This document shows, in pieces, positions 1-64,000 of a DNA stretch of 64,000 bases (the stretch's first letter is position 1; each line of letters starts with the position of its first letter). Where the stretch lies: positions 62,001 to 126,000 of the forward strand of contig NZ_SLVF01000013.1 in assembly GCF_004345365.1 (NCBI RefSeq), written 5' to 3'. The position numbers were made by a program, and so were the translations under genes. The notes under the pieces were generated by a model. It searched no databases. It saw only the letters and a list, made by a program, of their open reading frames with translations, and had not been told where the DNA came from. The DNA comes from Kribbella sp. VKM Ac-2568. Its GTDB lineage: Bacteria > Actinomycetota > Actinomycetes > Propionibacteriales > Kribbellaceae.

Positions 1-2096
1 GGCAGGGCGGCCCGGCAGCGGGTCGCGTGCACGATCCCCTCGGACGAGTTGTCCCGCTCGAGCTCCGCGTCGATCTCGGCATCGCCGATCGCCCCGAGGC
101 GAGCCAGCCGCAGTGTGATCAGCCAGCGCAGGTCGGCGTCGATCGCGAGACCTTCCGGTACGTCGACGCCGGCGAGCCAGCCCTTCAGCAGCTCCACGTC
201 GTCCGTCAGCCGAACGACGCTCCGAACCACCGCGAGCTGCAGGCTGGTACCTGACGGAGTAGAGCTGAGGCGCCCGGTCACCACCTCGGCCAGCTGTCCG
301 CGGTACGGCTCGTACGGCAGGTAGATCCCGAGCAGGTGGGTGTGGGCCCAGCCGACCATCGTCGCCACGGCGATGTCGCTGGTCTCGTGCGCCAGCGCCG
401 CCCGCAGTACGTCGAAGCCGAGACGCGGGTCGAGCTCCCCGTCGGAGACCGCGTCGCGGATGCTGTTCAGCACGACCGCCCGGGTGACGCCGTCCTCGAT
501 CTTCGGCAGCACCACCGACAGCTTGGCGAGGCTGTCCGCGTCGAGCCGGATCTTGGCCCAGGTGTCGTCTGCGGCATCCGGCACGACGACCGCCACGGAC
601 GGGTCGAGCTCCACCTCGACCTCGTCGGCGTCGAGCAGGACCGGTACGGAGACGCCGTTCCCGGACTCGTCGTACCCGCCGACCGTGAGCTGGTGCGGCC
701 GGACTGCCGGGTGGTCCACGGGTGCCTTGCGGCGGAGCTTGATGCCGGTCGCGGTCCGCTCGGCGCTGATCGTGTCGACGCCGGGAGTCCGCAGCCAGTT
801 CTGCGCCCACGTCTCGAGACCGACGGCGCCGGCCTCGGTCCACTTCGCGACCAGATCGGCGAAGGTGGCGTTGGCGAACTCGTTCGAGGTGATGTGCGCG
901 CGGACGCCGGTGAGGAACACGTCGTCACCGAGGTAGGCGGCCAGTTGCTTGAGTACGGCCGCGCCCTTGGCGTAGGAGATGCCGTCGAAGTCGTCGAGCG
1001 AGGCGAGCGCGTCCTTCACCGCGTCGGCCGCGATCGGGTGCGTCGACGACCGCTGGTCGGCCTGCAGGCCCCACCACTTGCGGATGAAGGCGAAGTCGAT
1101 CCAGTTGTCGGTGTACTTCGTCGCGGTGGTCGAGACCCGGTGGGCCATGTACTCCGCGAACGACTCGTTCAGCCACAGGTCGTTCCACCACTGCATGGTC
1201 ACGGTGTCGCCGAACCACTGATGCGCCATCTCGTGCACCACGGTCCGGGCCCGGCTGCTGCGTTCGCCATCGGTCACGGCGGACCGGAACACCATTGAGT
1301 CGCGGAACGTCACGCAGCCCGGGTTCTCCATCGCGCCGGCGTTGAACTCCGGCACGAACGCCTGATGGTACTCACCGAACGGGTACCGGTACCCGAACAG
1401 CCGGTGGAACTCGTCGAAGGCCTGGCCGGTGACGGTGAAGAGGTCCTCGGCCTCCCGGTCGAGGGCCTCCTTCAGCGACTGCCGCGAGACCAGGCCGAGC
1501 GGGATGCCGTCGTGCTCGCCGAGGATCTGGTGGTAGGGCCCGGCCACCAGCGTCACGAAGTACGTCGAGAGCGGCTTGGTCACGGTCAGCTCCCAGCGGC
1601 CCGGGAAGACCTGCGTGGCGGCGCCGTTGCCGAGCACGATCCACTCCTGCGGCGTGGTCACGCTGACCTTGTACGGCGCCTTGAGGTCCGGCTGGTCGAA
1701 GCAGGCGAAGATCCGGGGCGCCGCGTCGAGGAAGGACATCGCGTACAGGTAGGTCAGCCCGTCGGCGGCGTCCACGCTGCGGTGCAGGCCCTCGCCGTCG
1801 TTCGAGTACAGCATCGACGCGACCACGACCAGGTCGTTCTCCGCGGCCAGGCCGGTCAGCGGCAGCCGGCCGTCGTCGAGCGCGGCGACGTCGACGGGCG
1901 TCCCGTTCAGCGTCACGGAGACCAGCTCGTCGGGTCTGACGTCGAGGAAGGTGGTCTGCGCGGCGGCGGAGAAGACGATCCTGGTGGTCGACCCGAACGT
2001 CCGGTCGCCCCGGGTCAGGTCGAGGTCGACGTCGTACGAGTGGACGGTGAGCGCGGCGGCCCTGGTGCGGGCGCCATCGACGGTAAGGCTCGGCAT
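1..2096 (-). CDS. pepN: Aminopeptidase N, M1 zinc metallopeptidase (C-terminus outside window)
   Basis: Cytosolic enzyme that removes N-terminal residues from peptides. Reading leftward from the ATG at 2096, about 698 residues are visible and the frame is still open at base 1, so the last 150 or so residues of a family usually near 850 lie outside. Seen in order: an N-terminal beta-rich domain, the exopeptidase motif GAMEN at residues 254-258, the zinc motif HEMAH at 288-292 (ligands H288 and H292, catalytic E289), and the third ligand E311 in NESFAEY. There is no signal peptide, which fits a cytoplasmic enzyme. It diverges from the aldo/keto reductase gene 58 bases away, so both promoters share that gap. 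Family assignment is secure. Confidence 0.95.
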   Translation of the reverse strand, partial: MPSLTVDGARTRAAALTVHSYDVDLDLTRGDRTFGSTTRIVFSAAAQTTFLDVRPDELVSVTLNGTPVDVAALDDGRLPLTGLAAENDLVVVASMLYSNDGEGLHRSVDAADGLTYLYAMSFLDAAPRIFACFDQPDLKAPYKVSVTTPQEWIVLGNGAATQVFPGRWELTVTKPLSTYFVTLVAGPYHQILGEHDGIPLGLVSRQSLKEALDREAEDLFTVTGQAFDEFHRLFGYRYPFGEYHQAFVPEFNAGAMENPGCVTFRDSMVFRSAVTDGERSSRARTVVHEMAHQWFGDTVTMQWWNDLWLNESFAEYMAHRVSTTATKYTDNWIDFAFIRKWWGLQADQRSSTHPIAADAVKDALASLDDFDGISYAKGAAVLKQLAAYLGDDVFLTGVRAHITSNEFANATFADLVAKWTEAGAVGLETWAQNWLRTPGVDTISAERTATGIKLRRKAPVDHPAVRPHQLTVGGYDESGNGVSVPVLLDADEVEVELDPSVAVVVPDAADDTWAKIRLDADSLAKLSVVLPKIEDGVTRAVVLNSIRDAVSDGELDPRLGFDVLRAALAHETSDIAVATMVGWAHTHLLGIYLPYEPYRGQLAEVVTGRLSSTPSGTSLQLAVVRSVVRLTDDVELLKGWLAGVDVPEGLAIDADLRWLITLRLARLGAIGDAEIDAELERDNSSEGIVHATRCRAAL

Positions 2097-2154
2097 GCCG
2101 AGCACTCTATGCGGTCGCCCAACGGTCCGGCAGAGGCATCGATACAGTTTGCCC

Positions 2155-3099
2155 ATGACCGACATGGAGTACCGCCAGCTGGGCGACTCCGGCCTGACCG
2201 TGAGTGTGGTCGGGCTGGGTTGCAACAACTTCGGGGGCCGCATCGATGCGGACCGGGCGGACACCGTGGTGAACGCGGCGGTGGACGCCGGCATCACCTT
2301 GTTCGACACCGCCGACGTTTACCGCGGCGAGCAGGGATCGAGCGAGGAGATCCTCGGCGGGGCGCTCGGCAAGCGGCGCGACGAGGTGGTGATCGCCACC
2401 AAGTTCGGCGGCGACATGAAGGGCGACAACGGCCCGGACTGGGGCGTGCGCGGCTCCCGGCGGTACATCCGCAAGGCGGTCGAGTCGAGCCTGCGCCGGC
2501 TCGGCACGGACTGGATCGACCTCTACCAGCTGCACGTGCCGGACCCGGTCACGCCGATCGAGGAGACCCTGGCCGCGCTGTCCGAACTGGTTGCCGAGGG
2601 CAAGGTGCGGTACATCGGCAGCTCGCAGTTCGCCGGCTGGCAGGTGGTCGACGCCGACTGGGCCGCCCGGACCGCCGGGCTGGAGCACTTCATCAGCGCG
2701 CAGAACCGGTACTCGCTGCTCGAGCGTGAGGCCGAGGACGAGCTGATCCCGGCCTGCGAGCAGCTCGGGATCGGCGTGCTGCCGTTCTTCCCGCTCGCCT
2801 CCGGTCTGCTCACCGGCAAGTACAAGCGCGACCAGGGCGCTCCCGAGGGCACCCGGCTGGCCAAGATGCCGGACTGGCTCGCCCGCGCCGACTTCGACAG
2901 GATCGAGGCGCTGGAGACCTTCGCCGCCGAGCGGGATCTGACGCTGCTCGATGTCGCGATCGGTGGCCTCGCGGCACAGCCGGCGGTCGCGTCGGTGATC
3001 GCGGGAGCCACCACGCCCGAGCAGATCGAGCAGAACGTCGTGGCCGGTCTGTGGGAGCCGAGCGTGGAGGACCTGGCCGCTCTGGACGACCTGACGTGA
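2155..3099 (+). CDS. Aldo/keto reductase
   Basis: NAD(P)H-dependent oxidoreductase of the AKR superfamily (314 residues, normal length), with a TIM-barrel fold; physiological substrate unknown. It opens with the typical strand and loop MEYRQLGDSGLTVS, followed by the AKR tetrad: Asp and Tyr in DTADVY, Lys in VIATKF, His in LYQLH. The C-terminal cofactor region has VIAGATTPEQIEQN. The ATG at 2155 is chosen; an ATG three codons later (2164) is equally possible. The frame is open further upstream, but that part overlaps pepN and has no family similarity. Its stop overlaps the next gene's GTG start by four bases (GTGA), so it is translationally coupled to yaaA. Confidence 0.93.
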   Translation: MTDMEYRQLGDSGLTVSVVGLGCNNFGGRIDADRADTVVNAAVDAGITLFDTADVYRGEQGSSEEILGGALGKRRDEVVIATKFGGDMKGDNGPDWGVRGSRRYIRKAVESSLRRLGTDWIDLYQLHVPDPVTPIEETLAALSELVAEGKVRYIGSSQFAGWQVVDADWAARTAGLEHFISAQNRYSLLEREAEDELIPACEQLGIGVLPFFPLASGLLTGKYKRDQGAPEGTRLAKMPDWLARADFDRIEALETFAAERDLTLLDVAIGGLAAQPAVASVIAGATTPEQIEQNVVAGLWEPSVEDLAALDDLT

Positions 3100-3863
3100 C
3101 GCTGATCCTGCTGCCGCCGTCCGAGGGCAAGACCGGTCGTTCGCGCGGCCGCGCGGTGGAACTGCCGTCCCTGTCGTTCCCCGAGCTCAACGGCGTCCGC
3201 GAGACCGTGCTGGACTCGCTGGCCAAGGTGAGCGCCTCAGCCGACGCGTACGACGTACTGGGTGTCGGGGCGTCGCTGAAGGACGAGGTCGAGCGGAACA
3301 CGCGCTGGCGGACCGAGCCGGCCGTGCCCGTCTCCGAGTTGTACTCCGGCGTGCTGTACGACGCCCTCGGGTACTCCACGTTGTCCGCGGGGACCAAGCG
3401 ACGGGCCGGTGCTCGGCTGCTCGTGGTGTCAGCCGCCTGGGGTGCGCTACGGATGGCCGACCGCGTCCCGCCGTACCGGCTCTCGATGGGTGCGACGTTG
3501 CCGGGGCATGGGTCGCTCGCCTCGGTCTGGCGTGATCCGCTCGCGGCTGCCCTCGAAGGCGCCGCGGGGAACTCGGTCATCGTCGACTGCCGGTCCTCGA
3601 CCTACGCGGCAGCGTGGCGGCCGGTCGGAGTACAGGCGGCGAAGTGGGTGTCGGTCTCGGTGGTCCGCGAGCGCGGCGGAGTCCGCTCGGTCGTCTCCCA
3701 CAACGCCAAGCACACCCGCGGCCTCGTCGCCCGCTATCTGCTCGAGTCCGGCAAGGACCCCGGAACGCCGAAGGCCCTCCACAAACTGATCTCCGACCAG
3801 TGGAACGCCGAGCTCGACCGCACCGCCACCGGCTGGGCCCTCACCGTGGTGGAACACGACTGA
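3096..3863 (+). CDS. yaaA: YaaA family peroxide-stress protein (UPF0246/DUF328)
   Basis: The family is linked in E. coli to lowering free iron during hydrogen peroxide stress; the biochemical activity of actinobacterial members is not settled. The 255-residue product begins VTLILLPPSEGKT, the family's hallmark N-terminus, and continues with the conserved block around SELYSGVLYDAL. The GTG at 3096 is chosen because it sits at the hallmark start and overlaps the stop of the preceding aldo/keto reductase (GTGA). No signal peptide or membrane segment is seen, so it is cytosolic. Operon with the reductase is likely. A rho-independent-type hairpin follows at 3912-3944. Confidence 0.9.
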   Translation: MTLILLPPSEGKTGRSRGRAVELPSLSFPELNGVRETVLDSLAKVSASADAYDVLGVGASLKDEVERNTRWRTEPAVPVSELYSGVLYDALGYSTLSAGTKRRAGARLLVVSAAWGALRMADRVPPYRLSMGATLPGHGSLASVWRDPLAAALEGAAGNSVIVDCRSSTYAAAWRPVGVQAAKWVSVSVVRERGGVRSVVSHNAKHTRGLVARYLLESGKDPGTPKALHKLISDQWNAELDRTATGWALTVVEHD

Positions 3864-3911
3864 CGACCTCGAAGGCGCACGAGTCGACATTGGAGTCGTA
3901 GCTGGAAAGGA

Positions 3912-3944
3912 CCATTCACCTCGGATTCATTGGTGAGTGGTTTT
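3912..3944 (+). terminator. Hairpin terminator after yaaA
   Basis: Arms CCATTCACC (3912-3920) and GGTGAGTGG (3932-3940) pair with one G-T wobble around an 11-base loop and are followed directly by TTTT. It lies 49 bases past the yaaA stop, so it probably ends the reductase-yaaA transcript. Confidence 0.6.
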
Positions 3945-4021
3945 CCCGGGGCTGATCACGGGGAAGGGTTGGAGCAGCGCAGTTCGTCAGGGGGGCACCG
4001 CCCAACCTCGGAGGCCTGAAG

Positions 4022-4327
4022 ATGCGTCGCCCACTCACGTTCTCGATCACCACTGTCGCTGCGGCGACAGCCTGGGTTGTCGGCGCCGGTCCGGCCCTGG
4101 CCTACCCGCCCGACCCGCCGCCGGCCAGTACTGCGCAGACGCAGCTGGCGAGTCTCACCGTGCGGGCCGAAGGCTCCAGCACCGGCTACAGCCGGGACAA
4201 GTTCCCGCACTGGCACAGGTGGGCGAGATCGGCGTCCTCCTGCCTCGGCCGCGAGCTCGGCCGGGAAGTTGCCCTGCCCTCAGAAGGTGTCCGCGGTCCC
4301 CACCGCCGCACCCGGTCGGCCCGTTAG
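4022..4327 (+). pseudogene. Truncated secreted HNH/DUF1524-type nuclease remnant
   Basis: The 101-codon frame starts with a clear signal peptide (MRRPLTF..., hydrophobic stretch, AGPALA cleavage site) and then reads AQTQLASLTVRAEGSSTGYS and RDKFPHW. This is the N-terminal part of the secreted actinobacterial HNH nuclease family, which is normally about 200 residues and has its catalytic His/Asn region downstream. After FPHWH the similarity stops: the last 40 codons are arginine-rich and unrelated, and no other frame downstream resumes the domain. A leader with a GGAGG-containing ribosome site (GGAGGCCTGAAG just before the ATG) is intact. I infer a gene cut by deletion; a functional short secreted peptide is the less likely alternative. 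Confidence 0.65.
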
Positions 4328-4762
4328 GCCAGAGACCGGCCTTCCAATGACGGGCTGTACGCCCGCTGGCGCCTTGCAAGTCGCCAGGCGCCGTACAACC
4401 CGCCAGCGGACCCTCGAAACGAGCCACGAGCCACGAGCAACCCGCCAGCCGGCCCGGGCGGTGGCGGCGGGCAGCTTCATGGCGAACAACCTGCAAGTGG
4501 TCGAACAACTCGCCCACGCCAGCCCCGAATCGGCATCACGACCACCCGCCCAGGCGAAATCCACCACCCACCGGGGCGAAACCCACCCCGAGGGCCTGCG
4601 GCGTACCGACGGACAGGAAGTCGTCGCCGCACACACCACCCCGGCAGGCACTCCACGCCTGGGATCTCCGCGACGACCCCAGTACTCCCTGTCACTCGGT
4701 ACACCCCGCCCCGAAATGATCGCCCCGACCCGGCTCAGACCTCTCCGCGGGATCCGCGTACC
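4328..4762. other. Gene-free stretch after the HNH remnant
   Basis: 435 bases with several open frames on both strands, but their translations are Arg/Pro/Thr-rich, lack ribosome sites and match no family I recognise. No palindrome with a T-run or other regulatory signal is evident. It is probably debris from the deletion that truncated the HNH nuclease gene. Confidence 0.5.
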
Positions 4763-5710
4763 TCAGGTGTCCTCGAGGAGGCGGCGGCGCTGGGCGTGGA
4801 TGCCGGCCTGGAAGCGGGTGCGGGCGCCGAGGGTCTCCATCAGTTCGGCGACGCGACGGCCGACGGTCCGGCTGCTGAGCGCGAGCTGCCGGGCGATCGC
4901 GTCGTCCTTGAACCCGGCCGCGAGCAGCGTCATCAGGCGGGCGTCCAGCGGATCCATCCTGGCCGGTACGACAGGAACCGCCTGGTCCCAGAGCAGGGAG
5001 AACATCTCGATCAGCGCGTCCAGCAACGCACACGGGTGGACGACGAGCGCGCTGTCGACGAGTTGATCCACCGACAGCGGGAGCAGCGCGACCTTGCGGT
5101 CGAACACGGCGAGCTTCATCGGCAGTTGCGGATGCACCCGCGACGTCTCGCCCGCATCGGCCGCGCTGTAGGCCTCGTCGACTCCGCCGGGGACGTCCAG
5201 CGAGTCGGGGGAGTAGATGCCCTGCACAGAGACGCCCTCACGGAGCAGCCCGCGCACCCTGGGGTCGGACTGCCCGGGCCTTGACGCGTAAGGCGGACGG
5301 TCCAGCACCAGGAGCTGTTCCTGCGTGCCGTTGAGGAGCTGGGCGAACCGGGCGGCGATCGCCTCCTGCCCGACGATCACCTCGACCAGGTTCTCCGGTC
5401 GGTGCTGCTCCTGCGCCCGGAGCTCCGACACCATCACCCGCGCCTCCGCGCGAACCCGGTCGAGCTCGGCCCGGCGTACGGCGACGAGCGCGTCGACGGC
5501 CACGTCCGGCCGGGTCGGCAGCAACCGGATCGGCTGGTCCGCGGTGGTGGTCAGCAGGCCGAGTTGCTCGAGCCGCTCGACGGTCCCGGCCAGGTCGTCG
5601 AGGTCGCGGTCGAGGCGTTTGGCCAGGTCGGTGAGACCGCAGCCGGGGGCTGCCAGCAGAGCCCGGTACGCCTCCTCGTCCGAGGGAGTCACTCCGAGGG
5701 ATTCGAGCAT
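4763..5710 (-). CDS. TrmB-like/LuxR-type helix-turn-helix regulator
   Basis: Predicted transcriptional regulator of 315 residues. The N-terminal 70 residues form a TrmB-type winged helix (MLESLGVTPSDEEAYRALL, then GLTDLAKRLDRD and GTVERLEQLGLL). The middle is a phospholipase-D-like sensor region containing LLNGTQEQLLVLDRPPY. The C-terminus is a LuxR-type helix-turn-helix: LMTLLAAGFKDDAIARQLAL, then SSRTVGRRVAELMETLGART. The ATG at 5710 is chosen because it begins the HTH domain; the frame is open further upstream, but that part overlaps the protease promoter and has no similarity. It diverges from a large secreted subtilisin gene 87 bases away, the usual arrangement for this regulator type, so it probably controls that protease. 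The ligand is unknown. Confidence 0.88.
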   Translation of the reverse strand: MLESLGVTPSDEEAYRALLAAPGCGLTDLAKRLDRDLDDLAGTVERLEQLGLLTTTADQPIRLLPTRPDVAVDALVAVRRAELDRVRAEARVMVSELRAQEQHRPENLVEVIVGQEAIAARFAQLLNGTQEQLLVLDRPPYASRPGQSDPRVRGLLREGVSVQGIYSPDSLDVPGGVDEAYSAADAGETSRVHPQLPMKLAVFDRKVALLPLSVDQLVDSALVVHPCALLDALIEMFSLLWDQAVPVVPARMDPLDARLMTLLAAGFKDDAIARQLALSSRTVGRRVAELMETLGARTRFQAGIHAQRRRLLEDT

Positions 5711-5730
5711 GCAGCCTCCTGACCTATTCC

Positions 5731-5756
5731 CGACATGTCCGGCATCCGTCACGCTA
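5731..5756. promoter_or_regulatory. Promoter-like block with GACATGTC palindrome (copy 1)
   Basis: Lies between the divergent LuxR-type regulator and the subtilisin gene. It contains CGACATGTCCGG, four variable bases and CGTCAC, and further on GATTCGATACCACTG near the protease start. The same elements in the same order recur downstream of the protease at 9157. The palindromic core suggests a regulator site, most simply for the adjacent LuxR-type protein; this is inference. Confidence 0.45.
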
Positions 5757-5797
5757 TCTCGTAGCTTGGACAGCCGCGGATTCGATACCACTGCACA

Positions 5798-8700
5798 GTG
5801 ACCCCGCCCCGAGCTCGTGCCGTCCTCAGTTCTCTCCTCAGCGCCGCTGTCGTCTTTGTCTTGTCGGCTTCCCCTGCACAGGCGGTGCCGATGCCTGAGG
5901 ACACCAGCCCGGCGACAGCGCAGTACGGCTCGGAAAGCACTGTCACGCTGCTGACCGGCGACAAGGTGACGCTGGGTGCTCCGGACGCCAAGGGCGACCC
6001 TGCGGTCCGGATCGAGCCGCGGACGCCGGGCAGTGGCGCGTTCTCGGTACGCCGGGACGCGGGCCGGGTGAGCGTGATCCCGAAGGACGTCGAGCCGCTG
6101 GTCCCGTCGGTGCTGGACCCCGCGCTGTTCGACGTGACCGGTCTGGTCGAGATGGGGTACGACGACGCGCACCGGGCCGATCTCCCGGTCGTCGTGCGAC
6201 AGGACGCCCGGTCAGTGGATCCGGGCGCGGTCCGGATCGAGCGCGAGTTGCCCAGCCTCGGGGCGAGCGCGGGGGTGCTGCCGAAGGACCGCGCGGCCGC
6301 ACTCGGTGAACGACTTACCGGACGACAGGCGGTCACCGGTAGATTCTGGCTCGATCGGCGGCTGAGCGCGACCGCTTTATCCGGGTCCACCGAAGCGCCG
6401 CGGGACCCTTACCTCGATCAGGTGAAGGCGCCGGCCGCCTGGGAGCGCGGGCTGGACGGGCGCGGGGTGAAGGTCGCGGTGCTCGACACCGGCGTCGATT
6501 CCGGTCACCCGGCACTGGCGGGCAAGGTGGACGCCGAGGCCGACTTCACCGGGAACACGAGCCCGGCCGACGACAACGGTCACGGCACTCACGTGTCCTC
6601 GCTCATCGCCGGCAGCGGCGCCGGATCGGACGGCGCTCGCCGGGGTATCGCGCCGGAGGTCGACCTGATCTCGGGCAAGGTGCTGGCCGACGACGGTTTC
6701 GGTCAGGAGTCCTGGGTGATCGCCGGGATGGAGTGGGCCGCCGCGCAGGGAGCCGACGTGGTCAACCTCAGCCTCAGTTCGCCGCCCGCCGACGGCGACG
6801 ACCTCGTCTCCCAGGCGCTCGACAGGCTCTCCGCGACCACCGGCACGCTGTTCGTGGCCGCCGCCGGGAACCGCGGCAACCTCGGCGCGAACCCGTACAC
6901 GATCGGCAGCCCGGGCGTTGCGGCCTCGGCGCTCACGGTCGGCGCGGTCGATGCCGCGGGCAAGCAGGCGATCTTCTCCAGCGAGGGCCCGACCCGCGGC
7001 ACCTATCGGCTCAAGCCCGATCTGTCGGCGCCGGGGGTCAACCTCCTTGGTGCGCGAGCAGGAGCCCGCGACGGCAACCTCTATGTGGCGATGTCCGGCA
7101 CCTCCCAGGCGACTCCGCTGGTCGCCGGTGCAGCTGCGCTGATGCTGCAGCAGCACCCGGACCACACGTGGAAGCAGTTGAAGGCCGACCTGACCACGCA
7201 GGCCGACGCCACGAAGGTCTTCAACGGCTGGACCAACGGCGGCGGAGTGCTTGATCTCCAGCTGGCCACGGCTGGTGAGGTGTCGGTCGATCTCGCGTCG
7301 CTCGACTTCGCCTACCTGCGCTATCCGGACAAGGCCGCGCGCAGTCAGGTGCTGACCCTGACGAACTCCAGCACGGCACCGGTGACGCTCTCTCTGGTGG
7401 ATGCCGAGAAGAGCTCGACGAACGTCGAGGCACCCGCGAACGCAGTACTGGCCGAGCCTGCCACGCTGACCATCCCGGCCGGCGGTACGGCGTCGTCGAA
7501 GGTGACGGTGGATCCCGCGCTGCTGCCTGACGGAATGTGGCAGGGGAGTGTCGAGGCTCTCGGTGCGGATCAGCAGCGGCTGCTTCACCTGCCCTTCGGG
7601 GCGTACGACGAGCCGGAGCGGTACGACCTGTCCGTGCGAGTGCTCGACCGTTCCGGCGCTCCGTATGCGGGTGGCGTGGCGACGGTCTTCAACTACAACA
7701 CCGGTGGCTCGATCAACCTGGCGCTCGACGCCAAGGGCGAGGCCAGGACGCGCCTCGATCCCGGGCGGCTCAGCATCCTCGCTGCCGTGGAGACACCAGC
7801 CGACGGTGATCGACCGAAGACCTTCGCCCTGGCCGGCTCCTCGGAGATCCCGCTGACCAGCGACACGTCGTACGTGATCGACGCGCGGAAGGCCCAGGTA
7901 CTGCGTGCGCCTACCGTCGCCGAGCGGCAGACGACGCTGGCGGAGTCAGCGCTCGGTGTCTCCCGTCACAGCACCAGCCGTGGGCTCAGCGACTTCTGGT
8001 TCTTCACTCCGGACCAGATCGCCGGCGGCACGATCTTCGTCCAGCCGACCACCAAGGTGTCGCCCGCGGGCGCGTTCGAGGCATCCAATCGCTGGCGGCT
8101 GGAGCCGGTCGGAACGGTCCGCTCGGGAGACCCGAATGTCTACGAGTTGCTCTTCGTGAAGGACAGGTTCGAACTGCCGCTGTCCCCGCGGCTCGAGCGC
8201 CGGGATCTGCAGAGGATGGCCCGGGTCGAGAACACTTTCGGCAGCAGCTCCGGACCCGGCACGCAACGGGTGGAACGCGCTTGGTCGACCGCCGAGACCG
8301 GGATCGGCTGGGTGAACCGCCGGACGGTCCAGGTTCCCTCGAAGCAGGTCGAGCTCTTGACGGCCGACCCAGGCGCCGAGTGGAACCAGTGCCTGACGGT
8401 CACAGCGGCCAGTACGACGAACCTGTGTGACCGGGAGAATCTGCCGTTCCCTACGGGTGCCCGGGTGGAACGGACCTTCGGGGTCGCGTTGCATCCGACG
8501 GTGTTCGCGGCCTCGCACACTCCGACGTACCTGTTCGTCGACATCGGGGTGGCGGACGCGTTCCATCACGGGAAGCCCGTGGCGGCAGCCGTGAAGAACC
8601 GCCGGTTGGCGTTGTATCGCAACGGAGTACTGGTCAATGAGGTCACCGCGGGCTCGAGCTACTTCGGCATTCCCAACGGGAGCGGGACTTTCAAGCTCGA

Positions 8701-9139
8701 GCAGAGCTGGGAGCTCGATCCAGCCGTGTTCCCGAGCTCCAGCAGTGCCCGGACGACCTGGAACTTCACCTCGGCGCCGCCGCCCGATCCGACGAAGGCG
8801 ACCGGACAACCGCCGGCGTTGCTCGACATCGCCTACGACGCGAAGGTCGACGGCTTGGGCCGGGCGGCCGCCTGGCGTCCGCTGCAGATCGATCTGCAGG
8901 TCGGGCACCTGCTGCGATCGACCGCGAGTCGAGTCACGGGTGCCGCTCTCTGGTATTCCACGGACGGTGGCGGTCGCTGGACCCGGGCGGTGACGGTGCC
9001 GACGACGAACGGCTACACAGCGATCGTGCCGCCCTGGGCGGTGCTGCCCGGCCAGGCGTTGTCGCTGCGTGCCACCGCCTCGGACGCGTCCGGAGGCACC
9101 GTCGACCAGACGGTCATCCGCGCGATTCCGGTCCTTTGA
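5798..9139 (+). CDS. Secreted S8 family subtilisin-like serine peptidase, 1113 residues
   Basis: Extracellular endoprotease. The GTG start is followed by a classic signal peptide (two Arg, hydrophobic core, ASPAQA site near residue 29), then a propeptide-like region to about residue 205. The S8 catalytic domain holds D230 in VAVLDTGVDS, H262 in NGHGTHV, the oxyanion Asn in AAAGN, and S436 in SGTSQATP. The remaining 600 residues are beta-rich and probably a cell-wall or substrate-targeting extension; they carry no repeat or sortase signal that I can see. The length is well above the 400-500 of simple subtilisins but normal for this actinobacterial subgroup. Divergent from the LuxR-type regulator. 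The GTG is preferred since it precedes the signal peptide directly. Confidence 0.95.
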   Translation: MTPPRARAVLSSLLSAAVVFVLSASPAQAVPMPEDTSPATAQYGSESTVTLLTGDKVTLGAPDAKGDPAVRIEPRTPGSGAFSVRRDAGRVSVIPKDVEPLVPSVLDPALFDVTGLVEMGYDDAHRADLPVVVRQDARSVDPGAVRIERELPSLGASAGVLPKDRAAALGERLTGRQAVTGRFWLDRRLSATALSGSTEAPRDPYLDQVKAPAAWERGLDGRGVKVAVLDTGVDSGHPALAGKVDAEADFTGNTSPADDNGHGTHVSSLIAGSGAGSDGARRGIAPEVDLISGKVLADDGFGQESWVIAGMEWAAAQGADVVNLSLSSPPADGDDLVSQALDRLSATTGTLFVAAAGNRGNLGANPYTIGSPGVAASALTVGAVDAAGKQAIFSSEGPTRGTYRLKPDLSAPGVNLLGARAGARDGNLYVAMSGTSQATPLVAGAAALMLQQHPDHTWKQLKADLTTQADATKVFNGWTNGGGVLDLQLATAGEVSVDLASLDFAYLRYPDKAARSQVLTLTNSSTAPVTLSLVDAEKSSTNVEAPANAVLAEPATLTIPAGGTASSKVTVDPALLPDGMWQGSVEALGADQQRLLHLPFGAYDEPERYDLSVRVLDRSGAPYAGGVATVFNYNTGGSINLALDAKGEARTRLDPGRLSILAAVETPADGDRPKTFALAGSSEIPLTSDTSYVIDARKAQVLRAPTVAERQTTLAESALGVSRHSTSRGLSDFWFFTPDQIAGGTIFVQPTTKVSPAGAFEASNRWRLEPVGTVRSGDPNVYELLFVKDRFELPLSPRLERRDLQRMARVENTFGSSSGPGTQRVERAWSTAETGIGWVNRRTVQVPSKQVELLTADPGAEWNQCLTVTAASTTNLCDRENLPFPTGARVERTFGVALHPTVFAASHTPTYLFVDIGVADAFHHGKPVAAAVKNRRLALYRNGVLVNEVTAGSSYFGIPNGSGTFKLEQSWELDPAVFPSSSSARTTWNFTSAPPPDPTKATGQPPALLDIAYDAKVDGLGRAAAWRPLQIDLQVGHLLRSTASRVTGAALWYSTDGGGRWTRAVTVPTTNGYTAIVPPWAVLPGQALSLRATASDASGGTVDQTVIRAIPVL

Positions 9140-9156
9140 CGACGGTGTCGTGTTCG

Positions 9157-9182
9157 CGACATGTCCGGACTACGTCACCCTG
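9157..9182. promoter_or_regulatory. Second copy of the protease promoter-like block
   Basis: Begins 18 bases after the protease stop. CGACATGTCCGG, then four variable bases, CGTCAC and a C/G-CT, as at 5731; about 30 bases on, GGATTCCGTTG and GGGTACCACTGG echo the GATTC and ATACCACTG of copy 1. No gene starts here: the next gene (DUF389) is on the other strand and ends at 9258. It looks like the leftover promoter of a lost neighbouring gene. Confidence 0.45.
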
Positions 9183-9257
9183 GACCGTGGCCGGATTCCG
9201 TTGAATTGGGTACCACTGGACCACCGGGCGCGCGCGGACCGGACAGGGGACGCCCGG

Positions 9258-10226
9258 TCAAGCCTCAACGCGCGCGCCCGCCCCAGCTCTCTTCCCGGGT
9301 CCGTGCCGCAGGTAGAGCCGCCAGATCTGTCGCTGCAGGAGCAGGGTGATCACGCCGGCGATCGTCATCCCGACCACGTTGATGCCGAGTTGCGCGGCCG
9401 ACCCGGTGATCTGCTCCGGCGCCCAGAGCGCGATCGACAGGGCGAGATCGCCGGCGGCGGGGACCGTGGTGACCGAGATGAACACACCGACCAGCGCGTT
9501 CGAGCGACCGGCCGTCTGCGACAGGACACCGGCGCAGCCCGCCAGTACCGCGACGACGGCCGACCAGCGGTCGGGCCGCCAGATGAACCCGGTCAACGGA
9601 CGAGGACCGGTCACGTCCGCTGTGTCGATCCAGCCGACCGCCCGGGCGAGCAGGGCGGCGAGAACCGTCAGGGCGATCGCCAGCAGGAAACCCTTGAACA
9701 GCAAGGCGATCGCCCGCACGCTCAGGTGGCCGGTCTTCAGCGCGATGCCGACCGCGAGCGCGGCGACCACGCCGAACTCCGGACCGACCACCATCGCGCC
9801 GACCACCAGGATGGAGGAATCGGTGATGACGGCAACGGCCGCGATCATCGTGGCGAGGGTGAGGAACGCGTAGTACGACCATGAGCCGGCCGTCTCGTTG
9901 TACGCCTGGTCGACCACCGCGTCCCAGATCACCGCGTCGTCCGGTGCGCCCGGAGCGGCCTTCTCGGTGGCCCTGGCGTTGCGGGACGGGGCCGCGCCGA
10001 CCTCGGTCACCGCGACGGAGCCCTCGTCGTACAGTCCTTGCTTCTTCAACCAGGACAGGATGTCCGAGGTCGCCTCGCGGGTGACGTCGCACTCGATCAC
10101 GTCGCCCACCGGGCGATGCGCGGCGCCGGGCAGCATCACCACGCTGGTCACCCGGTCGTCGGCGACGAGCGGGTCCAGGACGCGGCTGGTGCGATCCGGT
10201 GGGACGATGAGACGAAGATGCATCAC
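9258..10226 (-). CDS. DUF389 family membrane protein
   Basis: Polytopic membrane protein of unknown function (about 322 residues, usual size). The soluble N-terminal 85 residues carry MHLRLIVPPDRTSRVLD, typical of the family. Then come six or more hydrophobic helices, including the conserved helix YYAFLTLATMIAAVAVITDS and SILVVGAMVVGPEFG, the DUF389 signature. The start may be the GTG at 10226 or the ATG one codon later; both are adjacent and I cannot separate them. It diverges from the APC permease gene, with about 100 bases between. Nothing in the context indicates a substrate. Confidence 0.9.
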   Translation of the reverse strand: MMHLRLIVPPDRTSRVLDPLVADDRVTSVVMLPGAAHRPVGDVIECDVTREATSDILSWLKKQGLYDEGSVAVTEVGAAPSRNARATEKAAPGAPDDAVIWDAVVDQAYNETAGSWSYYAFLTLATMIAAVAVITDSSILVVGAMVVGPEFGVVAALAVGIALKTGHLSVRAIALLFKGFLLAIALTVLAALLARAVGWIDTADVTGPRPLTGFIWRPDRWSAVVAVLAGCAGVLSQTAGRSNALVGVFISVTTVPAAGDLALSIALWAPEQITGSAAQLGINVVGMTIAGVITLLLQRQIWRLYLRHGPGKRAGAGARVEA

Positions 10227-10327
10227 CCGGACATGGTGTCAGCCTTCTTCAGCAGGGCACGCCGCAGGCCCGGGCCGGTGCTCCACGACTGTGATCGACT
10301 GCTGGCTCGACGATCCAGGGAGGCAGG

Positions 10328-11734
10328 ATGAGCGACACCGCGGCCAAGACCACCGAAGACCGTCCTGAGCTGAAACGGGTGATGGGACCGGGCCTGCTCC
10401 TGCTCTTCGTGGTCGGCGACATCCTCGGCACCGGCGTCTACGCGCTGACCGGCAAGGTGGCAGGCGAGGTCGGTGGCGCCGTCTGGCTGCCGTTCCTGTG
10501 CGCCTTCATCGTGGCGATGCTGACGGCAACGAGTTACCTCGAGCTGGTGACGAAGTACCCGAAGGCCGGTGGCGCCGCGGTCTACACGCACAAGGCGTTC
10601 GGCATCCACTTCCTCACCTTCCTGCTCACTTTCGCGGTGATGTGCTCGGGCCTGACGTCGGCCTCCAGCGCCTCCAAGGCGTTCGCGGCGAACTTCTTCT
10701 CGGCGGTGAAGATCGACCCGGACCGCGGCTCGGTGCTGATGATCACCGCACTGGCGTTCATGGCGTTGATTGCCCTGGTCAACCTTCGGGGCGTCGGCGA
10801 GAGCGTCAAGGCGAACGTCGTACTGACCCTGGTCGAGCTGTCCGGTCTGCTGATCGTGATCGCGATCGGCGCCTGGGCGCTGTCCAACGGCGACGGCGAC
10901 ACCGCCCGGCTGACCGAGTTCAACACCCCGGACGGCGAGTCGCCGTTCGGCGCCGTCACCGCGGCGACCGCGCTCGCGTTCTTCGCGATGGTCGGCTTCG
11001 AGGACTCCGTCAACATGGCCGAGGAGACGAAGGACCCGGTCAAGATCTTCCCGAAGATCATGCTGATCGGCCTCACCATCACCGGCGTCATCTACGTGCT
11101 GGTCGCGATCTCGGCCGTCGCGCTCGTCTCGCCGGAGGAGCTCAACAAGGGCGCCACCCCGCTGCTGAAGGTGGTCCAGGCCGGCGCGCCGGACTTCCCG
11201 CTGCAGATCTTCGCCTGGATCACGATGTTCGCGGTGGCGAACTCGGCGCTGATCAACATGCTGATGGCCAGCCGCCTGCTCTACGGCATGTCGCACGAGA
11301 AGGTGCTGCCGGGTCCGCTCGGCCGCATCCTGCACAAGCGCCGTACTCCGTGGGTCGCGATCCTGTTCACCACGCTGCTGGCGTTCCTCCTGATCGGGTA
11401 CGCCGACCTCACCGCCCTGGGTGGTACGACGGCCTTGCTGCTGCTGTGCGTGTTCGCGATAGTCAACGTCGCGGTGCTCGTGCTGCGCCGCGACAAGGTG
11501 GAGCACAAGCACTTCCGCGCGCCGACCGCGTTGCCGATCCTGGGCTGCATCCTCTGCGTCTACCTGGCCAGCCCACTGTCCGGCCGGGCCTCGGACGACT
11601 ACAAGATCGCCGGCTGGCTGATGGTGATCGGCGTCGGTCTCTGGGCGATCACCTGGCTGCTGAACAAATACGTCTTCAAGCGCAAGTCCGACTTCGACCC
11701 GAGCCACCTCGACTCGAGCGGCCCGGTCAACTGA
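10328..11734 (+). CDS. APC-superfamily amino acid permease
   Basis: Cytoplasmic-membrane transporter of 468 residues, about 12 transmembrane helices, probably moving amino acids by proton symport or exchange. The N-terminal helix has GPGLLLLFVVGDILGTGVYA, the unwound TM1 substrate motif (GxG) of the APC fold. Other conserved parts are the FFAMVGFEDSVNMAEETKDP loop between helices 6 and 7 and NSALINMLMASRLLYGM. A ribosome site (GGGAGG) lies nine bases before the ATG. The stop overlaps the stop of the convergent MFS gene by eight bases, so both transcripts read into each other. Substrate specificity cannot be read from the sequence. Confidence 0.92.
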   Translation: MSDTAAKTTEDRPELKRVMGPGLLLLFVVGDILGTGVYALTGKVAGEVGGAVWLPFLCAFIVAMLTATSYLELVTKYPKAGGAAVYTHKAFGIHFLTFLLTFAVMCSGLTSASSASKAFAANFFSAVKIDPDRGSVLMITALAFMALIALVNLRGVGESVKANVVLTLVELSGLLIVIAIGAWALSNGDGDTARLTEFNTPDGESPFGAVTAATALAFFAMVGFEDSVNMAEETKDPVKIFPKIMLIGLTITGVIYVLVAISAVALVSPEELNKGATPLLKVVQAGAPDFPLQIFAWITMFAVANSALINMLMASRLLYGMSHEKVLPGPLGRILHKRRTPWVAILFTTLLAFLLIGYADLTALGGTTALLLLCVFAIVNVAVLVLRRDKVEHKHFRAPTALPILGCILCVYLASPLSGRASDDYKIAGWLMVIGVGLWAITWLLNKYVFKRKSDFDPSHLDSSGPVN

Positions 11735-12911
11735 TCTTCGTGGGATGGGTCGTCGTCGCCGTCCGGCGGAGCGAGGGCTGGGCGGCGAGGACGACGGTGC
11801 CGAGGGCGACCAGTCCGAGGGCTACGGCGATCCAGCCGAGCGCGCGGTAGTTGGCGCCGGCGTCGATGGCGAGGCCGCCGAGCCAGGGTCCGATGGTGAT
11901 GCCGACGTTGAACGACGAGAAGTTGACCGCGGTTGCCAGCGTCGGCGCCTCCTCGGCCAGGCTGAACACCCGGGCGTTCAGCGCCGGGTTGGTGGCGAAC
12001 CCGAAACCGCCGAGCAGGAAGATCGCGCCGACGGCGACCACCGGCACCGACGCCCAGATCGCCAGCACGGCCGAGAGCGCGACCACCCCGGTGATCCCGA
12101 CCGACAACGTCCGGAACGGGGTGGCGTCGGCATTCCGGCCGCCGATGGTGATCCCGATCAGCGAGCCCACGCCGTACAGGGCGAGGACGGCGGGGACCGC
12201 GCCGGACGGGAGACCGGTCGTCTCGGTGAGCAGGGGAGCGAGGTAGCTGAAGATGACCAGGATCGCGGCGGTGACCAGGGCGGTGGTGCAGTACGACAGC
12301 CACAGCCGGGGGTTCCACATCCCGCGGAGCTCGGAGATCATCCGGGGCGCGGTGTCGGGATCAGGACGAACGGGCGGGATCGTGGCGAGCACTCCCACCA
12401 TCGCCAGGACCGACATCAACGCCACCGCCCAGAACGCCGCCTGCCAACCGAGGTGCTGACCGATCACCGTGCCCGCCGGGAGGCCGACGATGGTCGCGAT
12501 GGTCAGGCCGCCGGCGACCACGCTCATCGCCCGGGCCCGGCTGTTCACCGGCACCAGCCCGACCGCCGTGACGGCGGCCACCGCCCAGAACCCGGCGTAC
12601 ACGAAGGCGCCGACGACGCGGGTGGCGAGCAGTACGGCGTAGTCCTGCGTGAGCGCGCCCGCGACGTGGGTGAGTGCGAAGATCGCCAGGAACACGAGCA
12701 GCGAGGTACGGCGGGGCCAGCGCAGGGTGACCACGGCCAGGATCGGAGCGCCGAGCAGCATGCCCACCGCGAAGGCGGAGATCAGCAGACCGGCGGCGGG
12801 GATCGACACGTCCAGGTCCGTGGCGAGCTCGGGCAGCAGGCCCGCGAGCATCAGCTCGGACGTGCCCTGGGCGAAGATGGCGAGCCCGAGGACGTAGACG
12901 GCGATCGGCAA
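11727..12911 (-). CDS. MFS transporter (DHA1-type exporter)
   Basis: Inner-membrane major-facilitator protein of about 394 residues and 12 helices. The start chosen is TTG at 12911: it lies at the first helix (LPIAVYVLGLAIFAQGTSEL) with a GGAGGGGG ribosome site just upstream. An upstream in-frame start at 13016 would add 35 unlikely residues (Trp/Cys/His-rich). The TM1-TM2 region (GTSELMLAGLLPELATDLDV) and the loop with RWPRRTSLL match the AraJ/Bcr-type DHA1 subgroup of drug or sugar efflux pumps. The gene is convergent with the APC permease and their stop codons overlap. The substrate is unknown. Confidence 0.9.
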   Translation of the reverse strand: MPIAVYVLGLAIFAQGTSELMLAGLLPELATDLDVSIPAAGLLISAFAVGMLLGAPILAVVTLRWPRRTSLLVFLAIFALTHVAGALTQDYAVLLATRVVGAFVYAGFWAVAAVTAVGLVPVNSRARAMSVVAGGLTIATIVGLPAGTVIGQHLGWQAAFWAVALMSVLAMVGVLATIPPVRPDPDTAPRMISELRGMWNPRLWLSYCTTALVTAAILVIFSYLAPLLTETTGLPSGAVPAVLALYGVGSLIGITIGGRNADATPFRTLSVGITGVVALSAVLAIWASVPVVAVGAIFLLGGFGFATNPALNARVFSLAEEAPTLATAVNFSSFNVGITIGPWLGGLAIDAGANYRALGWIAVALGLVALGTVVLAAQPSLRRTATTTHPTKIS

Positions 12912-13118
12912 CGCGAATCCCCCTCCGGAACTGCGGTGTTTGGCCGGGCGGTGTTCGCGACCGGCCTCCCAGTGTGTCGGACACAGGCCCGACACGCACG
13001 GCCACAGTGGGATCACTCACCGCTGTTGCAGCTATTGACATCGGGCCGGCCGCTTGACACGCCGCCGGGAAACGCCGATCGGCCGGGGTCGTTTGGCCGG
13101 ATCGGGCATGGTTGAGAC

Positions 13119-13739
13119 ATGAGTTCCCCGACTCCCGCGCGGCGCGCCAGCAGCGTCGTGGATGGCGCGAAGATCAGCAGCGGAGTGAAGCTGCTGGTCC
13201 TGCTCGTCGGGCTGATGTGGGTGAGCGAAGTCGTCGACACCGCGCTGAACGGCGAGCTCGATCAGTACGGGATCATCGCCCGGCAGCCGGACGGTCTGTT
13301 CGGCATCATCACCGCGCCGTTCCTGCACATGGGCTTCGGGCATCTCATCTCGAACACGCTGCCGCTGGTCACACTGGGCCTGCTGATCGCGGTCAGCGGG
13401 GCGAAGCGGCTGGCCGCCGTGACGGCCATCATCGTCACCCTCGGCGGCTTCGGCACCTGGCTGATCTCGCCACCGAACACGATCACGATCGGCGCCAGCG
13501 GACTGGTCTTCGGGTACGCCGCCTATCTGATCGCGCGCGGCATCTTCAACCGCCGGATCAGCCAGGTGCTGATCGGCGTGGTCGTCGTCCTGGTCTGGGG
13601 GAGCGCCCTGCTCAGCGGTCTGCTCCCGCAGGACGGCATCTCCTGGCAGGGCCACCTCTTCGGCGGCATCGCCGGCATCTTCGCCGCCTGGGTCCTCGCC
13701 GACGACCGCCCGAAACACACCGCCTCGCCACGCGTCTGA
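13119..13739 (+). CDS. Rhomboid family intramembrane serine protease
   Basis: Membrane protease that cleaves transmembrane helices of other proteins; 206 residues with six predicted helices, the minimal rhomboid core. Active-site serine S127 lies in GASGLVFGYAAYL, and catalytic H179 in WQGHLFGGIAGI. The FLHMGFGHLISNTLPLVTLG segment is the conserved HxxxxHxxxN region (H-M-G-F-G-H with N). Cytoplasmic N-terminus of about 25 residues. ATG at 13119; two TTGACA-like hexamers lie 60-84 bases upstream but without a good -10 partner. Followed by a GNAT gene on the same strand, 88 bases on. Natural substrate unknown. Confidence 0.93.
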   Translation: MSSPTPARRASSVVDGAKISSGVKLLVLLVGLMWVSEVVDTALNGELDQYGIIARQPDGLFGIITAPFLHMGFGHLISNTLPLVTLGLLIAVSGAKRLAAVTAIIVTLGGFGTWLISPPNTITIGASGLVFGYAAYLIARGIFNRRISQVLIGVVVVLVWGSALLSGLLPQDGISWQGHLFGGIAGIFAAWVLADDRPKHTASPRV

Positions 13740-13827
13740 GCCCACCGCTCGAACTGCTCCCGCCTCGTCCCGCAGGGGATTGTGAATCGGGTTTGACTGG
13801 CTCGAGTTCGTGTTGTTCGCTTGCGCG

Positions 13828-14268
13828 GTGCCGACTCTGCGGATCGAACAGCCGAGTGACGACGCCGGCCTCGAACAGTGGCGCCACGTCCACAACACGA
13901 TCATCCCGACGGACCCGCTGTCCCTCGACGAGGTCCGCGAACGCGTCCGGCGCAACCGTCTCGCCGTCGCTTACGCCGGCGACGAACTGGTCGGCTGCTC
14001 GACCGTCCGCCCCCCGAACGACGAGACGCCCGCGGCGACGGTGATCGTCCGCGTTCTCCCGGCCCACCGCCGCCAGGGCCTCGGCGAGCAGTTCTACGAG
14101 CACGAGCTGGCCGAGGCGAGGAAGCTCGACGCCGACGGGATCGAGACCATCATCCTCGCGTCCAACACCGACGGACTCCGGTTCGCCGAGTCGCACGGCT
14201 TCGTCGAGTTCGAGCGCTATGTCCTGCCGGGAGACACCATCCCTTTCATCACGCTGCGTCTCGCCTGA
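13828..14268 (+). CDS. GNAT family N-acetyltransferase
   Basis: Acetyl-CoA-dependent transferase of about 146 residues, single GNAT domain. The acetyl-CoA binding motif A is VIVRVLPAHRRQGLGEQFYE (R-R-Q-G-L-G), followed by motif B around ESHGFVEFERY. The N-terminal block PTLRIEQPSDDAGL suggests the GTG at 13828; a GTG six codons earlier (13810) keeps the frame and cannot be excluded, and neither has a strong ribosome site. Substrate unknown. It is convergent with the dehydratase gene, only six bases between the stops. Confidence 0.85.
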   Translation: MPTLRIEQPSDDAGLEQWRHVHNTIIPTDPLSLDEVRERVRRNRLAVAYAGDELVGCSTVRPPNDETPAATVIVRVLPAHRRQGLGEQFYEHELAEARKLDADGIETIILASNTDGLRFAESHGFVEFERYVLPGDTIPFITLRLA

Positions 14269-14274
14269 CCCAGG

Positions 14275-15195
14275 TCAGCCCAGCGTCGAAGGATCTGTGT
14301 TCGCCCCACAGATGACCGCGACGACCCGCTCGCCGTCCACCGGCTGGTAGGCGCCGCTCAGCAACGCCGCGTAGCTCACCGCCGCGCCATGCTCGACCGC
14401 AAGGTGGTACTCGTGCCACAACTCGTTGCGCGCAGCAACGATGGCGTCCTCGTCGACGAGCACCGACCGCACGGAGTTGGCCTTGACCGCCTCGAACGCG
14501 AGCTCTCCCAATCTGCGGGCACCGAGCGAGTCAGCCGCCAGACCACCCACCTGTACGTCGACCCGTTCGCCGGCCGCCAGCGTCCGGGCGAGCGTGGGAG
14601 CCAGTTCGGGCTCGACCGCCACCACCTTGGCGCGGTCGCCGATCGCGGTGGAGATCCCGGCGATCAGCCCGCCTCCACCCACCGCGACGAGCACCGTGTC
14701 GAAGTCATCGAGGTCCTCGAGCAGTTCCAGCCCGATCGTTCCCTGCCCGGCGACGACCTCCGGCTGGTCGAAGGCGTGCACCAGCAAGGCCCCGGACTCC
14801 TCACACGCCACCGCCGCGGCCTCGTACGCCTCGGCGTACTCGTTGCCGACCTGCACCACGTCCGCGTCGAGCGTCCGCAGCCGGGCCACCTTCGGGGCGG
14901 GCGCGTTCACGGGAACGAAGATCCGCGCCGGCACCCCGAGCTCGCGTGCGGCATAGGCGGCCGCGAGCCCGGCGTTGCCACCCGACGCGGCAACGACGCC
15001 CTGGCCCGTGAGCAGGCCCTGCTCCTTGGCCGAGAGCAGCCGGTTGAACGCGCCGCGCGGCTTGAACGACCCGACGTGCTGCAGGAGTTCCAGCTTGAGC
15101 GTCAGCGTCGGCGAAACCTGCAGCACCGGCGTACGGCGTACCCGGCCGGCGATCCGCGTGGCGGCGCGCTGAACATCCTCACGAGTCACAGTCAT
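14275..15195 (-). CDS. PLP-dependent threonine/serine dehydratase family protein
   Basis: Cytosolic pyridoxal-phosphate enzyme of fold type II, 306 residues, expected to deaminate threonine or serine to a 2-oxo acid. The Schiff-base lysine is K45 in GSFKPRGAF; the substrate loop is ASGGNAGLAAA, and the phosphate-binding glycine loop is VAVGGGGLIAG. No C-terminal ACT regulatory domain is present, so it resembles the short catabolic or racemase-type enzymes rather than biosynthetic IlvA. Divergent from the propionyl-CoA synthetase gene with 152 bases between. Serine racemase or another beta-replacement activity remains possible. Confidence 0.9.
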   Translation of the reverse strand: MTVTREDVQRAATRIAGRVRRTPVLQVSPTLTLKLELLQHVGSFKPRGAFNRLLSAKEQGLLTGQGVVAASGGNAGLAAAYAARELGVPARIFVPVNAPAPKVARLRTLDADVVQVGNEYAEAYEAAAVACEESGALLVHAFDQPEVVAGQGTIGLELLEDLDDFDTVLVAVGGGGLIAGISTAIGDRAKVVAVEPELAPTLARTLAAGERVDVQVGGLAADSLGARRLGELAFEAVKANSVRSVLVDEDAIVAARNELWHEYHLAVEHGAAVSYAALLSGAYQPVDGERVVAVICGANTDPSTLG

Positions 15196-15347
15196 GCCTC
15201 AACCCTGCCACGCCCCTTACAACCACGATCCACCGGTGGCTCGGGTGAGTGCCGGTTCAGACCCGGGCGGCTCGCGTGGTGGGCTGTTGCGGGGATGCTG
15301 GATGGGTAAGACTGCCGGTGGCTTCATCGCGAGACGGAGGCATGCAG

Positions 15348-17228
15348 ATGGGTACGTACGACGAGACCTACCGCCGCAGCCTGGCGGATCCCGAGGGCTT
15401 CTGGCTGGAGGCGGCCGGCGCGATCTCCTGGACGCGACCACCGACCCGTGCGCTGGACGACTCGGCCGCGCCGCTCTACCGGTGGTTCCCGGACGGCGAG
15501 CTCAACACGTCGTACAACGCGCTCGACCGGCACGTCGAGGCCGGCAACGGCGACCGCACCGCGCTGATCTACGACTCGCCGGTCACCGGGACGACTCGCA
15601 GCTACACCTACGGCGAACTGCGGGACCAGGTCGCGCTCTTCGCGGGCGCGCTCAAGGAGCTGGGAGTCGGCAAGGGCGATCGGGTGATCGGGTACCTGCC
15701 GATGGTGCCCGAGGCCGTCATCACGATGCTCGCCTGCGCCCGGCTCGGGGCGATCCACTCGGTCGTGTTCGGCGGGTTCGCGCCGAAAGAACTGGCCGCC
15801 CGGATCGACGACGCGACGCCGAAGGTGATCGTGGCGGCGTCCTGTGGGATCGAGCCGACGCGGGTGGTCGAGTACAAGCCGATCATCGACGCCGCCCTCG
15901 CGCTCGCCACCCATCAGCCGGAGCACACCGTGCTGCTGCAGCGCGAGATCGCGCCGGGGAAACTCGGAGAGCGCGATCTCGACTGGGAAACCGCGATCTC
16001 CGGGGTGACGCCGGTCGAGCCGGAGCCCGTGGCAGCCACCGATCCGCTGTACATCCTCTACACCTCCGGCACGACCGGGAAGCCGAAGGGCGTAGTCCGC
16101 GACAACGGTGGTCACGCGGTCGCGCTGGCTTGGACGATGGGCGCGGTCTATGGCATCGGCCCGGGTGACGTCTGGTGGACTGCCTCCGACGTCGGCTGGG
16201 TCGTCGGCCACTCTTACATCGTGTACGCGCCCCTGCTCGTCGGTGCGACCACAGTCCTCTACGAAGGAAAGCCGGTCGGTACTCCGGACGCCGGCGCCTT
16301 CTGGCGGGTGATCTCGCAGCACGGCGTGAAAGCGCTCTTCACCGCTCCGACCGCATTCCGCGCGATCAAGAAGGTCGATCCCGACGGCGGCGAAATCGCG
16401 AAGTACGACCTCGGCCGGTTCCAGACGCTCTTCCTGGCCGGGGAACGCCTCGACCCGGAGACGTACCACTGGGCGCACGACAAGCTCGGCGTACCGGTCG
16501 TCGATCACTGGTGGCAGACGGAGACCGGCTGGCCGATCGTCGCCAACCCGCGCGGGCTCGAGCCGCTGCCGGTGAAGCCCGGGTCGGCGACGGTGCCGCT
16601 GCCGGGGTGGGACGTGCAGATCCTCGACGCCGGGGGCGTTCAGCAGGCCGCGGGGGAGGAGGGGGCGATCGCGATCAAGCTGCCGCTCCCGCCGGGTGCG
16701 CTGCCGACGCTGTGGGGCGACGACCAGCGCTACATCGACAACTACCTGAGCCGGTACGACGGGTACTACCTGACGGGTGACTCCGGCTACATCGATGCCG
16801 ACGGCTATGTCTTCGTGATGGGGCGGACCGACGACGTCATCAACGTCGCCGGCCACCGTCTGTCCACCGGGAGCATGGAGGCTGTGCTCGCCGCCCATCC
16901 AGCGGTCGCGGAGTGCGCCGTGATCGGGGTCCACGACGCACTCAAGGGACAGTTGCCGCGCGGACTCGTCGTACTCAAGGCCGGTGTCACCATCGACCCG
17001 GAGACCTTGCGGGACGAACTGGTCGCCGCCGTACGCCGCGACATCGGCCCGGTCGCGGCCTTCCGGGAGGTCTCGGTCGTCGAGGCCCTGCCGAAGACCA
17101 GATCGGGCAAGATCCTCCGCAAGACCATGCGCGGTATCGCCGACGGCCGCGACGAGCCCGTCCCCTCCACCATCGAGGACGCGACCGTGCTCGAGACCCT
17201 ACGCCCGATCCTCCGGCACTCCGACTGA
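15348..17228 (+). CDS. prpE: Propionyl-CoA synthetase (acyl-CoA synthetase family)
   Basis: Activates a short-chain acid (propionate most likely) with ATP and CoA through an acyl-adenylate. 626 residues, the usual length. The ACS N-terminal domain (SLADPEGFWLEAA) is followed by the phosphate loop LYTSGTTGKPKG, the WWTASDVGWVVGHSYIVYAP segment and WWQTETGWPI, both characteristic of the PrpE/Acs group. The C-terminal lysine for adenylation lies in KTRSGKILRKTM and is the usual site of acetylation control. ATG at 15348 is chosen: GGAGG lies seven bases upstream, whereas the ATG at 15342 is too close. Acetyl-CoA synthetase is the alternative, but the MGTYDETYRRS opening points to PrpE. Confidence 0.92.
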   Translation: MGTYDETYRRSLADPEGFWLEAAGAISWTRPPTRALDDSAAPLYRWFPDGELNTSYNALDRHVEAGNGDRTALIYDSPVTGTTRSYTYGELRDQVALFAGALKELGVGKGDRVIGYLPMVPEAVITMLACARLGAIHSVVFGGFAPKELAARIDDATPKVIVAASCGIEPTRVVEYKPIIDAALALATHQPEHTVLLQREIAPGKLGERDLDWETAISGVTPVEPEPVAATDPLYILYTSGTTGKPKGVVRDNGGHAVALAWTMGAVYGIGPGDVWWTASDVGWVVGHSYIVYAPLLVGATTVLYEGKPVGTPDAGAFWRVISQHGVKALFTAPTAFRAIKKVDPDGGEIAKYDLGRFQTLFLAGERLDPETYHWAHDKLGVPVVDHWWQTETGWPIVANPRGLEPLPVKPGSATVPLPGWDVQILDAGGVQQAAGEEGAIAIKLPLPPGALPTLWGDDQRYIDNYLSRYDGYYLTGDSGYIDADGYVFVMGRTDDVINVAGHRLSTGSMEAVLAAHPAVAECAVIGVHDALKGQLPRGLVVLKAGVTIDPETLRDELVAAVRRDIGPVAAFREVSVVEALPKTRSGKILRKTMRGIADGRDEPVPSTIEDATVLETLRPILRHSD

Positions 17229-17248
17229 CAGCGACGAGAGGAAACCTC

Positions 17249-17504
17249 ATGGGCAAGGCAATCATGGGTTGCGCGGCGGTGTCGGCCGACGGCTACATCG
17301 CTGACGACGATGGCCCCAGGCGGGCAGGCACTGCGGCTCGGTCTGATCGACCAGATCGTGATGAACGTCGTGCCCGTCGTGTTCGGTGGCGGTAGGCCGT
17401 TCTTCGGCGCCATGAAACCCGGCGACAACGTCACGCTCGGCAACCCGTCCCGCGTGGCCCAAGGCAACCGTGTCACGCATCTGCTCTACGGCGTCGAACA
17501 CTGA
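17249..17504 (+). pseudogene. Dihydrofolate-reductase-like (RibD C-domain) gene with internal deletion
   Basis: The ATG at 17249 has an AGAGGAAA ribosome site and opens MGKAIMGCAAVSADGYIADD, the family's first strand and signature. After about 24 codons the frame changes and the text continues in another frame with GLIDQIVMNVVPVVFGGGRP and ending VTHLLYGVEH, which is the family's C-terminal strand. About 110-120 residues between the two ends are missing, so the NADPH-binding core is gone. The protein cannot be functional. Lies 20 bases downstream of prpE, so it is probably still transcribed. Confidence 0.8.
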
Positions 17505-17547
17505 TCATGGACACAGCGAACCTGCAGGACGTCAGACCATCAGGGAG

Positions 17548-17970
17548 ATGACCGTGCGCACCTTGCTCGTCGGACTCCGCGTCACCGACCTGGATCGCTC
17601 CCGCGGGTTCTACCAGGCACTCGGCTACATCGTCGTCGGAACCGTTCCCGACACCCCTTTCGGCTCCCTGACCATGCTCCAGTTGCCGGACGACCCGTTC
17701 GTCACCGTCGAACTCGCGCACGACCCCGCCCGGCCGGTCACCGATACCGGCGGCCTCAACCACCTCGCCATCCAGACGGACGACCTGCACGCCACCATCG
17801 CCACCCTGGCCGCCCACGGCATCCAGACCGATCCGGCGCGGCCGACCGCCGGTCCCGACGAGCCGCTGGTCACGATGGTGCGCGACCCCGACGGCTACCT
17901 GGTCGAGCTCGTCCAATGGCCGGAAGGACACGCCGTCGGAATGACCGCCGAGGACTTCAGGAGCGGGTGA
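17548..17970 (+). CDS. VOC family (glyoxalase/bleomycin-resistance) protein
   Basis: Single vicinal-oxygen-chelate domain pair of 140 residues. Starts MTVRTLLVGLRVTDLDRSRG with FYQALGY, contains GLNHLAIQTDD and ends RDPDGYLVELVQWPEG: the two beta-alpha-beta-beta-beta modules. Potential metal ligands are His in LNHLAI and Glu in VELVQW, with Glu in VTVELAHD in the first half, so a metalloenzyme such as a glyoxalase I-type lyase is possible. ATG at 17548 follows CAGGGAG; upstream codons in the frame have no similarity. The substrate is unknown. Confidence 0.88.
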   Translation: MTVRTLLVGLRVTDLDRSRGFYQALGYIVVGTVPDTPFGSLTMLQLPDDPFVTVELAHDPARPVTDTGGLNHLAIQTDDLHATIATLAAHGIQTDPARPTAGPDEPLVTMVRDPDGYLVELVQWPEGHAVGMTAEDFRSG

Positions 17971-18055
17971 CGGTTGAATTCCGATCCCGGTGCCCAGGGG
18001 GACGCCGGGGCCCGGGCCCTCACGGTCGGGCGGGCGGTGACCTAGGCTCGGGAGC

Positions 18056-18712
18056 ATGCGAGTCGTGATAGCTGGTGGACATGGACAGATCGCCCTGCGG
18101 CTGACGAAGATCCTGGCCGCTGACGGGCACGAGGTGGTCGGACTGGTGCGGAACCCCGCGCACGAGGCCGACATTGCCGCGGCGGGCGGCGAGGCCGCAG
18201 TACTGGATCTCGAGAAGGCCGACCGCGACTCGGTCGTCGCGGTGCTGTCCGGCGCCGACGTCGCGATCTTCTCCGCCGGTGCGGGCCCGGGTAGCGGGGT
18301 CGAGCGCAAGGAGACGGTCGACAAGGGCGCCGCAGTACTGCTGGCGGATGCGGCCGAGCGGGCCGGAGTACGGCGGCACCTGCAGGTCAGCTCGATGGGC
18401 GCGGACAACTTCGGCGACCTGGACCCGAACGACCAGTTCACGATCTACCTGCGGGCGAAGAAGGCGGCCGAGGACGATCTGCGGTCCCGGGACCTGGACT
18501 GGACGGTCCTGCGGCCGGGTGGGCTCACCAACGACCCGGGCACCGGCAAGGTGCTGCTCGACGACAAGACCGGGTACGGCCGGATCAGCCGTGACGACGT
18601 GGCGCTCGTGCTGGCCGGACTCTGCTCGAATCCCGCCTCGATCGGCCGCACGCTGGAACTGATCGCCGGCGACACCCCGATCGACGAGGCCCTGAACAAC
18701 CTCGCAGGCTGA
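18056..18712 (+). CDS. NAD(P)H-binding atypical SDR protein
   Basis: 218-residue Rossmann-fold protein of the NmrA/YwnB-like atypical short-chain dehydrogenase group. The dinucleotide loop is VVIAGGHGQIALRL (GxxGxxA type), and the later signature is DWTVLRPGGLTNDPGTGKV. It lacks a classical YxxxK pair, as is common in this group, so a redox-sensing role is as plausible as catalysis. ATG at 18056 follows CTCGGGAG. 45 bases before the OsmC gene on the same strand, with a palindrome between them. Confidence 0.88.
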   Translation: MRVVIAGGHGQIALRLTKILAADGHEVVGLVRNPAHEADIAAAGGEAAVLDLEKADRDSVVAVLSGADVAIFSAGAGPGSGVERKETVDKGAAVLLADAAERAGVRRHLQVSSMGADNFGDLDPNDQFTIYLRAKKAAEDDLRSRDLDWTVLRPGGLTNDPGTGKVLLDDKTGYGRISRDDVALVLAGLCSNPASIGRTLELIAGDTPIDEALNNLAG

Positions 18713-18734
18713 TCTTCTGAAGCTGACCCTTTAC

Positions 18735-18749
18735 GTTGCCGATGGCAAC
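18735..18749. promoter_or_regulatory. Palindrome GTTGCC-GAT-GGCAAC before the OsmC gene
   Basis: Perfect six-base arms with a three-base centre, nine bases upstream of the OsmC start. No T-run follows, so an operator or transcript-start element for the OsmC gene is likelier than a terminator of the preceding gene. The regulator is not apparent in the neighbourhood. Confidence 0.45.
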
Positions 18750-18757
18750 AGATTGTG

Positions 18758-19201
18758 ATGGACATGGGCGACGACTCTCTCCGCCAGGTGCAGTTCGAGC
18801 GCACGGCCAACAACAAGTACGAGGTGCGCAACGTGCGCGGCGGCAGCATCTCGGTGGGATCCGGCAGTGACACCGACTTCACCCCGGTGGAGCTGTTCCT
18901 GGCCTCGATCGGCGTCTGCTCGGCGATCGACGTGGACACGGTGACCACCCGCCGGGCCGAGCCGGCCGAGTTCCGCGCGGTGGTCCGCGGCGACAAGCTC
19001 CGCGACCCCGAGCAGGGCAACCGGATGGAGGACCTCGTGGTCGAGTTCACCATCCGCTTCCCCGAGGGCGAGGACGGCGACAAGGCGCGCGAGGCGCTGC
19101 CGCGCGCGCTGAAGATGTCGCACGACCGGCTCTGCACGGTCAGCCGCACGGTGGAGATCGGTACGCCGGTCACCGCCCGGCTGGTCGACGAGACGGAGTG
19201 A
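18758..19201 (+). CDS. OsmC family protein
   Basis: Thiol-dependent peroxidase-like or organic-hydroperoxide-resistance family, cytosolic, 147 residues. Conserved features are the first reactive cysteine region PVELFLASIGVCSAIDVDTV, the RMEDLVVEFTIRFPEG strands, and a C-terminal region (MSHDRLCTVSRTVEIGTPV) where a second cysteine lies in the place usual for OsmC. GTG at 18755, ATG at 18758 and ATG at 18764 are all in frame; with a palindrome ending at 18749 there is no room for a normal ribosome site, so the message may be leaderless. The next gene begins three bases after the stop. Confidence 0.9.
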   Translation: MDMGDDSLRQVQFERTANNKYEVRNVRGGSISVGSGSDTDFTPVELFLASIGVCSAIDVDTVTTRRAEPAEFRAVVRGDKLRDPEQGNRMEDLVVEFTIRFPEGEDGDKAREALPRALKMSHDRLCTVSRTVEIGTPVTARLVDETE

Positions 19202-19203
19202 GC

Positions 19204-19569
19204 ATGCAGTTCCTGCTGCTGATCTGCGCCGACGTCTCACTCGTCCCCGACGACGCCTTCGCGAAGGGCTGCGAGGGCTGGACCGAGGAGATGCTCGAAC
19301 GCGGAGTCCTCAAGGACGGCGGCACCGGGCTGCACGCACCCGCGAGTGCCCGGACCGTCCGGGTCCGGCCGACGGAGGAAGGCGACGAGGTGTCGATCAC
19401 CGACGGCCCGTTCGCCGAGACCAAGGAACTGATCGGCGGCACCTGCATCCTCGAGTGCGACACCCTGGACGAAGCCGTAGCCCACGCCGCCCACCACCCC
19501 TCAGCCCGCTACGGCGCCATAGAAGTCCGCCCCATCTGGGACCCCAGCACCCCCGCCCCGTGGAGCTAA
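19204..19569 (+). CDS. YCII/DGPF-domain protein
   Basis: Small dimeric ferredoxin-like-fold protein of 121 residues. It has the diagnostic DGPF motif (SITDGPFAETKELIGG), followed by the alternating strands and the ending AIEVRPIWD. In other actinobacteria such proteins accompany ECF42 sigma factors, but no sigma gene is next to this copy. The ATG at 19204 lies two bases after the OsmC stop, so the two are probably one transcript. Its function is unknown; muconolactone-isomerase-like chemistry has been proposed for the fold. Confidence 0.88.
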   Translation: MQFLLLICADVSLVPDDAFAKGCEGWTEEMLERGVLKDGGTGLHAPASARTVRVRPTEEGDEVSITDGPFAETKELIGGTCILECDTLDEAVAHAAHHPSARYGAIEVRPIWDPSTPAPWS

Positions 19570-20004
19570 GCCCAGCCTCATGGGCCTGACCCCAGCCCCA
19601 CCACCACCGGCCTGAAGATCAGCGGCGCAATCGTCGACGATGTGGAGTCCGCCGGCATCACGATGCCGGAGTACGTGAAGCCGGCCGCAGTGGTACGAGC
19701 GGCGACCTCGAACACCCAAGCGGGACCTGGGACACCCAAGCGGGACCTTGAACACCCAAGCGGGACCTTCAACACCCAAGCGGGACCTGGGGCACCCCAT
19801 TTCCTGTCCGAGGTCCCCGGATGGTGACCGGACCCATCACGAGGGCTCGGGCCCGCGAGACAGGTGCTGTTGCTGAGTGCTGGCGGTCCGCTTGAACAGC
19901 TGCACCGGATGAGCCTGGAGCATCAGCGGCTCCTGGCGGAGTCGACGAACCGGGCCGTCTTGGTGAACGCCTATCTGCCAAGCGAGGTGGGCACTTCCTC
20001 GCAC
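19570..20004. other. Gene-free stretch with orphan peptide-coding tail and 20-base tandem repeats
   Basis: Directly after the YCII gene, the plus strand frame stays open to 19827 and reads TTGLKISGAIVDDVESAGIT, MPEYVKPAAVVRA, then repeated QAGPG-like residues encoded by the tandem repeats. It has protein-like composition but no ribosome site, and I do not recognise the family; it could be the end of a lost gene. The rest (19828-20004) shows nothing convincing. Confidence 0.4.
19711..19790. repeat. Four tandem copies of a 20-base unit
   Basis: Four units, each close to AACACCCAAGCGGGACCTGG, at 19711, 19731, 19751 and 19771; the units differ only at the first base or two and the last two bases. 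A fifth, degraded start (GGCACCCCAT) follows. No spacers are present, so it is not a CRISPR array. Confidence 0.85.
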
Positions 20005-20775
20005 CTAAGCGGGTGGGGTGAGGAATTCTCGGACTCCGCGGAGGTGGGTTTTGAGGAGGTCTTGGGTTTTCGTGCTGTCCAGGCGGATGTCCGAGGGGTT
20101 CGAGCCGGTGGGGAGCTTCGTCGGGTCGAGCCCTTCGTGTACTGCGATCAACTGGCCGAGTTCGTGGCGGCTGACCGCGTCTGCTCCACCGACATGCGCG
20201 ATACCGGCGTGACCTGACTCGAGTAGTTCGAGCAGTGCGCTGGCGAGATCGGTGACGTGGATGGGGCACCGGATGTTGTCGGTGTAGAGCGCCCCCGGCC
20301 CACCCTTGACGAGCCCCCGCACCCATCGCTCGATCCGCCCGCCACCGACGATGAGGGAAGTGCGGGCGATCACCGCGGTCGGATCGATCGCGCGTACGGC
20401 GGTCTCGGCCGCCGCCTTCGCAGCGCCGTACGGCGTGATGGGATCCGGGACCGCCTCCTCGCCGTACGGGCTGTCCTTCCCGGAGAACAACGCGTCACTC
20501 GACACATGCACCAGCCGGATCCCACGCGCCGCGATCGCTACGTTCGCCGCCCCGTCGGCCGTCGTCACCCAGTCAGACTGGAGATAGGCCGTATGGATGA
20601 TCGCGTCCGGCCGCACCTCCTGCACGGCAGCCTCCACCTCATCCCGCCGCCGCACATCGACCCGCACCCCACCGTCCACCGGCACACTGTTGTAACAAGC
20701 AACAACCTCATGCCGCGCAACCCGCCGGATCTCCCGCCCCAACTCCCCGGACCCCCCGGTCACCAGAATCCTCAT
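20005..20775 (-). CDS. RmlD-like NAD-dependent sugar-nucleotide reductase/epimerase
   Basis: Extended-SDR protein of 256 residues resembling dTDP-4-dehydrorhamnose reductase. MRILVTGGSGELGREIRR is the dinucleotide-binding loop; DAIIHTAYLQSDW and LVHVSSDALFSG precede the active-site pair in TPYGAAKAAAE (YxxxK), and the C-terminal substrate part follows. No rhamnose genes lie nearby, so its substrate is open. The ATG overlaps the stop of the upstream 139-residue gene by four bases (ATGA), so the two are coupled and belong to the minus-strand run starting with the Lrp gene. Confidence 0.88.
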   Translation of the reverse strand: MRILVTGGSGELGREIRRVARHEVVACYNSVPVDGGVRVDVRRRDEVEAAVQEVRPDAIIHTAYLQSDWVTTADGAANVAIAARGIRLVHVSSDALFSGKDSPYGEEAVPDPITPYGAAKAAAETAVRAIDPTAVIARTSLIVGGGRIERWVRGLVKGGPGALYTDNIRCPIHVTDLASALLELLESGHAGIAHVGGADAVSRHELGQLIAVHEGLDPTKLPTGSNPSDIRLDSTKTQDLLKTHLRGVREFLTPPA

Positions 20776-21191
20776 CTGCTGCTCAGCTCCTGGAATCGGG
20801 CCCGAAGCTCCAGAGCCGATTCGCCGAGCAGGTATGAGGTGAGAACCAGCTCCAGGAGAGCGCCGTCGTACTCGTCGTCAGCCTTCTTGTAGCGCTCCGG
20901 AGAGCGCTCCACTACGGCGCTGACGATGCGCCGGCCGCCGTCGGTGACCGGCGCGAGGGTGACCTCATAGATACAGAAGCCGGTCCAGCTGCGGTGCAGG
21001 AAGAGGACGTCCCCCTCAGCGACGACATCCCACTTCTCCTCCATGCTCCCGGACTCGTGGCCGAGCTCGAGCGTGGCCCAGTCCTCAGCTGACCAGATGC
21101 GCTCCGGCAATGCCGGCAACGGTTGCGGGGCAACGATCGGGAGGAGCGGGTGGGTGAACGAAGACCGAGTGACACGCTGGCGGGCATGCAT
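20772..21191 (-). CDS. Conserved hypothetical protein, 139 residues
   Basis: I do not recognise the family. The product is soluble, without signal peptide or membrane segment, and begins MHARQRVTRSSFTHPLLPIV. It has a W/F-rich centre (EEKWDVVAEGDVLFLHRSWT, then GFCIYEVTLAPVTDGG) and a charged helical end with YKKADDEYDGALLELVL. The pattern of a short beta-sheet with a C-terminal helix resembles small stand-alone binding domains, but that is only shape. It lies 24 bases after the NlpC-like gene and overlaps the reductase start by four bases, so it is part of the same probable operon. Confidence 0.75.
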   Translation of the reverse strand: MHARQRVTRSSFTHPLLPIVAPQPLPALPERIWSAEDWATLELGHESGSMEEKWDVVAEGDVLFLHRSWTGFCIYEVTLAPVTDGGRRIVSAVVERSPERYKKADDEYDGALLELVLTSYLLGESALELRARFQELSSR

Positions 21192-21215
21192 GAGGTGATC
21201 CTAGGGCGGGTGGTT

Positions 21216-22067
21216 TCAGGGGTGGAGGGTGTGGCGGGTCAGATGCCAGCCAGGGGTACGGGTAGAGCGACGGACTTCGGGGGCGGTGCGAATCTTGCGT
21301 GGGGACGTCCAGGACTGGGACGGTTTGTGAAGGGTCCAGCCGGCGCCGATGGTGATCGCCGCGTGCTGGACCAGGCGGTCGGCGTCACGCCAGACAAGTA
21401 CGGTGCCCGGTACGTCGTCCCGCCCGCCGCGGGTGGTGTTGTCGGCCAGCCACTGGTCGAAGGGCTCCCGCTGCATCCAGGTGTCAGCCGCTCCATCGAC
21501 ACCCGCGGCCGCCATCACCGTGCCGAAGCAGTTCGGCCCGCTGCCGTCGGGGAACGTGCCGGCCAGTTCGCGAGCGCGCGGCAGGAGCGGTGCTGCCAAC
21601 GCCCAAACAGACTCCGGTACTTCGCGGTGGTGGCTCGGGCCGAGGGCTTCGCTCACGATGCGAGGCAATACGTCGGCGGCCGAGTCCCGCAGCAGCGACT
21701 TCCACCAGACGAAGCGATGCCCGTCGGCCTGCAGGCGGATCTCCGGCCCGAATACGTCGCGCCACGCCCTGACGGTCGGCACACTCCCACGCTCATGGAC
21801 CACCTGCGCTCTCACCAGGCCGGCCCGGGTAGTGCGCGGCAGATCCATGAAGGTCGACTCGTCCAGCCAGACGGACCTCAGCCGCCCGTCGACGCCGTAC
21901 GAGTGATACGTATCCCGCTGCTGACGGTCAGGCTCGGTGTCATCCTGCGCCAGGCCCCATAGAGCGATCTGCTTGGCGGTCAGGTAGAACGGCTGCCGAT
22001 CCGGCGCGAGCCACCCGATCCACTGGTGAAGGAGTGCGGGGGAGACCTCGATCCCGAGGACCTCCAT
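21216..22067 (-). CDS. NlpC/P60-like (papain-fold) protein with N-terminal extension
   Basis: 283 residues in two parts. Residues 1-150 are an unrecognised soluble domain (MEVLGIEVSPALLHQWIGWL...) rich in W and charged residues. The C-terminal part resembles an NlpC/P60 cysteine peptidase or amidase: Cys in SGPNCFGTVMAAAGV, a P-G-T-V-L-V-W strand, and His in RLVQHAAITIG followed by WTLHKPSQSW. No signal peptide is visible, unlike most wall hydrolases of this fold, so an intracellular role is indicated. The ATG overlaps the Lrp stop by one base. Assignment rests on motif order only. Confidence 0.65.
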   Translation of the reverse strand: MEVLGIEVSPALLHQWIGWLAPDRQPFYLTAKQIALWGLAQDDTEPDRQQRDTYHSYGVDGRLRSVWLDESTFMDLPRTTRAGLVRAQVVHERGSVPTVRAWRDVFGPEIRLQADGHRFVWWKSLLRDSAADVLPRIVSEALGPSHHREVPESVWALAAPLLPRARELAGTFPDGSGPNCFGTVMAAAGVDGAADTWMQREPFDQWLADNTTRGGRDDVPGTVLVWRDADRLVQHAAITIGAGWTLHKPSQSWTSPRKIRTAPEVRRSTRTPGWHLTRHTLHP

Positions 22068-22525
22068 CAGAGCTCCGGCGGTGGCGCCTGCGGTCCGCGG
22101 TACGGTTGGGTCTCGCTGTAGACGAGGTTCGTCGTGGTGCTGCCGAACTCGGTCAGCTCGTTCACCAGGTGCTCCAGATGCGCCATCGACCCGGCCGCGA
22201 CCTTCAACGTGTAGCAGTCGTCACCGGTGGTCCGCAGGCACTCGAGGATCTCGAACCGCTCGTCCAGCAGTTTGTGCAGAGGACCGTGCTTGTTGCCCGG
22301 ATACTTCAGCCGTACTACGGCCAGCACGGGGAATCCCACCTTCGTCAGGTCCACGTCCGCGCGATAGCCGCTGATCACGCCGATCGACTCCAGCCGCTTC
22401 ACCCGCTCGGTGGTCGCCGAGGCGCTGAGGTTCACCCGGCGGCCGAGCTCGGTCAGCGAGATCCGCCCGTCGTGTTGGACCTCGACCAGGATGGCCCAGT
22501 CGGTCGGATCGAGAGTCTCGGTCAT
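22067..22525 (-). CDS. Lrp/AsnC family transcriptional regulator
   Basis: 152 residues. N-terminal helix-turn-helix (LDPTDWAILVEVQHDGRISL, TELGRRVNLSASATTERVKR, LESIGVISGYRADVD) followed by the RAM ligand-binding domain with FEILECLRTTGDDCYTLKV. It is expected to form dimers to octamers and to respond to an amino acid. The ATG at 22525 opens MTETLDPTDW; upstream codons in the same frame overlap the divergent LLM gene and lack similarity. It is the first gene of a run with the NlpC-like, unknown and RmlD-like genes (overlaps 1 base, 24-base gap, 4 bases) and is divergent from the LLM oxidoreductase. Confidence 0.93.
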   Translation of the reverse strand: MTETLDPTDWAILVEVQHDGRISLTELGRRVNLSASATTERVKRLESIGVISGYRADVDLTKVGFPVLAVVRLKYPGNKHGPLHKLLDERFEILECLRTTGDDCYTLKVAAGSMAHLEHLVNELTEFGSTTTNLVYSETQPYRGPQAPPPEL

Positions 22526-22613
22526 TCGGCCAAGATACCGGGGAATCCACGGCCGAACACCCGCTTTTCGGCGAGGATTCTCTTCAACCAGGACGTTCCG
22601 GCTGGATAGCCTG

Positions 22614-23471
22614 ATGGGCGTGGAAATCGGTGTGAACGTCCCCAACTTCGGCCCCGGAACCAACCCCGGCCGGCTCCGCGACTGGGCCCGCACGGTGGAA
22701 GGTCTCGGCTACGACCTGTTGATGGTGTCCGACCATGTCGCGGTGACACCCGACGTGGCGGAGCAGTACCCGGCGCCTTTCTACGAGCCCTTCACCACGT
22801 TGAGCTGGCTCGCCGGAGTCACCGGCACCATTCGCCTCGGGACCACCGTGCTCATCGCGCCGTACCGGCACCCGCTGCTGGTGGCACGGATGGCCGCCAA
22901 CCTCAATCAGCTCAGCGGCGGCCGGCTCGTGCTGGGGATGGGCGTGGGTTGGGCGCGGCAGGAGTTCGTGGCGCTCGGCGTCGATTTCGCTCGTCGCGGG
23001 AAGCTCACCGACGAGCTTCTCCGCGACATCCGGAAGGCATGGGAGAACGACGCGGACTACCGTAGTGGCGACATCCCGATCTGGGTCGGCGGACGCGGGG
23101 ACGCCGGACTCCGTCGTACGGTCCGGTACGGCGACGCGTGGCATCCGTTGCGCGAGCGGGTCGACTGGATGCGCGGCGCGCTCGATCGGCTGAAGGCGCT
23201 CGCGGACGAGGAAGGCCGGTCAGTCCCGGGATTCGCGCCACGGATCCTGCTGCGCTTGACGGACGAGCCGGTGGCTGACGACGTACGGGTCGCTGGTGAA
23301 GGCTCGATCGACCAGGTGATGGGGGATCTCGACGAACTCCGCCTGCTCGGCGCGGAGGCCGTCGTACTGGATCCGTTCGTCGGCGACCCGGCGGAGACCG
23401 AGCGTCCCGAACAAGCATGGCAGGCGCTCGCGACCGTCGCGGCCGCCTGGAAACAGTCGAGACATCAATGA
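22614..23471 (+). CDS. LLM class F420-dependent oxidoreductase
   Basis: Luciferase-like TIM-barrel monooxygenase/reductase of 285 residues. Starts MGVEIGVNVPNFGPGTNPGR, then LGYDLLMVSDHVAVTPDVAE, the TTVLIAPYRHPLLVARMAAN core and LVLGMGVGWARQEF, which together match the TIGR03619-like F420 group common in actinomycetes. ATG at 22614 is used (GTG at 22620 also possible). Lrp gene diverges 88 bases away and may control it. The stop lies 11 bases before the deaminase start, so the two are probably cotranscribed. Substrate unknown; an FMN-dependent enzyme is an alternative. Confidence 0.88.
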   Translation: MGVEIGVNVPNFGPGTNPGRLRDWARTVEGLGYDLLMVSDHVAVTPDVAEQYPAPFYEPFTTLSWLAGVTGTIRLGTTVLIAPYRHPLLVARMAANLNQLSGGRLVLGMGVGWARQEFVALGVDFARRGKLTDELLRDIRKAWENDADYRSGDIPIWVGGRGDAGLRRTVRYGDAWHPLRERVDWMRGALDRLKALADEEGRSVPGFAPRILLRLTDEPVADDVRVAGEGSIDQVMGDLDELRLLGAEAVVLDPFVGDPAETERPEQAWQALATVAAAWKQSRHQ

Positions 23472-23482
23472 TGGGAGCAGCA

Positions 23483-23905
23483 GTGACAGCACGGGATGAC
23501 CTCCTGCGGCGGGCGATCGAGCTCGCGGCAACGGCCCGTAAATCCGGCAATCCGCCCTTCGGCTCGCTACTCGCCGGACCCGACGGCACGGTGATCGCCG
23601 AGGACCACAACACCTCGATCACGGACAACGACATCAGCGCCCATCCCGAGCTCAAGCTCGCCAAGTGGGCCGCGGCCAACCTGGATCCGGAGACGGCAGC
23701 CGGCACGACCATGTACACCAGTTGCCAGCCGTGCGGCATGTGCGCCGGCGCGATCGAACGTTCCGGCCTGGGCCACGTCGTCTACGCCCTGTCCGGCGAG
23801 CAGTTGAACGCCCTCAAGTCCGGCGGTCCGTTCCCCGCGGTCCCACAGGAAGGCCCGAACCTGTACGACGAGGCACGCGTCCCGGTGGACGGCTACTACA
23901 ACTGA
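23483..23905 (+). CDS. Nucleoside/cytidine deaminase-like zinc enzyme
   Basis: Zinc hydrolase of the cytidine deaminase superfamily, 140 residues. The metal site is H-P-E (AHPELKLAKW: His ligand, catalytic Glu) with P-C-G-M-C (SCQPCGMCAGAIERSG: two Cys ligands). The HPE form, rather than HAE, is a known variant in guanine/nucleoside deaminase relatives. GTG at 23483 is chosen since GGGAG lies five bases upstream and VTARDDLLRRAIELA is the family start; ATG codons at 23468 and 23471 are in frame but have no ribosome site. A base or nucleoside substrate is likely, not defined. Confidence 0.88.
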   Translation: MTARDDLLRRAIELAATARKSGNPPFGSLLAGPDGTVIAEDHNTSITDNDISAHPELKLAKWAAANLDPETAAGTTMYTSCQPCGMCAGAIERSGLGHVVYALSGEQLNALKSGGPFPAVPQEGPNLYDEARVPVDGYYN

Positions 23906-23994
23906 CCTCTCTCACCCGGTGGACCCCAGGGTGGGTGAACTCGCCTGGGGACCCGTGGGCTGGCAAGGTATGCCGCGGGCCGGGTGAGAGGAGG
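23906..23994 (+). promoter_or_regulatory. Nested inverted repeats in the kinase leader
   Basis: Outer arms: CTCTCACCCGG within 23906-23919 and CCGGGTGAGAG at 23980-23990 (11 perfect bases). Inner arms: CCCCAGG (23924-23930) and CCTGGGG (23944-23950). The right outer arm runs into the kinase ribosome site GAGGAGGA (23989-23996), so folding would hide it. No T-run follows, so this is not a standard terminator. Confidence 0.5.
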
Positions 23995-24001
23995 ACCGCT
24001 G

Positions 24002-25657
24002 GTGCCAGACGTGTTCGCCGGGCGGTTCGAGCTGATCGACCCGATCGGTTCAGGCGGGACCGGTACGGTCTGGCGTGCGTGGGACCGCCGCCTGGAACGT
24101 CTCTGCGCCGCGAAGGTACTGCGCCAGCGCCACGCGGGCGCTCTCCTCCGTTTCGTCCGCGAGCAAGGGCTGCGACTCGACCACCCGAACGTGCTGAGCC
24201 CGTATGGCTGGGCGGCGGACGACGACCAGGCGCTCCTCGCGATGGACCTCGTCGGCGGCGGCTCGGTGGACAGCCTGGTCGCCGACTTCGGTGCCCTGCC
24301 TGAGCGCTACGCCGCCGAGTTGCTCGCCCAACTCCTCCGCGCCCTCGAACAGGTCCACGCAGCCGGGCTCGTCCACCGCGATGTGAAACCCGCCAACCTG
24401 CTGCTCGAGACCACTGGCACCGGCATCCCCGTACTCCGTCTCAGCGACTTCGGCATCGCGCTGTCCCTCGGGGAGCCGCGCCTCACCCAGCACGGAGCCG
24501 TCGTGGGCACCCCCGGCTACGTAGCTCCCGAGGCCCTCGCAGGCGAACCCCCGTCAACCAAGCAAGACCTCTACGCCGCCGGAGTCACCGCCTGGCAACT
24601 CCTCACCGGCGAAGAACCCCCAGCCGCCGGCCCACTACCTTCGCGCCCGAACACGACCGGCATCGTCTGGGCTGTCGTCGAATCCCTGATCCACTCCGAA
24701 CCCGCCCGACGCCCGGACTCAGCCGAGGCAGCCCTCGAATCCCTGGCGCCCGTCCTCGCCACCGCACCACAGATCCCAGCCCACACCCCAGACGGCGAAC
24801 TGATCGAAGTCTTCAACCAACTCCCACCCCTCCCCACGCCTTACACCAAGTTGCCCACGCCAGCCGCGACACCACCCGCGGCATCCGCAACACCATCCGC
24901 GGCACCGAAGGAGGTGCCGGTCGAGGCTCCCTCCGCCCTGGCGCGCGGAGGTGAGCAGGCGCGAGCGGTGGGTTCCTCGGCCCGACCGGGCGCTGGGCAA
25001 CGGGCCGAGGGCTGGCCTACTGCAGCTTCGTCGGCCGAGCTGCCTACCGTTCCTGTCGTGCACGGGGTGCCCGGAGATCCAGCCGACCAGCAACCGGCCG
25101 GGACAAGGCGGCCTGAGCGGGAGCACGCTGCAGGCGCATCGGCGGATCGTCTGAGGCCCCCGCCGAGGCCGACGCCGCCGCCGTCCACGTCGCCTGGTGC
25201 AGCCGCGGACGCGTCACAGTCCACGTCGCACTCCATTTCGCCGGGTGCGTCGCCGTCCACCTCGCTGTCCGTGACCCCGTCGCCGTCAACGAGGCCGTCC
25301 ATGTCGCCGGGTGCCGCCGCGGGTGTGTCGCCTACGGCGGGGAGGCCGGTGCGGCGGCGTCTGGTGCTGGGTGGTGTCGGGCTCGTGGGGTTGGTTGTGG
25401 CTGGGGTTGTTGGGGTGTTGTTGCTTGATGGGGGTGAGGAGGGCGGGGGATCGCCGCCGACAGTGTCGCCAAGCGGGTCGGCCAGTGGGACGCCGTCGAC
25501 GGTGCCGACCGGGTCAGTCACGCGCGCTCCCAATGCGCAGCTCAAGATGGGGGATCCGTGCGGTTGGCAGGAAGCCGGGGCTGTGGAAACGACTGCTGAC
25601 GGCACCCGGGTCGAGTGCCGTCAGCAAGGTTCGTCCTATCTATGGGTCAAGGTCTAG
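24002..25657 (+). CDS. Eukaryote-type Ser/Thr protein kinase, membrane-anchored
   Basis: 551 residues. Cytosolic kinase domain (about 8-270): glycine loop GSGGTGTVWRAW, ATP-lysine K38, catalytic D127 in HRDVKPANLL, metal D149 in SDFGIA, and the APE-type PGYVAPEAL. A long Pro/Ser/Thr-rich linker (about 275-445) is followed by one transmembrane helix near 453-476 and a small external C-terminal domain ending ECRQQGSSYLWVKV with two Cys. This is the PknB-like architecture without PASTA repeats, so its sensor is this short tail. GTG at 24002 with GAGGAGGA upstream. Stop codon overlaps that of the convergent VWA gene. Likely autophosphorylated in the activation loop. Confidence 0.93.
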   Translation: MPDVFAGRFELIDPIGSGGTGTVWRAWDRRLERLCAAKVLRQRHAGALLRFVREQGLRLDHPNVLSPYGWAADDDQALLAMDLVGGGSVDSLVADFGALPERYAAELLAQLLRALEQVHAAGLVHRDVKPANLLLETTGTGIPVLRLSDFGIALSLGEPRLTQHGAVVGTPGYVAPEALAGEPPSTKQDLYAAGVTAWQLLTGEEPPAAGPLPSRPNTTGIVWAVVESLIHSEPARRPDSAEAALESLAPVLATAPQIPAHTPDGELIEVFNQLPPLPTPYTKLPTPAATPPAASATPSAAPKEVPVEAPSALARGGEQARAVGSSARPGAGQRAEGWPTAASSAELPTVPVVHGVPGDPADQQPAGTRRPEREHAAGASADRLRPPPRPTPPPSTSPGAAADASQSTSHSISPGASPSTSLSVTPSPSTRPSMSPGAAAGVSPTAGRPVRRRLVLGGVGLVGLVVAGVVGVLLLDGGEEGGGSPPTVSPSGSASGTPSTVPTGSVTRAPNAQLKMGDPCGWQEAGAVETTADGTRVECRQQGSSYLWVKV

Positions 25658-27789
25658 GACCAGCCGTGACCCGGCCCGTTCTGACCCGGCCCGTTCTGAC
25701 CCGGCCCGTTCTGACCCGGCCCGTTCTGACCCGGCCCGTTCTGGCCCGGTCCGTTCTGCGGTCCGTTCGGACCAGGCCCGCTCGGCGGCGGCGCGTTGTA
25801 GCCCGGACCATTCACCCCAGGTCCGTCGTAACCAGTTCCGTTGTAGCCGTTCTGGCCAGGACCGCCGTACCCGGGTCCGTTGGCCGGATGCAGGGCTGAC
25901 GACTTGCGGCTGCGGATGATCAGGGCCGCGGCGACGATCGCGAGGGCGAGTACCAGGACCGCCCCGCCGGCGATCCACGGCAGCGACGAGGAGGACTCGT
26001 CCGCAACCGGCTGGACCTTGTCGTCGCCACCTTGGCCGCCGGCCTCGTTCGTGGTCGAACCCGACGGCGTCGGTTCCGACGATGCGCTCGGCGTCGGTGT
26101 GGAAGGCGTCTCGCCCGTCGACGCGCCGTACTCCGGTCCGGCGACCTTGTCACCCGCGACCGCCACGTCGATCGTCACCGGTACTCCGCCTGCCGGGGCG
26201 TCGCCGCTGGCGACTCCGAGCTTGGCGATGATGTAGTACCAGCCGTCGACGCTGGCCTTGCGGAAGTCGGAGTTGTTCGCGTTCCGGTTCAGGTAGACCG
26301 CCCGCGGCGTCGCGATCGGCTTCCCGCTGGAAGGCAGGATCTGCGTCGTCCCCGTGTAGGCGGTGGTGTCGAACTTGATCTCCGCCCGCACCGGGCTGAA
26401 CAGTCCGGTCCGGATGTTCGTGGTCGCCCCATCGGGCCGCCCGGCGAAGGTGACCCGGTACGCCAGACCCTGACCCCAGTCCAGCTTCACCCGGTAGAAC
26501 AGCTCCTCGCCGTAATAGATCGTCTCGCCGTACCGGCCGGAGCCGTCGAGCGTCGTCGCCTCGTTGAAGGAACCGCCACCGCGGACGGGCCGCACCGCAC
26601 CCGCAGGCGGCTGCGCGAACGTCACCAGACTCGTCTGAGCCTGCTCGCCCGTGCTGCCGGTCACCGGCGGCTCGACTCGCAACTGCAGCTCCACCGGCAC
26701 TCGGTCGGCCCCGCCACCACGCGCATCACGGGTCACCCGGAAGGTGTACTTGCCGGGAACGCTGCAGCCCTTCGGCTTCGACGAGCCGGCTACGGTTCCG
26801 TTCCAGCTCAGCACTGTGGTCAGCGAACCACCGTCTTTCGCGCGGGTGTTGAGCTCACGCTGCGACTGGTAGCAGTCCGCGCCATCGGGACCGGTGATCT
26901 TGATGTCGACCACCTCGATGTCGCGCGGATTGCCCCGGGGAAAGACTGCCGTGGCCGCGAAGTACGCCGTGTCGCCGGTCTTCAGCTCGGCCGAATAGAA
27001 CCGCTCTTCCTCGGCGTTGAGGGTGTCGAGGTACTGCCCGGGCGTCATCGTCGGTGCCGTGAACGGGTCCGCAGTACCGGTGATCGGCTTGCCGGTCGGC
27101 TCGTAGTGCCGCAGCGCCCGCTCTGTCACCCGGCCCAGTACTCCGAGCAGCGAGTCCGCGTCGGAGGCGTCGTGATAGGTGCCGCCGGTGTTCTGCGCGA
27201 TGCAGGCGAGCTGGGCACGAGCCTTCGCGTCGACCCGGAAGCCGATCGCGTGGACGTGGAGGTCGACTCCCTGCTCGTGCAGCTCCTTCGCCACCTCGCA
27301 CGGTTGCGGGGGAGCGCAGGTGTCCTCGCCGTCGGAGACGAGGACGATCGACCGCTGCCCCTCCTTCGGCAGCTGCGCGGCCGCGACCCGGAGCGAATGG
27401 CCGATCGGGGTGTAGCCGCTGGCCTTCGCCGCGCTCACCGCTCTGGTCAGTACTGGCTTGTTGACAGTTGCCACCGGCTGGACGACGCGGACGTCCTTGC
27501 AGCCGGCGGTCTTCTCCGAGCTGCTCGAATCGGTCCTGGCGCCGTAGATGGTCAGGCCGACCTGCGCCTGGTCGGGCAGCCCGGCGACCATCGAGGTGAC
27601 GGCCCGCTTGGCCGCGTCCATCCGGGTGCCGCTGCCGCCGGCGTCGCGCGCGGTCATCGAACCGGACGAGTCCAGCACCACCATCACCGGCGAGAGCTCA
27701 CCTTCAGCGATGGCGGCGGGAGCGTTCGCGAATGAGAACGCGGCAGTCAGGGCGGATACCGCAGCCAGGGCGGCGAGGCGTCGTATCAT
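25654..27789 (-). CDS. VWA-domain membrane protein with GQNGP-repeat tail
   Basis: 711 residues, exported. ATG at 27789 has GGAG five bases upstream and leads directly into a signal peptide (MIRRLAALAAVSALTAAF ... AIAE); an ATG at 27816 is in frame but weaker. The VWA domain begins near residue 33 with the metal-ion MIDAS motif D-S-S-G-S-M (VVLDSSGSMTARD). A large beta-rich external region follows, then one transmembrane helix (WIAGGAVLVLALAIVAAALI), and a short cytosolic tail of G/P/N/Q repeats. It should face outward and bind protein or wall ligands. Divergent from the XRE-like regulator across a clear operator; convergent with the Ser/Thr kinase. Confidence 0.9.
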   Translation of the reverse strand: MIRRLAALAAVSALTAAFSFANAPAAIAEGELSPVMVVLDSSGSMTARDAGGSGTRMDAAKRAVTSMVAGLPDQAQVGLTIYGARTDSSSSEKTAGCKDVRVVQPVATVNKPVLTRAVSAAKASGYTPIGHSLRVAAAQLPKEGQRSIVLVSDGEDTCAPPQPCEVAKELHEQGVDLHVHAIGFRVDAKARAQLACIAQNTGGTYHDASDADSLLGVLGRVTERALRHYEPTGKPITGTADPFTAPTMTPGQYLDTLNAEEERFYSAELKTGDTAYFAATAVFPRGNPRDIEVVDIKITGPDGADCYQSQRELNTRAKDGGSLTTVLSWNGTVAGSSKPKGCSVPGKYTFRVTRDARGGGADRVPVELQLRVEPPVTGSTGEQAQTSLVTFAQPPAGAVRPVRGGGSFNEATTLDGSGRYGETIYYGEELFYRVKLDWGQGLAYRVTFAGRPDGATTNIRTGLFSPVRAEIKFDTTAYTGTTQILPSSGKPIATPRAVYLNRNANNSDFRKASVDGWYYIIAKLGVASGDAPAGGVPVTIDVAVAGDKVAGPEYGASTGETPSTPTPSASSEPTPSGSTTNEAGGQGGDDKVQPVADESSSSLPWIAGGAVLVLALAIVAAALIIRSRKSSALHPANGPGYGGPGQNGYNGTGYDGPGVNGPGYNAPPPSGPGPNGPQNGPGQNGPGQNGPGQNGPGQNGPGQNGPGHGWS
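25666..25755. repeat. Six near-identical 15-base units within the VWA gene
   Basis: Unit CTGACCCGGCCCGTT, four perfect copies from 25681 to 25740, with a trimmed copy before (25666-25680) and a degenerate one after (25741-25755). On the coding strand they encode the repeated peptide GQNGP. Copy number could vary by slippage without breaking the frame. Confidence 0.9.
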
Positions 27790-27831
27790 GGCGTCTCCAG
27801 GAGCTTGAGGCTTCATTGCGACCAACCTAGC

Positions 27832-27854
27832 GTTTGCATGTGCAATTTGCAAAC
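27832..27854. promoter_or_regulatory. Operator between VWA gene and XRE regulator
   Basis: GTTTGCA at 27832-27838 and TGCAAAC at 27848-27854 are perfect inverted arms nine bases apart; a further half site TGCAA (27841-27845) pairs with the first as TTGCA-TG-TGCAA. It sits between the two divergent starts (27789 and 27873), the right place for an autoregulatory XRE-type repressor controlling both genes. Confidence 0.7.
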
Positions 27855-27872
27855 AGTAATCATGGAGGCGTT

Positions 27873-28406
27873 GTGACCGACGTGCACGCGCGGAACCTCG
27901 AACTGCAACTGCAGTGGTACGGCGAGCCGCTGGGCGACCGCTTCCGGCGCCTCCTGGCCCGGCTCGGCCTCTCGCAGGCGCAGCTCGCGGGGGTGCTCGG
28001 CCTGTCCGCGCCGATGCTGTCCCAACTGATGTCGGGGCAGCGGGCCAAGATCAGCAACCCGACGGTGCTGTCGAGGCTGCTCCAGCTGGAAGCGATGGTG
28101 GGGGAGTCCGGCTGGGACTCCCTGCCGCCCGCCGAGCAGGAGCGCCGCCTCGAGGGCATCCGCGCCGCGCAGCGATCCACGCTCACTGTGGACCAGGGGA
28201 GTCCCGCCGAGGCGCCGGCTCCGGGGGATCCGGTCGTCGCCATCCAGTCGTTGCTCCGGGATGTCGCCTCGGCTGCCGACCTGCAAGGTGCTGCCGAGTT
28301 GCTGGAGGCGCAGTACCCCGATCTCGCCGAGGCGCTGCGGGTGCTCGGCGCGGGCCGCACTCAAGAGGCCCGCGCTTACTACGCCCGAGTCACCGCCAAC
28401 CGCTGA
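27873..28406 (+). CDS. XRE-type helix-turn-helix transcriptional regulator
   Basis: Cytosolic DNA-binding protein of 177 residues. HTH near residues 20-65: RFRRLLARLGLSQAQLAGVL, GLSAPMLSQLMSGQRAKISN. The rest is a helical C-terminal half (SLLRDVASAADLQGAAELLE, YPDLAEALRVLGAGRTQEAR) of unknown ligand or partner role. GTG at 27873 is preferred: GGAGG lies four bases upstream, while the ATG at 27834 would include operator bases and no similarity. It diverges from the VWA membrane protein; the palindrome at 27832-27854 is its likely own operator. Convergent with the LppU-like gene over a strong terminator. Confidence 0.9.
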   Translation: MTDVHARNLELQLQWYGEPLGDRFRRLLARLGLSQAQLAGVLGLSAPMLSQLMSGQRAKISNPTVLSRLLQLEAMVGESGWDSLPPAEQERRLEGIRAAQRSTLTVDQGSPAEAPAPGDPVVAIQSLLRDVASAADLQGAAELLEAQYPDLAEALRVLGAGRTQEARAYYARVTANR

Positions 28407-28410
28407 GCAC

Positions 28411-28445
28411 CCTCCGGACCGACTCAGGTCGTGTCGGCCCGGAGG
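28411..28445. terminator. Bidirectional hairpin between convergent genes
   Basis: CCTCCGGACCGAC (28411-28423) pairs with GTCGGCCCGGAGG (28433-28445), twelve of thirteen positions, around a nine-base loop. A short TTG follows. It ends both the XRE gene (stop 28406) and the LppU-like gene (stop 28467). Confidence 0.7.
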
Positions 28446-28466
28446 TTGTATCAGAGGGGGAGTGGC

Positions 28467-29369
28467 TCAGTTCGGACCCAGGCAGAGCGTGTACCCCGAG
28501 GAGCCGCGCGCTTCCGTGTAGGCCACGGTGTAGCCGGGGAACTGCTCGCACTCGTCGGAGTTCGCAGTACTGCTGAGCTTGCCGAGGACCTTGAACTCCG
28601 CGTCGGTGGAACCGCAGTCGACCACCTTCACGTTGGGGTCGGCCACCGTGCCCTTGTTCTGGACGCAGTCGCCGGCGTCCGCCGACGACGGGTTGCCCAG
28701 GTTGCCGATCACGACCGCGGCGATCAGCGCGATCGGGAGCAGCAGACCCAGGATCACCGGGCGCTTGAACAGCGGTTTGCCCGGATCCATCGGCCGGCCG
28801 GGCGCACCCGGAGCCGGTTCCGGCAGGTGCTTGAACTTCGAGTAGGTGCCGAGGTTCACCAGCATCATGATCGGGTTGACGATCATCGACCCGATGCCCC
28901 ACCAGCCCTGCCACATGCTCTTCGCGGTCATGTCGCGGATCGTGGCGACACCACAAGTGCGGCAGAACGGCCCTTCCAGCTTGAGGAAGCGCATCAGGAT
29001 GATCAGGCCCTGGTGACCGCGGACGGTCGCCTGCACGGCAGGCATCCCACCACAGAACCGGCACTGAAGCGTGCCCTGGGCAACAGGCATGAACTGCCCC
29101 TGCGCTGCCTGGTCCTGGGGGAACTGCCCTTGCTGCTGGTACTGACCCTGCTGACCCGGCGCGAACTGCTGCCCGGGCTGCTGCTGGAACTGCTGTTGCC
29201 CGTACTGCTGGTCGCCGTACTGGTGCTGGTCACCGTAGTGGGGCTGCTGCTCATGCGGCGGCCCGTACTGCGGGAACTGGCCGGGCTGGACCGGCGGGGG
29301 AGCGTATCCCTCGGCCGGGGGCTGCGCCGGGTACGGGTTCTGGGGCGGTTGAGGGGGCGTAGTGGTCAC
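28467..29369 (-). CDS. LppU-like membrane protein with Gln/Pro-rich N-terminus
   Basis: 300 residues. Residues 1-100 are a low-complexity P/Q/G/Y-rich cytosolic tail. A four-Cys zinc-ribbon-like part follows (CRFCGGMPAVQ ... CRTCG), then a hydrophobic segment (SMWQGWWGIGSMIVNPIMML) and a second helix (VILGLLLPIALIAAVVIG). The C-terminal external domain (GDCVQNKGTVADPNVKVVDC ... YTLCLG) matches the LppU/SCO3897 domain with its paired cysteines. GTG at 29369 after AGGAAG is the only reasonable start. Function unknown; it may sense or bind at the cell surface. It lies convergent to the XRE gene and near the kinase/VWA block. Confidence 0.85.
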   Translation of the reverse strand: MTTTPPQPPQNPYPAQPPAEGYAPPPVQPGQFPQYGPPHEQQPHYGDQHQYGDQQYGQQQFQQQPGQQFAPGQQGQYQQQGQFPQDQAAQGQFMPVAQGTLQCRFCGGMPAVQATVRGHQGLIILMRFLKLEGPFCRTCGVATIRDMTAKSMWQGWWGIGSMIVNPIMMLVNLGTYSKFKHLPEPAPGAPGRPMDPGKPLFKRPVILGLLLPIALIAAVVIGNLGNPSSADAGDCVQNKGTVADPNVKVVDCGSTDAEFKVLGKLSSTANSDECEQFPGYTVAYTEARGSSGYTLCLGPN

Positions 29370-29607
29370 GGAGACTTCCTGTTACTCGATCTGGGACACA
29401 ACAGAACACCGCACCCTACTCACGCGTGAAGGCCAACCCCGGGGACATTTCTCCCCGATCCCGCGGATCTCTCACCACCCGGACCCGCCGGGCACCACCC
29501 GTGATCACCCGACCCCCAACCGTCACGCGACCTCGAATCGTCAGCCGGCCGAACCGAATCACCCGTGCCCGCGTCTCACTCCCGACCAGGCGACCAGGGG
29601 AGAGCAG

Positions 29608-30069
29608 ATGACGCCGGACGACCGGGAAACCGTCGTGACGATCGGGCGACTACTTCCAGAGGATCGCGAAACCTGGCAGACGCTTTTCGCCGGATACAAC
29701 GAATTCTACGGACGGACCATGCCGGAGGAATTCTTCGATCATTCCTGGGCAGGATTCAGCGCCGGCCAGCGCATCCATGCGCTGGGTGCGAAGGTCGACG
29801 GCACCCTAGTCGGGATCGCGCACTTCCTGACTCACGCCAGCACGACGTCGGCTGATTCCTGTTATCTACAAGACCTTTTCACCGCTCCGGAGGCTCGCGG
29901 CAGAGGCGTGGCTCGTGCGTTGATCGAGGCGGTGACCGGCTGGGCCCGCTCGCAGAATTGTGGCCGCGTGTATTGGTCGACGCACGAGACGAATGCGACC
30001 GCGCGCCGACTCTACGACCAGGTCGCGGAGAATCGCGGGTTCATTCTTTACACGATCGCGTTGCCGTAG
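29608..30069 (+). CDS. GNAT family N-acetyltransferase
   Basis: 153-residue acetyltransferase. Motif A: DLFTAPEARGRGVARALIEA (R-G-R-G-V-A), then the CGRVYWSTHETNATARRLYD segment typical of ribosomal-protein or amino-glycoside-like GNATs. The ATG at 29608 follows GGGGAGAG. An upstream frame to 29362 is Arg/Pro-rich and is not part of the protein. The last 22 bases overlap the end of the convergent WYL gene. Substrate unknown. Confidence 0.87.
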   Translation: MTPDDRETVVTIGRLLPEDRETWQTLFAGYNEFYGRTMPEEFFDHSWAGFSAGQRIHALGAKVDGTLVGIAHFLTHASTTSADSCYLQDLFTAPEARGRGVARALIEAVTGWARSQNCGRVYWSTHETNATARRLYDQVAENRGFILYTIALP

Positions 30070-31001
30070 CGCTCGGCCAGTTCGCGGCCCAGGCGGGCGA
30101 GTTCGGCTTGGACCGACGGGGGACCGAGCACCTCGATCATGCCGCCCCAGCCGGCCAGGTGCCGGGCGATGTCGAGGGCGTTCGGGGCTGTCACCCGAAG
30201 TTCGACGCGACTGTCGTCGGCCGAGCCGACCACCTCGCAATGGCGGCCGAGCCGGTCCTGCATCACCCAGACGAACCGTTCCTCCATCAGGACGGTTGCT
30301 GCCAGCAAGGAGCGGTTCTGCTCCATCTCGTCCACCACCCGGGCCCAGGCCGCGGAGAGGTCGAAATCCTTCGGTCGTTCGGCGGGCAGGTCGGTCAGCG
30401 TCGCCTCGGTGACGCGCTCGACCCGGAAGGTGCGCTGACCTTTCTCGGTACCCGCGATCAGATACCAGATGTCGTCCTTGTCGACGAGTCCCAGCGGATC
30501 GATCAGCCGCTCGCTGACCTGCCGCCCGCGCCCGGCGTACAACAGCTTGACCTTGAGCCGTCGGACCACGGCGTCCTGCAGGATCCGCACCGTCTCAGGT
30601 CGTTCCTTGACGTGCTCACCCCACCGCGCTGGATCGATCACCACAGCCTCAGCCGCGGCCTCGGCATCCGCCCGGAACGTATCCGGCAACGCCCGTACGA
30701 GCTTCCGCAGCGCAGCCTTCGCCTCCGGCGCCACCGACGCGGCAGGCCCGACCAGCAGGAACAACGCCTGCGCCTCGGTCGCATTCAGCCCGCTCAAATC
30801 GGTCCGCGCGCCACCGAGCAAAGACCAGCCACCATTCCGCCCCGGCTGTGGGTAGACAGGGATGCCAGCGGTAGACAACGCCTCGAGATCCCGCCGCGCA
30901 GTCGCCACCGAAATCTCCAACTCAGCCGCCAACTCAGCAGCCGTCACCCGCCCCCGAGCCTGCATCAACAACAAGGTGGCAACCAACCGGTCAGCGCGCA
31001 T
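30048..31001 (-). CDS. WYL-domain DeoR/YafY-type transcriptional regulator
   Basis: 317 residues. N-terminal winged helix (RADRLVATLLLMQARGRVTA, AELAAELEISVATARRDLEA) followed by a WYL ligand domain (DKDDIWYLIAGTEKGQRTFR, VERVTEATL) and a C-terminal WCX extension. WYL regulators bind nucleic-acid or small ligands and often control stress or defence genes; here the neighbour on the divergent side is a phosphotransferase gene with 71 bases between, its likely target. ATG at 31001; no better start. Confidence 0.9.
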   Translation of the reverse strand: MRADRLVATLLLMQARGRVTAAELAAELEISVATARRDLEALSTAGIPVYPQPGRNGGWSLLGGARTDLSGLNATEAQALFLLVGPAASVAPEAKAALRKLVRALPDTFRADAEAAAEAVVIDPARWGEHVKERPETVRILQDAVVRRLKVKLLYAGRGRQVSERLIDPLGLVDKDDIWYLIAGTEKGQRTFRVERVTEATLTDLPAERPKDFDLSAAWARVVDEMEQNRSLLAATVLMEERFVWVMQDRLGRHCEVVGSADDSRVELRVTAPNALDIARHLAGWGGMIEVLGPPSVQAELARLGRELAERYGNAIV

Positions 31002-31072
31002 ACCCCCATCCTCCCAAACAAACTGCTCACCACCTGAACACTTATGCTCCTGAGTCCAACTATCCTGCTTCG

Positions 31073-31918
31073 GTGACTTCGGGGATTGAGCAGCTCAGTC
31101 AGCGGCAGAGGGAGCTTCTGGGGGAGTGGCTTCCGGGGGCCGAGGTCGTGAAGGATCACAGCTGGGGGTTGGTGGGGACCGCCGTTCTCGAGTTGCTGTC
31201 TGACGGTGCTCGCTATGGGGTTAAGGCGGGAGACGAGAACGATCGGCACCTGGCGCGGGAGTTGCGCGCGCATCGTGAGTGGCTCGGGCCGTGGACGGCG
31301 CGGGGACGAGCGCCGAAGTTGGTGCACGCCGACGAGGACGCCACGCTGATTGTGACGCGTTTTCTGCCGGGGGAGTTGGTCGAGGGAACCGACCACGAGT
31401 GGCGTCCGGACACCTACCAACAGGCAGGCGAGTTGTTGCGGTGGCTGCATGAGCAGGTCGCCGTCGAGGACGCCGAGTTCGAGGCGCGGGGACGAGACAA
31501 GGCTCTCTGGTGGCTTGATCAGCCGCACCGGATCGCGCCGGACATCGCGGCGCGGCTGCGTGAGGAGGTCGGATCGTGGCCAACGCCGGTGATCACGCTC
31601 GTGCCGACCCACGGCGACTGGCAGCCTCGGAACTGGCTCGTGTACGACGACGTCGTGAGCGTGATCGATTTCGGGCGGGCCGATCTGCGGCCGGCCCTGA
31701 CGGATTTCGCCCGGCTCAGTGCCCAGCAGTTCCGGACCGACCCAGCACTAGAGGCAGCCTTCCTGAACGGATACGGCCCGGACCCACGCGAGCCCGAGGC
31801 CTGGCGCCGCAACCGGATCCGCGAAGCGATCGGTACTGCGGTCTGGGCTTACCGGGTCCACGACGAACCGTTCGAACAACAAGGCCACCGCATGATCGCC
31901 GAGGCGCTGGCGAACTGA
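31073..31918 (+). CDS. Aminoglycoside/choline-type phosphotransferase (APH family)
   Basis: Cytosolic kinase-fold protein of 281 residues. Brenner motif HGDWQPRNWLV (catalytic Asp in HGD, Asn ligand) and the metal motif VIDFGRADLRP; an upstream ATP lysine is in RYGVKAGDEND. The family covers drug kinases and metabolic kinases such as choline or homoserine kinases, so drug resistance cannot be claimed. GTG at 31073 starts VTSGIEQLSQRQRELLGEWL. Divergent from the WYL regulator, convergent with the VOC gene (7 bases between). Confidence 0.88.
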   Translation: MTSGIEQLSQRQRELLGEWLPGAEVVKDHSWGLVGTAVLELLSDGARYGVKAGDENDRHLARELRAHREWLGPWTARGRAPKLVHADEDATLIVTRFLPGELVEGTDHEWRPDTYQQAGELLRWLHEQVAVEDAEFEARGRDKALWWLDQPHRIAPDIAARLREEVGSWPTPVITLVPTHGDWQPRNWLVYDDVVSVIDFGRADLRPALTDFARLSAQQFRTDPALEAAFLNGYGPDPREPEAWRRNRIREAIGTAVWAYRVHDEPFEQQGHRMIAEALAN

Positions 31919-31925
31919 GTGCGCG

Positions 31926-32651
31926 CTAGCGAGGGGGTAACACGCAGAACTCATTGCCGTCGGGATCGGCCATCGATACCGAGCTGACTTCGCTCTGGCT
32001 GCTGTCGAGTCGAGTCGCCCCGAGGGAGACGAGACGGTCGACCTCCGCTTGCTGGTCACCGTCAGCAGGGGGAGCGAGGTCGAAATGCAGCCGGTTCTTC
32101 CCGGTCTTCGCTCTCACCGGGGGACCACCCCAGGTGATCTTCGGACCGCCGTGCGGCGATTGGATCGCGGTCTCCTGGTCCTGGTCCCAGACCAACGGCC
32201 AGTCCAGCGCCTTGCTCCAGAAGTACCCGACCTCCTGCGATCCGTCGCTCGAAAGCGCTCCGATGAATCCGCAGTCGGCCAGGAAGTTGTTGCCGGGCTC
32301 GATAACGCAGAACTCGTTGCCCTCGGGGTCGGCGAGCACAACGTGGCCCTCTTCGGGGAGCTGGCCGATGTCGATATGCCGGCCACCGAGTTCGAGCGCC
32401 CGCGCCACCGTCTGCTGCTGGTCGTCCAGGGAAGTGCTCGTCAGATCGAAATGAATCTGGTTCGGGCCGGACTTCTCTTCCTGGGTCGGAAGAAAGCGGA
32501 TCCGGAACCCGGTGTCGTCGCTCGGCAAAAGCGCGATGCCGTCGTCGTGGGGGTCCTCGACTGTCTCCCAGCGCAGAACGCCGGCCCAGAAATCCGCGAG
32601 CCGGAGCGGGTCGTTCGCATCGAAGCAGAGCGCGATCAGGTTAGGAGTCAT
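31926..32651 (-). CDS. Two-domain VOC family protein
   Basis: 241 residues with two tandem vicinal-oxygen-chelate domains. First: MTPNLIALCFDANDPLRLAD, ending EGNEFCVIEPG; second, from about 130: FIGALSSDGSQEVGYFW and ending MADPDGNEFCVLPP. Both halves keep the His-Phe-Asp motif (QIHFDL, RLHFDL) typical of the CPPED/glyoxalase-like group. Related to binding or inactivation proteins, but no function can be assigned. ATG at 32651. A partial relative lies at 41381-41500. Confidence 0.88.
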   Translation of the reverse strand: MTPNLIALCFDANDPLRLADFWAGVLRWETVEDPHDDGIALLPSDDTGFRIRFLPTQEEKSGPNQIHFDLTSTSLDDQQQTVARALELGGRHIDIGQLPEEGHVVLADPEGNEFCVIEPGNNFLADCGFIGALSSDGSQEVGYFWSKALDWPLVWDQDQETAIQSPHGGPKITWGGPPVRAKTGKNRLHFDLAPPADGDQQAEVDRLVSLGATRLDSSQSEVSSVSMADPDGNEFCVLPPR

Positions 32652-32763
32652 CCCGGTCCCATCTCCGATTGCTGACTCACGGCCGCATACAGGGCGCTTC
32701 TCCCTGCCATGAGGTGAGCAACGCTAGGCGCTCGGTGACTACCACGCAACGCGATATCTGCGA

Positions 32764-33996
32764 CTACGCCAGCTGGTCGCGGCGGCGGGTCAGGTAGGCG
32801 GTCTCGGCGGTGTTGCCCGCCAGCTCGATGGCTTTGTCGTACGCCGCACGCGACTCCTGGCTGCGGCCCAGCCGGCGCAGCAGGTCGGCGCGGGTCGCAT
32901 GGTAGGCGTGATAGCCGGCCAACTTGTCCTCAAGACGGTCGACGGCCGCCAGCGCCACCTCCGGGCCGTCGAGCTCGGCGACCGCGATGGCCCGGTTGAG
33001 GGCGACGATCGGCGAGGGGTCGAGGCGGGCGAGCTGTTCGTAGAGAGCGACGATCTGCGACCAGTCGGTGTCGCGTACATCGCGGACGGAGGTGTGCACG
33101 GCGTTGATCGCCGCGAGGATCTGGTACCGACCCGGAGCCACGCGAGAGGCCAGGCGCTCGCGCACCAGCCGATGACCCTCGGCGACCAGCGCCGCGTCCC
33201 AGGCCCCACGGTCCTGCTCGTCGAGGGTGACCAGCTCGCCGCTCGCCGAAACCCGGGCGCTGCGGCGGGCCTCGCTGAGCAGCATCAGCGCCAGCAGCCC
33301 GGCCACCTCGCCGTCCTTCGGCATGAGGGCACGGATCAGGCGAGTGAGCCGGATCGCCTCGGCGGTCAGGTCGTGACGGACGGGATCGGTGTCGGGGCCG
33401 GTCGCCAGGTAGCCCTCGTTGAAGACGAGGAAGAGGACGGCGAGTACGCCGGAGACGCGGGCCGGGAGATCCTCCGCGGACGGCACCCGATAAGGGATGC
33501 GAGCCGCCTTGATCTTGGCCTTCGCGCGGGTGATCCGCTGTCCCATGGCAGTCTCCTGCACCAGGAAGGCACGGGCGATCTCGGGCACGGTCAGACCGCC
33601 GACCATGCGGAGCGTCAGCGCCATCCGGGTCTCCATCGCGAGCGCCGGGTGACAGCAGGTGAAGATCAGCCGGAGCCGCTCGTCGTCGATGGCCCCGAGA
33701 GGCTCCGGCGGGTCGTCGTCGTACACCATCTGAGCCTCCTTCTGTTTGCCGTCGCGCTTGTTCTCGCGCCGGATCCGGTCGATGGCCTTGCGATTGGCGG
33801 TGGTGGTCAGCCAGGCGCCGGGGTTCGGCGGTACGCCGTCGGCCGGCCACCGCTCGACGGCGGTCGCGAACGCCTCGGCTGCTGCCTCTTCGGCGATGTC
33901 GAGATCACCGAAACGCCGGGTCAGGGCGGCGACCACTCGCGCCCACTCCTCATGGTGGGCCCGCGTGATCACCGCCCTGATGTCGACAACACTCAC
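32764..33996 (-). CDS. ECF42-type RNA polymerase sigma factor with TPR-like C-terminus
   Basis: 410 residues, longer than ordinary ECF factors (about 200). Region 2 (VVAALTRRFGDLDIAEEAAA, EAFATAVERW) and region 4 (LRMVGGLTVPEIARAFLVQE) are followed by a C-terminal extension of about 200 residues starting with LAVLFLVFNEGYLATGPDTD, the NEGY motif of the ECF42 group, which carries TPR-like helices. It has no anti-sigma neighbour; known ECF42 members sit with DGPF/YCII proteins and depend on the extension. GTG at 33996 overlaps the stop of the YCII gene (GTGA), so both are translated together. Confidence 0.93.
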   Translation of the reverse strand: MSVVDIRAVITRAHHEEWARVVAALTRRFGDLDIAEEAAAEAFATAVERWPADGVPPNPGAWLTTTANRKAIDRIRRENKRDGKQKEAQMVYDDDPPEPLGAIDDERLRLIFTCCHPALAMETRMALTLRMVGGLTVPEIARAFLVQETAMGQRITRAKAKIKAARIPYRVPSAEDLPARVSGVLAVLFLVFNEGYLATGPDTDPVRHDLTAEAIRLTRLIRALMPKDGEVAGLLALMLLSEARRSARVSASGELVTLDEQDRGAWDAALVAEGHRLVRERLASRVAPGRYQILAAINAVHTSVRDVRDTDWSQIVALYEQLARLDPSPIVALNRAIAVAELDGPEVALAAVDRLEDKLAGYHAYHATRADLLRRLGRSQESRAAYDKAIELAGNTAETAYLTRRRDQLA

Positions 33997-34316
33997 AGAA
34001 ACGGCCGCACCTCGACCTTCCGATTGCAGGCCTTCGACCCCTCGGCGGCGAGCTTGAGCGCCACATCGAGGTCGGGGGCCTCCATGACCCAGAAGCCGGC
34101 GAGATACTCCTTCGACTCCACGAAGGGCCCGTCGGTGAACACCGCCTCCCCACCCCGGTTGTCGATGACGGTGGCCGTGCTGGGGTCCGAGAGGCCGCCG
34201 GCGAAGACCCAGTTGCCATCGGCCACGAGCCGGTCGTTGAACGCGTTGATGGCAATCATCTCGTCCGGGGTGCCGGAATTGGTCTTGTCGTCGATCACAG
34301 AAACCAGGTACTGCAT
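33993..34316 (-). CDS. YCII/DGPF protein, partner of the ECF42 sigma factor
   Basis: 107 residues. DGPF motif in GGEAVFTDGPFVESKEYL, with the family start MQYLVSVIDD and end KVEVRPFL. It is coupled to the sigma gene by a four-base overlap and has GGAG eleven bases before the ATG (34316). The pair is the characteristic ECF42 arrangement, so it is probably in the sigma factor's regulon. Function of DGPF proteins is not known. Confidence 0.9.
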   Translation of the reverse strand: MQYLVSVIDDKTNSGTPDEMIAINAFNDRLVADGNWVFAGGLSDPSTATVIDNRGGEAVFTDGPFVESKEYLAGFWVMEAPDLDVALKLAAEGSKACNRKVEVRPFL

Positions 34317-34529
34317 CTAGGATCATCTCCTGTGGTTCGGGGCGCCCCTCGTGGGCGGCCGCTCACCCCTGCAACGAACTACTCTGCTCCGATCCGACAC
34401 CGTCTCCGGGATTTCTTTCAAGTACTTTCTCGTACGCCGGTCGTGCCCGATCCGACACCGACAGTATCCCGTCCGGTGTTTCGCGGTCCGGGTCTCCGGG
34501 GACATGAGAACGCCGTCCCTGCACGTGCT

Positions 34530-34993
34530 TCAGTCGGTTGCGTACTGCGGGCGCCCGGCGGGAGCGCTATGCCCTTCGGGAAGGCTCGCGATTCGATCAG
34601 GTCGAGCGCTTTGTCCGGTCCGTTGTCGGGGAACAGCCGGGTGCCCTGGCCGACGACCACGGGGCAGACGAGCAGGGTGATCTCGTCGACCAGCTGGTTG
34701 TCGAGGAGCCAGCAGACCAGGTGGGCGCTGCCGTGCACCTGCAGCTCGCCTCCCGGCTTGGCTTTCAGCTCGCCGATGGCCGCTGCCACGTCACCAGACA
34801 GGATGGTCGTGTCCGCCCATTGCGGATCGGTGAGCGTGTTCGATGCGACGTACTTGGGCCGCGTGTTCAAGGCACCCACGATGCGGTTCTCAAGATCTTC
34901 CCTCACACCCCAGTAGCCGGCGAAGAGCTCGTACGTCCGCCGGCCGAACAGGAACGCGTCGGCGCGCTGGTAGACCTCGTCGACGAACTGCCT
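34530..34993 (-). pseudogene. Dihydrofolate-reductase-like gene, truncated at 5' end and damaged at 3' end
   Basis: Reads leftward from about 34993 as QFVDEVYQRADAFLFGRRTY, then ASNTLTDPQWADTT, GELQVHGSAHLVCWLLDNQL and VDEITLLVCPVVVGQGTRLF: RibD-C/DHFR-family core. The N-terminal strand (normally 50 residues) is missing because sequence of a recombinase (34996-35062) is fused at that point. Near the 3' end the frame shifts by a small deletion: AFPKGIAL is followed, in another frame, by PAGRPQYATD and a stop at 34530. If read without the shift, the frame runs on to 34418. Not functional. Confidence 0.8.
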
Positions 34994-34995
34994 GT

Positions 34996-35062
34996 GAGGA
35001 GTTCGTGGAGCCAGGCGAGTCGCTGGTCCTGTGTGAGCGACTGGCTACTGCTGGTCAGCCGA
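34996..35062 (-). pseudogene. Recombinase fragment (copy D)
   Basis: Short stretch reading leftward as SQSLTQDQRLAWLHELLTG. The same peptide (with small changes) occurs in the recombinase remnants at 42400-43153 (SQDQRRAWIHELLTGSSE) and 39137-40045 (DHRLAWIHELVTGTSE). It abuts the broken end of the dihydrofolate-reductase-like gene, so an insertion or recombination of this element is the probable cause of that truncation. Confidence 0.7.
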
Positions 35063-35113
35063 GCTGTTCAACGGCGATGAGTTCGATGCTCAGGCGAGCC
35101 TGGCCACTATCAC

Positions 35114-36544
35114 CTACGCGACGTCGGGCCGTGTCATCAGCGGCGACTGCAGATGTAGCGCCAGACTGGGGCCGGTCAGGGGCACGGTGCTCCACGTCGC
35201 CGCCGCTGTCCCCGCGTCGGCGTCGACCACCAGCCGGACCCGGTGCGGGGTGGTGATGACGTAGAGCTCGGCGACGAACGTGTCGCCCTGCCAGGCGCCA
35301 GTCGCGACGACAGGGCGGCCGAGCGGCGAACTTTCTCGCCATTCGCCGTGGCCGACCTCGACGTTGAGGAACGACCCGAATCGCAGGAGCCAGCCACCGT
35401 CCACGGGATCGACGATCACCGTGGTTCCGTCTGGCAGAGCCGAATTCTCGGCGGAGGCGTCGAGCCTCGCCTTGACGGAACGCTCCGGGGCGGCCGAACC
35501 CGGCACCGGCGCGAATGACAGCCGCCGCAGCCGATCAGCGAGGATCTCGTCGTCCTGGGCGTTTCCCGCGTCATCCAGGCCGGGCAACAGGCAGTCCCAA
35601 AAGACACTGGGTAGTGCGTGCCCCTGATCGACGGCGGCGGTCACGACGACCACGAGATCGTGGGACGGGACGACCACGCATTGCTGGCCAAAGGCGCCGT
35701 TACCGTGGTAACCGTGACGCGACATCCAGAATTGGTAGCCGTACCCGCAAAGAAAGTCGGGGCTAGCCCAGTCGTCCTCGAGCTGCAGGGTATCGATATG
35801 CCGTCTGGTCGCGAGCGCCACCCATTCACGCGGGATGAGCTGGCGGTCGCCCCAGATGCCTCCGCGCAGCAGCAACTCGCCGAAGGCGGCGACGGCCTCC
35901 GTCGTGAGGTGCAGCCCGTGGAATCCGAAGGCGGCACCGCTCGCCACCCGGTCCCATTCGGCGTGGTCGACGCCCATCGGCCTGAACAGACGCTCGTCGA
36001 GCAGCTCCGGCAGGCCGCGGCCCGTGACCCGTTCCACCATCCGGGCCAGGATGAAAGTGGTCGCATTGTCGTAGGTGTGCCGGGTGCCCTCAGGTTCGGT
36101 GAACGGTACGCGCAGGAAGCCCTTCACCAGATCGTCCGGTTCCAGCTGCCAGGCCTCGGCGAGGCTGTCCGTGCTGTGCCCGGCCGTCATGGACAGCAGG
36201 TGGTGCACGGTGATGCGGTTTCCCTGCTCCGAGATGTCGGCCGGAACGTGGTCGGGCAACACGTCCACCACCCGGTCGTCCAGCGAGAGCAGCCCGTCGG
36301 CGATCGCGAGCCCCACGGCGATCGAGGTGAACGATTTGGTCAGCGAGTAGAGCAGATGCGGCCGTTCGGCCGAGTACGGCGCCCACCAGCCTTCGGCGAC
36401 GACGTGACCGCGGCGTACGACCATGAGGGAGTGACACTCGACGGATAGCGCTTCGAGCCGGTCCAGCAGCGCGGCAACCGCGCGGGACGACATCCCCGAG
36501 GCGGCCGGAGTCGACCGCGGCAGTAGGGGGCGCTGAGAAGACAT
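35114..36544 (-). CDS. Serine hydrolase, beta-lactamase/DD-peptidase family
   Basis: 476 residues. Serine motif SxxK: S67-L-T-K70 in LLYSLTKSFTSIAVGLAI; Y-x-N motif in HTYDNATTF; and third motif H-G-x-G in HGYHGNGAFGQQ. N-terminal domain to about residue 330 is the class C-like catalytic fold; the C-terminal 130 residues form a beta domain often found in such esterase-like relatives. No signal peptide from the ATG at 36544 (MSSQRPLLPR), so it is probably cytosolic, an esterase or peptidase rather than a penicillin-hydrolysing enzyme. An upstream frame to 36712 has no similarity. Confidence 0.88.
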   Translation of the reverse strand: MSSQRPLLPRSTPAASGMSSRAVAALLDRLEALSVECHSLMVVRRGHVVAEGWWAPYSAERPHLLYSLTKSFTSIAVGLAIADGLLSLDDRVVDVLPDHVPADISEQGNRITVHHLLSMTAGHSTDSLAEAWQLEPDDLVKGFLRVPFTEPEGTRHTYDNATTFILARMVERVTGRGLPELLDERLFRPMGVDHAEWDRVASGAAFGFHGLHLTTEAVAAFGELLLRGGIWGDRQLIPREWVALATRRHIDTLQLEDDWASPDFLCGYGYQFWMSRHGYHGNGAFGQQCVVVPSHDLVVVVTAAVDQGHALPSVFWDCLLPGLDDAGNAQDDEILADRLRRLSFAPVPGSAAPERSVKARLDASAENSALPDGTTVIVDPVDGGWLLRFGSFLNVEVGHGEWRESSPLGRPVVATGAWQGDTFVAELYVITTPHRVRLVVDADAGTAAATWSTVPLTGPSLALHLQSPLMTRPDVA

Positions 36545-36736
36545 GCAGGCAACGGAACAAGACTGCACAATCGAATTACGAGAGACATCGCTCAGGATCG
36601 GCTGAATGCTGCCGTCCGACAATAGGCCTCGACATTCCAGTGATCGAGTGTGGAGAACACCTGGTTGACGTGCGGAGATACCGCAGTTGGCGCGGGGCAA
36701 CACGGAGCACATGTGAGCTGTGCGAGGTGCGACCTG

Positions 36737-37060
36737 CTAGTCCGGCGGTCGCTGTAGGAGCTGTCGGGACGACTCGAAGCCCAGCCGTTCGTACACCGGC
36801 ACTGCCTTGCGACCAGAGTGGACCGTCACGCGAAGGGACCCGAGGTGTGTCGCATGCTCCGAAGTAGCAAGCACGAGCGGCGAGCCGAATCCCTGGCCTC
36901 GCTGCTTCGGCATGACGAAGACGCTCGGGTACCTGCTGGATGTCAGTGCGCGGCTCATGGGGGGCGGCGCGTCGGTCATGCAAAATCGCGTGCGTCGTTG
37001 CTCTCTGATGGGGTTGGATCCCTCATCGGGGGCGTGGCGATGTGCGGCTCGATCGACTTC
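36737..37060 (-). pseudogene. GNAT acetyltransferase remnant, N-terminus lost
   Basis: The C-terminal half is GNAT-like: VFVMPKQRGQGFGSPLVLAT (Q-R-G-Q-G-F-G acetyl-CoA loop), then HLGSLRVTVHSGRKAVPVYE and RLGFESSRQLLQ with the stop at 36737. Upstream, the family's first three strands are absent and replaced by Arg-rich codons, and the phase changes near the TDAPPPMSRAL segment. There is no ribosome site at a sensible start. It is an inactive remnant. Confidence 0.7.
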
Positions 37061-37140
37061 AGAAGTTCGCGGACTCCAGGGACGTCCGCCGCACCAGCCT
37101 GACCGCTTCACCCGCGACCGTGAGAGCAGAGTGACCGTAC

Positions 37141-37785
37141 ATGAAGAACTATCCGCTCCTCGATGTGCGCGTCAGCACGCCAACGCTCGAGCTGCGCAGC
37201 GCCACAGACGAGCTGCTGGATCAGCTCGCGGATGTCGTGCGCGCGGGCAAGACCCATGCCGATCCTCCACCGTACGACGACCCGATGTCGTTCTACGAGA
37301 CCGATCCTGACCTGCGGGTCGCCAAGTGGCTTCGGGCGATCTGGCGGCGCCGCGGCACGGTCGAGCCTGATGCTTGGCGGCTCTACTTCGTGGTCATGGT
37401 CGACGGCCGGCCTGTCGGGGAGCAGACAATGACGGGAGTGAACTTCTTCACTCTCGGAACGGTCACGACCTTCTCCTGGCTGTCTGTCGATCAGCGTGGC
37501 CATGGCCTCGGGCACGAGATGCGGGCAGCGATCCTGCACCTGGCGTTCGACGGCCTCGGGGCGAAGGAAGCAAGCAGCGACGCCTTCGTGGACAACCACG
37601 GCTCCAACGCGATCTCGCGAGGTCTCGGCTACGAGCCCAACGGGTCCGAATGGGCAACGAGGCAAGGCAAACCCGCCCTGCTCAACCGGTGGCGACTCAC
37701 CCGAGACGACTGGGAACAGCGCCGCAGGGACGACATCCAGCTCCACAACATCGAGGCCTGTCACGCCCTCCTGCCCCTGTCCTGA
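37141..37785 (+). CDS. GNAT family N-acetyltransferase
   Basis: 214 residues, an acetyltransferase of the larger two-subregion type. WRLYFVVMVDGRPVGEQTMT is the central beta strand region; the acetyl-CoA motif is WLSVDQRGHGLGHEMRAAIL (Q-R-G-H-G-L-G), then EASSDAFVDNHGSNAISRGL. ATG at 37141; the upstream area contains the broken GNAT gene. Similar proteins occur next to aminoglycoside or peptide genes, but no partner is here. Probable cargo of the plasticity zone. Confidence 0.85.
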   Translation: MKNYPLLDVRVSTPTLELRSATDELLDQLADVVRAGKTHADPPPYDDPMSFYETDPDLRVAKWLRAIWRRRGTVEPDAWRLYFVVMVDGRPVGEQTMTGVNFFTLGTVTTFSWLSVDQRGHGLGHEMRAAILHLAFDGLGAKEASSDAFVDNHGSNAISRGLGYEPNGSEWATRQGKPALLNRWRLTRDDWEQRRRDDIQLHNIEACHALLPLS

Positions 37786-37832
37786 CGTCATCAGACGGTG
37801 GGGGGGTGTCCTTCACCGCGAGTGACCACAAT

Positions 37833-38111
37833 TCGGCTACTTGTCGACACGGCATCGTTCGCGGTGGAAGTCGTAGGGGATCACAGCGCACGTCGAACAG
37901 ATCAGGTGGCCATCGGCGTTGGGCGAGCCCGGGTCAGCGGCGGGTCGCTGTCGGCGCCATGCGCCGCGTGCCGGCCGCTGCCGAGTGTCCCCGACCGGCA
38001 GGTGGATGCTGCCTCGAAGTCGCGTTTGCGCAGGTCAGGTGCCACATTCTCGAGACGTGCGCGGCGGGGACCATGGCCTGCGCGGTGTGATTCATCTGTT
38101 GCAATACGCAG
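37833..38111 (-). pseudogene. Recombinase N-terminal fragment (copy A)
   Basis: Reading leftward from 38111, the text LRIATDES leads, after about 150 bases of unmatched sequence, into a stretch nearly identical to copy B at 39959-40024 (NADGHLICSTCAVIPYDFHR). The frame stops at about 37840. It corresponds to the Zn-ribbon start of the recombinase. The rest of the gene is missing; the low-GC HAD gene lies 119 bases to the right. Confidence 0.6.
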
Positions 38112-38229
38112 CCGTACTGGACAGCCTGCGTTCAAGTTCACTCGTATAGCGTTGGACCATGCACTAGATTCGCGCGCTCAGGTTCGCATGCTGCCTCGCT
38201 GCCCTCTCTCCTAGGAAAGGATCAAGAGA

Positions 38230-38871
38230 GTGAAAAGGTACATACTCTTCGATCATGATGGTGTTCTGGTGGATACCGAATTCTGGTATTACAAAGCTGG
38301 AGAACGTGCCCTGGCGGACATTGGTTTGACTTTGGACGAGGATCAATACCTCCGGGACATGAACCAGGGATTGGGCACTTGGGCCCAAGCCAGGGCGGCA
38401 GGTATGGATGAACAGACCATCAGCAGGCAGCGTGAGGTTCGTAATGATTATTATCAGGAATATCTTAGGACAGAAGCCATCGAGATCGAAGGCGTCGTTG
38501 ACGCTCTTGCTGAACTGTCAAAATACGTCCGCATGGCCATAGTGACGACTGCAAAACGTGTGGATTTTGACATTATCCATGAAAAGCGCCAAATCAGACA
38601 ATTCATGGATTTCGTCCTCGTTCGCGAGGACTACAAGCTCACCAAGCCGCACCCGGAACCATACCTGACCGGGTTAGAGCGACTCGGAGCCACCAAAGAA
38701 GAGACACTGGTTGTAGAGGATTCATCCAGAGGGCTGAACTCAGCCGTGGCGGCCGGTATTGACTGTGTCATTGTCTACAACGACTTTACAAGGGCACATG
38801 ACTTTTCACAGGCTAGCTATCGAATCGAAACTCTGATTGAATTGAAGGATATCATCCTTAATGCAACCTGA
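38230..38871 (+). CDS. HAD superfamily phosphatase, low-GC and probably transferred
   Basis: 213 residues, beta-phosphoglucomutase-like HAD hydrolase. Motif I: D8-H-D10-G-V in FDHDGVLVDTEF; motif II T in MAIVTTAKRVDF; motif III K in DYKLTKPHPEPY; motif IV VVEDSSRGLNSAV. Cap helices follow motif I. By counting three 60-base lines, its GC is 43-50%, against about 70% around it, and codons such as AAA, ATA, TTT are common. GTG at 38230 with AGGAAAGG upstream. The next gene starts within 20 bases but is cut after about 17 codons. A transferred gene with unknown sugar-phosphate or antibiotic-precursor substrate is likely. Confidence 0.88.
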   Translation: MKRYILFDHDGVLVDTEFWYYKAGERALADIGLTLDEDQYLRDMNQGLGTWAQARAAGMDEQTISRQREVRNDYYQEYLRTEAIEIEGVVDALAELSKYVRMAIVTTAKRVDFDIIHEKRQIRQFMDFVLVREDYKLTKPHPEPYLTGLERLGATKEETLVVEDSSRGLNSAVAAGIDCVIVYNDFTRAHDFSQASYRIETLIELKDIILNAT

Positions 38872-38887
38872 AGGAGAATTTACCAGT

Positions 38888-38938
38888 GTGCCCCATGCTC
38901 CTTTGAAAGAGCGAAAAGAGCGAAACTATCTCGCGCGC
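38888..38938 (+). pseudogene. Cut-off start of a second low-GC gene
   Basis: AAGGAG at 38871-38876, then GTG at 38888 and VPHAPLKERKERNYLAR. GC remains low to about 38936 (TTTGAAAGAGCGAAAAGAGCG), and then jumps to typical high-GC sequence (GCGCGCGCCGCACTGGGCGC). The piece looks like the translation-initiation region of the next gene of the HAD operon, severed at the element boundary. The family cannot be recognised from 17 codons. Confidence 0.5.
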
Positions 38939-39136
38939 GCCGCACTGGGCGCCGGCGGACGAGTGAGGACTCAGGTTGAAGGCACGCATGCCGGGTTCGC
39001 GCCCGGCCGAGCCCTTCGGCAGCCAGGGGTCGCGCTCAACCGAACATAGCGACGATCGGTGCAAATGCCGCCAGGAGCGAACCCCGGTGTTGGAGTCAAC
39101 CGCAGGGCGTCCAGATGTGTGTCCGCGAGCGATGGA

Positions 39137-40045
39137 TCACGGGTCCGCGATCCTCCGGCCCGCGTACCGAGCCCACGGTTCAGCGCCCTTGTCGCCATGG
39201 AGAAACGCGACCTTGGCGCTGTAGCCGAGGCCCTCGGCGACGAGGTGCTCGCGCACGAGAGAAGCGAACGGTTCGGGAACGTCTGTGGGGTGCCGGCCGA
39301 GGCTAATGCTCATGCCGGAATCACCGTCGTCGAAGACATTGGTCGAAAAGGTGACAAGCTTGACCAACGGCTGGGCGTGGAGCAGCAGGAGCATCCCGGC
39401 TACGCAGTAGGGGAGTGACTCGCTGGTGCCGGTGACGAGTTCGTGGATCCAGGCGAGACGGTGGTCCTGGGCTGAGCGACGGGCCGGCTGAGTGGACCGG
39501 ACCACGCGTGCGCGCGTCTGCTGCTGCCTTGGCGCGGATTCGCCGGAGGTGGTGCCAGGTGGCGAAGTGCTGAACGGGCTGCCGCACTTCTCGGGGAGTC
39601 CGTCGAGCTTCGCGTTGCTCGAATCGGGGCAGATACGGGACACGCTGGGGGAGAAGGCCGTGATGCTGCAACAGAGCCCGCAGATGCTCGGTCGGCTTGC
39701 CGGGAACGCCGTCGAGTCCCTCGTGTGAGACGGGGACCCTTCGTTCGCCGAGTCCGCGAAGGAGGTCCTGAACCTCGGGGGAGCGCGCTTCCAGACGAAG
39801 ATCGACTCGGGCCGGTCCGACGCGCAGAGCGCGTCGATCAGTCCGACCAGCGAAGGGTCGCTCGGTTCACCCCCGAACAGCCCCTGGAGGTCGTCGCACA
39901 GGGCGCAGCGGGCGCACATTCGTCCGAGATGGTGTCCGGCTTCCACGTCGCAGCGTTCACAGTGGAAGTCGTAGGGGATCGCAGCGCACGTCGAGCAGAT
40001 CGGCTGCCCATCGGCGTTGGACGCTTCATCTGATGCAATACGCAG
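39137..40045 (-). pseudogene. Broken tyrosine-recombinase-like gene (copy B)
   Basis: The best preserved N-terminal and C-terminal parts. Leftward from 40045: LRIASDEASNADGQPICSTC, then YDFHCERCDVEAGHHLG, RMCARCALCDDLQGLFGGEP, giving a cysteine-rich zinc ribbon. After FVWKR the frame shifts several times; pieces HHGLLPQRV and YLPRFEQ, AWIHELVTGTSESLPYCVAG, MLLLLHAQPLVKLV, and a final PEPWARY... GRRIADP are recovered in alternating frames. Compared with copy C, the segment with HFATWHHLRRIRAKA is shared. At least three indels; no intact frame exists. Related to actinomycete recombinases that work in pairs; the family is inferred from these motifs. Confidence 0.75.
40025..40045. repeat. Shared 21-base edge of three recombinase remnants
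   Basis: CATCTGATGCAATACGCAG lies at the start of copy B here; almost the same words stand at 38091-38111 (copy A) and 43133-43153 (copy C). Outside these 21 bases the three flanks are unrelated, so this is the common left limit of homology. It encodes the peptide LRIASDE on the minus strand. Confidence 0.75.
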
Positions 40046-40141
40046 ACTAGTGGAGCCCCTGCGTGTCGAGATCGGTCGTATTGGCTGAGCCGATCCGGGG
40101 CTGAACGGGCATCAGAGTGCGTTCGCGCCTAATGTGCCGCC

Positions 40142-40546
40142 ATGGTCGCAAAGATTTCGATCGCAGTCGCCGCACTCGTGCGCGACGGTCTCGTGCTTCT
40201 GGTGCATCGCCATCCATCGCGCCGGTGGTACCCCGACTGCTGGGACCTGGTCGGCGGACATGTCGAGTCGGGCGAATCGCTTCACCAGGCCGTCAGTCGG
40301 GAGTGCCTCGAGGAACTCGGTGTCCACGTCCACGACCCTTTGCCCATTCCGATGACGATCAATGACCCCACCCTCGACATGCACGCGTTCCTCGTCACGC
40401 GCTGGGAGGGGGAACCTGTCAACGCCGCCCCCGAGGAGCATGACGATCTTCACTGGTTTCGGCCCAGCGATCTCGCAGACTTGAAGATGGCCCACCCGGC
40501 CAGCCTGTCGAGCATCCTGAGCGCCGTCCAGGTCGCAACTGACTAG
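40142..40546 (+). CDS. Nudix hydrolase
   Basis: 134-residue NDP-X pyrophosphohydrolase domain, with Mg2+-dependent hydrolysis of nucleoside-diphosphate derivatives. The Nudix box is complete: GGHVESGESLHQAVSRECLE then ELGV (G-x5-E-x7-R-E-x2-E-E-L-G). The opening KISIAVAALVRDGLVLLVHR and the short C-terminal DLHWFRPSDLADLKM are as expected. ATG at 40142. A free-standing gene in the plasticity zone, with no neighbour indicating the substrate. Confidence 0.9.
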   Translation: MVAKISIAVAALVRDGLVLLVHRHPSRRWYPDCWDLVGGHVESGESLHQAVSRECLEELGVHVHDPLPIPMTINDPTLDMHAFLVTRWEGEPVNAAPEEHDDLHWFRPSDLADLKMAHPASLSSILSAVQVATD

Positions 40547-40681
40547 CCGCTACGAACCGACTGCTCCGGCATGGGCGCGCGGTCTGCACACGGTGGCGAG
40601 AGAGGGCGCGAAGGCGACCCACGGACTACTACTGGACGTAACTGAGGGTTGTCGTCACAAACCCACGGCGGTTGGGCAGGT

Positions 40682-41263
40682 TCAGGCCGGTCGGATCGTG
40701 CGGCGCATGACGGTGTTCTTCATCCCCTTGGAGCGGACGAACTCGAAGCCGGCTTGCTCGTACATCGTGCGTGTTCCGTTGTAGACGAACGAGTTACTCA
40801 TCCTCTTCTCACCGATCTCGTGCGGGTAACCCTCGACCACACCGCCACCCTGCCCCGCAATCAGATCGAGCGCACCGGCCAGAGCCACCTTGGCGTAGCC
40901 CTGTCCGCGGTGACGCTTGTCGACGAAGATGCATGTGATGCGGTACTCGGGCACCACGTCGGCCTCGGCGAGGTACTGCTTGCGGTGATGGATGGTCGGC
41001 AGCTCATCCGGGGTGCCGTACTCCGCCCACGCGATCGCCTCATCGCCAACCATCACCAGCGCCGCATGAGCCTGTCCGGCCTCGACCAGCCGCTTCTTCA
41101 GCGCGCGGTTGCCCTCGTAACCCTGCCCCCGCTCGGCACAGTCGGGGTGGAAGTAGATACACCAGCACCCACCGAAGATCCCGTTGTGCCGCTCCACCAG
41201 GCCGGCGAACGCGTTCCACGTGTGAGCAGTCAATGGCTGAATCGAGTATCCGTTTGTCACCAT
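40682..41263 (-). CDS. GNAT family N-acetyltransferase
   Basis: 193 residues from the ATG at 41263 (MVTNGYSIQPL). It has the WNAFAGLVERHNGIFGGCWC start and IYFHPDCAERGQGYEGNRAL characteristic of an actinobacterial GNAT group, and the acetyl-CoA loop ITCIFVDKRHRGQGYAKVAL, then GGGVVEGYPHEIGEKRMSNS. No function known for the group. An upstream ATG at 41281 is in frame but gives only six more residues. Intact, transcribed toward the Nudix gene. Confidence 0.88.
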   Translation of the reverse strand: MVTNGYSIQPLTAHTWNAFAGLVERHNGIFGGCWCIYFHPDCAERGQGYEGNRALKKRLVEAGQAHAALVMVGDEAIAWAEYGTPDELPTIHHRKQYLAEADVVPEYRITCIFVDKRHRGQGYAKVALAGALDLIAGQGGGVVEGYPHEIGEKRMSNSFVYNGTRTMYEQAGFEFVRSKGMKNTVMRRTIRPA

Positions 41264-41380
41264 GCCGCCGATCGTAAGCACGCGTCACACGGACGATCTA
41301 CGTCCGCATCGTCGGAGGTCGGCCAGATCGCTGCCAAAATCGGCGGCAGGCCGGACTCGATCAATCGGAGCAACGCGAGC

Positions 41381-41500
41381 TCATGCCCCACTCACGATCA
41401 CCAATTCGTTGCCTTCGGGGTCGGCCCGCCAGCGATCCTCCGACTCATCAAGCAGCCGGCCACACAGCGAGCTCGAAGTGGATGCGATTGCGCTGCCGGC
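41381..41500 (-). pseudogene. VOC family gene remnant with internal deletion
   Basis: Leftward, about 41490-41460 reads RQRNRIHFELAV, a VOC first-half motif, then stops occur, and 41425-41381 reads ADPEGNELVIVSGA and a stop, the VOC C-terminal strand. The normal interval is about 30-60 residues; here it is about 15 with a frame break. It resembles the intact two-domain VOC gene at 31926-32651 (RLHFDL, DPDGNEFCVL). It lies head-on to the intact PCD-VOC gene and may derive from a related gene. Confidence 0.6.
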
Positions 41501-41547
41501 GATTCTCTGACAGCGCTGCGGCTGAATCAGAGATACGCTCCCCGTTT

Positions 41548-42255
41548 ATGGACATGCTGAAGGGCGCACAGATCGCCGCGGCCAACCTGACCGACTGGCG
41601 CAAGCTGGCCCAGGGACTGCATGCCCGCTACCTGGTGGACGACTTCGGCACCGGCGCACGATTCGTCGCCGCGGTGGGCGAGGCGGGCGACGCTCTCGGA
41701 CACCACCCGCGCGTGTCGATCGGCAATGGGTACGTCGACCTCAAGCTGGTCACCGACGACGCCATCTACCGCGACGACGAGGGCACCGAACACGTCGTCG
41801 AATGGGTGACCCAGCAGGACGTCGACCTCGCGCGACGGATCACCGAGATCGCCGCCGACCACCAGTTCGACGCCGACCCGGCCTCGGTCAGCGACATCGA
41901 GCTCGGCCTCGACACGGCGCACTCTGCGACCATCGCCCCGGTGTGGGCCGTCCTGCTGACCGGGAGCGCTGAGGCCCAGGGCCGCGGAACCCCCAGCGAC
42001 GAAATCCGAGACGCCACGGCACGGGTACCGAATCTGTGGTTCGGGGACGCCGACGAGCACGAGACCCCGCGTCAGCGGTTCCACATCGAGGTCTATGTGG
42101 CGCCCGAGGTGGCCGCGCAACGGATCGCCGCCGCCGTCGCCGCGGGTGGGACCGTCGTCGATGACAGCAACGCGCCCTCGCTCACCGTGATCGCCGACCA
42201 GGACGGCAACAAGGGAATCGTATGCGTCGACGTGTCCGCTGCGAACAAGGATTGA
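41548..42255 (+). CDS. Fusion of pterin-carbinolamine-dehydratase-like and VOC domains
   Basis: 235 residues. The first 105 residues resemble 4a-hydroxytetrahydrobiopterin dehydratase (NLTDWRKLAQGLHARYLVDD, GDALGHHPRVSIGNGYVDLK with the G-H-H-P core of the active site), and the second half is a VOC domain (VWAVLLTGSAEAQG..., NLWFGDADEHETPRQRFHIE, ending VIADQDGNKGIVCVDVS). The ATG at 41548 (MDMLKGAQIAA) is used; upstream frame to 41383 overlaps the broken VOC gene. Such fusions are known in actinobacteria but uncharacterised. The pair of domains suggests pterin or other carbinolamine chemistry. Confidence 0.82.
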   Translation: MDMLKGAQIAAANLTDWRKLAQGLHARYLVDDFGTGARFVAAVGEAGDALGHHPRVSIGNGYVDLKLVTDDAIYRDDEGTEHVVEWVTQQDVDLARRITEIAADHQFDADPASVSDIELGLDTAHSATIAPVWAVLLTGSAEAQGRGTPSDEIRDATARVPNLWFGDADEHETPRQRFHIEVYVAPEVAAQRIAAAVAAGGTVVDDSNAPSLTVIADQDGNKGIVCVDVSAANKD

Positions 42256-42399
42256 ACCGCCAACTCGGCCCGCCTTATCAGCGCAAATGACCGTCACTTG
42301 TCCGATCCGTGAAAGTGGACAGACCCGTCTCATCCAGTGATTCCATGATGCATCTGATGAGACTCAGTCCGTGTTTCTGCAGGTCAGGGGCATGTCTGC

Positions 42400-43153
42400 G
42401 GTAGGGGAGTGACTCGCTGGAGCCGGTGAGGAGCTCGTGGATCCAGGCGCGCCGCTGGTCCTGACTGAGCGACGGGCTTGTCTTCGCTAATCGATGCTGG
42501 ACGGTCACCGCGGTGTTGAGGCGCGCCTTCTTTGCAACGACGAAGAACGTCCTGATCGCACTGCGCGTCGTCGGTCCGGTGGCAAGCCACTCGTCGACGT
42601 CCTGCTGGGTACACGTCGCGGCGGTGCGCTGATAGGTCTCGTGCAGCCACACGAGGAACTTCACCGTTTCGGTGATCTCCTGTTTCGCCGAGTGGACCGG
42701 GTCACGAGTGGCCGCACCAGACGCCGCCTTGGCACGGATGCGCCGCAGGTGGTGCCAGGTCGCGAAGTGCTGCACGGGTTGCCGCACGTCCTCAGGGAGT
42801 CCGTCGAGCTTTGCGTCGATCCACTGCTCGAACCGGGGCAGGTAGAGGTCACGATGGGGGAGCAGACGGTGGTGCTGAAGGAGCGCGACGGCCGTTGGCG
42901 AGCCAGTCCTCGAGGATGCCGGGCGTCCACCGCCAAACCGTGAGCACGCTGCGCGGCTTGTGCGGCGAGCCACATCGCGCCTTGCCGTAGCGGACCTTGC
43001 AGACGCCGAACACACCGAACTCGCGGGCGTGAGGATTGCGGGCGAAGTCAACGGTCTGGAGGTGGCGCAGCTCGTTGACTCGCAGCCCGTAGGCATGCTG
43101 CCGGGGCAGTGGAGCGGGCTCTGCCTGGTTGATTCATCTGATGCAGTACGCAG
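42400..43153 (-). pseudogene. Mosaic broken recombinase (copy C)
   Basis: Leftward from 43153: LRTASDES, then in another frame AYGLRVNELRHLQTVDFARN, HAREFGVFGVCKVRYGKARC, SPHKPRSVLTVWRWTPGILE: a tyrosine-recombinase catalytic region with the first Arg in GLRVNEL. After about 43000-42890 the frame changes to a long stretch ALLQHHRLLPHRDLYLPRFE, QWIDAKLDGLPEDVRQPVQH, FATWHHLRRIRAKA ... RAWIHELLTGSSESLPYR, shared with copy B. Thus the copy contains parts of two adjacent recombinases joined by a frameshift. No complete active site remains. Confidence 0.75.
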
Positions 43154-43221
43154 ACTGCTAGTTGACATAATGTCGCTTATCGGCCATTTATGCAGGAGGT
43201 GACGAGAGGGGTTGGGAGGCG

Positions 43222-43560
43222 TCAGTCCAGCGGCGGGAACGTCCTGGCGATCGGTACGGTTGCCAGCCAGGACCGGAGTTCCGGGCTGAGTTGTCCGTGC
43301 ACCTGCAGGAGCGTCATCTTGGCGAACTCGCCGACGCGGCTGAGCAGTTCCTCGCAGTGAGCGTTGTGAGCGAACGCCGCCGCCGAATCCACGTATTCCT
43401 CGATGACGACGAATCGCACCGGATCGGCCTCGACGTACCAGTCGTATCTGAGCGTCCCCGGCTCGTCGTTCGCCGCGGCCGCCAGCGCCTTCGCCAGCGT
43501 GACGAACCCGTCCCGCGCGCCAGGAAGCGTTGTGAGCTCGGCCCGCACAAAGATCGTCAT
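43222..43560 (-). CDS. Antibiotic biosynthesis monooxygenase (ABM)-domain protein
   Basis: 112 residues, dimeric ferredoxin-like ABM fold. MTIFVRAELTTLPGARDGFV is the family's first strand, with YDWYVEADPVRFVVIEEYVD (the conserved E-x-W/E-E-Y region) and FAKMTLLQVHGQL. Members act as cofactor-free oxygenases or heme-degrading or quinol proteins; assignment to a pathway is not possible here. ATG at 43560; frame upstream to 43857 overlaps the integrase start and has no similarity. Convergent with nothing nearby, single gene. Confidence 0.85.
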   Translation of the reverse strand: MTIFVRAELTTLPGARDGFVTLAKALAAAANDEPGTLRYDWYVEADPVRFVVIEEYVDSAAAFAHNAHCEELLSRVGEFAKMTLLQVHGQLSPELRSWLATVPIARTFPPLD

Positions 43561-43660
43561 GGAAACCTCTCGATCCGCCGCTGTGGATGCTGCTCCTGGA
43601 ACGTATCCCCCAGAGGGTCCGGTGCAGACTTCGCCACCGAGAGCGGCCGGCAGACCGTCA

Positions 43661-43680
43661 TGCATAATCACCATTATGCA
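43661..43680. promoter_or_regulatory. Perfect palindrome TGCATAAT-CACC-ATTATGCA
   Basis: Eight-base perfect arms with a four-base centre, between the ABM and integrase starts. Related AT-rich words with CATAAT/TTATGCA recur at 43160-43192 and 43717-43726. Such sites commonly flank actinobacterial tyrosine recombinase genes, so this could be a crossover or regulatory site of the integrase. Confidence 0.5.
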
Positions 43681-43786
43681 GCAGTTCTGACTCTTCGACC
43701 GATCCAATAGTTGCCTTATGCAAATAAAGCGACCGGGGGAGTCAGACCACCGGAGAACTGTCGGTGGCGGCCGGTAGAAGTTCCCC

Positions 43787-44752
43787 ATGAAGGTTCTCGC
43801 AGCACAGTCGGCGTTCTTCGCTGCCCGGCGTCCCCGCAAGGACTCCCCCCACACCACCGACGCCTACCGCCGCGACCTGGCCGGCATCACCGCACTGCTG
43901 TCCGACGACGACCCGGAGACCCTCGATGTCGAAGACCTGACCGCACCCGTACTGCGAGCCGCGTTCGGCGCCTTCGCCGACAACCACGCGAAGAGTTCCG
44001 TACTTCGGGCCTGGTCGACGTGGAACCAGTTCCTCACCTTCTGTGTGTCCGACGGACTGCTCGCGGGGAATCCGATGGGAGCGGTCGCCCGGCCCAAGAC
44101 CCCTCCCCTCTCCCCCAAGCCTCTCCGTGGCGAGGACACACCGGAGAAGCTCCTGCGCTCAGCGGCCGACGGCACGAGGCAGTCACGAGACCCTTGGCCC
44201 GAGCGCGATGTCCTGGTGATCGCGCTCGGCCTGGTCGCCGGACTCCGCTCGGCCGAGATGCGCACGCTGACGGCCGATTCGCTGGCCGGCCGCCCTGGCG
44301 AGATGCGCCTCCACATCCACGGCAAAGGAAGCCGCGACCGCTCGATCCCCGTCGAGCCGATCATGGAGAAGATCATCGAGACGTACGTCGAATCCTGTGC
44401 GCGACGCTTTCCCAGCAAACGGTTCGGCCGGTCCACCAAGCTGCTACTGGACCGAACCGGTGAACCGATCGGCCGAGGCGGCCTCGAGTATCTGGTGAAG
44501 TCGTGCTACCGCTGGGCCGGGTTGCACGACCGCGTCCCAGTCGGTGCGAACCTGCACGCGCTCCGCCACACCTTCGCCACCAGGCTCGCCGAGGACGGCG
44601 CCACCGCCTCGGAGATCATGCGACTGCTCGGCCACGCGAGCCTCGCCACCAGTCAGAATTACATCGAAGCCACCGGCCGGGAGCAACGAGCCGCCGCCGC
44701 GAGCAACCGCACCTACCTTTCCCTCACCGAGGTGATCACCCCGGACGCGTAG
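43787..44752 (+). CDS. Tyrosine recombinase/integrase, XerC/D-like
   Basis: Intact site-specific recombinase of 321 residues. N-terminal SAM-like core-binding domain (RRPRKDSPHTTDAYRRDLAG to FADNHAKSSVLRAWSTWNQF), then catalytic domain with R154 in VAGLRSAEM, H257-x-x-R260 in HALRHTFAT, H283 in LLGHASLATS, and nucleophile Y292 in SQNYIEAT. All five residues are in place. ATG at 43787 with no strong ribosome site. The palindromes upstream and a UMP kinase 111 bases downstream suggest it is an element integrase with cargo, unlike the broken family around it. Confidence 0.93.
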   Translation: MKVLAAQSAFFAARRPRKDSPHTTDAYRRDLAGITALLSDDDPETLDVEDLTAPVLRAAFGAFADNHAKSSVLRAWSTWNQFLTFCVSDGLLAGNPMGAVARPKTPPLSPKPLRGEDTPEKLLRSAADGTRQSRDPWPERDVLVIALGLVAGLRSAEMRTLTADSLAGRPGEMRLHIHGKGSRDRSIPVEPIMEKIIETYVESCARRFPSKRFGRSTKLLLDRTGEPIGRGGLEYLVKSCYRWAGLHDRVPVGANLHALRHTFATRLAEDGATASEIMRLLGHASLATSQNYIEATGREQRAAAASNRTYLSLTEVITPDA

Positions 44753-44863
44753 CAACGCAGTACACGGCGGACGACTGATACGCAGTGCACGCCGGTTGCT
44801 TAATGGGGAGCCGTCGCACGTGGTTGCGGACAGAATGTGGCGAGTCCAACGACAGGAGAAGCG

Positions 44864-45571
44864 ATGTACCGCAGGCTGGTGCTCAAGTTGTCAGGCCAAT
44901 CCATCGCCGGATCAGCCCAGTTCGGCTTCAACAGCGACAGCCTCACGCATCTCGCCCGGGAGGTGATCGCCGCGCGCGACACCGGCGTACAGGTGGCCGT
45001 GGTGGTCGGCGGCGGGAACGTGTTCCGCGGCAACCAGTCCGAGGACTGGGGAATCGACCGGGTCGAGGCGGACAACATCGGCATGCTCGGCACGGTGATC
45101 AACGCCGTCTTGCTACGCGGTCGGTTGGCGGCGATGGGTGAGGAGGATGTGCGGCTGATGACCGCCATCCCGATCAACAATCTGGCCGAGCCGTACATCC
45201 GCCTGCGAGCACTCCGGCATCTGGAGAAGGGGTCGATCGTCCTGCTCGGGTGCGGGAACGGGCAGCCGTTCACGACGACCGACTACCCCGCAGTTCAGCG
45301 TGCGATCGAGCTCGGCGCCGATGCGTTGCTCGTCGCGAAGAACGGGGCTGACGGGGTCTACGACGCGGACCCGAACAAGGTCGCCGGCGCACAACGCTTC
45401 GACCGTCTCACCTATCAGCAGGTCATCGACAAGGGCCTTGGTGTGATGGACCAGAGCGCGTTCATCCTCGCCCGCGACCACCGGCTCCCGCTGCACGTCT
45501 TCGACATCGACCGTCAGGGCGCCGCGGCCGCGATCAGCTCCGGCGAGCACATCGGCACGGTCATCAGCTGA
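44864..45571 (+). CDS. pyrH: UMP kinase paralogue (PyrH-like), probable second copy
   Basis: 235 residues of the amino-acid-kinase fold, phosphorylating UMP to UDP. Start MYRRLVLKLSGQSIAGSAQF, nucleotide loop VAVVVGGGNVFRG, VEADNIGMLGTVINA and NGADGVYDADPNKV follow the PyrH order. It differs from housekeeping PyrH: KLSGQS (usual KLSGE), LLGCGNGQPFTTTDYPAVQ (usual GGTGNPFFTTDTAA). Housekeeping pyrH stands between tsf and frr, none of which is here. GACAGGAG lies seven bases before the ATG. Downstream of the integrase, hence likely cargo. Confidence 0.88.
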   Translation: MYRRLVLKLSGQSIAGSAQFGFNSDSLTHLAREVIAARDTGVQVAVVVGGGNVFRGNQSEDWGIDRVEADNIGMLGTVINAVLLRGRLAAMGEEDVRLMTAIPINNLAEPYIRLRALRHLEKGSIVLLGCGNGQPFTTTDYPAVQRAIELGADALLVAKNGADGVYDADPNKVAGAQRFDRLTYQQVIDKGLGVMDQSAFILARDHRLPLHVFDIDRQGAAAAISSGEHIGTVIS

Positions 45572-45935
45572 GCCCCACGAGCGGCAGGTCCGCGTTGATC
45601 GCATCCAGGTGCGGCGCGAACCAGTCGCCGTCGGCCTCGTGCTCCCAGTGCAGGGCCATCACCGACCAGACGACCCGGTAGAAGGTAAGCGTCCACTCGA
45701 GCTCGGGAGGCCGCTCGAGGCCGTAGCCGTTGAGCAAGGCATCGGTCGAGGCCGATCCCGCCCGCGAGAACCGCCCGAGATCGAACAGCGGATCACCGAA
45801 AGCCGCGTCGCCCCAGTCGATGATCCAGTCAGTTCTTCACCAGACGCGTCGATGTGTCGCGGGTGATGCCGATGAAGCCCTGGACTGGGTTCGACCGAGG
45901 CGATCGGGCCGACGGTCCGTGCTCCGACTGTGGCG
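45564..45935 (-). pseudogene. Aminoglycoside-phosphotransferase-family remnant
   Basis: Leftward from about 45935: TVGPIASVEPSPGLHRHHPR, HIDASGEELTG (degenerate Brenner motif), then after a frameshift near 45815 WIIDWGDAAFGDPLFDLGRF, SRAGSASTDALLNGYGLERP and DADGDWF... ending LPLVGLS at 45564, which overlaps the stop of the UMP kinase by eight bases. D-W-G (usually DFG/DWG) survives but the HGD site does not, and the N-terminal half is missing. Inactive. Confidence 0.75.
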
Positions 45936-45947
45936 ACGAGGCGGGGA

Positions 45948-46993
45948 TCAATCACCGACCGAAGGTAATACGTCAGCGGCGAATCGCTTGAGTTGGTCGC
46001 CGAGTCGCGCCGGCGGAAACAACCAAAGCCCGAGCGAGTCAGCACCCGCGTCGAGCAGACGCTGGAGACGCTCGCTCACCGTCGCGGGGTCACCCGCCAC
46101 GGCGAACTCATCAACCCACTCGTCCTCAACCACAAGTTCCTCACCCGGACCAACCCCCGCAATCCGCTCCCTCACCTCAACCCCGTACTTCGACTGCCCC
46201 ACCAACGCCCACTCCGACTCAGCCCGAAGAAAGAACCCCACAGCCCCCCGAACCGCCTCCCGAGCCACCGCCCCGTCCTCATCCACAGCCGCCAACACAT
46301 ACGCCGCAACCGGCGGGACGAAGTCGCCCGCTCCCCCGCCACCCTCTGCCCCGGCCGCTCCCACCACGCCCTGCCCCCTCGCGCCTGCTCGGGCGGCGGC
46401 TCCGCTGGCGACCTGTTCGGTTGCCCAGCTGACATAGGCGGCCCTGCCAGGACTGAGAGGAGGACGCCGTCGGCCAACCTGCCTGCGGTTTGGAGGGCTT
46501 GTTGGTTGACGGCGCCTATCCAGAGTTCGGGTGGCCGGGTTGGTGGGTAGTCGAGCTTGAGGTTGTTGTACTCGTGGGTGACCGTCCGGCGGTCGACCTG
46601 GCCGCCGGCGAGGAGTGAGCGCAGTATCTCGAAGGTCTGGGTGACGGCGGTGAGTGGACGTGCGGGGAGCAGGCCCATCTGGTGGTTGTTGCCCAGGCCA
46701 ACGGCTGTGCGGACTCTGCCCGGGTGCATCCGCGCCAGACCGGCCAGTTCCATCGCGAGCACCGCGGGATGCCTCGTGACCACGCTCGCCAGACCGAGGC
46801 CGGCAGTCGCCGTGGATGTCGACGCCAGCAACTGCGTCAGGCCCGACACTCCCCCGGAGAAGAAACAGTCCTCGGAGAACCACAAGTCGCCGAACCCGAG
46901 CTCCTCCGCCAGCGCCGCCCCACGAGCCAACTCCTCCGGCGGCGTCAGACTCCCGAACACGACACCGATCCGGCGACCCGCCAGACGATCCAT
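45948..46993 (-). pseudogene. LLM flavin-dependent oxidoreductase with a frameshift
   Basis: Leftward from ATG 46993 (GGAGAGGGACTG before it): MDRLAGRRIGVVFGSLTPPE, LGFGDLWFSEDCFFSGGV, VGLGNNHQMGLLPARPLTAV, ELWIGAVNQQALQTAGRLAD, GVLLSVLAG, an intact luciferase-like half. Near 46441-46450 the frame changes and the rest continues in another frame as AYVSWATEQVASGAAARAGA through EEWVDEFAVAGDPATVSERL, to the stop at 45948. One base inserted or lost would restore a protein of about 348 residues, so either a real lesion or a sequencing error. Divergent from the tetracycline gene, promoter carries two matching palindromes. Confidence 0.85.
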
Positions 46994-47025
46994 CAGTCCC
47001 TCTCCAGATCCCATGAAACCCATTC

Positions 47026-47065
47026 GGACTGCAGTCCACATATGAAACTACCGGACCATAGTCCG
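47026..47065. promoter_or_regulatory. Paired operator palindromes between LLM gene and tetracycline gene
   Basis: GGACTGCAGTCC (47026-47037, perfect palindrome) and CGGACCATAGTCCG (47052-47065) share GGAC(C/T)(A/G)(C/T)AGTCC. The second lies exactly between a -35-like TTGATT (47069-47074) and a -10-like TAGTTT (47045-47050) of the leftward promoter with 18-base spacing, so a repressor there would block transcription of the LLM gene. A TetR-type regulator is a likely binder but is not encoded nearby. Confidence 0.65.
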
Positions 47066-47195
47066 ATTAATCAACCCTTTCAATCCACTTCGACCAGGAG
47101 AAAACTGTTTGCTCGTGGTTCGCGCTCTCTGCTGTACTCGCGGACGGATCACCAGCAGGCCGAACCGGCCGTTCACGTTCTCGAGGAGCGCAGTC

Positions 47196-47306
47196 ATGCG
47201 ACCTGACTTCATGTCGACCCAGAAAGGCACATTCACCTGTTCAAGGGACATGAAGCTGCGTGAGAACACTGAACTTGGGGATCCTGGCGCATGTAGACGC
47301 CGGTAA
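47196..47306 (+). CDS. Possible leader peptide upstream of the tetracycline resistance gene
   Basis: A 36-codon frame starting ATG at 47196 with GAGGAG eight bases upstream (MRPDFMSTQKGTFTCSRDMK). It overlaps the first 47 bases of the tetracycline gene in another frame. Tet(M)-type genes are known to use leader-peptide attenuation in other bacteria; here this is only suggested by the ribosome site and overlap. A coding function of the peptide itself is not expected. Confidence 0.35.
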   Translation: MRPDFMSTQKGTFTCSRDMKLRENTELGDPGACRRR

Positions 47307-49272
47307 AACCAGCCTGACCGAGAGGCTCCTCTTCGCCGCCGGGGTCATCGACGAGGTCGGCAGCGTCGATGACGGCAACACCCAGACCGACTCGCTGGCA
47401 CTCGAGCGGCAACGCGGAATCACGATCAAGTCCGCGGTCGTCTCGTTCGCCATCGACGACATCACCGTCAACCTGATCGATACTCCCGGTCACCCGGATT
47501 TCATCGCCGAGGTGGAGCGGGCGCTCAGCGTGCTCGACGGCGCGGTGCTGGTCATCTCCGCGGTGGAAGGCGTCCAGGCGCAGACCAGAGTGCTCATGCG
47601 CACCCTCCAGCGCCTCGGTATCCCGACGCTGATCTTCGTGAACAAGCTCGACCGGGCCGGAGCGCAGTACTGCTCGTTGCTGAAGAGCGTCGCGGACCGG
47701 CTCTCCGCGGCGGTCATCCCGATGGGGTCGACCGACCGACTCGGCACGCCCGGCGCCGCGTTCACGCCGTACGGGCGGGACGACACGAGCTTCACCTTCG
47801 CCATGCTCGACCTGCTGGCCGAGCGGGACGACCAGATGCTGGCGACGTACGTGGAGAACGAGAAAGCGCTCTCGTACGACGTACTCCGGGCGCGGCTGGC
47901 GGAGCAGACCCAGCAGGCGCTGGTGCATCCGGTGTACTTCGGTTCGGCGATCACCGGTGCCGGGACGGACGCGCTGATCGCGGGGATCCGGGAACTGCTG
48001 CCGGCCGGGCAAGGCGACGTCGAGGGCCCGGTGGACGGGTCCGTGTTCAAGGTCGAGCGGGGTCCGGCGGGCGAGAAGATCGCGTTCGTCCGGATGTTCT
48101 CAGGCGCGATCCGGACCCGGGACCGGCTTCGGTTCCACGGCGACAAGGAAGCCAAGGTCACCTCGGTCAGCGTCTTCGACAACGGCTCGGTGCTGACCCG
48201 CCCGGAGGTCGTCGCCGGTGAGATCGGCAAGCTCTGGGGACTCGGCGAGATCCGCATCGGCGACAAGCTCGGCGCGGCCGGCGAGTCGGATGACGGAGGA
48301 GACAGGGCCGGAGCGGGAGAGAGCGCGTACTTCGCTCCCCCGACGCTGGAGACGGTGATCGCGCCGACTCGGCCGTCGGACAAGGGGAATCTGCAGGTCG
48401 CGCTCTCCCAGTTGGCCGAGCAGGATCCGCTGATCAACCTGCGTCAGGACGACATCCGGCAGGAGACGTTCGTGTCGCTGTACGGCGAGGTGCAGAAGGA
48501 GGTCATCCAGACCACGCTCGCCGACGACTTCGGCATCGACGTCACCTTCCGCGAGACGACGACCATTTGCATCGAGCGGCTGGAGGGTGTCGGTGCGGCG
48601 GTCGAGTTCAACAAGAAGGACGGGAACCCGTTCCTGGCCACCGTCGGCCTACGCGTCGAGCCAGCCCCGGTCAACTCGGGCGTGAGCTTCAGCCTGGAGG
48701 TCGAACTCGGTTCCATGCCGTACGCGTTCATCAAGGCGGTCGAGGAGACCGTGTACGAGACGCTCGAGCAAGGGATCCACGGCTGGCAGATCCCCGACGC
48801 GACCGTGGTGATGACGCACTCGGGCTACTCGGCGCGCCAGAGCCACGCTCACGCTGTCTTCGACAAGAGCATGTCGAGCACAGCCGGGGACTTCCGCAAC
48901 CTCACCCCGCTGGTCCTGATGACGGCTCTCCAGCAGGCCGGTACGACGGTGTACGAGCCGATGCACCGCTTCGAGCTGGAGATCCCGACAGACACCGTTC
49001 GCGCTGTACTGGCGGCTCTGTCCCGTCTCCGCGCGATCCCGCAGGTCCCGGCGCTGGGCACCGAAACCTCTGTCCTGGAAGGAGAAATCCCCGCCGCCGC
49101 GGTCTACGAACTGGAGCAGCAGCTTCCCGCTCTGACCCGTGGCGAGGGTGTTCTCGAGTCGTCGTTTGAGCGCCACCAACCGGTCACCGGCCCGATCCCC
49201 GACCGGACGCGCACAGACCACGACCCGCTGAACCGTCGCGACTACCTCCTCCACGTCCTCCGTCGCGTCTGA
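47260..49272 (+). CDS. otrA: Ribosomal protection tetracycline resistance protein, OtrA/Tet(M) type
   Basis: EF-G-like GTPase of 670 residues that releases tetracycline from the ribosome. G1 AHVDAGKTSLTERLL (residues 10-24), G2 RGITIKSA, G3 DTPGHPDF, G4 NKLD are intact, followed by EF-G domain II (VFKVERGPAGEKIAFVRMFS) and domains III-V, including IERLEGVGAAVEF. Length fits OtrA (about 660) better than Tet(M) (about 640). GTG at 47260; ribosome site AAGGGA lies 11 bases before. A housekeeping EF-G would be longer (about 700) and start differently. Divergent from the frameshifted LLM gene, convergent with the LysR gene. Confidence 0.93.
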   Translation: MRTLNLGILAHVDAGKTSLTERLLFAAGVIDEVGSVDDGNTQTDSLALERQRGITIKSAVVSFAIDDITVNLIDTPGHPDFIAEVERALSVLDGAVLVISAVEGVQAQTRVLMRTLQRLGIPTLIFVNKLDRAGAQYCSLLKSVADRLSAAVIPMGSTDRLGTPGAAFTPYGRDDTSFTFAMLDLLAERDDQMLATYVENEKALSYDVLRARLAEQTQQALVHPVYFGSAITGAGTDALIAGIRELLPAGQGDVEGPVDGSVFKVERGPAGEKIAFVRMFSGAIRTRDRLRFHGDKEAKVTSVSVFDNGSVLTRPEVVAGEIGKLWGLGEIRIGDKLGAAGESDDGGDRAGAGESAYFAPPTLETVIAPTRPSDKGNLQVALSQLAEQDPLINLRQDDIRQETFVSLYGEVQKEVIQTTLADDFGIDVTFRETTTICIERLEGVGAAVEFNKKDGNPFLATVGLRVEPAPVNSGVSFSLEVELGSMPYAFIKAVEETVYETLEQGIHGWQIPDATVVMTHSGYSARQSHAHAVFDKSMSSTAGDFRNLTPLVLMTALQQAGTTVYEPMHRFELEIPTDTVRAVLAALSRLRAIPQVPALGTETSVLEGEIPAAAVYELEQQLPALTRGEGVLESSFERHQPVTGPIPDRTRTDHDPLNRRDYLLHVLRRV

Positions 49273-49281
49273 TCAGCGCCG

Positions 49282-50145
49282 CTATCGGACGGAGTCCCGG
49301 ATGGCTTGGATCAAGGCGGTGGTGGCGGGCGGGTCTGGCGGCTCGCCGTAGGTGACGGCGTAGATCTGTCGTCGGTAGTTGGGTATTTCGGTGGTATGGA
49401 CGTCGGGTAGGCGGTGGGCTTGGAGCGCAAGGCCGGGCAGGGTCGTGACGCCTACGCCCGCGGCGACGAGGGCTTGCACGACGACTATGTCGTCGCTGAG
49501 TGATCCGATGCGTGGGGTGAAGCCTGCTTGTCGGCACACGGTGGTCAGCTCTTCCTGGCACCGTTCGCAACCGCCGATCCAGGCGGAGTGGCGATGGTTC
49601 GCAATGCTGTCGTCGGGTGTTCGGCTGATGAGGTAGATCGGGTCGTCGCCGATGTGGACGAGGCGAAATCCCTCTTCCTCCACCGGGGCGTCGGCGTAGC
49701 GGAAGATGAGTGCGACGTCGATCTCGCCGTGACGCAGCATCTGTAGCGCTTCGACCGGGTGCTGGTCGATCAGGCTCAGCTCGAGCCCTGGGTGTGCTTC
49801 GGCCAGCGTGGCGGCGGCCTTGGGCGCGATCGTGCTCAGCGCCGACGCGTTGGCGGCCAGGCGAACCCGCCCGGCCTGCAAGCCGACCTGTGCTTCCAGC
49901 TCGTTGGTCGCGGCTTCGACCCGTCCGATGATCTCGGTGGCCCGGTTGGCCAGCAGTTGCCCTTCCGGGGTCAATCGGATCCCACGACCGACCTTCTGAA
50001 CGAGCTTGACGCCGGTCGCGGCTTCCAGGCGAGACAAGTGGTGACTCACCGACGGTTGCGAGTAGTGCAACTGTTTCGCCGCTTCGGTCACGGACCCGTG
50101 TCGGGCCACCGCGGCCAGAACCTTGAGATGAACCAGGTTGAGCAT
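49282..50145 (-). CDS. LysR family transcriptional regulator
   Basis: 287 residues. N-terminal winged helix: MLNLVHLKVLAAVARHGSVT, EAAKQLHYSQPSVSHHLSRL, EAATGVKLVQKVGRGIRLTP. C-terminal periplasmic-binding-like ligand domain of two halves (ALSTIAPKAAATLAEAHPGL, LSDDIVVVQALVAAGVGVTT). The gene diverges from the dihydrofolate-reductase-like gene with 119 bases between, and a T-N11-A palindrome lies there (50185-50197). Acts as a tetramer; effector unknown. The stop lies nine bases from the stop of the tetracycline gene. Confidence 0.92.
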   Translation of the reverse strand: MLNLVHLKVLAAVARHGSVTEAAKQLHYSQPSVSHHLSRLEAATGVKLVQKVGRGIRLTPEGQLLANRATEIIGRVEAATNELEAQVGLQAGRVRLAANASALSTIAPKAAATLAEAHPGLELSLIDQHPVEALQMLRHGEIDVALIFRYADAPVEEEGFRLVHIGDDPIYLISRTPDDSIANHRHSAWIGGCERCQEELTTVCRQAGFTPRIGSLSDDIVVVQALVAAGVGVTTLPGLALQAHRLPDVHTTEIPNYRRQIYAVTYGEPPDPPATTALIQAIRDSVR

Positions 50146-50184
50146 AGATCAAAGATATCAATGTGATCTTCGCAGGATTGGCAT

Positions 50185-50197
50185 TAGACGTCATCTA
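50185..50197. promoter_or_regulatory. LysR-type binding box
   Basis: TAGACGTCATCTA is an interrupted palindrome fitting the LysR T-N11-A rule (TAGA-CGTCA-TCTA). A second imperfect repeat, GATCA at 50147-50151 and TGATC at 50164-50168, overlaps the LysR start side. Placement between the divergent genes suggests autoregulation plus control of the reductase. Confidence 0.45.
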
Positions 50198-50264
50198 TCT
50201 GTCGATCCATGCTCTAGGTATCAAGGTTCCCGCGGCCGCAGCGGCCGCCGACTGAGGAGGCGCG

Positions 50265-50912
50265 ATGAGCAAGCTGAGGTGTCATATCTCGATCTCGCTG
50301 GACGGTTTCGTCGCCGGCCCGAACCAGAGCGAGGAGAACCCGCTCGGCGAGGGCGGCGAGCGGCTGCACGACTGGGTGGTTCCGCTGGCCACCTGGCGCC
50401 AAGCCCACGGCCGGCAAGGGGGCGAGGTGAACGAGAGCGCACGGATCGTCGAGGAAGCGAAGGAGAACATCGGCGCTGCGGTGATGGGCCGGAACATGTT
50501 CGGCCCTATCGGCGGTGGTGCTTGGGGCGACGAGCAGTGGACGGGCTGGTGGGGCGACAACCCGCCGTACCACTACCCCGTGTTCGTCGTCACCCATCAC
50601 CCGCGTGAATCCGTGGAGATGGAGGGAGGGACCACGTACCACTTCGTCACCGACGGAATCGAGTCCGCGCTCGAACAGGCGAAGGAGGCCGCCGGCGGCA
50701 AGGACGTCATGCTCTGGGGCGGCGGCCACATCGCTCAGCAGTACCTGGCAGCGGGACTGCTGGACGAGCTCGAGCTCCACGTCGTTCCGGTGTTGCTCGG
50801 CGACGGTGCTCGCCTCTTCCCCAGCCGCGGGGACGCGGAGGTGCGACTGGAGCAGGTCCGTGCCGTCGAGGCGCCCGGCGTCACGCACCTCAAGTACCGG
50901 GTAGTGACCTGA
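50265..50912 (+). CDS. Dihydrofolate-reductase-like (RibD C-domain) protein
   Basis: NADPH-binding reductase fold of 215 residues. MSKLRCHISISLDGFVAGPN is the family signature start, then VMGRNMFGPIGGGAWGDEQW, the loop KDVMLWGGGHIAQQYLAAGL and ELHVVPVLLGDGARLF. It is intact, unlike the two deleted relatives at 17249 and 34530. The family seldom has antifolate-sensitive DHFR activity. ATG at 50265 with GGAGGC five bases upstream. Divergent from the LysR gene, its likely controller. Confidence 0.9.
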   Translation: MSKLRCHISISLDGFVAGPNQSEENPLGEGGERLHDWVVPLATWRQAHGRQGGEVNESARIVEEAKENIGAAVMGRNMFGPIGGGAWGDEQWTGWWGDNPPYHYPVFVVTHHPRESVEMEGGTTYHFVTDGIESALEQAKEAAGGKDVMLWGGGHIAQQYLAAGLLDELELHVVPVLLGDGARLFPSRGDAEVRLEQVRAVEAPGVTHLKYRVVT

Positions 50913-51005
50913 CCTGAGTCGTCGCCGGGAGCAACGATCCGCCGCGTCGCGTGCCGCGCCCCATGGTTCACGAGCAGTTGCCGGCCGAGTAAGGAGGAAC
51001 CCAGG

Positions 51006-52006
51006 ATGTCTGTATCCACCTCAGCGACCGGATCACAGGTCCGAGTGCCAGAAGCCGACGGTCCCGCGTCAATGAACCGAGGCCTTCTCTTCGGTGCCTC
51101 CGCCTACGGGATCTGGGGGCTGCTGCCGCTGTACTGGCGGTTGCTCGACGACGCCGGCGCGGTCGAGGTGCTCGCCCACCGGTTCGTGTGGGGGCTCGGG
51201 ATCATCGCGCTGCTGCTCTGGGTACGTCCGCGCGCCGGCTGGTGGCGCGCCTTGAGGCAGCGGCCCGCCGCGCTGCGGGTTCTCGCCGCGGCCGCGGTGG
51301 TCATCGCGTTCAACTGGTACATCTACATCTGGGGCGTCAACCACGAGCGGGTGGTGGAGACGTCGCTCGGGTACTTCATCAGCCCGCTGGTCACGGTCGT
51401 GGTCGGGGTGGTTCTGTTCCGCGAGCGACTGCGGCGGCCGCAGAGGCTCGCGCTCAGCCTGGCCGCGGCGGCGGTGGCGTGGCTTACGTTCGACTACGGC
51501 CGCGTGCCGTGGGTGGCGGTCGGGTTGGCGCTCACTTTCGCGACGTACGGCGTGTTGAAGAAGAAGGCAGCGACGGGGCGGTCGAAAGCCTCGCCGTCGA
51601 GGCGACGATCATCTTGCCGGTCGTGCTGGGCTATCTGGTGTGGCTTGAGCTCATGGGCCGGGCCGCGTTCGGGCACGACGGTTGGTCGACGACGTTGCTC
51701 CTGATCGGCGCCGGCCCGGCCACGGCGGTTCCGCTCCTGTTCTTCGCCGGCGCGGCCACGCGGATCCCGCTCACGTACCTCGGGTTGTTGCAGTACCTCA
51801 CGCCGTCGGTGCAGTTCGTCCTCGGCGTGTTCGCGTTCGGCGAGCCGATGCCGCCCGAGCGCCTCGCCGGGTTCGCGCTCATCTGGGCCGCGTTGGCGAT
51901 CTTCACCGGCGAGATCCTCTACCACCGGCGCAAGCTCCGCCGCGAAGCACTCCGTCTCGCCGCGCGGAGTCCGCGCCGGGCGCAGAAACTCCGCAGTTGG
52001 TCGTGA
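51006..52006 (+). pseudogene. rarD: RarD-like EamA family transporter with a one-base frameshift
   Basis: Ten-helix DMT-superfamily transporter; first half frame 51006 (MNRGLLFGASAYGIWGLLPL, FNWYIYIWGVNHERVVETSL, GYFISPLVTVVVGVV, TFATYGVLKKKAATG) is followed in the +2 frame by AVESLAVEATIILPVVLGYL, SVQFVLGVFAFGEPMPPERL, ending at 52006. The junction is at the G run at 51575-51578; one more G would give the usual K-A-A-T-G-A-V-E-S-L. So a real deletion or a homopolymer sequencing error. GGAGGAAC ribosome site before ATG 51006. If repaired, the product would have about 333 residues. Confidence 0.82.
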
Positions 52007-52015
52007 GGCGAAGAC

Positions 52016-52483
52016 TCAAAAGTCCTTGTTGAGGGTGATCGAGTTCGGAGTGAAGCCGCAGGAGTGGTAGAGGTGGAGGGCCGAGTTGTTCGTGGCGTAG
52101 GCGGTGACGTGAAGTCTGGTGGCGCCGCGGCTCTTGGCCCATTCGGTGAAGGCATCGACCATGCGGGTGCCGATGCCTTGGGTGCGATGCGTCTCGCGGA
52201 CGTACATGCTGACCAGTTCGGCGCGCCCCACCGTCCACATGTCCGAAGGCGGTGAGAAGGTGCCGACCAGGTGGCCGACGACCGCTGGGTCAGAGGCAAC
52301 GAGCAGCAGCGCGTCCGGATCCTCCAGAAGATCCGCGACCCACTTCGCGCCGTGGACCTCTGGCCAGTCCGCGTTGCGGAGCGGGTCGCGGGTGCCACTG
52401 TCTTCAGCGAAGAGTGCGGCGCTCGATGCGACTAAGCCCTCCAGGTCCTCGGCTCGCGCTTTCCTGATCTCCACGGCGTCCAT
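52016..52483 (-). CDS. GNAT family N-acetyltransferase
   Basis: 155 residues. MDAVEIRKARAEDLEGLVAS is the family start, LVSMYVRETHRTQGIGTRMV (T-Q-G-I-G) is the acetyl-CoA motif, and VTAYATNNSALHLYHSCGFT is the conserved end. ATG at 52483, with a GTG three codons upstream possible. Stop at 52016 lies 10 bases from the RarD stop (convergent). Followed on the same strand direction by the methyltransferase gene, which lies to its right. Confidence 0.87.
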   Translation of the reverse strand: MDAVEIRKARAEDLEGLVASSAALFAEDSGTRDPLRNADWPEVHGAKWVADLLEDPDALLLVASDPAVVGHLVGTFSPPSDMWTVGRAELVSMYVRETHRTQGIGTRMVDAFTEWAKSRGATRLHVTAYATNNSALHLYHSCGFTPNSITLNKDF

Positions 52484-52510
52484 AGGACGCACCGTAGCGA
52501 GTAGAAGCGC

Positions 52511-53290
52511 TCACGGGCAGGGTTTGCCGGCGATCACGACAGTTGCGTAGAGCTCGTCAGACGTGGTGATCCGCGCAGCAAGACCGTCGCCCTCGAAGAT
52601 TGCCGCGGCGACCGGTGCCTGGCGTTCGCTCGTCTCCACCAGGACGTGACCGCCCGGAGCCAACCAACCAGGCGCGGCAGCGCTGACGCGACGCAGTACG
52701 TCCAGACCGTCCGAGCCGCCGTCCAAGGTGACCAACGGTTCGTAGAGGCGGGCTTCGGCGGGGAGCAGCCGTACTTCGTCGGTCGGCACGTAGGGGACGT
52801 TCGACAGGAGGATGTCGACGCGACCCCGCAGGGAGGAGGGCAACGGGTCGAAGAGGTCACCCTCGAAGACCTGGCCGCCGAGCGGTTCCACATTGCGCCG
52901 CGCACAACGAACCGCCGCCGGCTCGACGTCAGCGGAGTACAGCTCGACCTCCTGGGCAGAAGCGACCGCGACGCCGAGCGCCCCGGATCCGCAGCAGAGG
53001 TCGACCACGACACAACCGCGACGACTGAGCGCGATGGCCTCGTCGACCAAGTACGACGTACGCCGCCGTGGCACGAAGACGCCCGGGTCGACCGCGATGC
53101 GGAGGCCATGGAACTCCGCCCACCCGACCACGTGCTCGATCGGCAGACCGGAGACGCGTTGCTCGACCATGGCGGCGAGCTCGGCGTCGTCACGCGCGGC
53201 GGCGATCAGGAGTTCGGCCTCGTCCTTGGCGAAGACACAGCCGGCGGCGCGGAGCGTGGTGACGATGCTGGAGGTACTGAGAAGTGACAC
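52511..53290 (-). CDS. HemK-like putative protein N5-glutamine methyltransferase
   Basis: SAM-dependent methyltransferase of 259 residues, of the PrmC/HemK group. The N-terminal helical region (LLSTSSIVTTLRAAGCVFAK, EHVVGWAEFHGLRIAVDPGV, FVPRRRTSYLVDEAIAL) precedes the SAM motif VVDLCCGSGALGVAVA and the substrate motif N-V-P-Y (ILLSNVPYVPTDEVRLLP), in place of the classic NPPY. Target protein is unknown; it is a second, non-canonical relative of PrmC. ATG at 53290. GNAT gene lies downstream 27 bases on the same strand. Confidence 0.9.
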   Translation of the reverse strand: MSLLSTSSIVTTLRAAGCVFAKDEAELLIAAARDDAELAAMVEQRVSGLPIEHVVGWAEFHGLRIAVDPGVFVPRRRTSYLVDEAIALSRRGCVVVDLCCGSGALGVAVASAQEVELYSADVEPAAVRCARRNVEPLGGQVFEGDLFDPLPSSLRGRVDILLSNVPYVPTDEVRLLPAEARLYEPLVTLDGGSDGLDVLRRVSAAAPGWLAPGGHVLVETSERQAPVAAAIFEGDGLAARITTSDELYATVVIAGKPCP

Positions 53291-53425
53291 GGGAACCCTT
53301 CAACGAAACCTGTGGGCACTCCCGCGGTCGGCGTCGGTCAGCCGATGGAAGGTGGGAGCGCCCGACCTGTGCTGGCGGTAATCGGTCCCACCTCCTCGGC
53401 TCGTACGACGACTGGTCCGGTCAGA

Positions 53426-54376
53426 CTACCCGAACGCGTTCACTCCGGTGAGCTCGGCCGAGACGGTCCACAGCCGTGCTGCCGATGCCGGATCGACCGC
53501 ATACGGCCGGACACCAGGAGCCTCGTCCGTGGACAGTTCGGCGACCTCGCAGTCGTCGAGGAACACGCCGCCTTTGCCTTCGAGCTGCGGCGAGGTCGCG
53601 GCCCAGACCTGGGTGGCCGCGCCCTGTTCGGGCGTCTTGAAGCCGGGGTTCAGCGGGTTGCCCTGCTCGTCGATCCAGCCGAACGCGACCATCTCCTCGC
53701 GCGGCAGGTGGCGCTGCAGCGGCGTCAGGATGCCGCCCGGATGCAAGGTGAACGCCCGCACTCCGGCATCCTTGCCCAAGGCATCCAACTGCACGGCGAA
53801 CAGTGAGTTCGCGGTCTTGGCCTGGCCGTAGGCGGTCCACTTGTCATAGCCCTGGGAGAACTGGAGGTCGTCCCACCGGATGTCCGAGCGGCGATGCCCC
53901 GACGAGGAGACGGAGACGACCCGGGCGCCGCCGTCGACGATGGCCGGCCACAGCCGGTTCACCAGCGCGAAGTGACCGAGGTGGTTCGTCGCGAACTGTG
54001 CCTCCCAGCCCGGTCCGACGTGGGTCTCCGGGCAGGCCATCACGGCCGCGTTGTCGATCTGCAGGTCGATCGTCCGCCCGCTGGCGAGAAACCGCTCGGA
54101 GAACGAGCGAACGCTCTCCAGGTCAGCCAGATCGAGTTCGTCGACCTCGACGTCGTCGATCCCGGCGAGCGCTTCTTTGGCCGCCGCCGGCCGCCGCGCC
54201 GGTACGACGACGTGGGCGCCGGCCTTCGCCAGGGCGCGGGTGGTCTCCAGGCCGAGGCCGGAGTAGCCGCCGGTGACGAGCGCGAGCTTGCCGGACAGGT
54301 CGATCCCCTGGAGGACCTCGTCCGCGGTGCTGTCATGGCCGAAGCCCGAACCGATCTTGTGTTGTGGGGTGCTCAT
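53426..54376 (-). CDS. Short-chain dehydrogenase/reductase (SDR)
   Basis: 316 residues, retinol-dehydrogenase-like classical SDR. Cofactor loop VTGGYSGLGLETTRALAKAG, DNAAVMACPE and the active site Y-G-Q-A-K in YDKWTAYGQAKTANSLFA. The longer start at 54421 (MTLDLEPALT...) overlaps a broken NmrA-like gene; the ATG at 54376 (MSTPQHKIGSGFG) is used. Divergent from the 54420 remnant, so its promoter lies in the cut end of that gene. Substrate unknown. Confidence 0.9.
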   Translation of the reverse strand: MSTPQHKIGSGFGHDSTADEVLQGIDLSGKLALVTGGYSGLGLETTRALAKAGAHVVVPARRPAAAKEALAGIDDVEVDELDLADLESVRSFSERFLASGRTIDLQIDNAAVMACPETHVGPGWEAQFATNHLGHFALVNRLWPAIVDGGARVVSVSSSGHRRSDIRWDDLQFSQGYDKWTAYGQAKTANSLFAVQLDALGKDAGVRAFTLHPGGILTPLQRHLPREEMVAFGWIDEQGNPLNPGFKTPEQGAATQVWAATSPQLEGKGGVFLDDCEVAELSTDEAPGVRPYAVDPASAARLWTVSAELTGVNAFG

Positions 54377-54419
54377 GCCTGCGACAGTACGAGTTAGAGC
54401 TGGCTCTAGGTCAAGCGTC

Positions 54420-54778
54420 AAGGTGAGGGTTCTGCCTCAGGGAGTAACAACGTGCTCGACCCGCTGGTGAACCGGGTGGTGGCCAGGACCACGCACGACG
54501 ACATGCGCCGGATGGAGCGACTCGTGCGGGACAGTGGGCTTGCCTGGACGATCGTGCGGCCGTCCGGGTTGTTCGACAACCACGCGAGCACCGCGTACGA
54601 AGTACAGGAGGACCAGGCGGACGGGTTGTTCACTGCTCGGGAGGATCTTGCGGCGAGCATGCTGGCCCAGGTGGACAGCGACGCGTTCGTGCGGCGGGCG
54701 ATGGCCGTGATCACCACGCAGGTGCGGCCGAACATCGCCAAGTTGATCTGGCGGGAGGCCATCATGGCCAAGAAGTGA
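54420..54778 (+). pseudogene. NmrA-like NAD(P)-binding gene, 5' half missing
   Basis: In-frame text starts about 54420 as GSASGSNNVLDPLVNRVVAR, then TTHDDMRRMERLVRDSGLAW, TIVRPSGLFDNHASTAYEVQ and ends IAKLIWREAIMAKK at 54778. This is the C-terminal part of an atypical SDR (compare DWTVLRPGGL in the gene at 18056); the Rossmann loop (GxxGxxG) is absent. A GTG at 54452 could start a 108-residue product, but there is no ribosome site. Probably a remnant from the deletion that placed the SDR promoter here. Confidence 0.7.
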
Positions 54779-54844
54779 CAGGCACGTCGAGGTGGGTCGG
54801 CCCGTTCCGACGTCACTGGTGTCAGACCTGACAGAGGAGACCGG

Positions 54845-55198
54845 ATGAAGTACATGCTGTTGATCTACGGCAATGCCGACACCTGGAAGGCGCTCGATGC
54901 CGAGGGGATGGACGCGGTCTACGCGGCCCACCGGGCGGTGCTGGACGAGACGCGGGCGAGCGGGGAACTGCTCGGCTCCGACGGCCTGACCACGCAGAAC
55001 GCGCGGGTCGTGCAGGTCAGCGACGGGGTGCCGGCCGTGACGGACGGGCCGTTCACCGAGTCCAAAGAGGTGCTCGCCGGGTACTACCTGTTCGAGTGCA
55101 GCCTGGAGCGCGCGACGGAACTGGCCGCGCGACTGCCCGAGGCCCGGTACTCCCCGATCGAGGTCCGCGCGCTGATGGATCCGATCCCGGAGTCATGA
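54845..55198 (+). CDS. YCII/DGPF-domain protein
   Basis: 117 residues. MKYMLLIYGNADTWKALDAE start; DGPF motif in VPAVTDGPFTESKEVLAGYY; ends YSPIEVRALMDP. GAGGAGAC ribosome site just upstream of the ATG at 54845. The stop region carries ATGA, as if coupled to a following gene (as in the sigma-YCII pair at 33993), but the downstream frame MSAMEIQELAGLS stops after 13 codons and a terminator follows. So its partner, if any, has been lost. Confidence 0.88.
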   Translation: MKYMLLIYGNADTWKALDAEGMDAVYAAHRAVLDETRASGELLGSDGLTTQNARVVQVSDGVPAVTDGPFTESKEVLAGYYLFECSLERATELAARLPEARYSPIEVRALMDPIPES

Positions 55199-55221
55199 GT
55201 GCGATGGAGATCCAGGAGCTT

Positions 55222-55255
55222 GCCGGTCTCAGCTAGGCGTTGACCTGAGACCGGC
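55222..55255 (+). terminator. Hairpin after the YCII gene
   Basis: GCCGGTCTCAG (55222-55232) and CTGAGACCGGC (55245-55255) are perfect 11-base arms with a 12-base loop. No T-run, as usual in very GC-rich actinobacteria. Lies 24 bases past the YCII stop. Confidence 0.7.
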
Positions 55256-55833
55256 GAGCCACTGATTCAGCCGGGTGTTCAGCCGGTGCGCTACCGCCGG
55301 TTGTTCAGCTCGGGAAGCTCGGCCCGACGGTGACCCCACCTGAGGCGGGCTGATCGCCCATCCCCCGGCCACCCCGGACGAACACTGTCGCGCCCCGGTC
55401 CGGCGCCTGCACGCCGTCTCCCAGACGCAGTGTGGTGGTCAGACCGTTGCTCAGTCTCAGAACCGCCACGCGACGCGGCTGACCGGACGGGATCGACGAG
55501 TTCACCTCGTGGATGCCGGTACAGACCGCTGGTTGGATCGAAGCCCGGCCGAGCTGCGAGGTGCCGTGACTCCTCACACCACGGCACTGCTCGGCGAGCC
55601 TTCTCATCGATGACACAGATCCCCCTTTCCCTTTCGTTCCCCCGAGGAACGGTTCGGATTGCTACACAACTGCCGGCACGGCGCAACGACCTCGCTGCGC
55701 CGGACCCGCTGGCAATCGCACACCCCGTACTCCTCACGGTACGGAAGTGATCACGGCAGCCTCGCTCACAGTAACGACCTTTTCAAGGGATCGCCCAGGG
55801 AATCCCGCCTGCCGGAACTGTTGTCCGCGCCGC
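55256..55833. other. Gene-free stretch of 578 bases
   Basis: Holds only short frames on the minus strand (for example 55305-55616, ending SGGVTVGPSFPS), without a ribosome site or a family I recognise; part (about 55400-55520) has protein-like codon composition (RVAVLRLSNGLTTTLRLGDG) and could be another degraded end. No RNA gene or repeat was seen. Confidence 0.5.
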
Positions 55834-55952
55834 TACTGCCCACCGAAACCGGTGGTCGCGATGCCCTTGATGATCTGCCTTTGGAAATAGAGGAAAACGA
55901 GCACCAACGGCAGCGCGGCGAGGATCGCGGGGGCCATATTCTGCGCGTCGCC
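55834..55952 (-). pseudogene. C-terminal end of a carbohydrate ABC transporter permease
   Basis: Leftward the frame reads DAQNMAPAILAALPLVLVFL and YFQRQIIKGIATTGFGGQ, stop at 55834. This is the conserved last helix and tail of MalG/UgpE-type sugar permeases. The preceding 250 codons are missing; upstream text (about 56030-55953) is unrelated. It lies just downstream of the LacI-type regulator and on the same strand, as in intact sugar operons. Confidence 0.75.
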
Positions 55953-56013
55953 TTGATCTTGCCCTCGGCAACGACCGGCGTCGCGGCCGCGGGAGAGTAC
56001 TCCGTGCTCTTGA

Positions 56014-57108
56014 TCACCGGCTGGGCTGACAAGAGCCAGTGTCAGTGAATTTTGTGGTCTGACGAGCGGTGCTGGCGCGGGAGACGATCCGGTGCGGGAC
56101 GACGACCCGCCGGGGCTTCGCGTCCTTGTCTGCCATCCGCTCGGCCAAAAGGTCCAGCGCGGCCTCGACGAACTGCCGCCGGTCGAAATCGATCGTGGTC
56201 AGCGGCGGCACGGTGAACCGGCTGTCCACGATGTTGTCGAACCCCGCGACCGCACACTGCTGCGGTACTGCGACCCCGGCTGACCACAGCGCCGACAGCG
56301 CGCCGAAGGCGATCGTGTCGGTGAAGCAGAACAGCGCGTCGGGAGGTTCGTGGGTCTCCAGGTGCCGACCGACCACGACTGCGGCGCCCTCCGGACTCCA
56401 CCGGTCCAGCGCGATCTCCAGGTCCGGGTCGTACCGGATACCCGCCGCCTCGAGCGCTTCGCGGTACCCGATCGTGCGCAGTCGCGCGGCCGCGGTACCG
56501 GCGGCGTCGGTGGAGCCGCCGACGCGACCCGTGCCGCTCGCTCCGCTCGGGATCTCCGGGGTGCCGACGACCGCGATCCGGCGGAAACCCTGGTCGAGCA
56601 AGTGCTGCGTCATCTCGCGCGCCGCACCGACGTTGTCGATGGCGACCTGGCTGACCCGGTCCTGGTCGACGTCACCGATCAGGACCACGGCCGGCAGCGG
56701 CCCGGCGGTGGTCACCGCGCTGTCGTCGAGGTTCACCGGGTTCAGGATCAGGCCGTCGACGAGGTTGGCGCGTGCCTTCGAGAGCAGTTCGAACTCGCGG
56801 TCCGGCTGGGCGGCGGTCTGCTCGATCTGGACACCCCAACCGCGCTGGTGGGCGAGCTCGACGACCAGGTGGGTGATCTCCGCCGAGTAGGGCCGCAGCA
56901 GGTCTGGCAGCGCGAGGCCGATCATCCCGGAGCGGCCGTTGCGCAGTCCGCGGGCGCTCAGGTTCGGGACGTAGTCCAGCTCCTGCAACGCCTGCTCGAC
57001 CCGCTCCCGGGTCTCCGGACGGACGAAGACGACCCCGTTGATGACGTTCGACACCGTCTTCGGGGACACCCCGGCCAGCTTGGCGACGTCCTTGACGGTG
57101 GCACGCAT
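56014..57108 (-). CDS. LacI family transcriptional regulator
   Basis: 364 residues. N-terminal LacI helix-turn-helix and hinge: MRATVKDVAKLAGVSPKTVS, NVINGVVFVRPETRERVEQA, LQELDYVPNLSARGLRNGRS. Ligand domain has LFCFTDTIAFGALSALWSAG, VAGFDNIVDSRFTVPPLTTI. ATG at 57108 is used; a longer start at 57141 is unlikely. Its C-terminal ten residues (TKFTDTGSCQPSR) look unlike the family end and run toward the permease remnant, so the gene may have been resealed after the deletion. Without an adjacent transporter its sugar cannot be predicted. Confidence 0.9.
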   Translation of the reverse strand: MRATVKDVAKLAGVSPKTVSNVINGVVFVRPETRERVEQALQELDYVPNLSARGLRNGRSGMIGLALPDLLRPYSAEITHLVVELAHQRGWGVQIEQTAAQPDREFELLSKARANLVDGLILNPVNLDDSAVTTAGPLPAVVLIGDVDQDRVSQVAIDNVGAAREMTQHLLDQGFRRIAVVGTPEIPSGASGTGRVGGSTDAAGTAAARLRTIGYREALEAAGIRYDPDLEIALDRWSPEGAAVVVGRHLETHEPPDALFCFTDTIAFGALSALWSAGVAVPQQCAVAGFDNIVDSRFTVPPLTTIDFDRRQFVEAALDLLAERMADKDAKPRRVVVPHRIVSRASTARQTTKFTDTGSCQPSR

Positions 57109-57226
57109 GGGCCCATTCTCACCGACGCCGTCTCCAGCCACCGCGTACTCACGTTGTCAACGCGTTCCACACCACGCCGGGCAGCACCTGAGTCGCGCCG
57201 TCCTGGCGGGATCGGGCCGCTCCTTC

Positions 57227-57949
57227 CTAGCGGGTGGTGAGGGCGCCTCCGTTGACGTGCAGGACCTGGGCGGTGATGTGGCGGGCGGCGGGCGAGGCGA
57301 GGAAGTGGATCGCCGCGGCGATGTCGGCGGGCTCACCCTCCCGCTTGGTCATCGTTGCCTCCAGCAACCTCTGGCGCCGCTCCCCCGACAACCTCCCCTG
57401 GAAGAATTCCGTCTCGGCGGTGAATCCCGGCGCGACCACGTTCGAGGTGATCCCGCGGGCGCCCAACTCGGCCGCAATGTCCTGGTTCCAGGTGGCCAGC
57501 GCTGCTTTCGCCGCACCGTAGGACCCCGCCCCCCTGGCCCCCGCGATGGAGCCCAGGTGCACAACCGATCCATTCGCGGCCAGCCTCGGCGCAAGGGCGG
57601 TCGTCGTCAGGACCGCGGTGAGCACGTTGGCGTCGAAGTTGGCTCGCCAGTTGTCCTTGAGTTGCCTCAGATCGCCTTCCGCGTCGGCAGAAGCGAAGTC
57701 GGTGTTGCCCCCTGCGTTGTTGACCAGTACGTCGACAGAGTCGGGCAGGTCGAGCAACAGCGCCTCCACCTGCGCGGGATCCGCGGCATCGCACACCACC
57801 GCTCGCGCGCCGATCTCCGCCGCGGCCTTCTCGAGTATTTCGGGTCGCCGGCCGGTGATCACGACACTCTCCCCGTCGGCGCGGAACCGCTCGGCCACGG
57901 CCCGGCCGATCCCCGTCGCGCCACCGGTCACCACGATCGTTCTGGACAC
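57227..57949 (-). CDS. SDR family NAD(P)-dependent oxidoreductase
   Basis: 240-residue classical SDR. Cofactor loop IVVTGGATGIGRAVAERFRA, acidic VCDAADPAQVEAL, LVNNAGGNTDF, catalytic Y-x-x-x-K in GSYGAAKAALATWN, and a C-terminal SPAARHITAQVLHVNGGA. GTG at 57949 (VSRTIVVTGG) with AGGAG six bases upstream; longer frame to 58747 has no similarity and crosses the MarR gene. Divergent from the MarR gene across a double palindrome, hence probably controlled by it. Confidence 0.9.
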   Translation of the reverse strand: MSRTIVVTGGATGIGRAVAERFRADGESVVITGRRPEILEKAAAEIGARAVVCDAADPAQVEALLLDLPDSVDVLVNNAGGNTDFASADAEGDLRQLKDNWRANFDANVLTAVLTTTALAPRLAANGSVVHLGSIAGARGAGSYGAAKAALATWNQDIAAELGARGITSNVVAPGFTAETEFFQGRLSGERRQRLLEATMTKREGEPADIAAAIHFLASPAARHITAQVLHVNGGALTTR

Positions 57950-57962
57950 GCCGAACTCCTCG

Positions 57963-57988
57963 TTTAGGTCTAAATGTTTAGCTCTAAA
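57963..57988. promoter_or_regulatory. Double palindromic operator for the MarR-type regulator
   Basis: TTTAGGTCTAAA (57963-57974) and TTTAGCTCTAAA (57977-57988): two sites TTTAG-N-TCTAAA with centres 14 bases apart. They lie between the divergent SDR start (57949) and MarR start (57995), the usual position for autorepression by a MarR dimer pair. Confidence 0.8.
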
Positions 57989-57994
57989 CGTAGC

Positions 57995-58597
57995 ATGGGT
58001 CCCGTGCCAGCGAAGAAGCCGACCAGGAAGCCAGCTGAGAGGCCTGCCGCGACGCCGACTGGGAAGCCGGCCGACGCGTATCCCCTGGACGCGCCCAGTC
58101 CTTACCCCGCCGGGGAGATCGCCAGCGCCTGGCAGCGGGAGCGCCCGGGCACGCCGACGGACTCGATCGGCATCGTGACTCCCCTGTGGCGGCTGGCCAA
58201 GCTCTTCGCCGACGACAGGCGCCGCCTGCTCACCGAGCTCGGCGTGGACCCCGCCACCTTGGACCTGCTGAGTGTGCTGCGCCGCGCCGGCACGCCGTAC
58301 GAGCTGAGCACGAGGAAGCTCGCCGAGCGAACGCTGGTCACCGCCGGGGCGATCTCGCAGCGGGTGGCCCGGGCCGAGCAAGCAGGGCTGGTCGTTCGGC
58401 GTACCGAGACCGACGGCTCGCGGGCGGTAGTCGTCTCCCTCACCGAGGCCGGGCACGGACTGGTCGAGAGGACGGTCGACCAGGTGCTCACCCGGGAGTC
58501 CGACCTCCTCTCGTCGCTGTCGCCCCGAGACCGCGATCTGCTGGCCGGGAAGCTGCAGTCGCTGCTCGACGACGTTCGCGGACGCGTGCACCGCTAG
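57995..58597 (+). CDS. MarR family transcriptional regulator
   Basis: 200 residues. The N-terminal 35 residues are Pro/Lys/Arg-rich and probably disordered (GPVPAKKPTRKPAERPAATP). The winged helix has LLTELGVDPATLDLLSVLRR, LSTRKLAERTLVTAGAISQR, VARAEQAGLVVRRTETDGSR and AVVVSLTEAGHGLVERTVDQ. ATG at 57995 is used; GTG at 58004 is also possible, and with the operator ending seven bases upstream the message may be leaderless. Expected to repress the divergent SDR gene until a ligand binds. Confidence 0.9.
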   Translation: MGPVPAKKPTRKPAERPAATPTGKPADAYPLDAPSPYPAGEIASAWQRERPGTPTDSIGIVTPLWRLAKLFADDRRRLLTELGVDPATLDLLSVLRRAGTPYELSTRKLAERTLVTAGAISQRVARAEQAGLVVRRTETDGSRAVVVSLTEAGHGLVERTVDQVLTRESDLLSSLSPRDRDLLAGKLQSLLDDVRGRVHR

Positions 58598-58599
58598 CT

Positions 58600-59475
58600 T
58601 CAACCGGCCAGAACGTCGGCGGCCAGTGACTCGATCAGTTCGCGCCAAGCGGGCAGGTAGTTCTCGGCGGGCCCCGTCTGGGTGACCACGAGGCGCGCTC
58701 CCCCGTTCCCGTCCCGGAGTCGCCAGGTAACCACCCCGTGCTGCCACGGGTAACTCAACTCCACCGGTGCCTCGGCAGTCTGCACCCTTCCGGCTTCGAT
58801 GCCTGCGGCAACGAAGCCGGAAGGAGGCGGGGAGTTGAGGAGATCCGCCGCCCCCAGGCCGCCGCCGGCTGTGTCGGCCGGCACCTCCGAACCGTCGGCT
58901 GCTCCTGCTACCAACCTCGCCCAGACGTCTTCTTTGGGGGCGACCAGTTGGCGTTCGTAGTGGATTGAGCCGTTGGGGTGGAGGGTGCCCTGGTCCAGAG
59001 CGTGGTGCTTGATGAAGTGTTCGTGGAGTAGTGGGTAGGTCTCGCGTTGGATGGTGGCTCCGCCCAGGGCCTTGTCCAGGGCGTCCAGGCAGAGGATCCA
59101 GCCGCTGGTGAAGCTTGCGGAGCCTGGGCGGTCGTCGTAGGTGGCGGTGAGGGTCAGGAGGCAGCCATCGTCGGTCGGGGCTAGTTCCCAGCGCTGGATC
59201 TCGGCGCCCCAGGTGTACTCGAGCAGGCGGGGTGGGTCGTAGGCGCGGATCACGCCGGTGTTGTCGGGGTCTTCGACGAAGTCGTCCTCACCTTGCTCGA
59301 AGGTGAACGAGATCTTCCCGTCCAGCCGCAGATCCAGCTCGACCGCGGCCGGGAACCACGCGGCCAGCTCGGAGGGATCGGTCAGCGCCCGCCAGACCTT
59401 CTCCGGCGGATGTGTCAGCCGCCGCTCCATCCGCAGTACGGTCCGGCCGTTCTCGCTGGTCAGCGTTTCACTCAT
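58600..59475 (-). CDS. AHSA1/SRPBCC-domain protein
   Basis: 291 residues, two START-like parts. The first: MSETLTSENGRTVLRMERRL, THPPEKVWRALTDPSELAAW, EYTWGAEIQRWELAPTDDGC. The second, from about 195, is a weaker copy (SIHYERQLVAPKEDVWARLV). Ligand-binding or stress-related function; Hsp90-activation is not expected in bacteria. ATG at 59475 sits within an inverted repeat (59474-59500). Stop lies three bases from the MarR stop (convergent). Confidence 0.87.
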   Translation of the reverse strand: MSETLTSENGRTVLRMERRLTHPPEKVWRALTDPSELAAWFPAAVELDLRLDGKISFTFEQGEDDFVEDPDNTGVIRAYDPPRLLEYTWGAEIQRWELAPTDDGCLLTLTATYDDRPGSASFTSGWILCLDALDKALGGATIQRETYPLLHEHFIKHHALDQGTLHPNGSIHYERQLVAPKEDVWARLVAGAADGSEVPADTAGGGLGAADLLNSPPPSGFVAAGIEAGRVQTAEAPVELSYPWQHGVVTWRLRDGNGGARLVVTQTGPAENYLPAWRELIESLAADVLAG

Positions 59476-59500
59476 GCCCCATATATACCGCCAGGGGCAT
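59474..59500. promoter_or_regulatory. Inverted repeat over the AHSA1 start
   Basis: ATGCCCC (59474-59480) and GGGGCAT (59494-59500), 13 bases apart, with an A/T-rich TATATAT between that could be a -10 element of the leftward promoter. The left arm overlaps the start codon, so transcription is probably leaderless or the site acts as an operator. The family often has ArsR regulators beside it, none here. Confidence 0.5.
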
Positions 59501-59568
59501 ATAAGAGGCAAGAACAACGCCCGGCTGACCACGAACAGTCCGCCGGGAATCGCGGCCGTCACGCAGTG

Positions 59569-60606
59569 TCAACCACGGAACCGGGCCAGATCCTCGAGCT
59601 CGGCACCCAGTCCCTCCGGCACAGCTGAGTCGTCGAACAGCTCGACCTGCGGTCCGTTGTGCTTCCACGAGCCGATCACGACGCCGCCGTGGATGACCGC
59701 CGGGCGCAACATGCCGCCACCGGGATGGATGTGCTTGCGGTGTTCCTCGGCCAACGCGTAGCGCCGGTCCTTGTAGCCGAGCAGGTACGCGTCGAACTCC
59801 CCCACCAGCCGGAGATCGTCGCAACCGGGCAGGTCCTCGACCGCCGCCAGGGACTCTCCTTCCACCACGAACTCGGTGGTGGCGGCCGCCTTCAGCGCGT
59901 GCCGGGCCGCTGGGATCGGCAGTCCGGACCAGGTCGCGAAGTCCTGAGCAGTGGCAGGCCCGTACGCCGTGAGGTAGCGCCGGGCCAGGTCGTTCGCGGA
60001 GCCCTCGAGTGTCAGTGGTGCTCCGAGCCAGTCCCGAACGGCGACCCAGCTCTCATCGGCATCATGCCCGGGGCCGTAACAGACCTTCCCGAGCAACCCG
60101 GCATGCCGGATGCAGGCGTAGACGGCCTGTCCGGTCGGCTCCTGGATGAGCCCGGCTTCGACGAGTACTGCGCCGAGGCGGGCCCGGCCGGTCGGGCCGT
60201 TGTCCAGCAGGTAGGTCTCGAGCACCTCAGCCGCTCGATCGGGCAGGTCCCCGGCCAGGCCGAGTTCGCCGTACCGGCGGTGGGTGTCCTTGATCAGCTT
60301 GGTGCCGAGGAGTCCGAGCAATGGGCCGGCGTCCTCGGTGGCCACCAGTTGGAGGGTGCCGCGCATGAACCAGCCGCGCAGTACCGATCGATCTGTCTCC
60401 TGCGCGTAGGTGACGTCGGACCAGGTGGTCGCGGTGGATCGCGCTCGGACGGCGTACGCGGCTCCGCGCCAGCTCTGCGCTTGGAGCCCCGCCGCCCGGC
60501 GTACGACGTCGGCCACCCCTCCGGGGCCGGCCTCGGACACCGGACGATCTAGGCCGTTGGCCTGGACCCGTGCCGCCAGAAGCCAGCGGACTGACCTGTG
60601 CGGCAC
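59569..60606 (-). CDS. Winged-helix DNA-binding domain protein (AlkX/HTH_42 type)
   Basis: 345 residues; no domain other than the HTH_42 (PF06224-type) fold. It opens with RSVRWLLAARVQANGLDRPV and AAGLQAQSWRGAAYAVRARS, and ends with the conserved RPAVIHGGVVIGSWKHNGPQ VEL region. Related proteins (YcaQ/AlkX) include DNA glycosylases acting on crosslinks, so a repair role is possible but weak at this distance. ATG at 60606; single gene. Confidence 0.85.
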   Translation of the reverse strand: MPHRSVRWLLAARVQANGLDRPVSEAGPGGVADVVRRAAGLQAQSWRGAAYAVRARSTATTWSDVTYAQETDRSVLRGWFMRGTLQLVATEDAGPLLGLLGTKLIKDTHRRYGELGLAGDLPDRAAEVLETYLLDNGPTGRARLGAVLVEAGLIQEPTGQAVYACIRHAGLLGKVCYGPGHDADESWVAVRDWLGAPLTLEGSANDLARRYLTAYGPATAQDFATWSGLPIPAARHALKAAATTEFVVEGESLAAVEDLPGCDDLRLVGEFDAYLLGYKDRRYALAEEHRKHIHPGGGMLRPAVIHGGVVIGSWKHNGPQVELFDDSAVPEGLGAELEDLARFRG

Positions 60607-60661
60607 CCCTGCATAACATCACGTTCAGGGGCGCCGCGCAGGATCAGAGGGGTAGGAACCT

Positions 60662-61450
60662 TCAGTTCAGGTGGTCGTCGACCAGATTCGCGAACCCCTG
60701 CTGCCCAGTCGTGTTCGGGTGGTACGACTCTGTGACCGGGTTGGACAGGCCGTTGATCCACTCCGGGCTGCCGCAGACCGCGTGCCCGGTGAAGGCCGAG
60801 GTCGGGTTGACGAAGGTGAAGCCGGCGGCGCTCGCGGAGGCCGCCGCCTTCGAGTTGAGCAGGTCGGCGGTCTGGTTCAGCCGGGTCATCTCGGCGGCGC
60901 TGAAGAAGGTGCCCGCGTTGCAGTCGGTGCCGTTGAACAGCCGCGGATAGCCGACCGCGATGATCTTCGCCGCCGAGGCACGGCTCTTGATGGTCGCGTA
61001 GAGCCCGTTCAGGCGGCCGGGCAGCGTGTTGTTGATCGTCGCCTGGGCGGTGTTGATGGCGCCGTCGCAGTTGGCGAGCCAGGCGGGCTTGGCGCACTCG
61101 GTGATCACCGAGGAGAACCCGGCGTCGTTGCCGCCGACCTGGACGGTGACGAACTCGATCCCGCTGTTGAGCGGGCCGAGCTGGTTGGCCGTGACGTCCG
61201 CGACCCGGGCGCCGGAGCAGGCCACCGAGGTCAGGGTCGCGCCGATCCGGGCGGCGTCGAGGTACGGGTAGGAGAGGGTCGAGCGCTTGCAGGAGCCGCT
61301 CGAGGTGATGTAGCTGCGGGTCCCGACGCCGGAGGCGTACGAGTCGCCGAGCGCCACGTAGTCGGGCGCCGCGGCCTGGGCGATGGTCGGGTTGGTGAGG
61401 AGTGCGATCCCGAGGACCGCTGCGCTGATGATGCCGGCGATGGGTTTCAT
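60662..61450 (-). CDS. Secreted SGNH/GDSL hydrolase
   Basis: 262-residue exported lipase/esterase. Signal peptide MKPIAGIISAAVLGIALL ... IAQA with cleavage near residue 26. Block I GDSYASG with nucleophile S37; the Gly oxyanion block and block III G-G-N-D in VQVGGNDAGFS; block V D/H in ESYHPNTTGQQGF (His). Six cysteines (SCK, ACSG, ECAK, NCDG, DCN, VCG) could form three disulphides as in Streptomyces SGNH esterases. ATG at 61450. No neighbour in operon. Confidence 0.92.
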   Translation of the reverse strand: MKPIAGIISAAVLGIALLTNPTIAQAAAPDYVALGDSYASGVGTRSYITSSGSCKRSTLSYPYLDAARIGATLTSVACSGARVADVTANQLGPLNSGIEFVTVQVGGNDAGFSSVITECAKPAWLANCDGAINTAQATINNTLPGRLNGLYATIKSRASAAKIIAVGYPRLFNGTDCNAGTFFSAAEMTRLNQTADLLNSKAAASASAAGFTFVNPTSAFTGHAVCGSPEWINGLSNPVTESYHPNTTGQQGFANLVDDHLN

Positions 61451-61656
61451 CTGGGCGGTACCGCCTTTGCACTGGTGGAGGGAACCGAGGCGCAGGGTGA
61501 ACTGAGAGTCACCTTCCCTGACCAGTCAGTAACAAGCAAGAGCCTGGTTGGAAATTCACCACCAATTGCCGAACAGGGTAGGCCGAGGCGTCGGTGGTCG
61601 TGCTTTTGCCAACGCGTCGGACGGGACACCGCGAGATCGACAACGTCTGCGAGTTT

Positions 61657-62427
61657 TTAGCGTTCGGGTCCCGGCACCGAGAGCGGGTCGAAGCCGTAAG
61701 GGAGTTCGAGGCGGTGCGCCGACATCAGGTGCGCGTCGCCGAGGAGGTCCCGGGTGGAGCCGTCGGCGACGATCCGGCCGTCGTCCATCAGCAGACTCCG
61801 CTCGCAAAGTTGCAGCGCGTACGGCAGGTCGTGCGTGATCATCAGCAAGGTCACGTCGAGCCCGGACAGGATGTCCGCCAGTTCCCGCCGGCTCGCCGGA
61901 TCGAGGTTGCTCGAAGGCTCGTCCAGCACCAGTACTTCGGGCCGCATCGCGAGCACCGTGGCCACGGCGACGCGGCGGCGCTGGCCGTACGACAGGTGGT
62001 GCGGGGCGACATCAGCGTGGTCCTGCATGCCGACCTGGACCAGTGCCTCGTGCACCCTCGCTTCGAGATCGGCGCCGCGCAGGCCCAGGTTCGCCGGTCC
62101 GAAGGCGACGTCGTCCCGCACGGTCGGCATGAACAACTGGTCATCCGGGTCCTGGAACACCAACCCGACCTTCCGGCGTACTTCGGGAAGGTGCTCGCGG
62201 TGCAGGTCCGACCCGCCGATCTGGATCCGGCCGCTCCCGCTCCCGCCGGCCACCGAGCCGAGGATGCCGTTGAGGTGCAGCACGAGGGTGGTCTTGCCGG
62301 CGCCGTTCGGGCCGAGTAGCGCGACGCGTTCGCCGCGCTGAATGGTGAAGTCGACGCCGAACAGGGCCTGCCGGCCGTCGGGATAGGCGAAGACGAGACG
62401 CTCGACGTGGATCGATGGACCGCTCAC
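61657..62427 (-). CDS. cbiO: ECF transporter ATP-binding protein CbiO
   Basis: ATPase of a cobalt/nickel energy-coupling-factor transporter, 256 residues. Walker A LLGPNGAGKTTLVLH, Q-loop VFQDPDDQLFMPTV, signature LSYGQRRRVAVATVLA, Walker B VLVLDEPSSNLDP, and His switch MITHDLPYALQ. It forms a membrane complex with CbiQ and CbiM. GTG at 62427 overlaps the CbiQ stop (GTGA), so the three genes form an operon cbiM-cbiQ-cbiO reading leftward. Confidence 0.93.
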   Translation of the reverse strand: MSGPSIHVERLVFAYPDGRQALFGVDFTIQRGERVALLGPNGAGKTTLVLHLNGILGSVAGGSGSGRIQIGGSDLHREHLPEVRRKVGLVFQDPDDQLFMPTVRDDVAFGPANLGLRGADLEARVHEALVQVGMQDHADVAPHHLSYGQRRRVAVATVLAMRPEVLVLDEPSSNLDPASRRELADILSGLDVTLLMITHDLPYALQLCERSLLMDDGRIVADGSTRDLLGDAHLMSAHRLELPYGFDPLSVPGPER

Positions 62428-63191
62428 AAGCCGACCACCCTAGCCGTGACCGCGATGACGACCGCCGCCAGGGAGATCGCCAACCCCTCGACCCACTGGA
62501 CCCGGGCCGCTCCCGACTCCGACAGCAGCGGCATGCGTCCGGTGTAGCCGCGGGACTGCATCGCGAGGTGCACCCGCTCGCCGCGCTCGAAGCTCCGCAC
62601 GAACAATGCCCCGACTCCCCCGGCGATGGCCTTCAGATGACCCGCGCGACCGCCTCTGTACCCGCGGGACTCGCGCGCGATCCGCATCCGCTGCAGGTCG
62701 TCCGACACCACACTCAGGTACCGGACCATGAACGACAGGATCGCCACCAGCGTCGACGGCAACCGCAGCCGCTCGAGCCCGGCGAGCAACGCGCGCGGGC
62801 CCGTAGTGGCCGACAACACGATCGCCGCGACCACGCCGAGCGTCCCCTTGGCCAGCACGTTCCACGAGCCGAGCACCCCCGACTGCGACAGCGAGACACC
62901 CAGTACTTCGACCCGCGGGCCCGTCGCCACGAAGGGCAGCACCAGGGCGAACACCACGAACGGCGTCTCCACCGCCAGCCGCCTCATCACCACCAGGGGC
63001 GGCAGCTTGGCGAGCACGACGCACCAGACGAGCAGCGCGCCGTACAGGGCGAAGGCCCAGAAGACACCCGCCGGGGTGGACACCACGGCGAGCACGAAGA
63101 CGAACAGCGCGACGATCTTCACCTGCGCGGGCAACCGATGGATCCGGCTGTCCGCGACGACCAGCAGACCGTCTCCGGCGGAACCGGTCAC
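62424..63191 (-). CDS. cbiQ: ECF transporter transmembrane component CbiQ
   Basis: 255 residues with about six hydrophobic helices. The T-component carries the coupling motif A-R-E-S-R-G (RMRIARESRGYRGG) and the second one S-R-G (HLAMQSRGYTGRM), which contact the ATPase. N-terminal SRIHRLPAQVKIVALFVFV is family-typical. GTG at 63191 lies eight bases after the CbiM stop. Works with CbiM and CbiO to import cobalt, perhaps for cobalamin. Confidence 0.92.
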   Translation of the reverse strand: MTGSAGDGLLVVADSRIHRLPAQVKIVALFVFVLAVVSTPAGVFWAFALYGALLVWCVVLAKLPPLVVMRRLAVETPFVVFALVLPFVATGPRVEVLGVSLSQSGVLGSWNVLAKGTLGVVAAIVLSATTGPRALLAGLERLRLPSTLVAILSFMVRYLSVVSDDLQRMRIARESRGYRGGRAGHLKAIAGGVGALFVRSFERGERVHLAMQSRGYTGRMPLLSESGAARVQWVEGLAISLAAVVIAVTARVVGL

Positions 63192-63198
63192 GAGCGCA

Positions 63199-64000
63199 TC
63201 AGGCAGCCTTGTCGGCGCGCGACGACCGCAGCGACGCCACCTTGGCGATCGTCAGCCCGACCGCGATCGTCACCAGTACTCCGATGATGCCCGCGAGCGC
63301 GCCGGACACCTGGGCGTTGCCGATCCCGCTGACCCCGTAGTCCGCGAGCGGGCTGCCCGCCACCGCCGAGTCCTTGGCCGCGCCGTCGAACCCGAGCCTC
63401 GCGCCGACGAACTCCAGCCCGTCCGGGTGCGCGCTGGCGAACAGGCTGACGACTCCGGCGACCAACAGGGTGGCGGCGATCCCGACGCCCAGAGTCCGGC
63501 CGGTGGGCTTCGCCGCGATCGGCCGGTCCGGCGACACCGTCGAGCTGTTGCCGTCGGCATCGACCAGGACGAGGTCCGGCTGCAGGTGGCGAGCGGCGTA
63601 CACGAGGTCGGGGCGGGTCGCGACGACGGCGCTCAGCACCGCGGCGGTGATCACGGCCTCGCCGAGGCCGACCAGGATGTGCCAGCCGACCATCGCGGTG
63701 GCGAGCTTGCCGAGCGGGATGTCGACCGCGCCGCCGATCGCGTAAAGACCGGTGAACGCGAGCGCGGCGACCGGGACCGAGACGAGGGCGCCGAGCGTGG
63801 TCGCGGGGACCACACTGCCGACCCGCTTGGGCAGCACCTGCAGCACCGTGCGGATCACGAAGTACCCCACCAGAACGGTGATCAGGCCCATCAAGGTGAT
63901 GTTCGTGCCGAGCGCGGTGAGACCGCCGTCGGCGAAGAGCAGGCCCTGGACGAGCAGCACCGTCGACATCACCAGCACGGCCGACCACGGGCCGACCAGG
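63199..64000 (-). CDS. cbiM: Energy-coupling factor cobalt/nickel permease CbiM, fused to a PDGLE domain (5' end outside window)
   Basis: Open at the right window edge, so the N-terminus is outside; about 267 residues seen. Several helices typical of CbiM (VLVMSTVLLVQGLLFADGGL, TALGTNITLMGLITVLVGYF, AMVGWHILVGLGEAVITAAV). The C-terminal part, from about residue 180 of the visible text, carries SAHPDGLEFVGARLGF, the PDGLE domain of the CbiN-like part, followed by a last helix. So CbiM and CbiN functions are in one chain. Stop at 63199; CbiQ follows. Confidence 0.9.
   Translation of the reverse strand, partial: LVGPWSAVLVMSTVLLVQGLLFADGGLTALGTNITLMGLITVLVGYFVIRTVLQVLPKRVGSVVPATTLGALVSVPVAALAFTGLYAIGGAVDIPLGKLATAMVGWHILVGLGEAVITAAVLSAVVATRPDLVYAARHLQPDLVLVDADGNSSTVSPDRPIAAKPTGRTLGVGIAATLLVAGVVSLFASAHPDGLEFVGARLGFDGAAKDSAVAGSPLADYGVSGIGNAQVSGALAGIIGVLVTIAVGLTIAKVASLRSSRADKAA

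Follow-up and report, generated by a model that had tools for sequence, protein, structure and literature searches.

How did a low-GC gene for a HAD phosphatase come to lie between recombinase remnants in Kribbella sp. VKM Ac-2568, and where did it come from? Our preferred answer, to which we give a probability of roughly three in four, is that the gene is cargo of a decayed integrative element, encoding an integrase, an HTH protein, and a zinc-finger "XerD," that became integrated next to dif on the chromosome of a Kribbella-like actinomycete. A preliminary description of the 64-kb stretch of DNA analyzed here (the window) had regarded the gene as a transferred low-GC island among recombinase remnants, followed by a severed second gene. 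The island, its transfer, and its setting withstood analysis; the severed gene did not.

A low-GC island encoding a predicted phosphatase

The HAD gene is an intact 213-codon ORF with a GTG start (Table 1). Its GC content is 0.492, against a mean of 0.678 for the 64 kb, with 0.584, 0.350, and 0.542 at codon positions 1, 2, and 3; the five genes around it have GC contents of 0.635 to 0.679 overall and 0.785 to 0.839 at third positions. When GC was computed in 600-bp windows across the 64 kb, as the preliminary description had proposed, the eight lowest values all came from windows overlapping the gene, and values below 0.55 were confined to starts within 37.4 to 39.3 kb. The island is therefore the strongest low-GC stretch of the 64 kb.

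The product matches Pfam HAD_2 (6.2e-31, above the cut-off). In an alignment of 81 copies, 97 of the 213 columns are invariant or show a single exception; these include the HAD-IA catalytic set D8, D10, T106, T107, K139, E163, and D164. The HAD fold and the catalytic D-x-D, T, K, and E-D residues place the protein in HAD-IA. A search with a structure model built from 26 sequences (mean pLDDT, 81.3; pTM, 0.76) returned CbbY, beta-phosphoglucomutase, YniC, an inorganic pyrophosphatase, and human HDHD1A, with query TM-scores of 0.60 to 0.77. The window protein shares both fold and catalytic residues with the HAD-IA phosphatases CbbY, beta-phosphoglucomutase, YniC, and HDHD1A, but it belongs to a tight family of its own, in which the best 80 loci of 123 relatives are 80 to 95% identical. 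No equivalog cut-off was reached among the 25 of 35 families listed, the best subfamily being TIGR02009 (92.8 versus 153.35 bits). From its family, fold, and catalytic residues, we take it to be an active small-metabolite phosphatase. In some loci (L027, L042, L053, L061, L079, L082, L038; L022, L064, L065), HAD is preceded by a gene that we take to be purC-like or by the terminal part of a histidine phosphatase gene, neighbors that possibly hint at its pathway.

The sequence behind the gene is a shared 3' tail

The preliminary description had read the letters after the HAD stop as the start of a second operon gene, cut off at about position 38936. These letters are present: GGAG, then GTG and an open stretch of about 17 codons. 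Under a strict pattern, the same tail is kept in 16 of 81 HAD copies. The frame from its GTG meets a stop within 20 codons in 9 of these (at codon 10 in Ktedonobacter racemifer L010 and codon 9 in L014) and is open for more than 20 codons in 7, including the window; insertions and deletions distinguish the tail from copy to copy. An all-against-all comparison of HAD loci found no common downstream gene among the families listed. A conserved reading frame is thus missing in the shared tail, and we rejected a second operon gene after HAD; a severed operon we now consider extremely improbable. By eye, the tails of L010, L014, L015, and the window could fold into a hairpin, both arms of which differ between the Ktedonobacter and Paenibacillus copies. 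Rfam gave no match to a structured RNA in the HAD loci of eight relatives or in window positions 36500 to 46000.

Origin and spread of the HAD gene

Among 168 candidate stretches from a scan of genome contigs, 123 encode relatives, of which the best 80 were kept. The nearest copies found are two in the distantly related soil bacterium K. racemifer (Chloroflexota; gene GC, 0.47), which are 95% identical to the window copy in amino acids and 96 to 97% in nucleotides, with a dS of 0.09 to 0.10. The corresponding dS is 0.37 to the copy of Kribbella antiqua and 0.48 to 0.54 to three Paenibacillus copies and one further Paenibacillus type. In 21 pairs, each including the window copy, dN/dS was 0.06 to 0.25. 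Within the window's genus, 4 of 38 genomes have the gene, as do 9 of 293 in its order (own genome counted), 28 of 104 in the family of a Paenibacillus ginsengarvi genome, and 5 of 47 in the class of Ktedonobacter (center genome counted in both); some copies in these surveys are shortened or carry stops. Its range is thus that of one small gene occurring sporadically in Paenibacillaceae, Ktedonobacteria, and Actinomycetota. Because the K. racemifer copies are nearer than that of K. antiqua and only 4 of 38 genus genomes have the gene, the sequences indicate that it was acquired horizontally, as first proposed; its closest relatives are not high-GC actinomycete orthologues in the same genomic context. 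A protein tree (81 rows) united Bacillota but not the other phyla, with 52 of 77 inner branches open and a bootstrap that had not settled.

No copy was found on phages, and the single plasmid record, from Nonomuraea gerenzanensis, is an 11.9-Mb record filed as a plasmid. What Paenibacillus loci share is mostly the ORF, with median flanks of up to about 35 bp on its 5' side and 15 bp on its 3' side; in some pairs the shared flanks reach up to 1513 bp before and 2468 bp after. These flanks have no constant end, and a fixed mobile cassette in Paenibacillus was rejected. Searched against the 104 family genomes, the flanks of one Paenibacillus copy gave, among the matches listed, HAD copies, one piece comprising the HAD end plus tail (G363), and a short repeat. 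A short, partly palindromic repeat upstream of one Paenibacillus HAD gene (L054, about 5762 to 5894) is dispersed in many of the 104 genomes.

A motif beside dif and three stacked units

Comparison of the genus genomes carrying HAD yielded two half-site motifs, LH and RH. LH, TTCATCTGATGCAATACGCAG, was found 18 times with at most 3 mismatches, in 12 of the 38 genus genomes, and a reversed control gave 0; viral contigs contained no exact LH. To its right lies AGTTGACATAATGTCCATTATCGGCGC or a variant, the reverse-complement type of the Frankia alni dif, given in PMC3025954 as CACGCCGATAATGCACATTATGTCAAGT. Fourteen stretches (12 at LH places, one with the K. antiqua HAD gene, and one with a G035 remnant) were fetched and compared together with the window. 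Exactly one dif-like match (at most 8/28 mismatches) was found in 12 of the 15, whereas 20 shuffles averaged 0.05; the others were a G008 contig (the site is on another G008 contig), G035, and G030. LH starts 27 bp before the site in 8 of 12 cases and 22 to 23 bp before it in 2, and it is degraded in 2 (G025 and G002). In the complete genome G029, sampled in 17 stretches, GC skew is positive up to 6797 kb and negative from 6817 kb, the one exception, immediately to the right of dif (6847 kb), being a value close to zero (0.0016). The window's own contig has only a broad maximum, at 124 kb, with dif at 105 kb. GC skew supports dif clearly only in G029.

Left of dif, sequence comparison resolves three stacked remnants of an actinobacterial integrase-HTH-"XerD" element, each with one to three cargo genes (Table 1). 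The setting between recombinase remnants that had been described for HAD is thereby extended to a unit with definable ends. Aligned with an intact Paenarthrobacter element (L193), the window pieces match at 61 to 86% of nucleotides: 43102-43184 corresponds to LH plus dif, 42852-43092 to the integrase, 42398-42886 and 39124-40014 to XerD, 37844-37973 to the XerD start, and 37927-38123, at only 61%, to the integrase leader. Within the units we found neither an intact recombinase gene nor an HTH match; only integrase and XerD pieces are kept. In other genomes, methyltransferases are the cargo of such units.

Table 1. Features left of and at the dif-like site (window positions; L193, intact Paenarthrobacter element)
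Feature	Position	Strand	Basis
Unit 1 cargo, GNAT gene	37141..37785	+	98% aa to G008 unit with its own RH
Unit 1, XerD gene start and integrase leader	37844..38090	-	72% and 61% nt to L193
LH ending unit 1	38091..38111	+	1 mismatch
RH of unit 2, degenerate	38112..38147	+	G008 HAD unit opens with the same sequence
Unit 2 cargo, HAD gene	38230..38871	+	Pfam, composition, fold
3' tail of HAD (claimed "second gene")	38872..38933	+	Tail shared by Ktedonobacter and partly by Paenibacillus copies; frame unconserved
Unit 2, XerD gene pieces	39124..40014	-	74-80% nt to L193
LH ending unit 2	40025..40045	+	0 mismatches
RH-like opening of unit 3, weak	40046..40085	+	6/21 mismatches
Unit 3 cargo, NUDIX gene	40142..40546	+	Pfam
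Unit 3 cargo, GNAT gene	40682..41281	-	Pfam
Unit 3 cargo, pterin-4a/glyoxalase-type gene	41383..42255	+	Pfam
Unit 3, XerD piece 42398-42886 (86% nt to L193) and integrase piece 42888-43097 (89% aa, 70 residues)	42398..43097	-	
LH ending unit 3	43133..43153	+	1 mismatch
dif-like site	43160..43187	+	7/28 mismatches to Frankia alni dif, reverse complement

Other recombinase sequences were seen in and around these rows. A XerC-like recombinase gene lies right of dif in the window (43787-44752, +; 321 aa), with counterparts in G007, G031, and G010 that are 87 to 90% identical in amino acids; its product does not reach the NCBIfam cut-off for canonical XerC and, at 24% identity, was rejected as the element's integrase. 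Further left, a 61-bp XerD piece (34989-35049; 82% nt to L193) may be left over from an older unit or from a rearrangement. G035 has a XerD-like frame joined to a TraG/TraD C-terminal piece (L190 9109-10737, -; Pfam TraG-D_C, 2.8e-14), which seems to be a remnant lying apart from dif. In G030, a diverged integrase-HTH-XerD row (L192 9768-12911; about 32 to 46% aa) lies beyond a diverged LH/dif-like sequence.

RH and the opposite unit end

The second motif, RH, consists of ACTACTGGACA, CG or GC, and CTGCGTATCAAG, and precedes the cargo. For the HAD unit, identity between G000 and G008 is 0.45 to the left of RH and 0.92 (100 bp) or 0.96 (300 bp) to its right, against a background of 40 random pairs with a mean of 0.48 and a maximum of 0.58. 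A methyltransferase unit (A) in four genomes gave 0.36 to 0.56 on the left and 0.91 to 0.97 on the right (300 bp). For a second such unit (B), the right sides agree at 0.98 to 0.99 among three genomes; on the left, two of the three agree at 0.95 and differ from the third (0.46 to 0.47), and in G025 both sides are at background. Since the sequences differ before RH and agree after it, RH evidently marks a unit end. At up to 4 mismatches, RH was absent from the window, where both places named in Table 1 carry 6 to 7 mismatches in 21 positions; that of unit 2 was assigned because it aligns with G008, and none was found for unit 1.

K. antiqua has the order HAD, RH, methyltransferase A, LH (4 mismatches), dif. 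The HAD copy of G008 diverges after about residue 150, close to the contig end. Taken together, two genomes, those of the window and K. antiqua, have HAD in a dif-side row, and G008 has it in a unit bounded by RH.

Could HAD instead have entered an already decayed array by illegitimate or homologous recombination, so that its position between RH and LH is due to chance? It evidently moves in other ways too: 78 of 80 other HAD loci lack such units in a scan for LH, RH, and dif, and shared flanks elsewhere are short, with no constant end. Yet G000 and G008 have the joint RH-115 bp-HAD in common while the sequence left of RH differs, and the order RH-cargo recurs with other cargo. We therefore regard a chance entry as quite improbable, and favor carriage of HAD by the element. 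All three motifs accompany HAD only in K. antiqua among the 80, and the dif-side unit route accordingly does not explain the spread of the gene in general.

Among the other HAD loci, an actinobacterial-type dif lies near the gene in L011 and L074 and a Bacillus subtilis-type match lies 3.5 kb away in L062; none of Escherichia coli type was found. L035, L052, and L086 contain LH-like sequences with 4 mismatches; no dif adjoins these, and they were taken as chance. In Psychromicrobium silvestre (L074 6001-6720), HAD ends about 57 bp before an actinobacterial dif (3/28 mismatches) with neither LH nor RH, perhaps an independent arrival beside dif.

Intact relatives on plasmids

The window remnants match a protein annotated "recombinase XerD" in 228 plasmid records and 0 phage records. 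We read 12 plasmid loci; in 10, the whole row of integrase (about 368 aa), HTH protein (about 110 aa), and XerD (446 to 520 aa) is annotated, and varied genes come after it. Upstream of where the integrase lies, 9 of 11 integrated loci have LH (at most 5 mismatches), and so does a circle (see below); a dif-like sequence (at most 8 mismatches) follows LH in 5 of the 11, and 4 carry RH (at most 4 mismatches). Alignment of six loci shows that the integrase retains what we take to be the usual tyrosine recombinase residues, and XerD keeps the terminal RY, has no HxxR box, and bears N-terminal cysteine pairs. Against Pfam and NCBIfam, XerD gave no recombinase match except Phage_integrase at 0.0012, below the cut-off, in a diverged relative.

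In Paenarthrobacter ureafaciens AT, the element makes up the whole of plasmid pD, a 4712-bp circle, and plasmid pA carries two tandem copies, the first identical to pD over 4712 bases and the second over the 3490 bases in the compared stretch; their joint differs by 2 bp from that of the pD circle, and the outer LH adjoins a dif-like site. Circular intermediates and tandem insertion would leave this pattern. The circle is possibly an assembly product, which would not by itself explain the altered joint.

Which recombinases made the insertions is the second point at which readings diverge. The host XerC and XerD could have inserted the units at dif, with the element's recombinases incidental, much as IMEX are inserted into dif by host XerC/XerD. 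The units do lie at dif, and the RH core resembles the XerD-side arm of that site. Modules with a single accessory gene at dif are, moreover, known from Acinetobacter, as described in PMC6449649 and PMC12907356. However, dif remains whole in the window, with the joint outside it, and LH accompanies the integrase-HTH-XerD row on plasmids, where the integrase retains its catalytic residues. By their place at dif the window units could be of the IMEX kind, although here the site is intact and the relatives encode recombinases of their own. We consider insertion by the host enzymes unlikely, though less so than a chance entry of HAD, and prefer insertion by the element's own enzymes.

A proposed route to the side of dif

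In the reading that we favor, the element would leave its donor as a circle in which LH is joined to RH, and its recombinases would integrate this circle a few bases beyond the XerD-side arm of dif, leaving the site whole. A later element would use the same position and come to lie between dif and its predecessor, so that a stack would result with the oldest element furthest from dif; the recombinase genes would then decay while the cargo remains. By position, the age order in the window would be unit 1, unit 2, and unit 3, oldest first. The sequences themselves show the foreign origin of HAD, the unit ends, the LH beside dif, the homology of the remnants to intact plasmid elements, and the circle and tandem copies deposited for plasmids; the action of these recombinases in Kribbella, the age order, and the way in which HAD came into the element are inferred.

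Several observations weigh against this reading. The RH of unit 2 is degenerate, that of unit 3 weak, and that of unit 1 missing, and no intact recombinase gene was found in the window units; two of the 12 dif-like sites have a degraded LH, and dif follows LH in fewer than half of the integrated plasmid loci. Methyltransferase unit B is at background in G025, and two genomes share its left side. K. antiqua is also the only one of 80 HAD loci with LH, RH, and dif.

If the reading holds, an odd low-GC gene becomes a readable event, in which a gene near a Chloroflexota copy was stored in an actinomycete with the dimer-resolution region as the address. Elements so far described by gene content gain end motifs, a target, and a testable circle, and the locus suggests that actinomycetes keep a store of small accessory genes next to dif. 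More tentatively, and with rather less than even confidence, we suggest that dif in Kribbella and the dif-like sites on actinobacterial plasmids serve as the fixed address at which a cassette-accretion system, integron-like in effect, operates: elements with two recombinases would repeatedly insert a few bases outside an unharmed dif, laying down single accessory genes in order of age, and recombinase-free mini-units (RH-gene-LH, as in G029) would be moved in trans. By its enzymes it would not be an integron, as the integrase_gron model gives 29.9 bits for the window XerC-like protein and 63.9 bits for the triad integrase, against a cut-off of 265.

Comparison with known systems

Elements of this gene content are known as XER modules, which PMC6305408 places on Antarctic Arthrobacter plasmids, inserted between umuC and umuD. 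The likeness, which includes pA2H2, pA8H1, and pA40H2, is one of gene content alone. The three-gene core is intact on plasmids and incomplete in the window units; variable passengers beside the core are present (HAD, NUDIX, two GNAT, and pterin/glyoxalase genes). The window units would thus be remnants of elements of the XER-module type and not working members, and they differ in being stacked at a chromosomal dif with defined ends. The term "dif site" has 0 occurrences in the text of PMC6305408. In the literature searched, most subscription papers being outside its reach, we found no account of integrase-HTH-XerD triads at the chromosomal dif of actinomycetes, and their stacking there was likewise not found in print.

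The dif (pdif) modules or islands of Acinetobacter, as presented in PMC6449649 and PMC12907356, are likewise rows of single accessory genes bounded by dif-linked recombination sites. They are moved by host XerC/XerD between whole dif-like sites; here the relatives have their own recombinases and LH/RH ends, and in place of two whole sites flanking the cargo there is one intact dif per stretch, at the edge of the row. Tn554-related actinobacterial transposons also have two different tyrosine-type recombinases in a row, often with a third small gene, but their long recombinase has 611 to 828 aa against 446 to 520 aa in our loci, and the excerpted text of PMC3414803 does not mention a link to dif. 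Closest in its choice of position is the IS1202 family, which, according to PMC10132070, is like the window units fixed a few bases outside dif or pdif and leaves the site whole. That family, however, is a single 1.5-kb IS lying 5 bp from the XerC arm, whereas the units described here lie on the XerD side, have tyrosine-type recombinases, and carry cargo.
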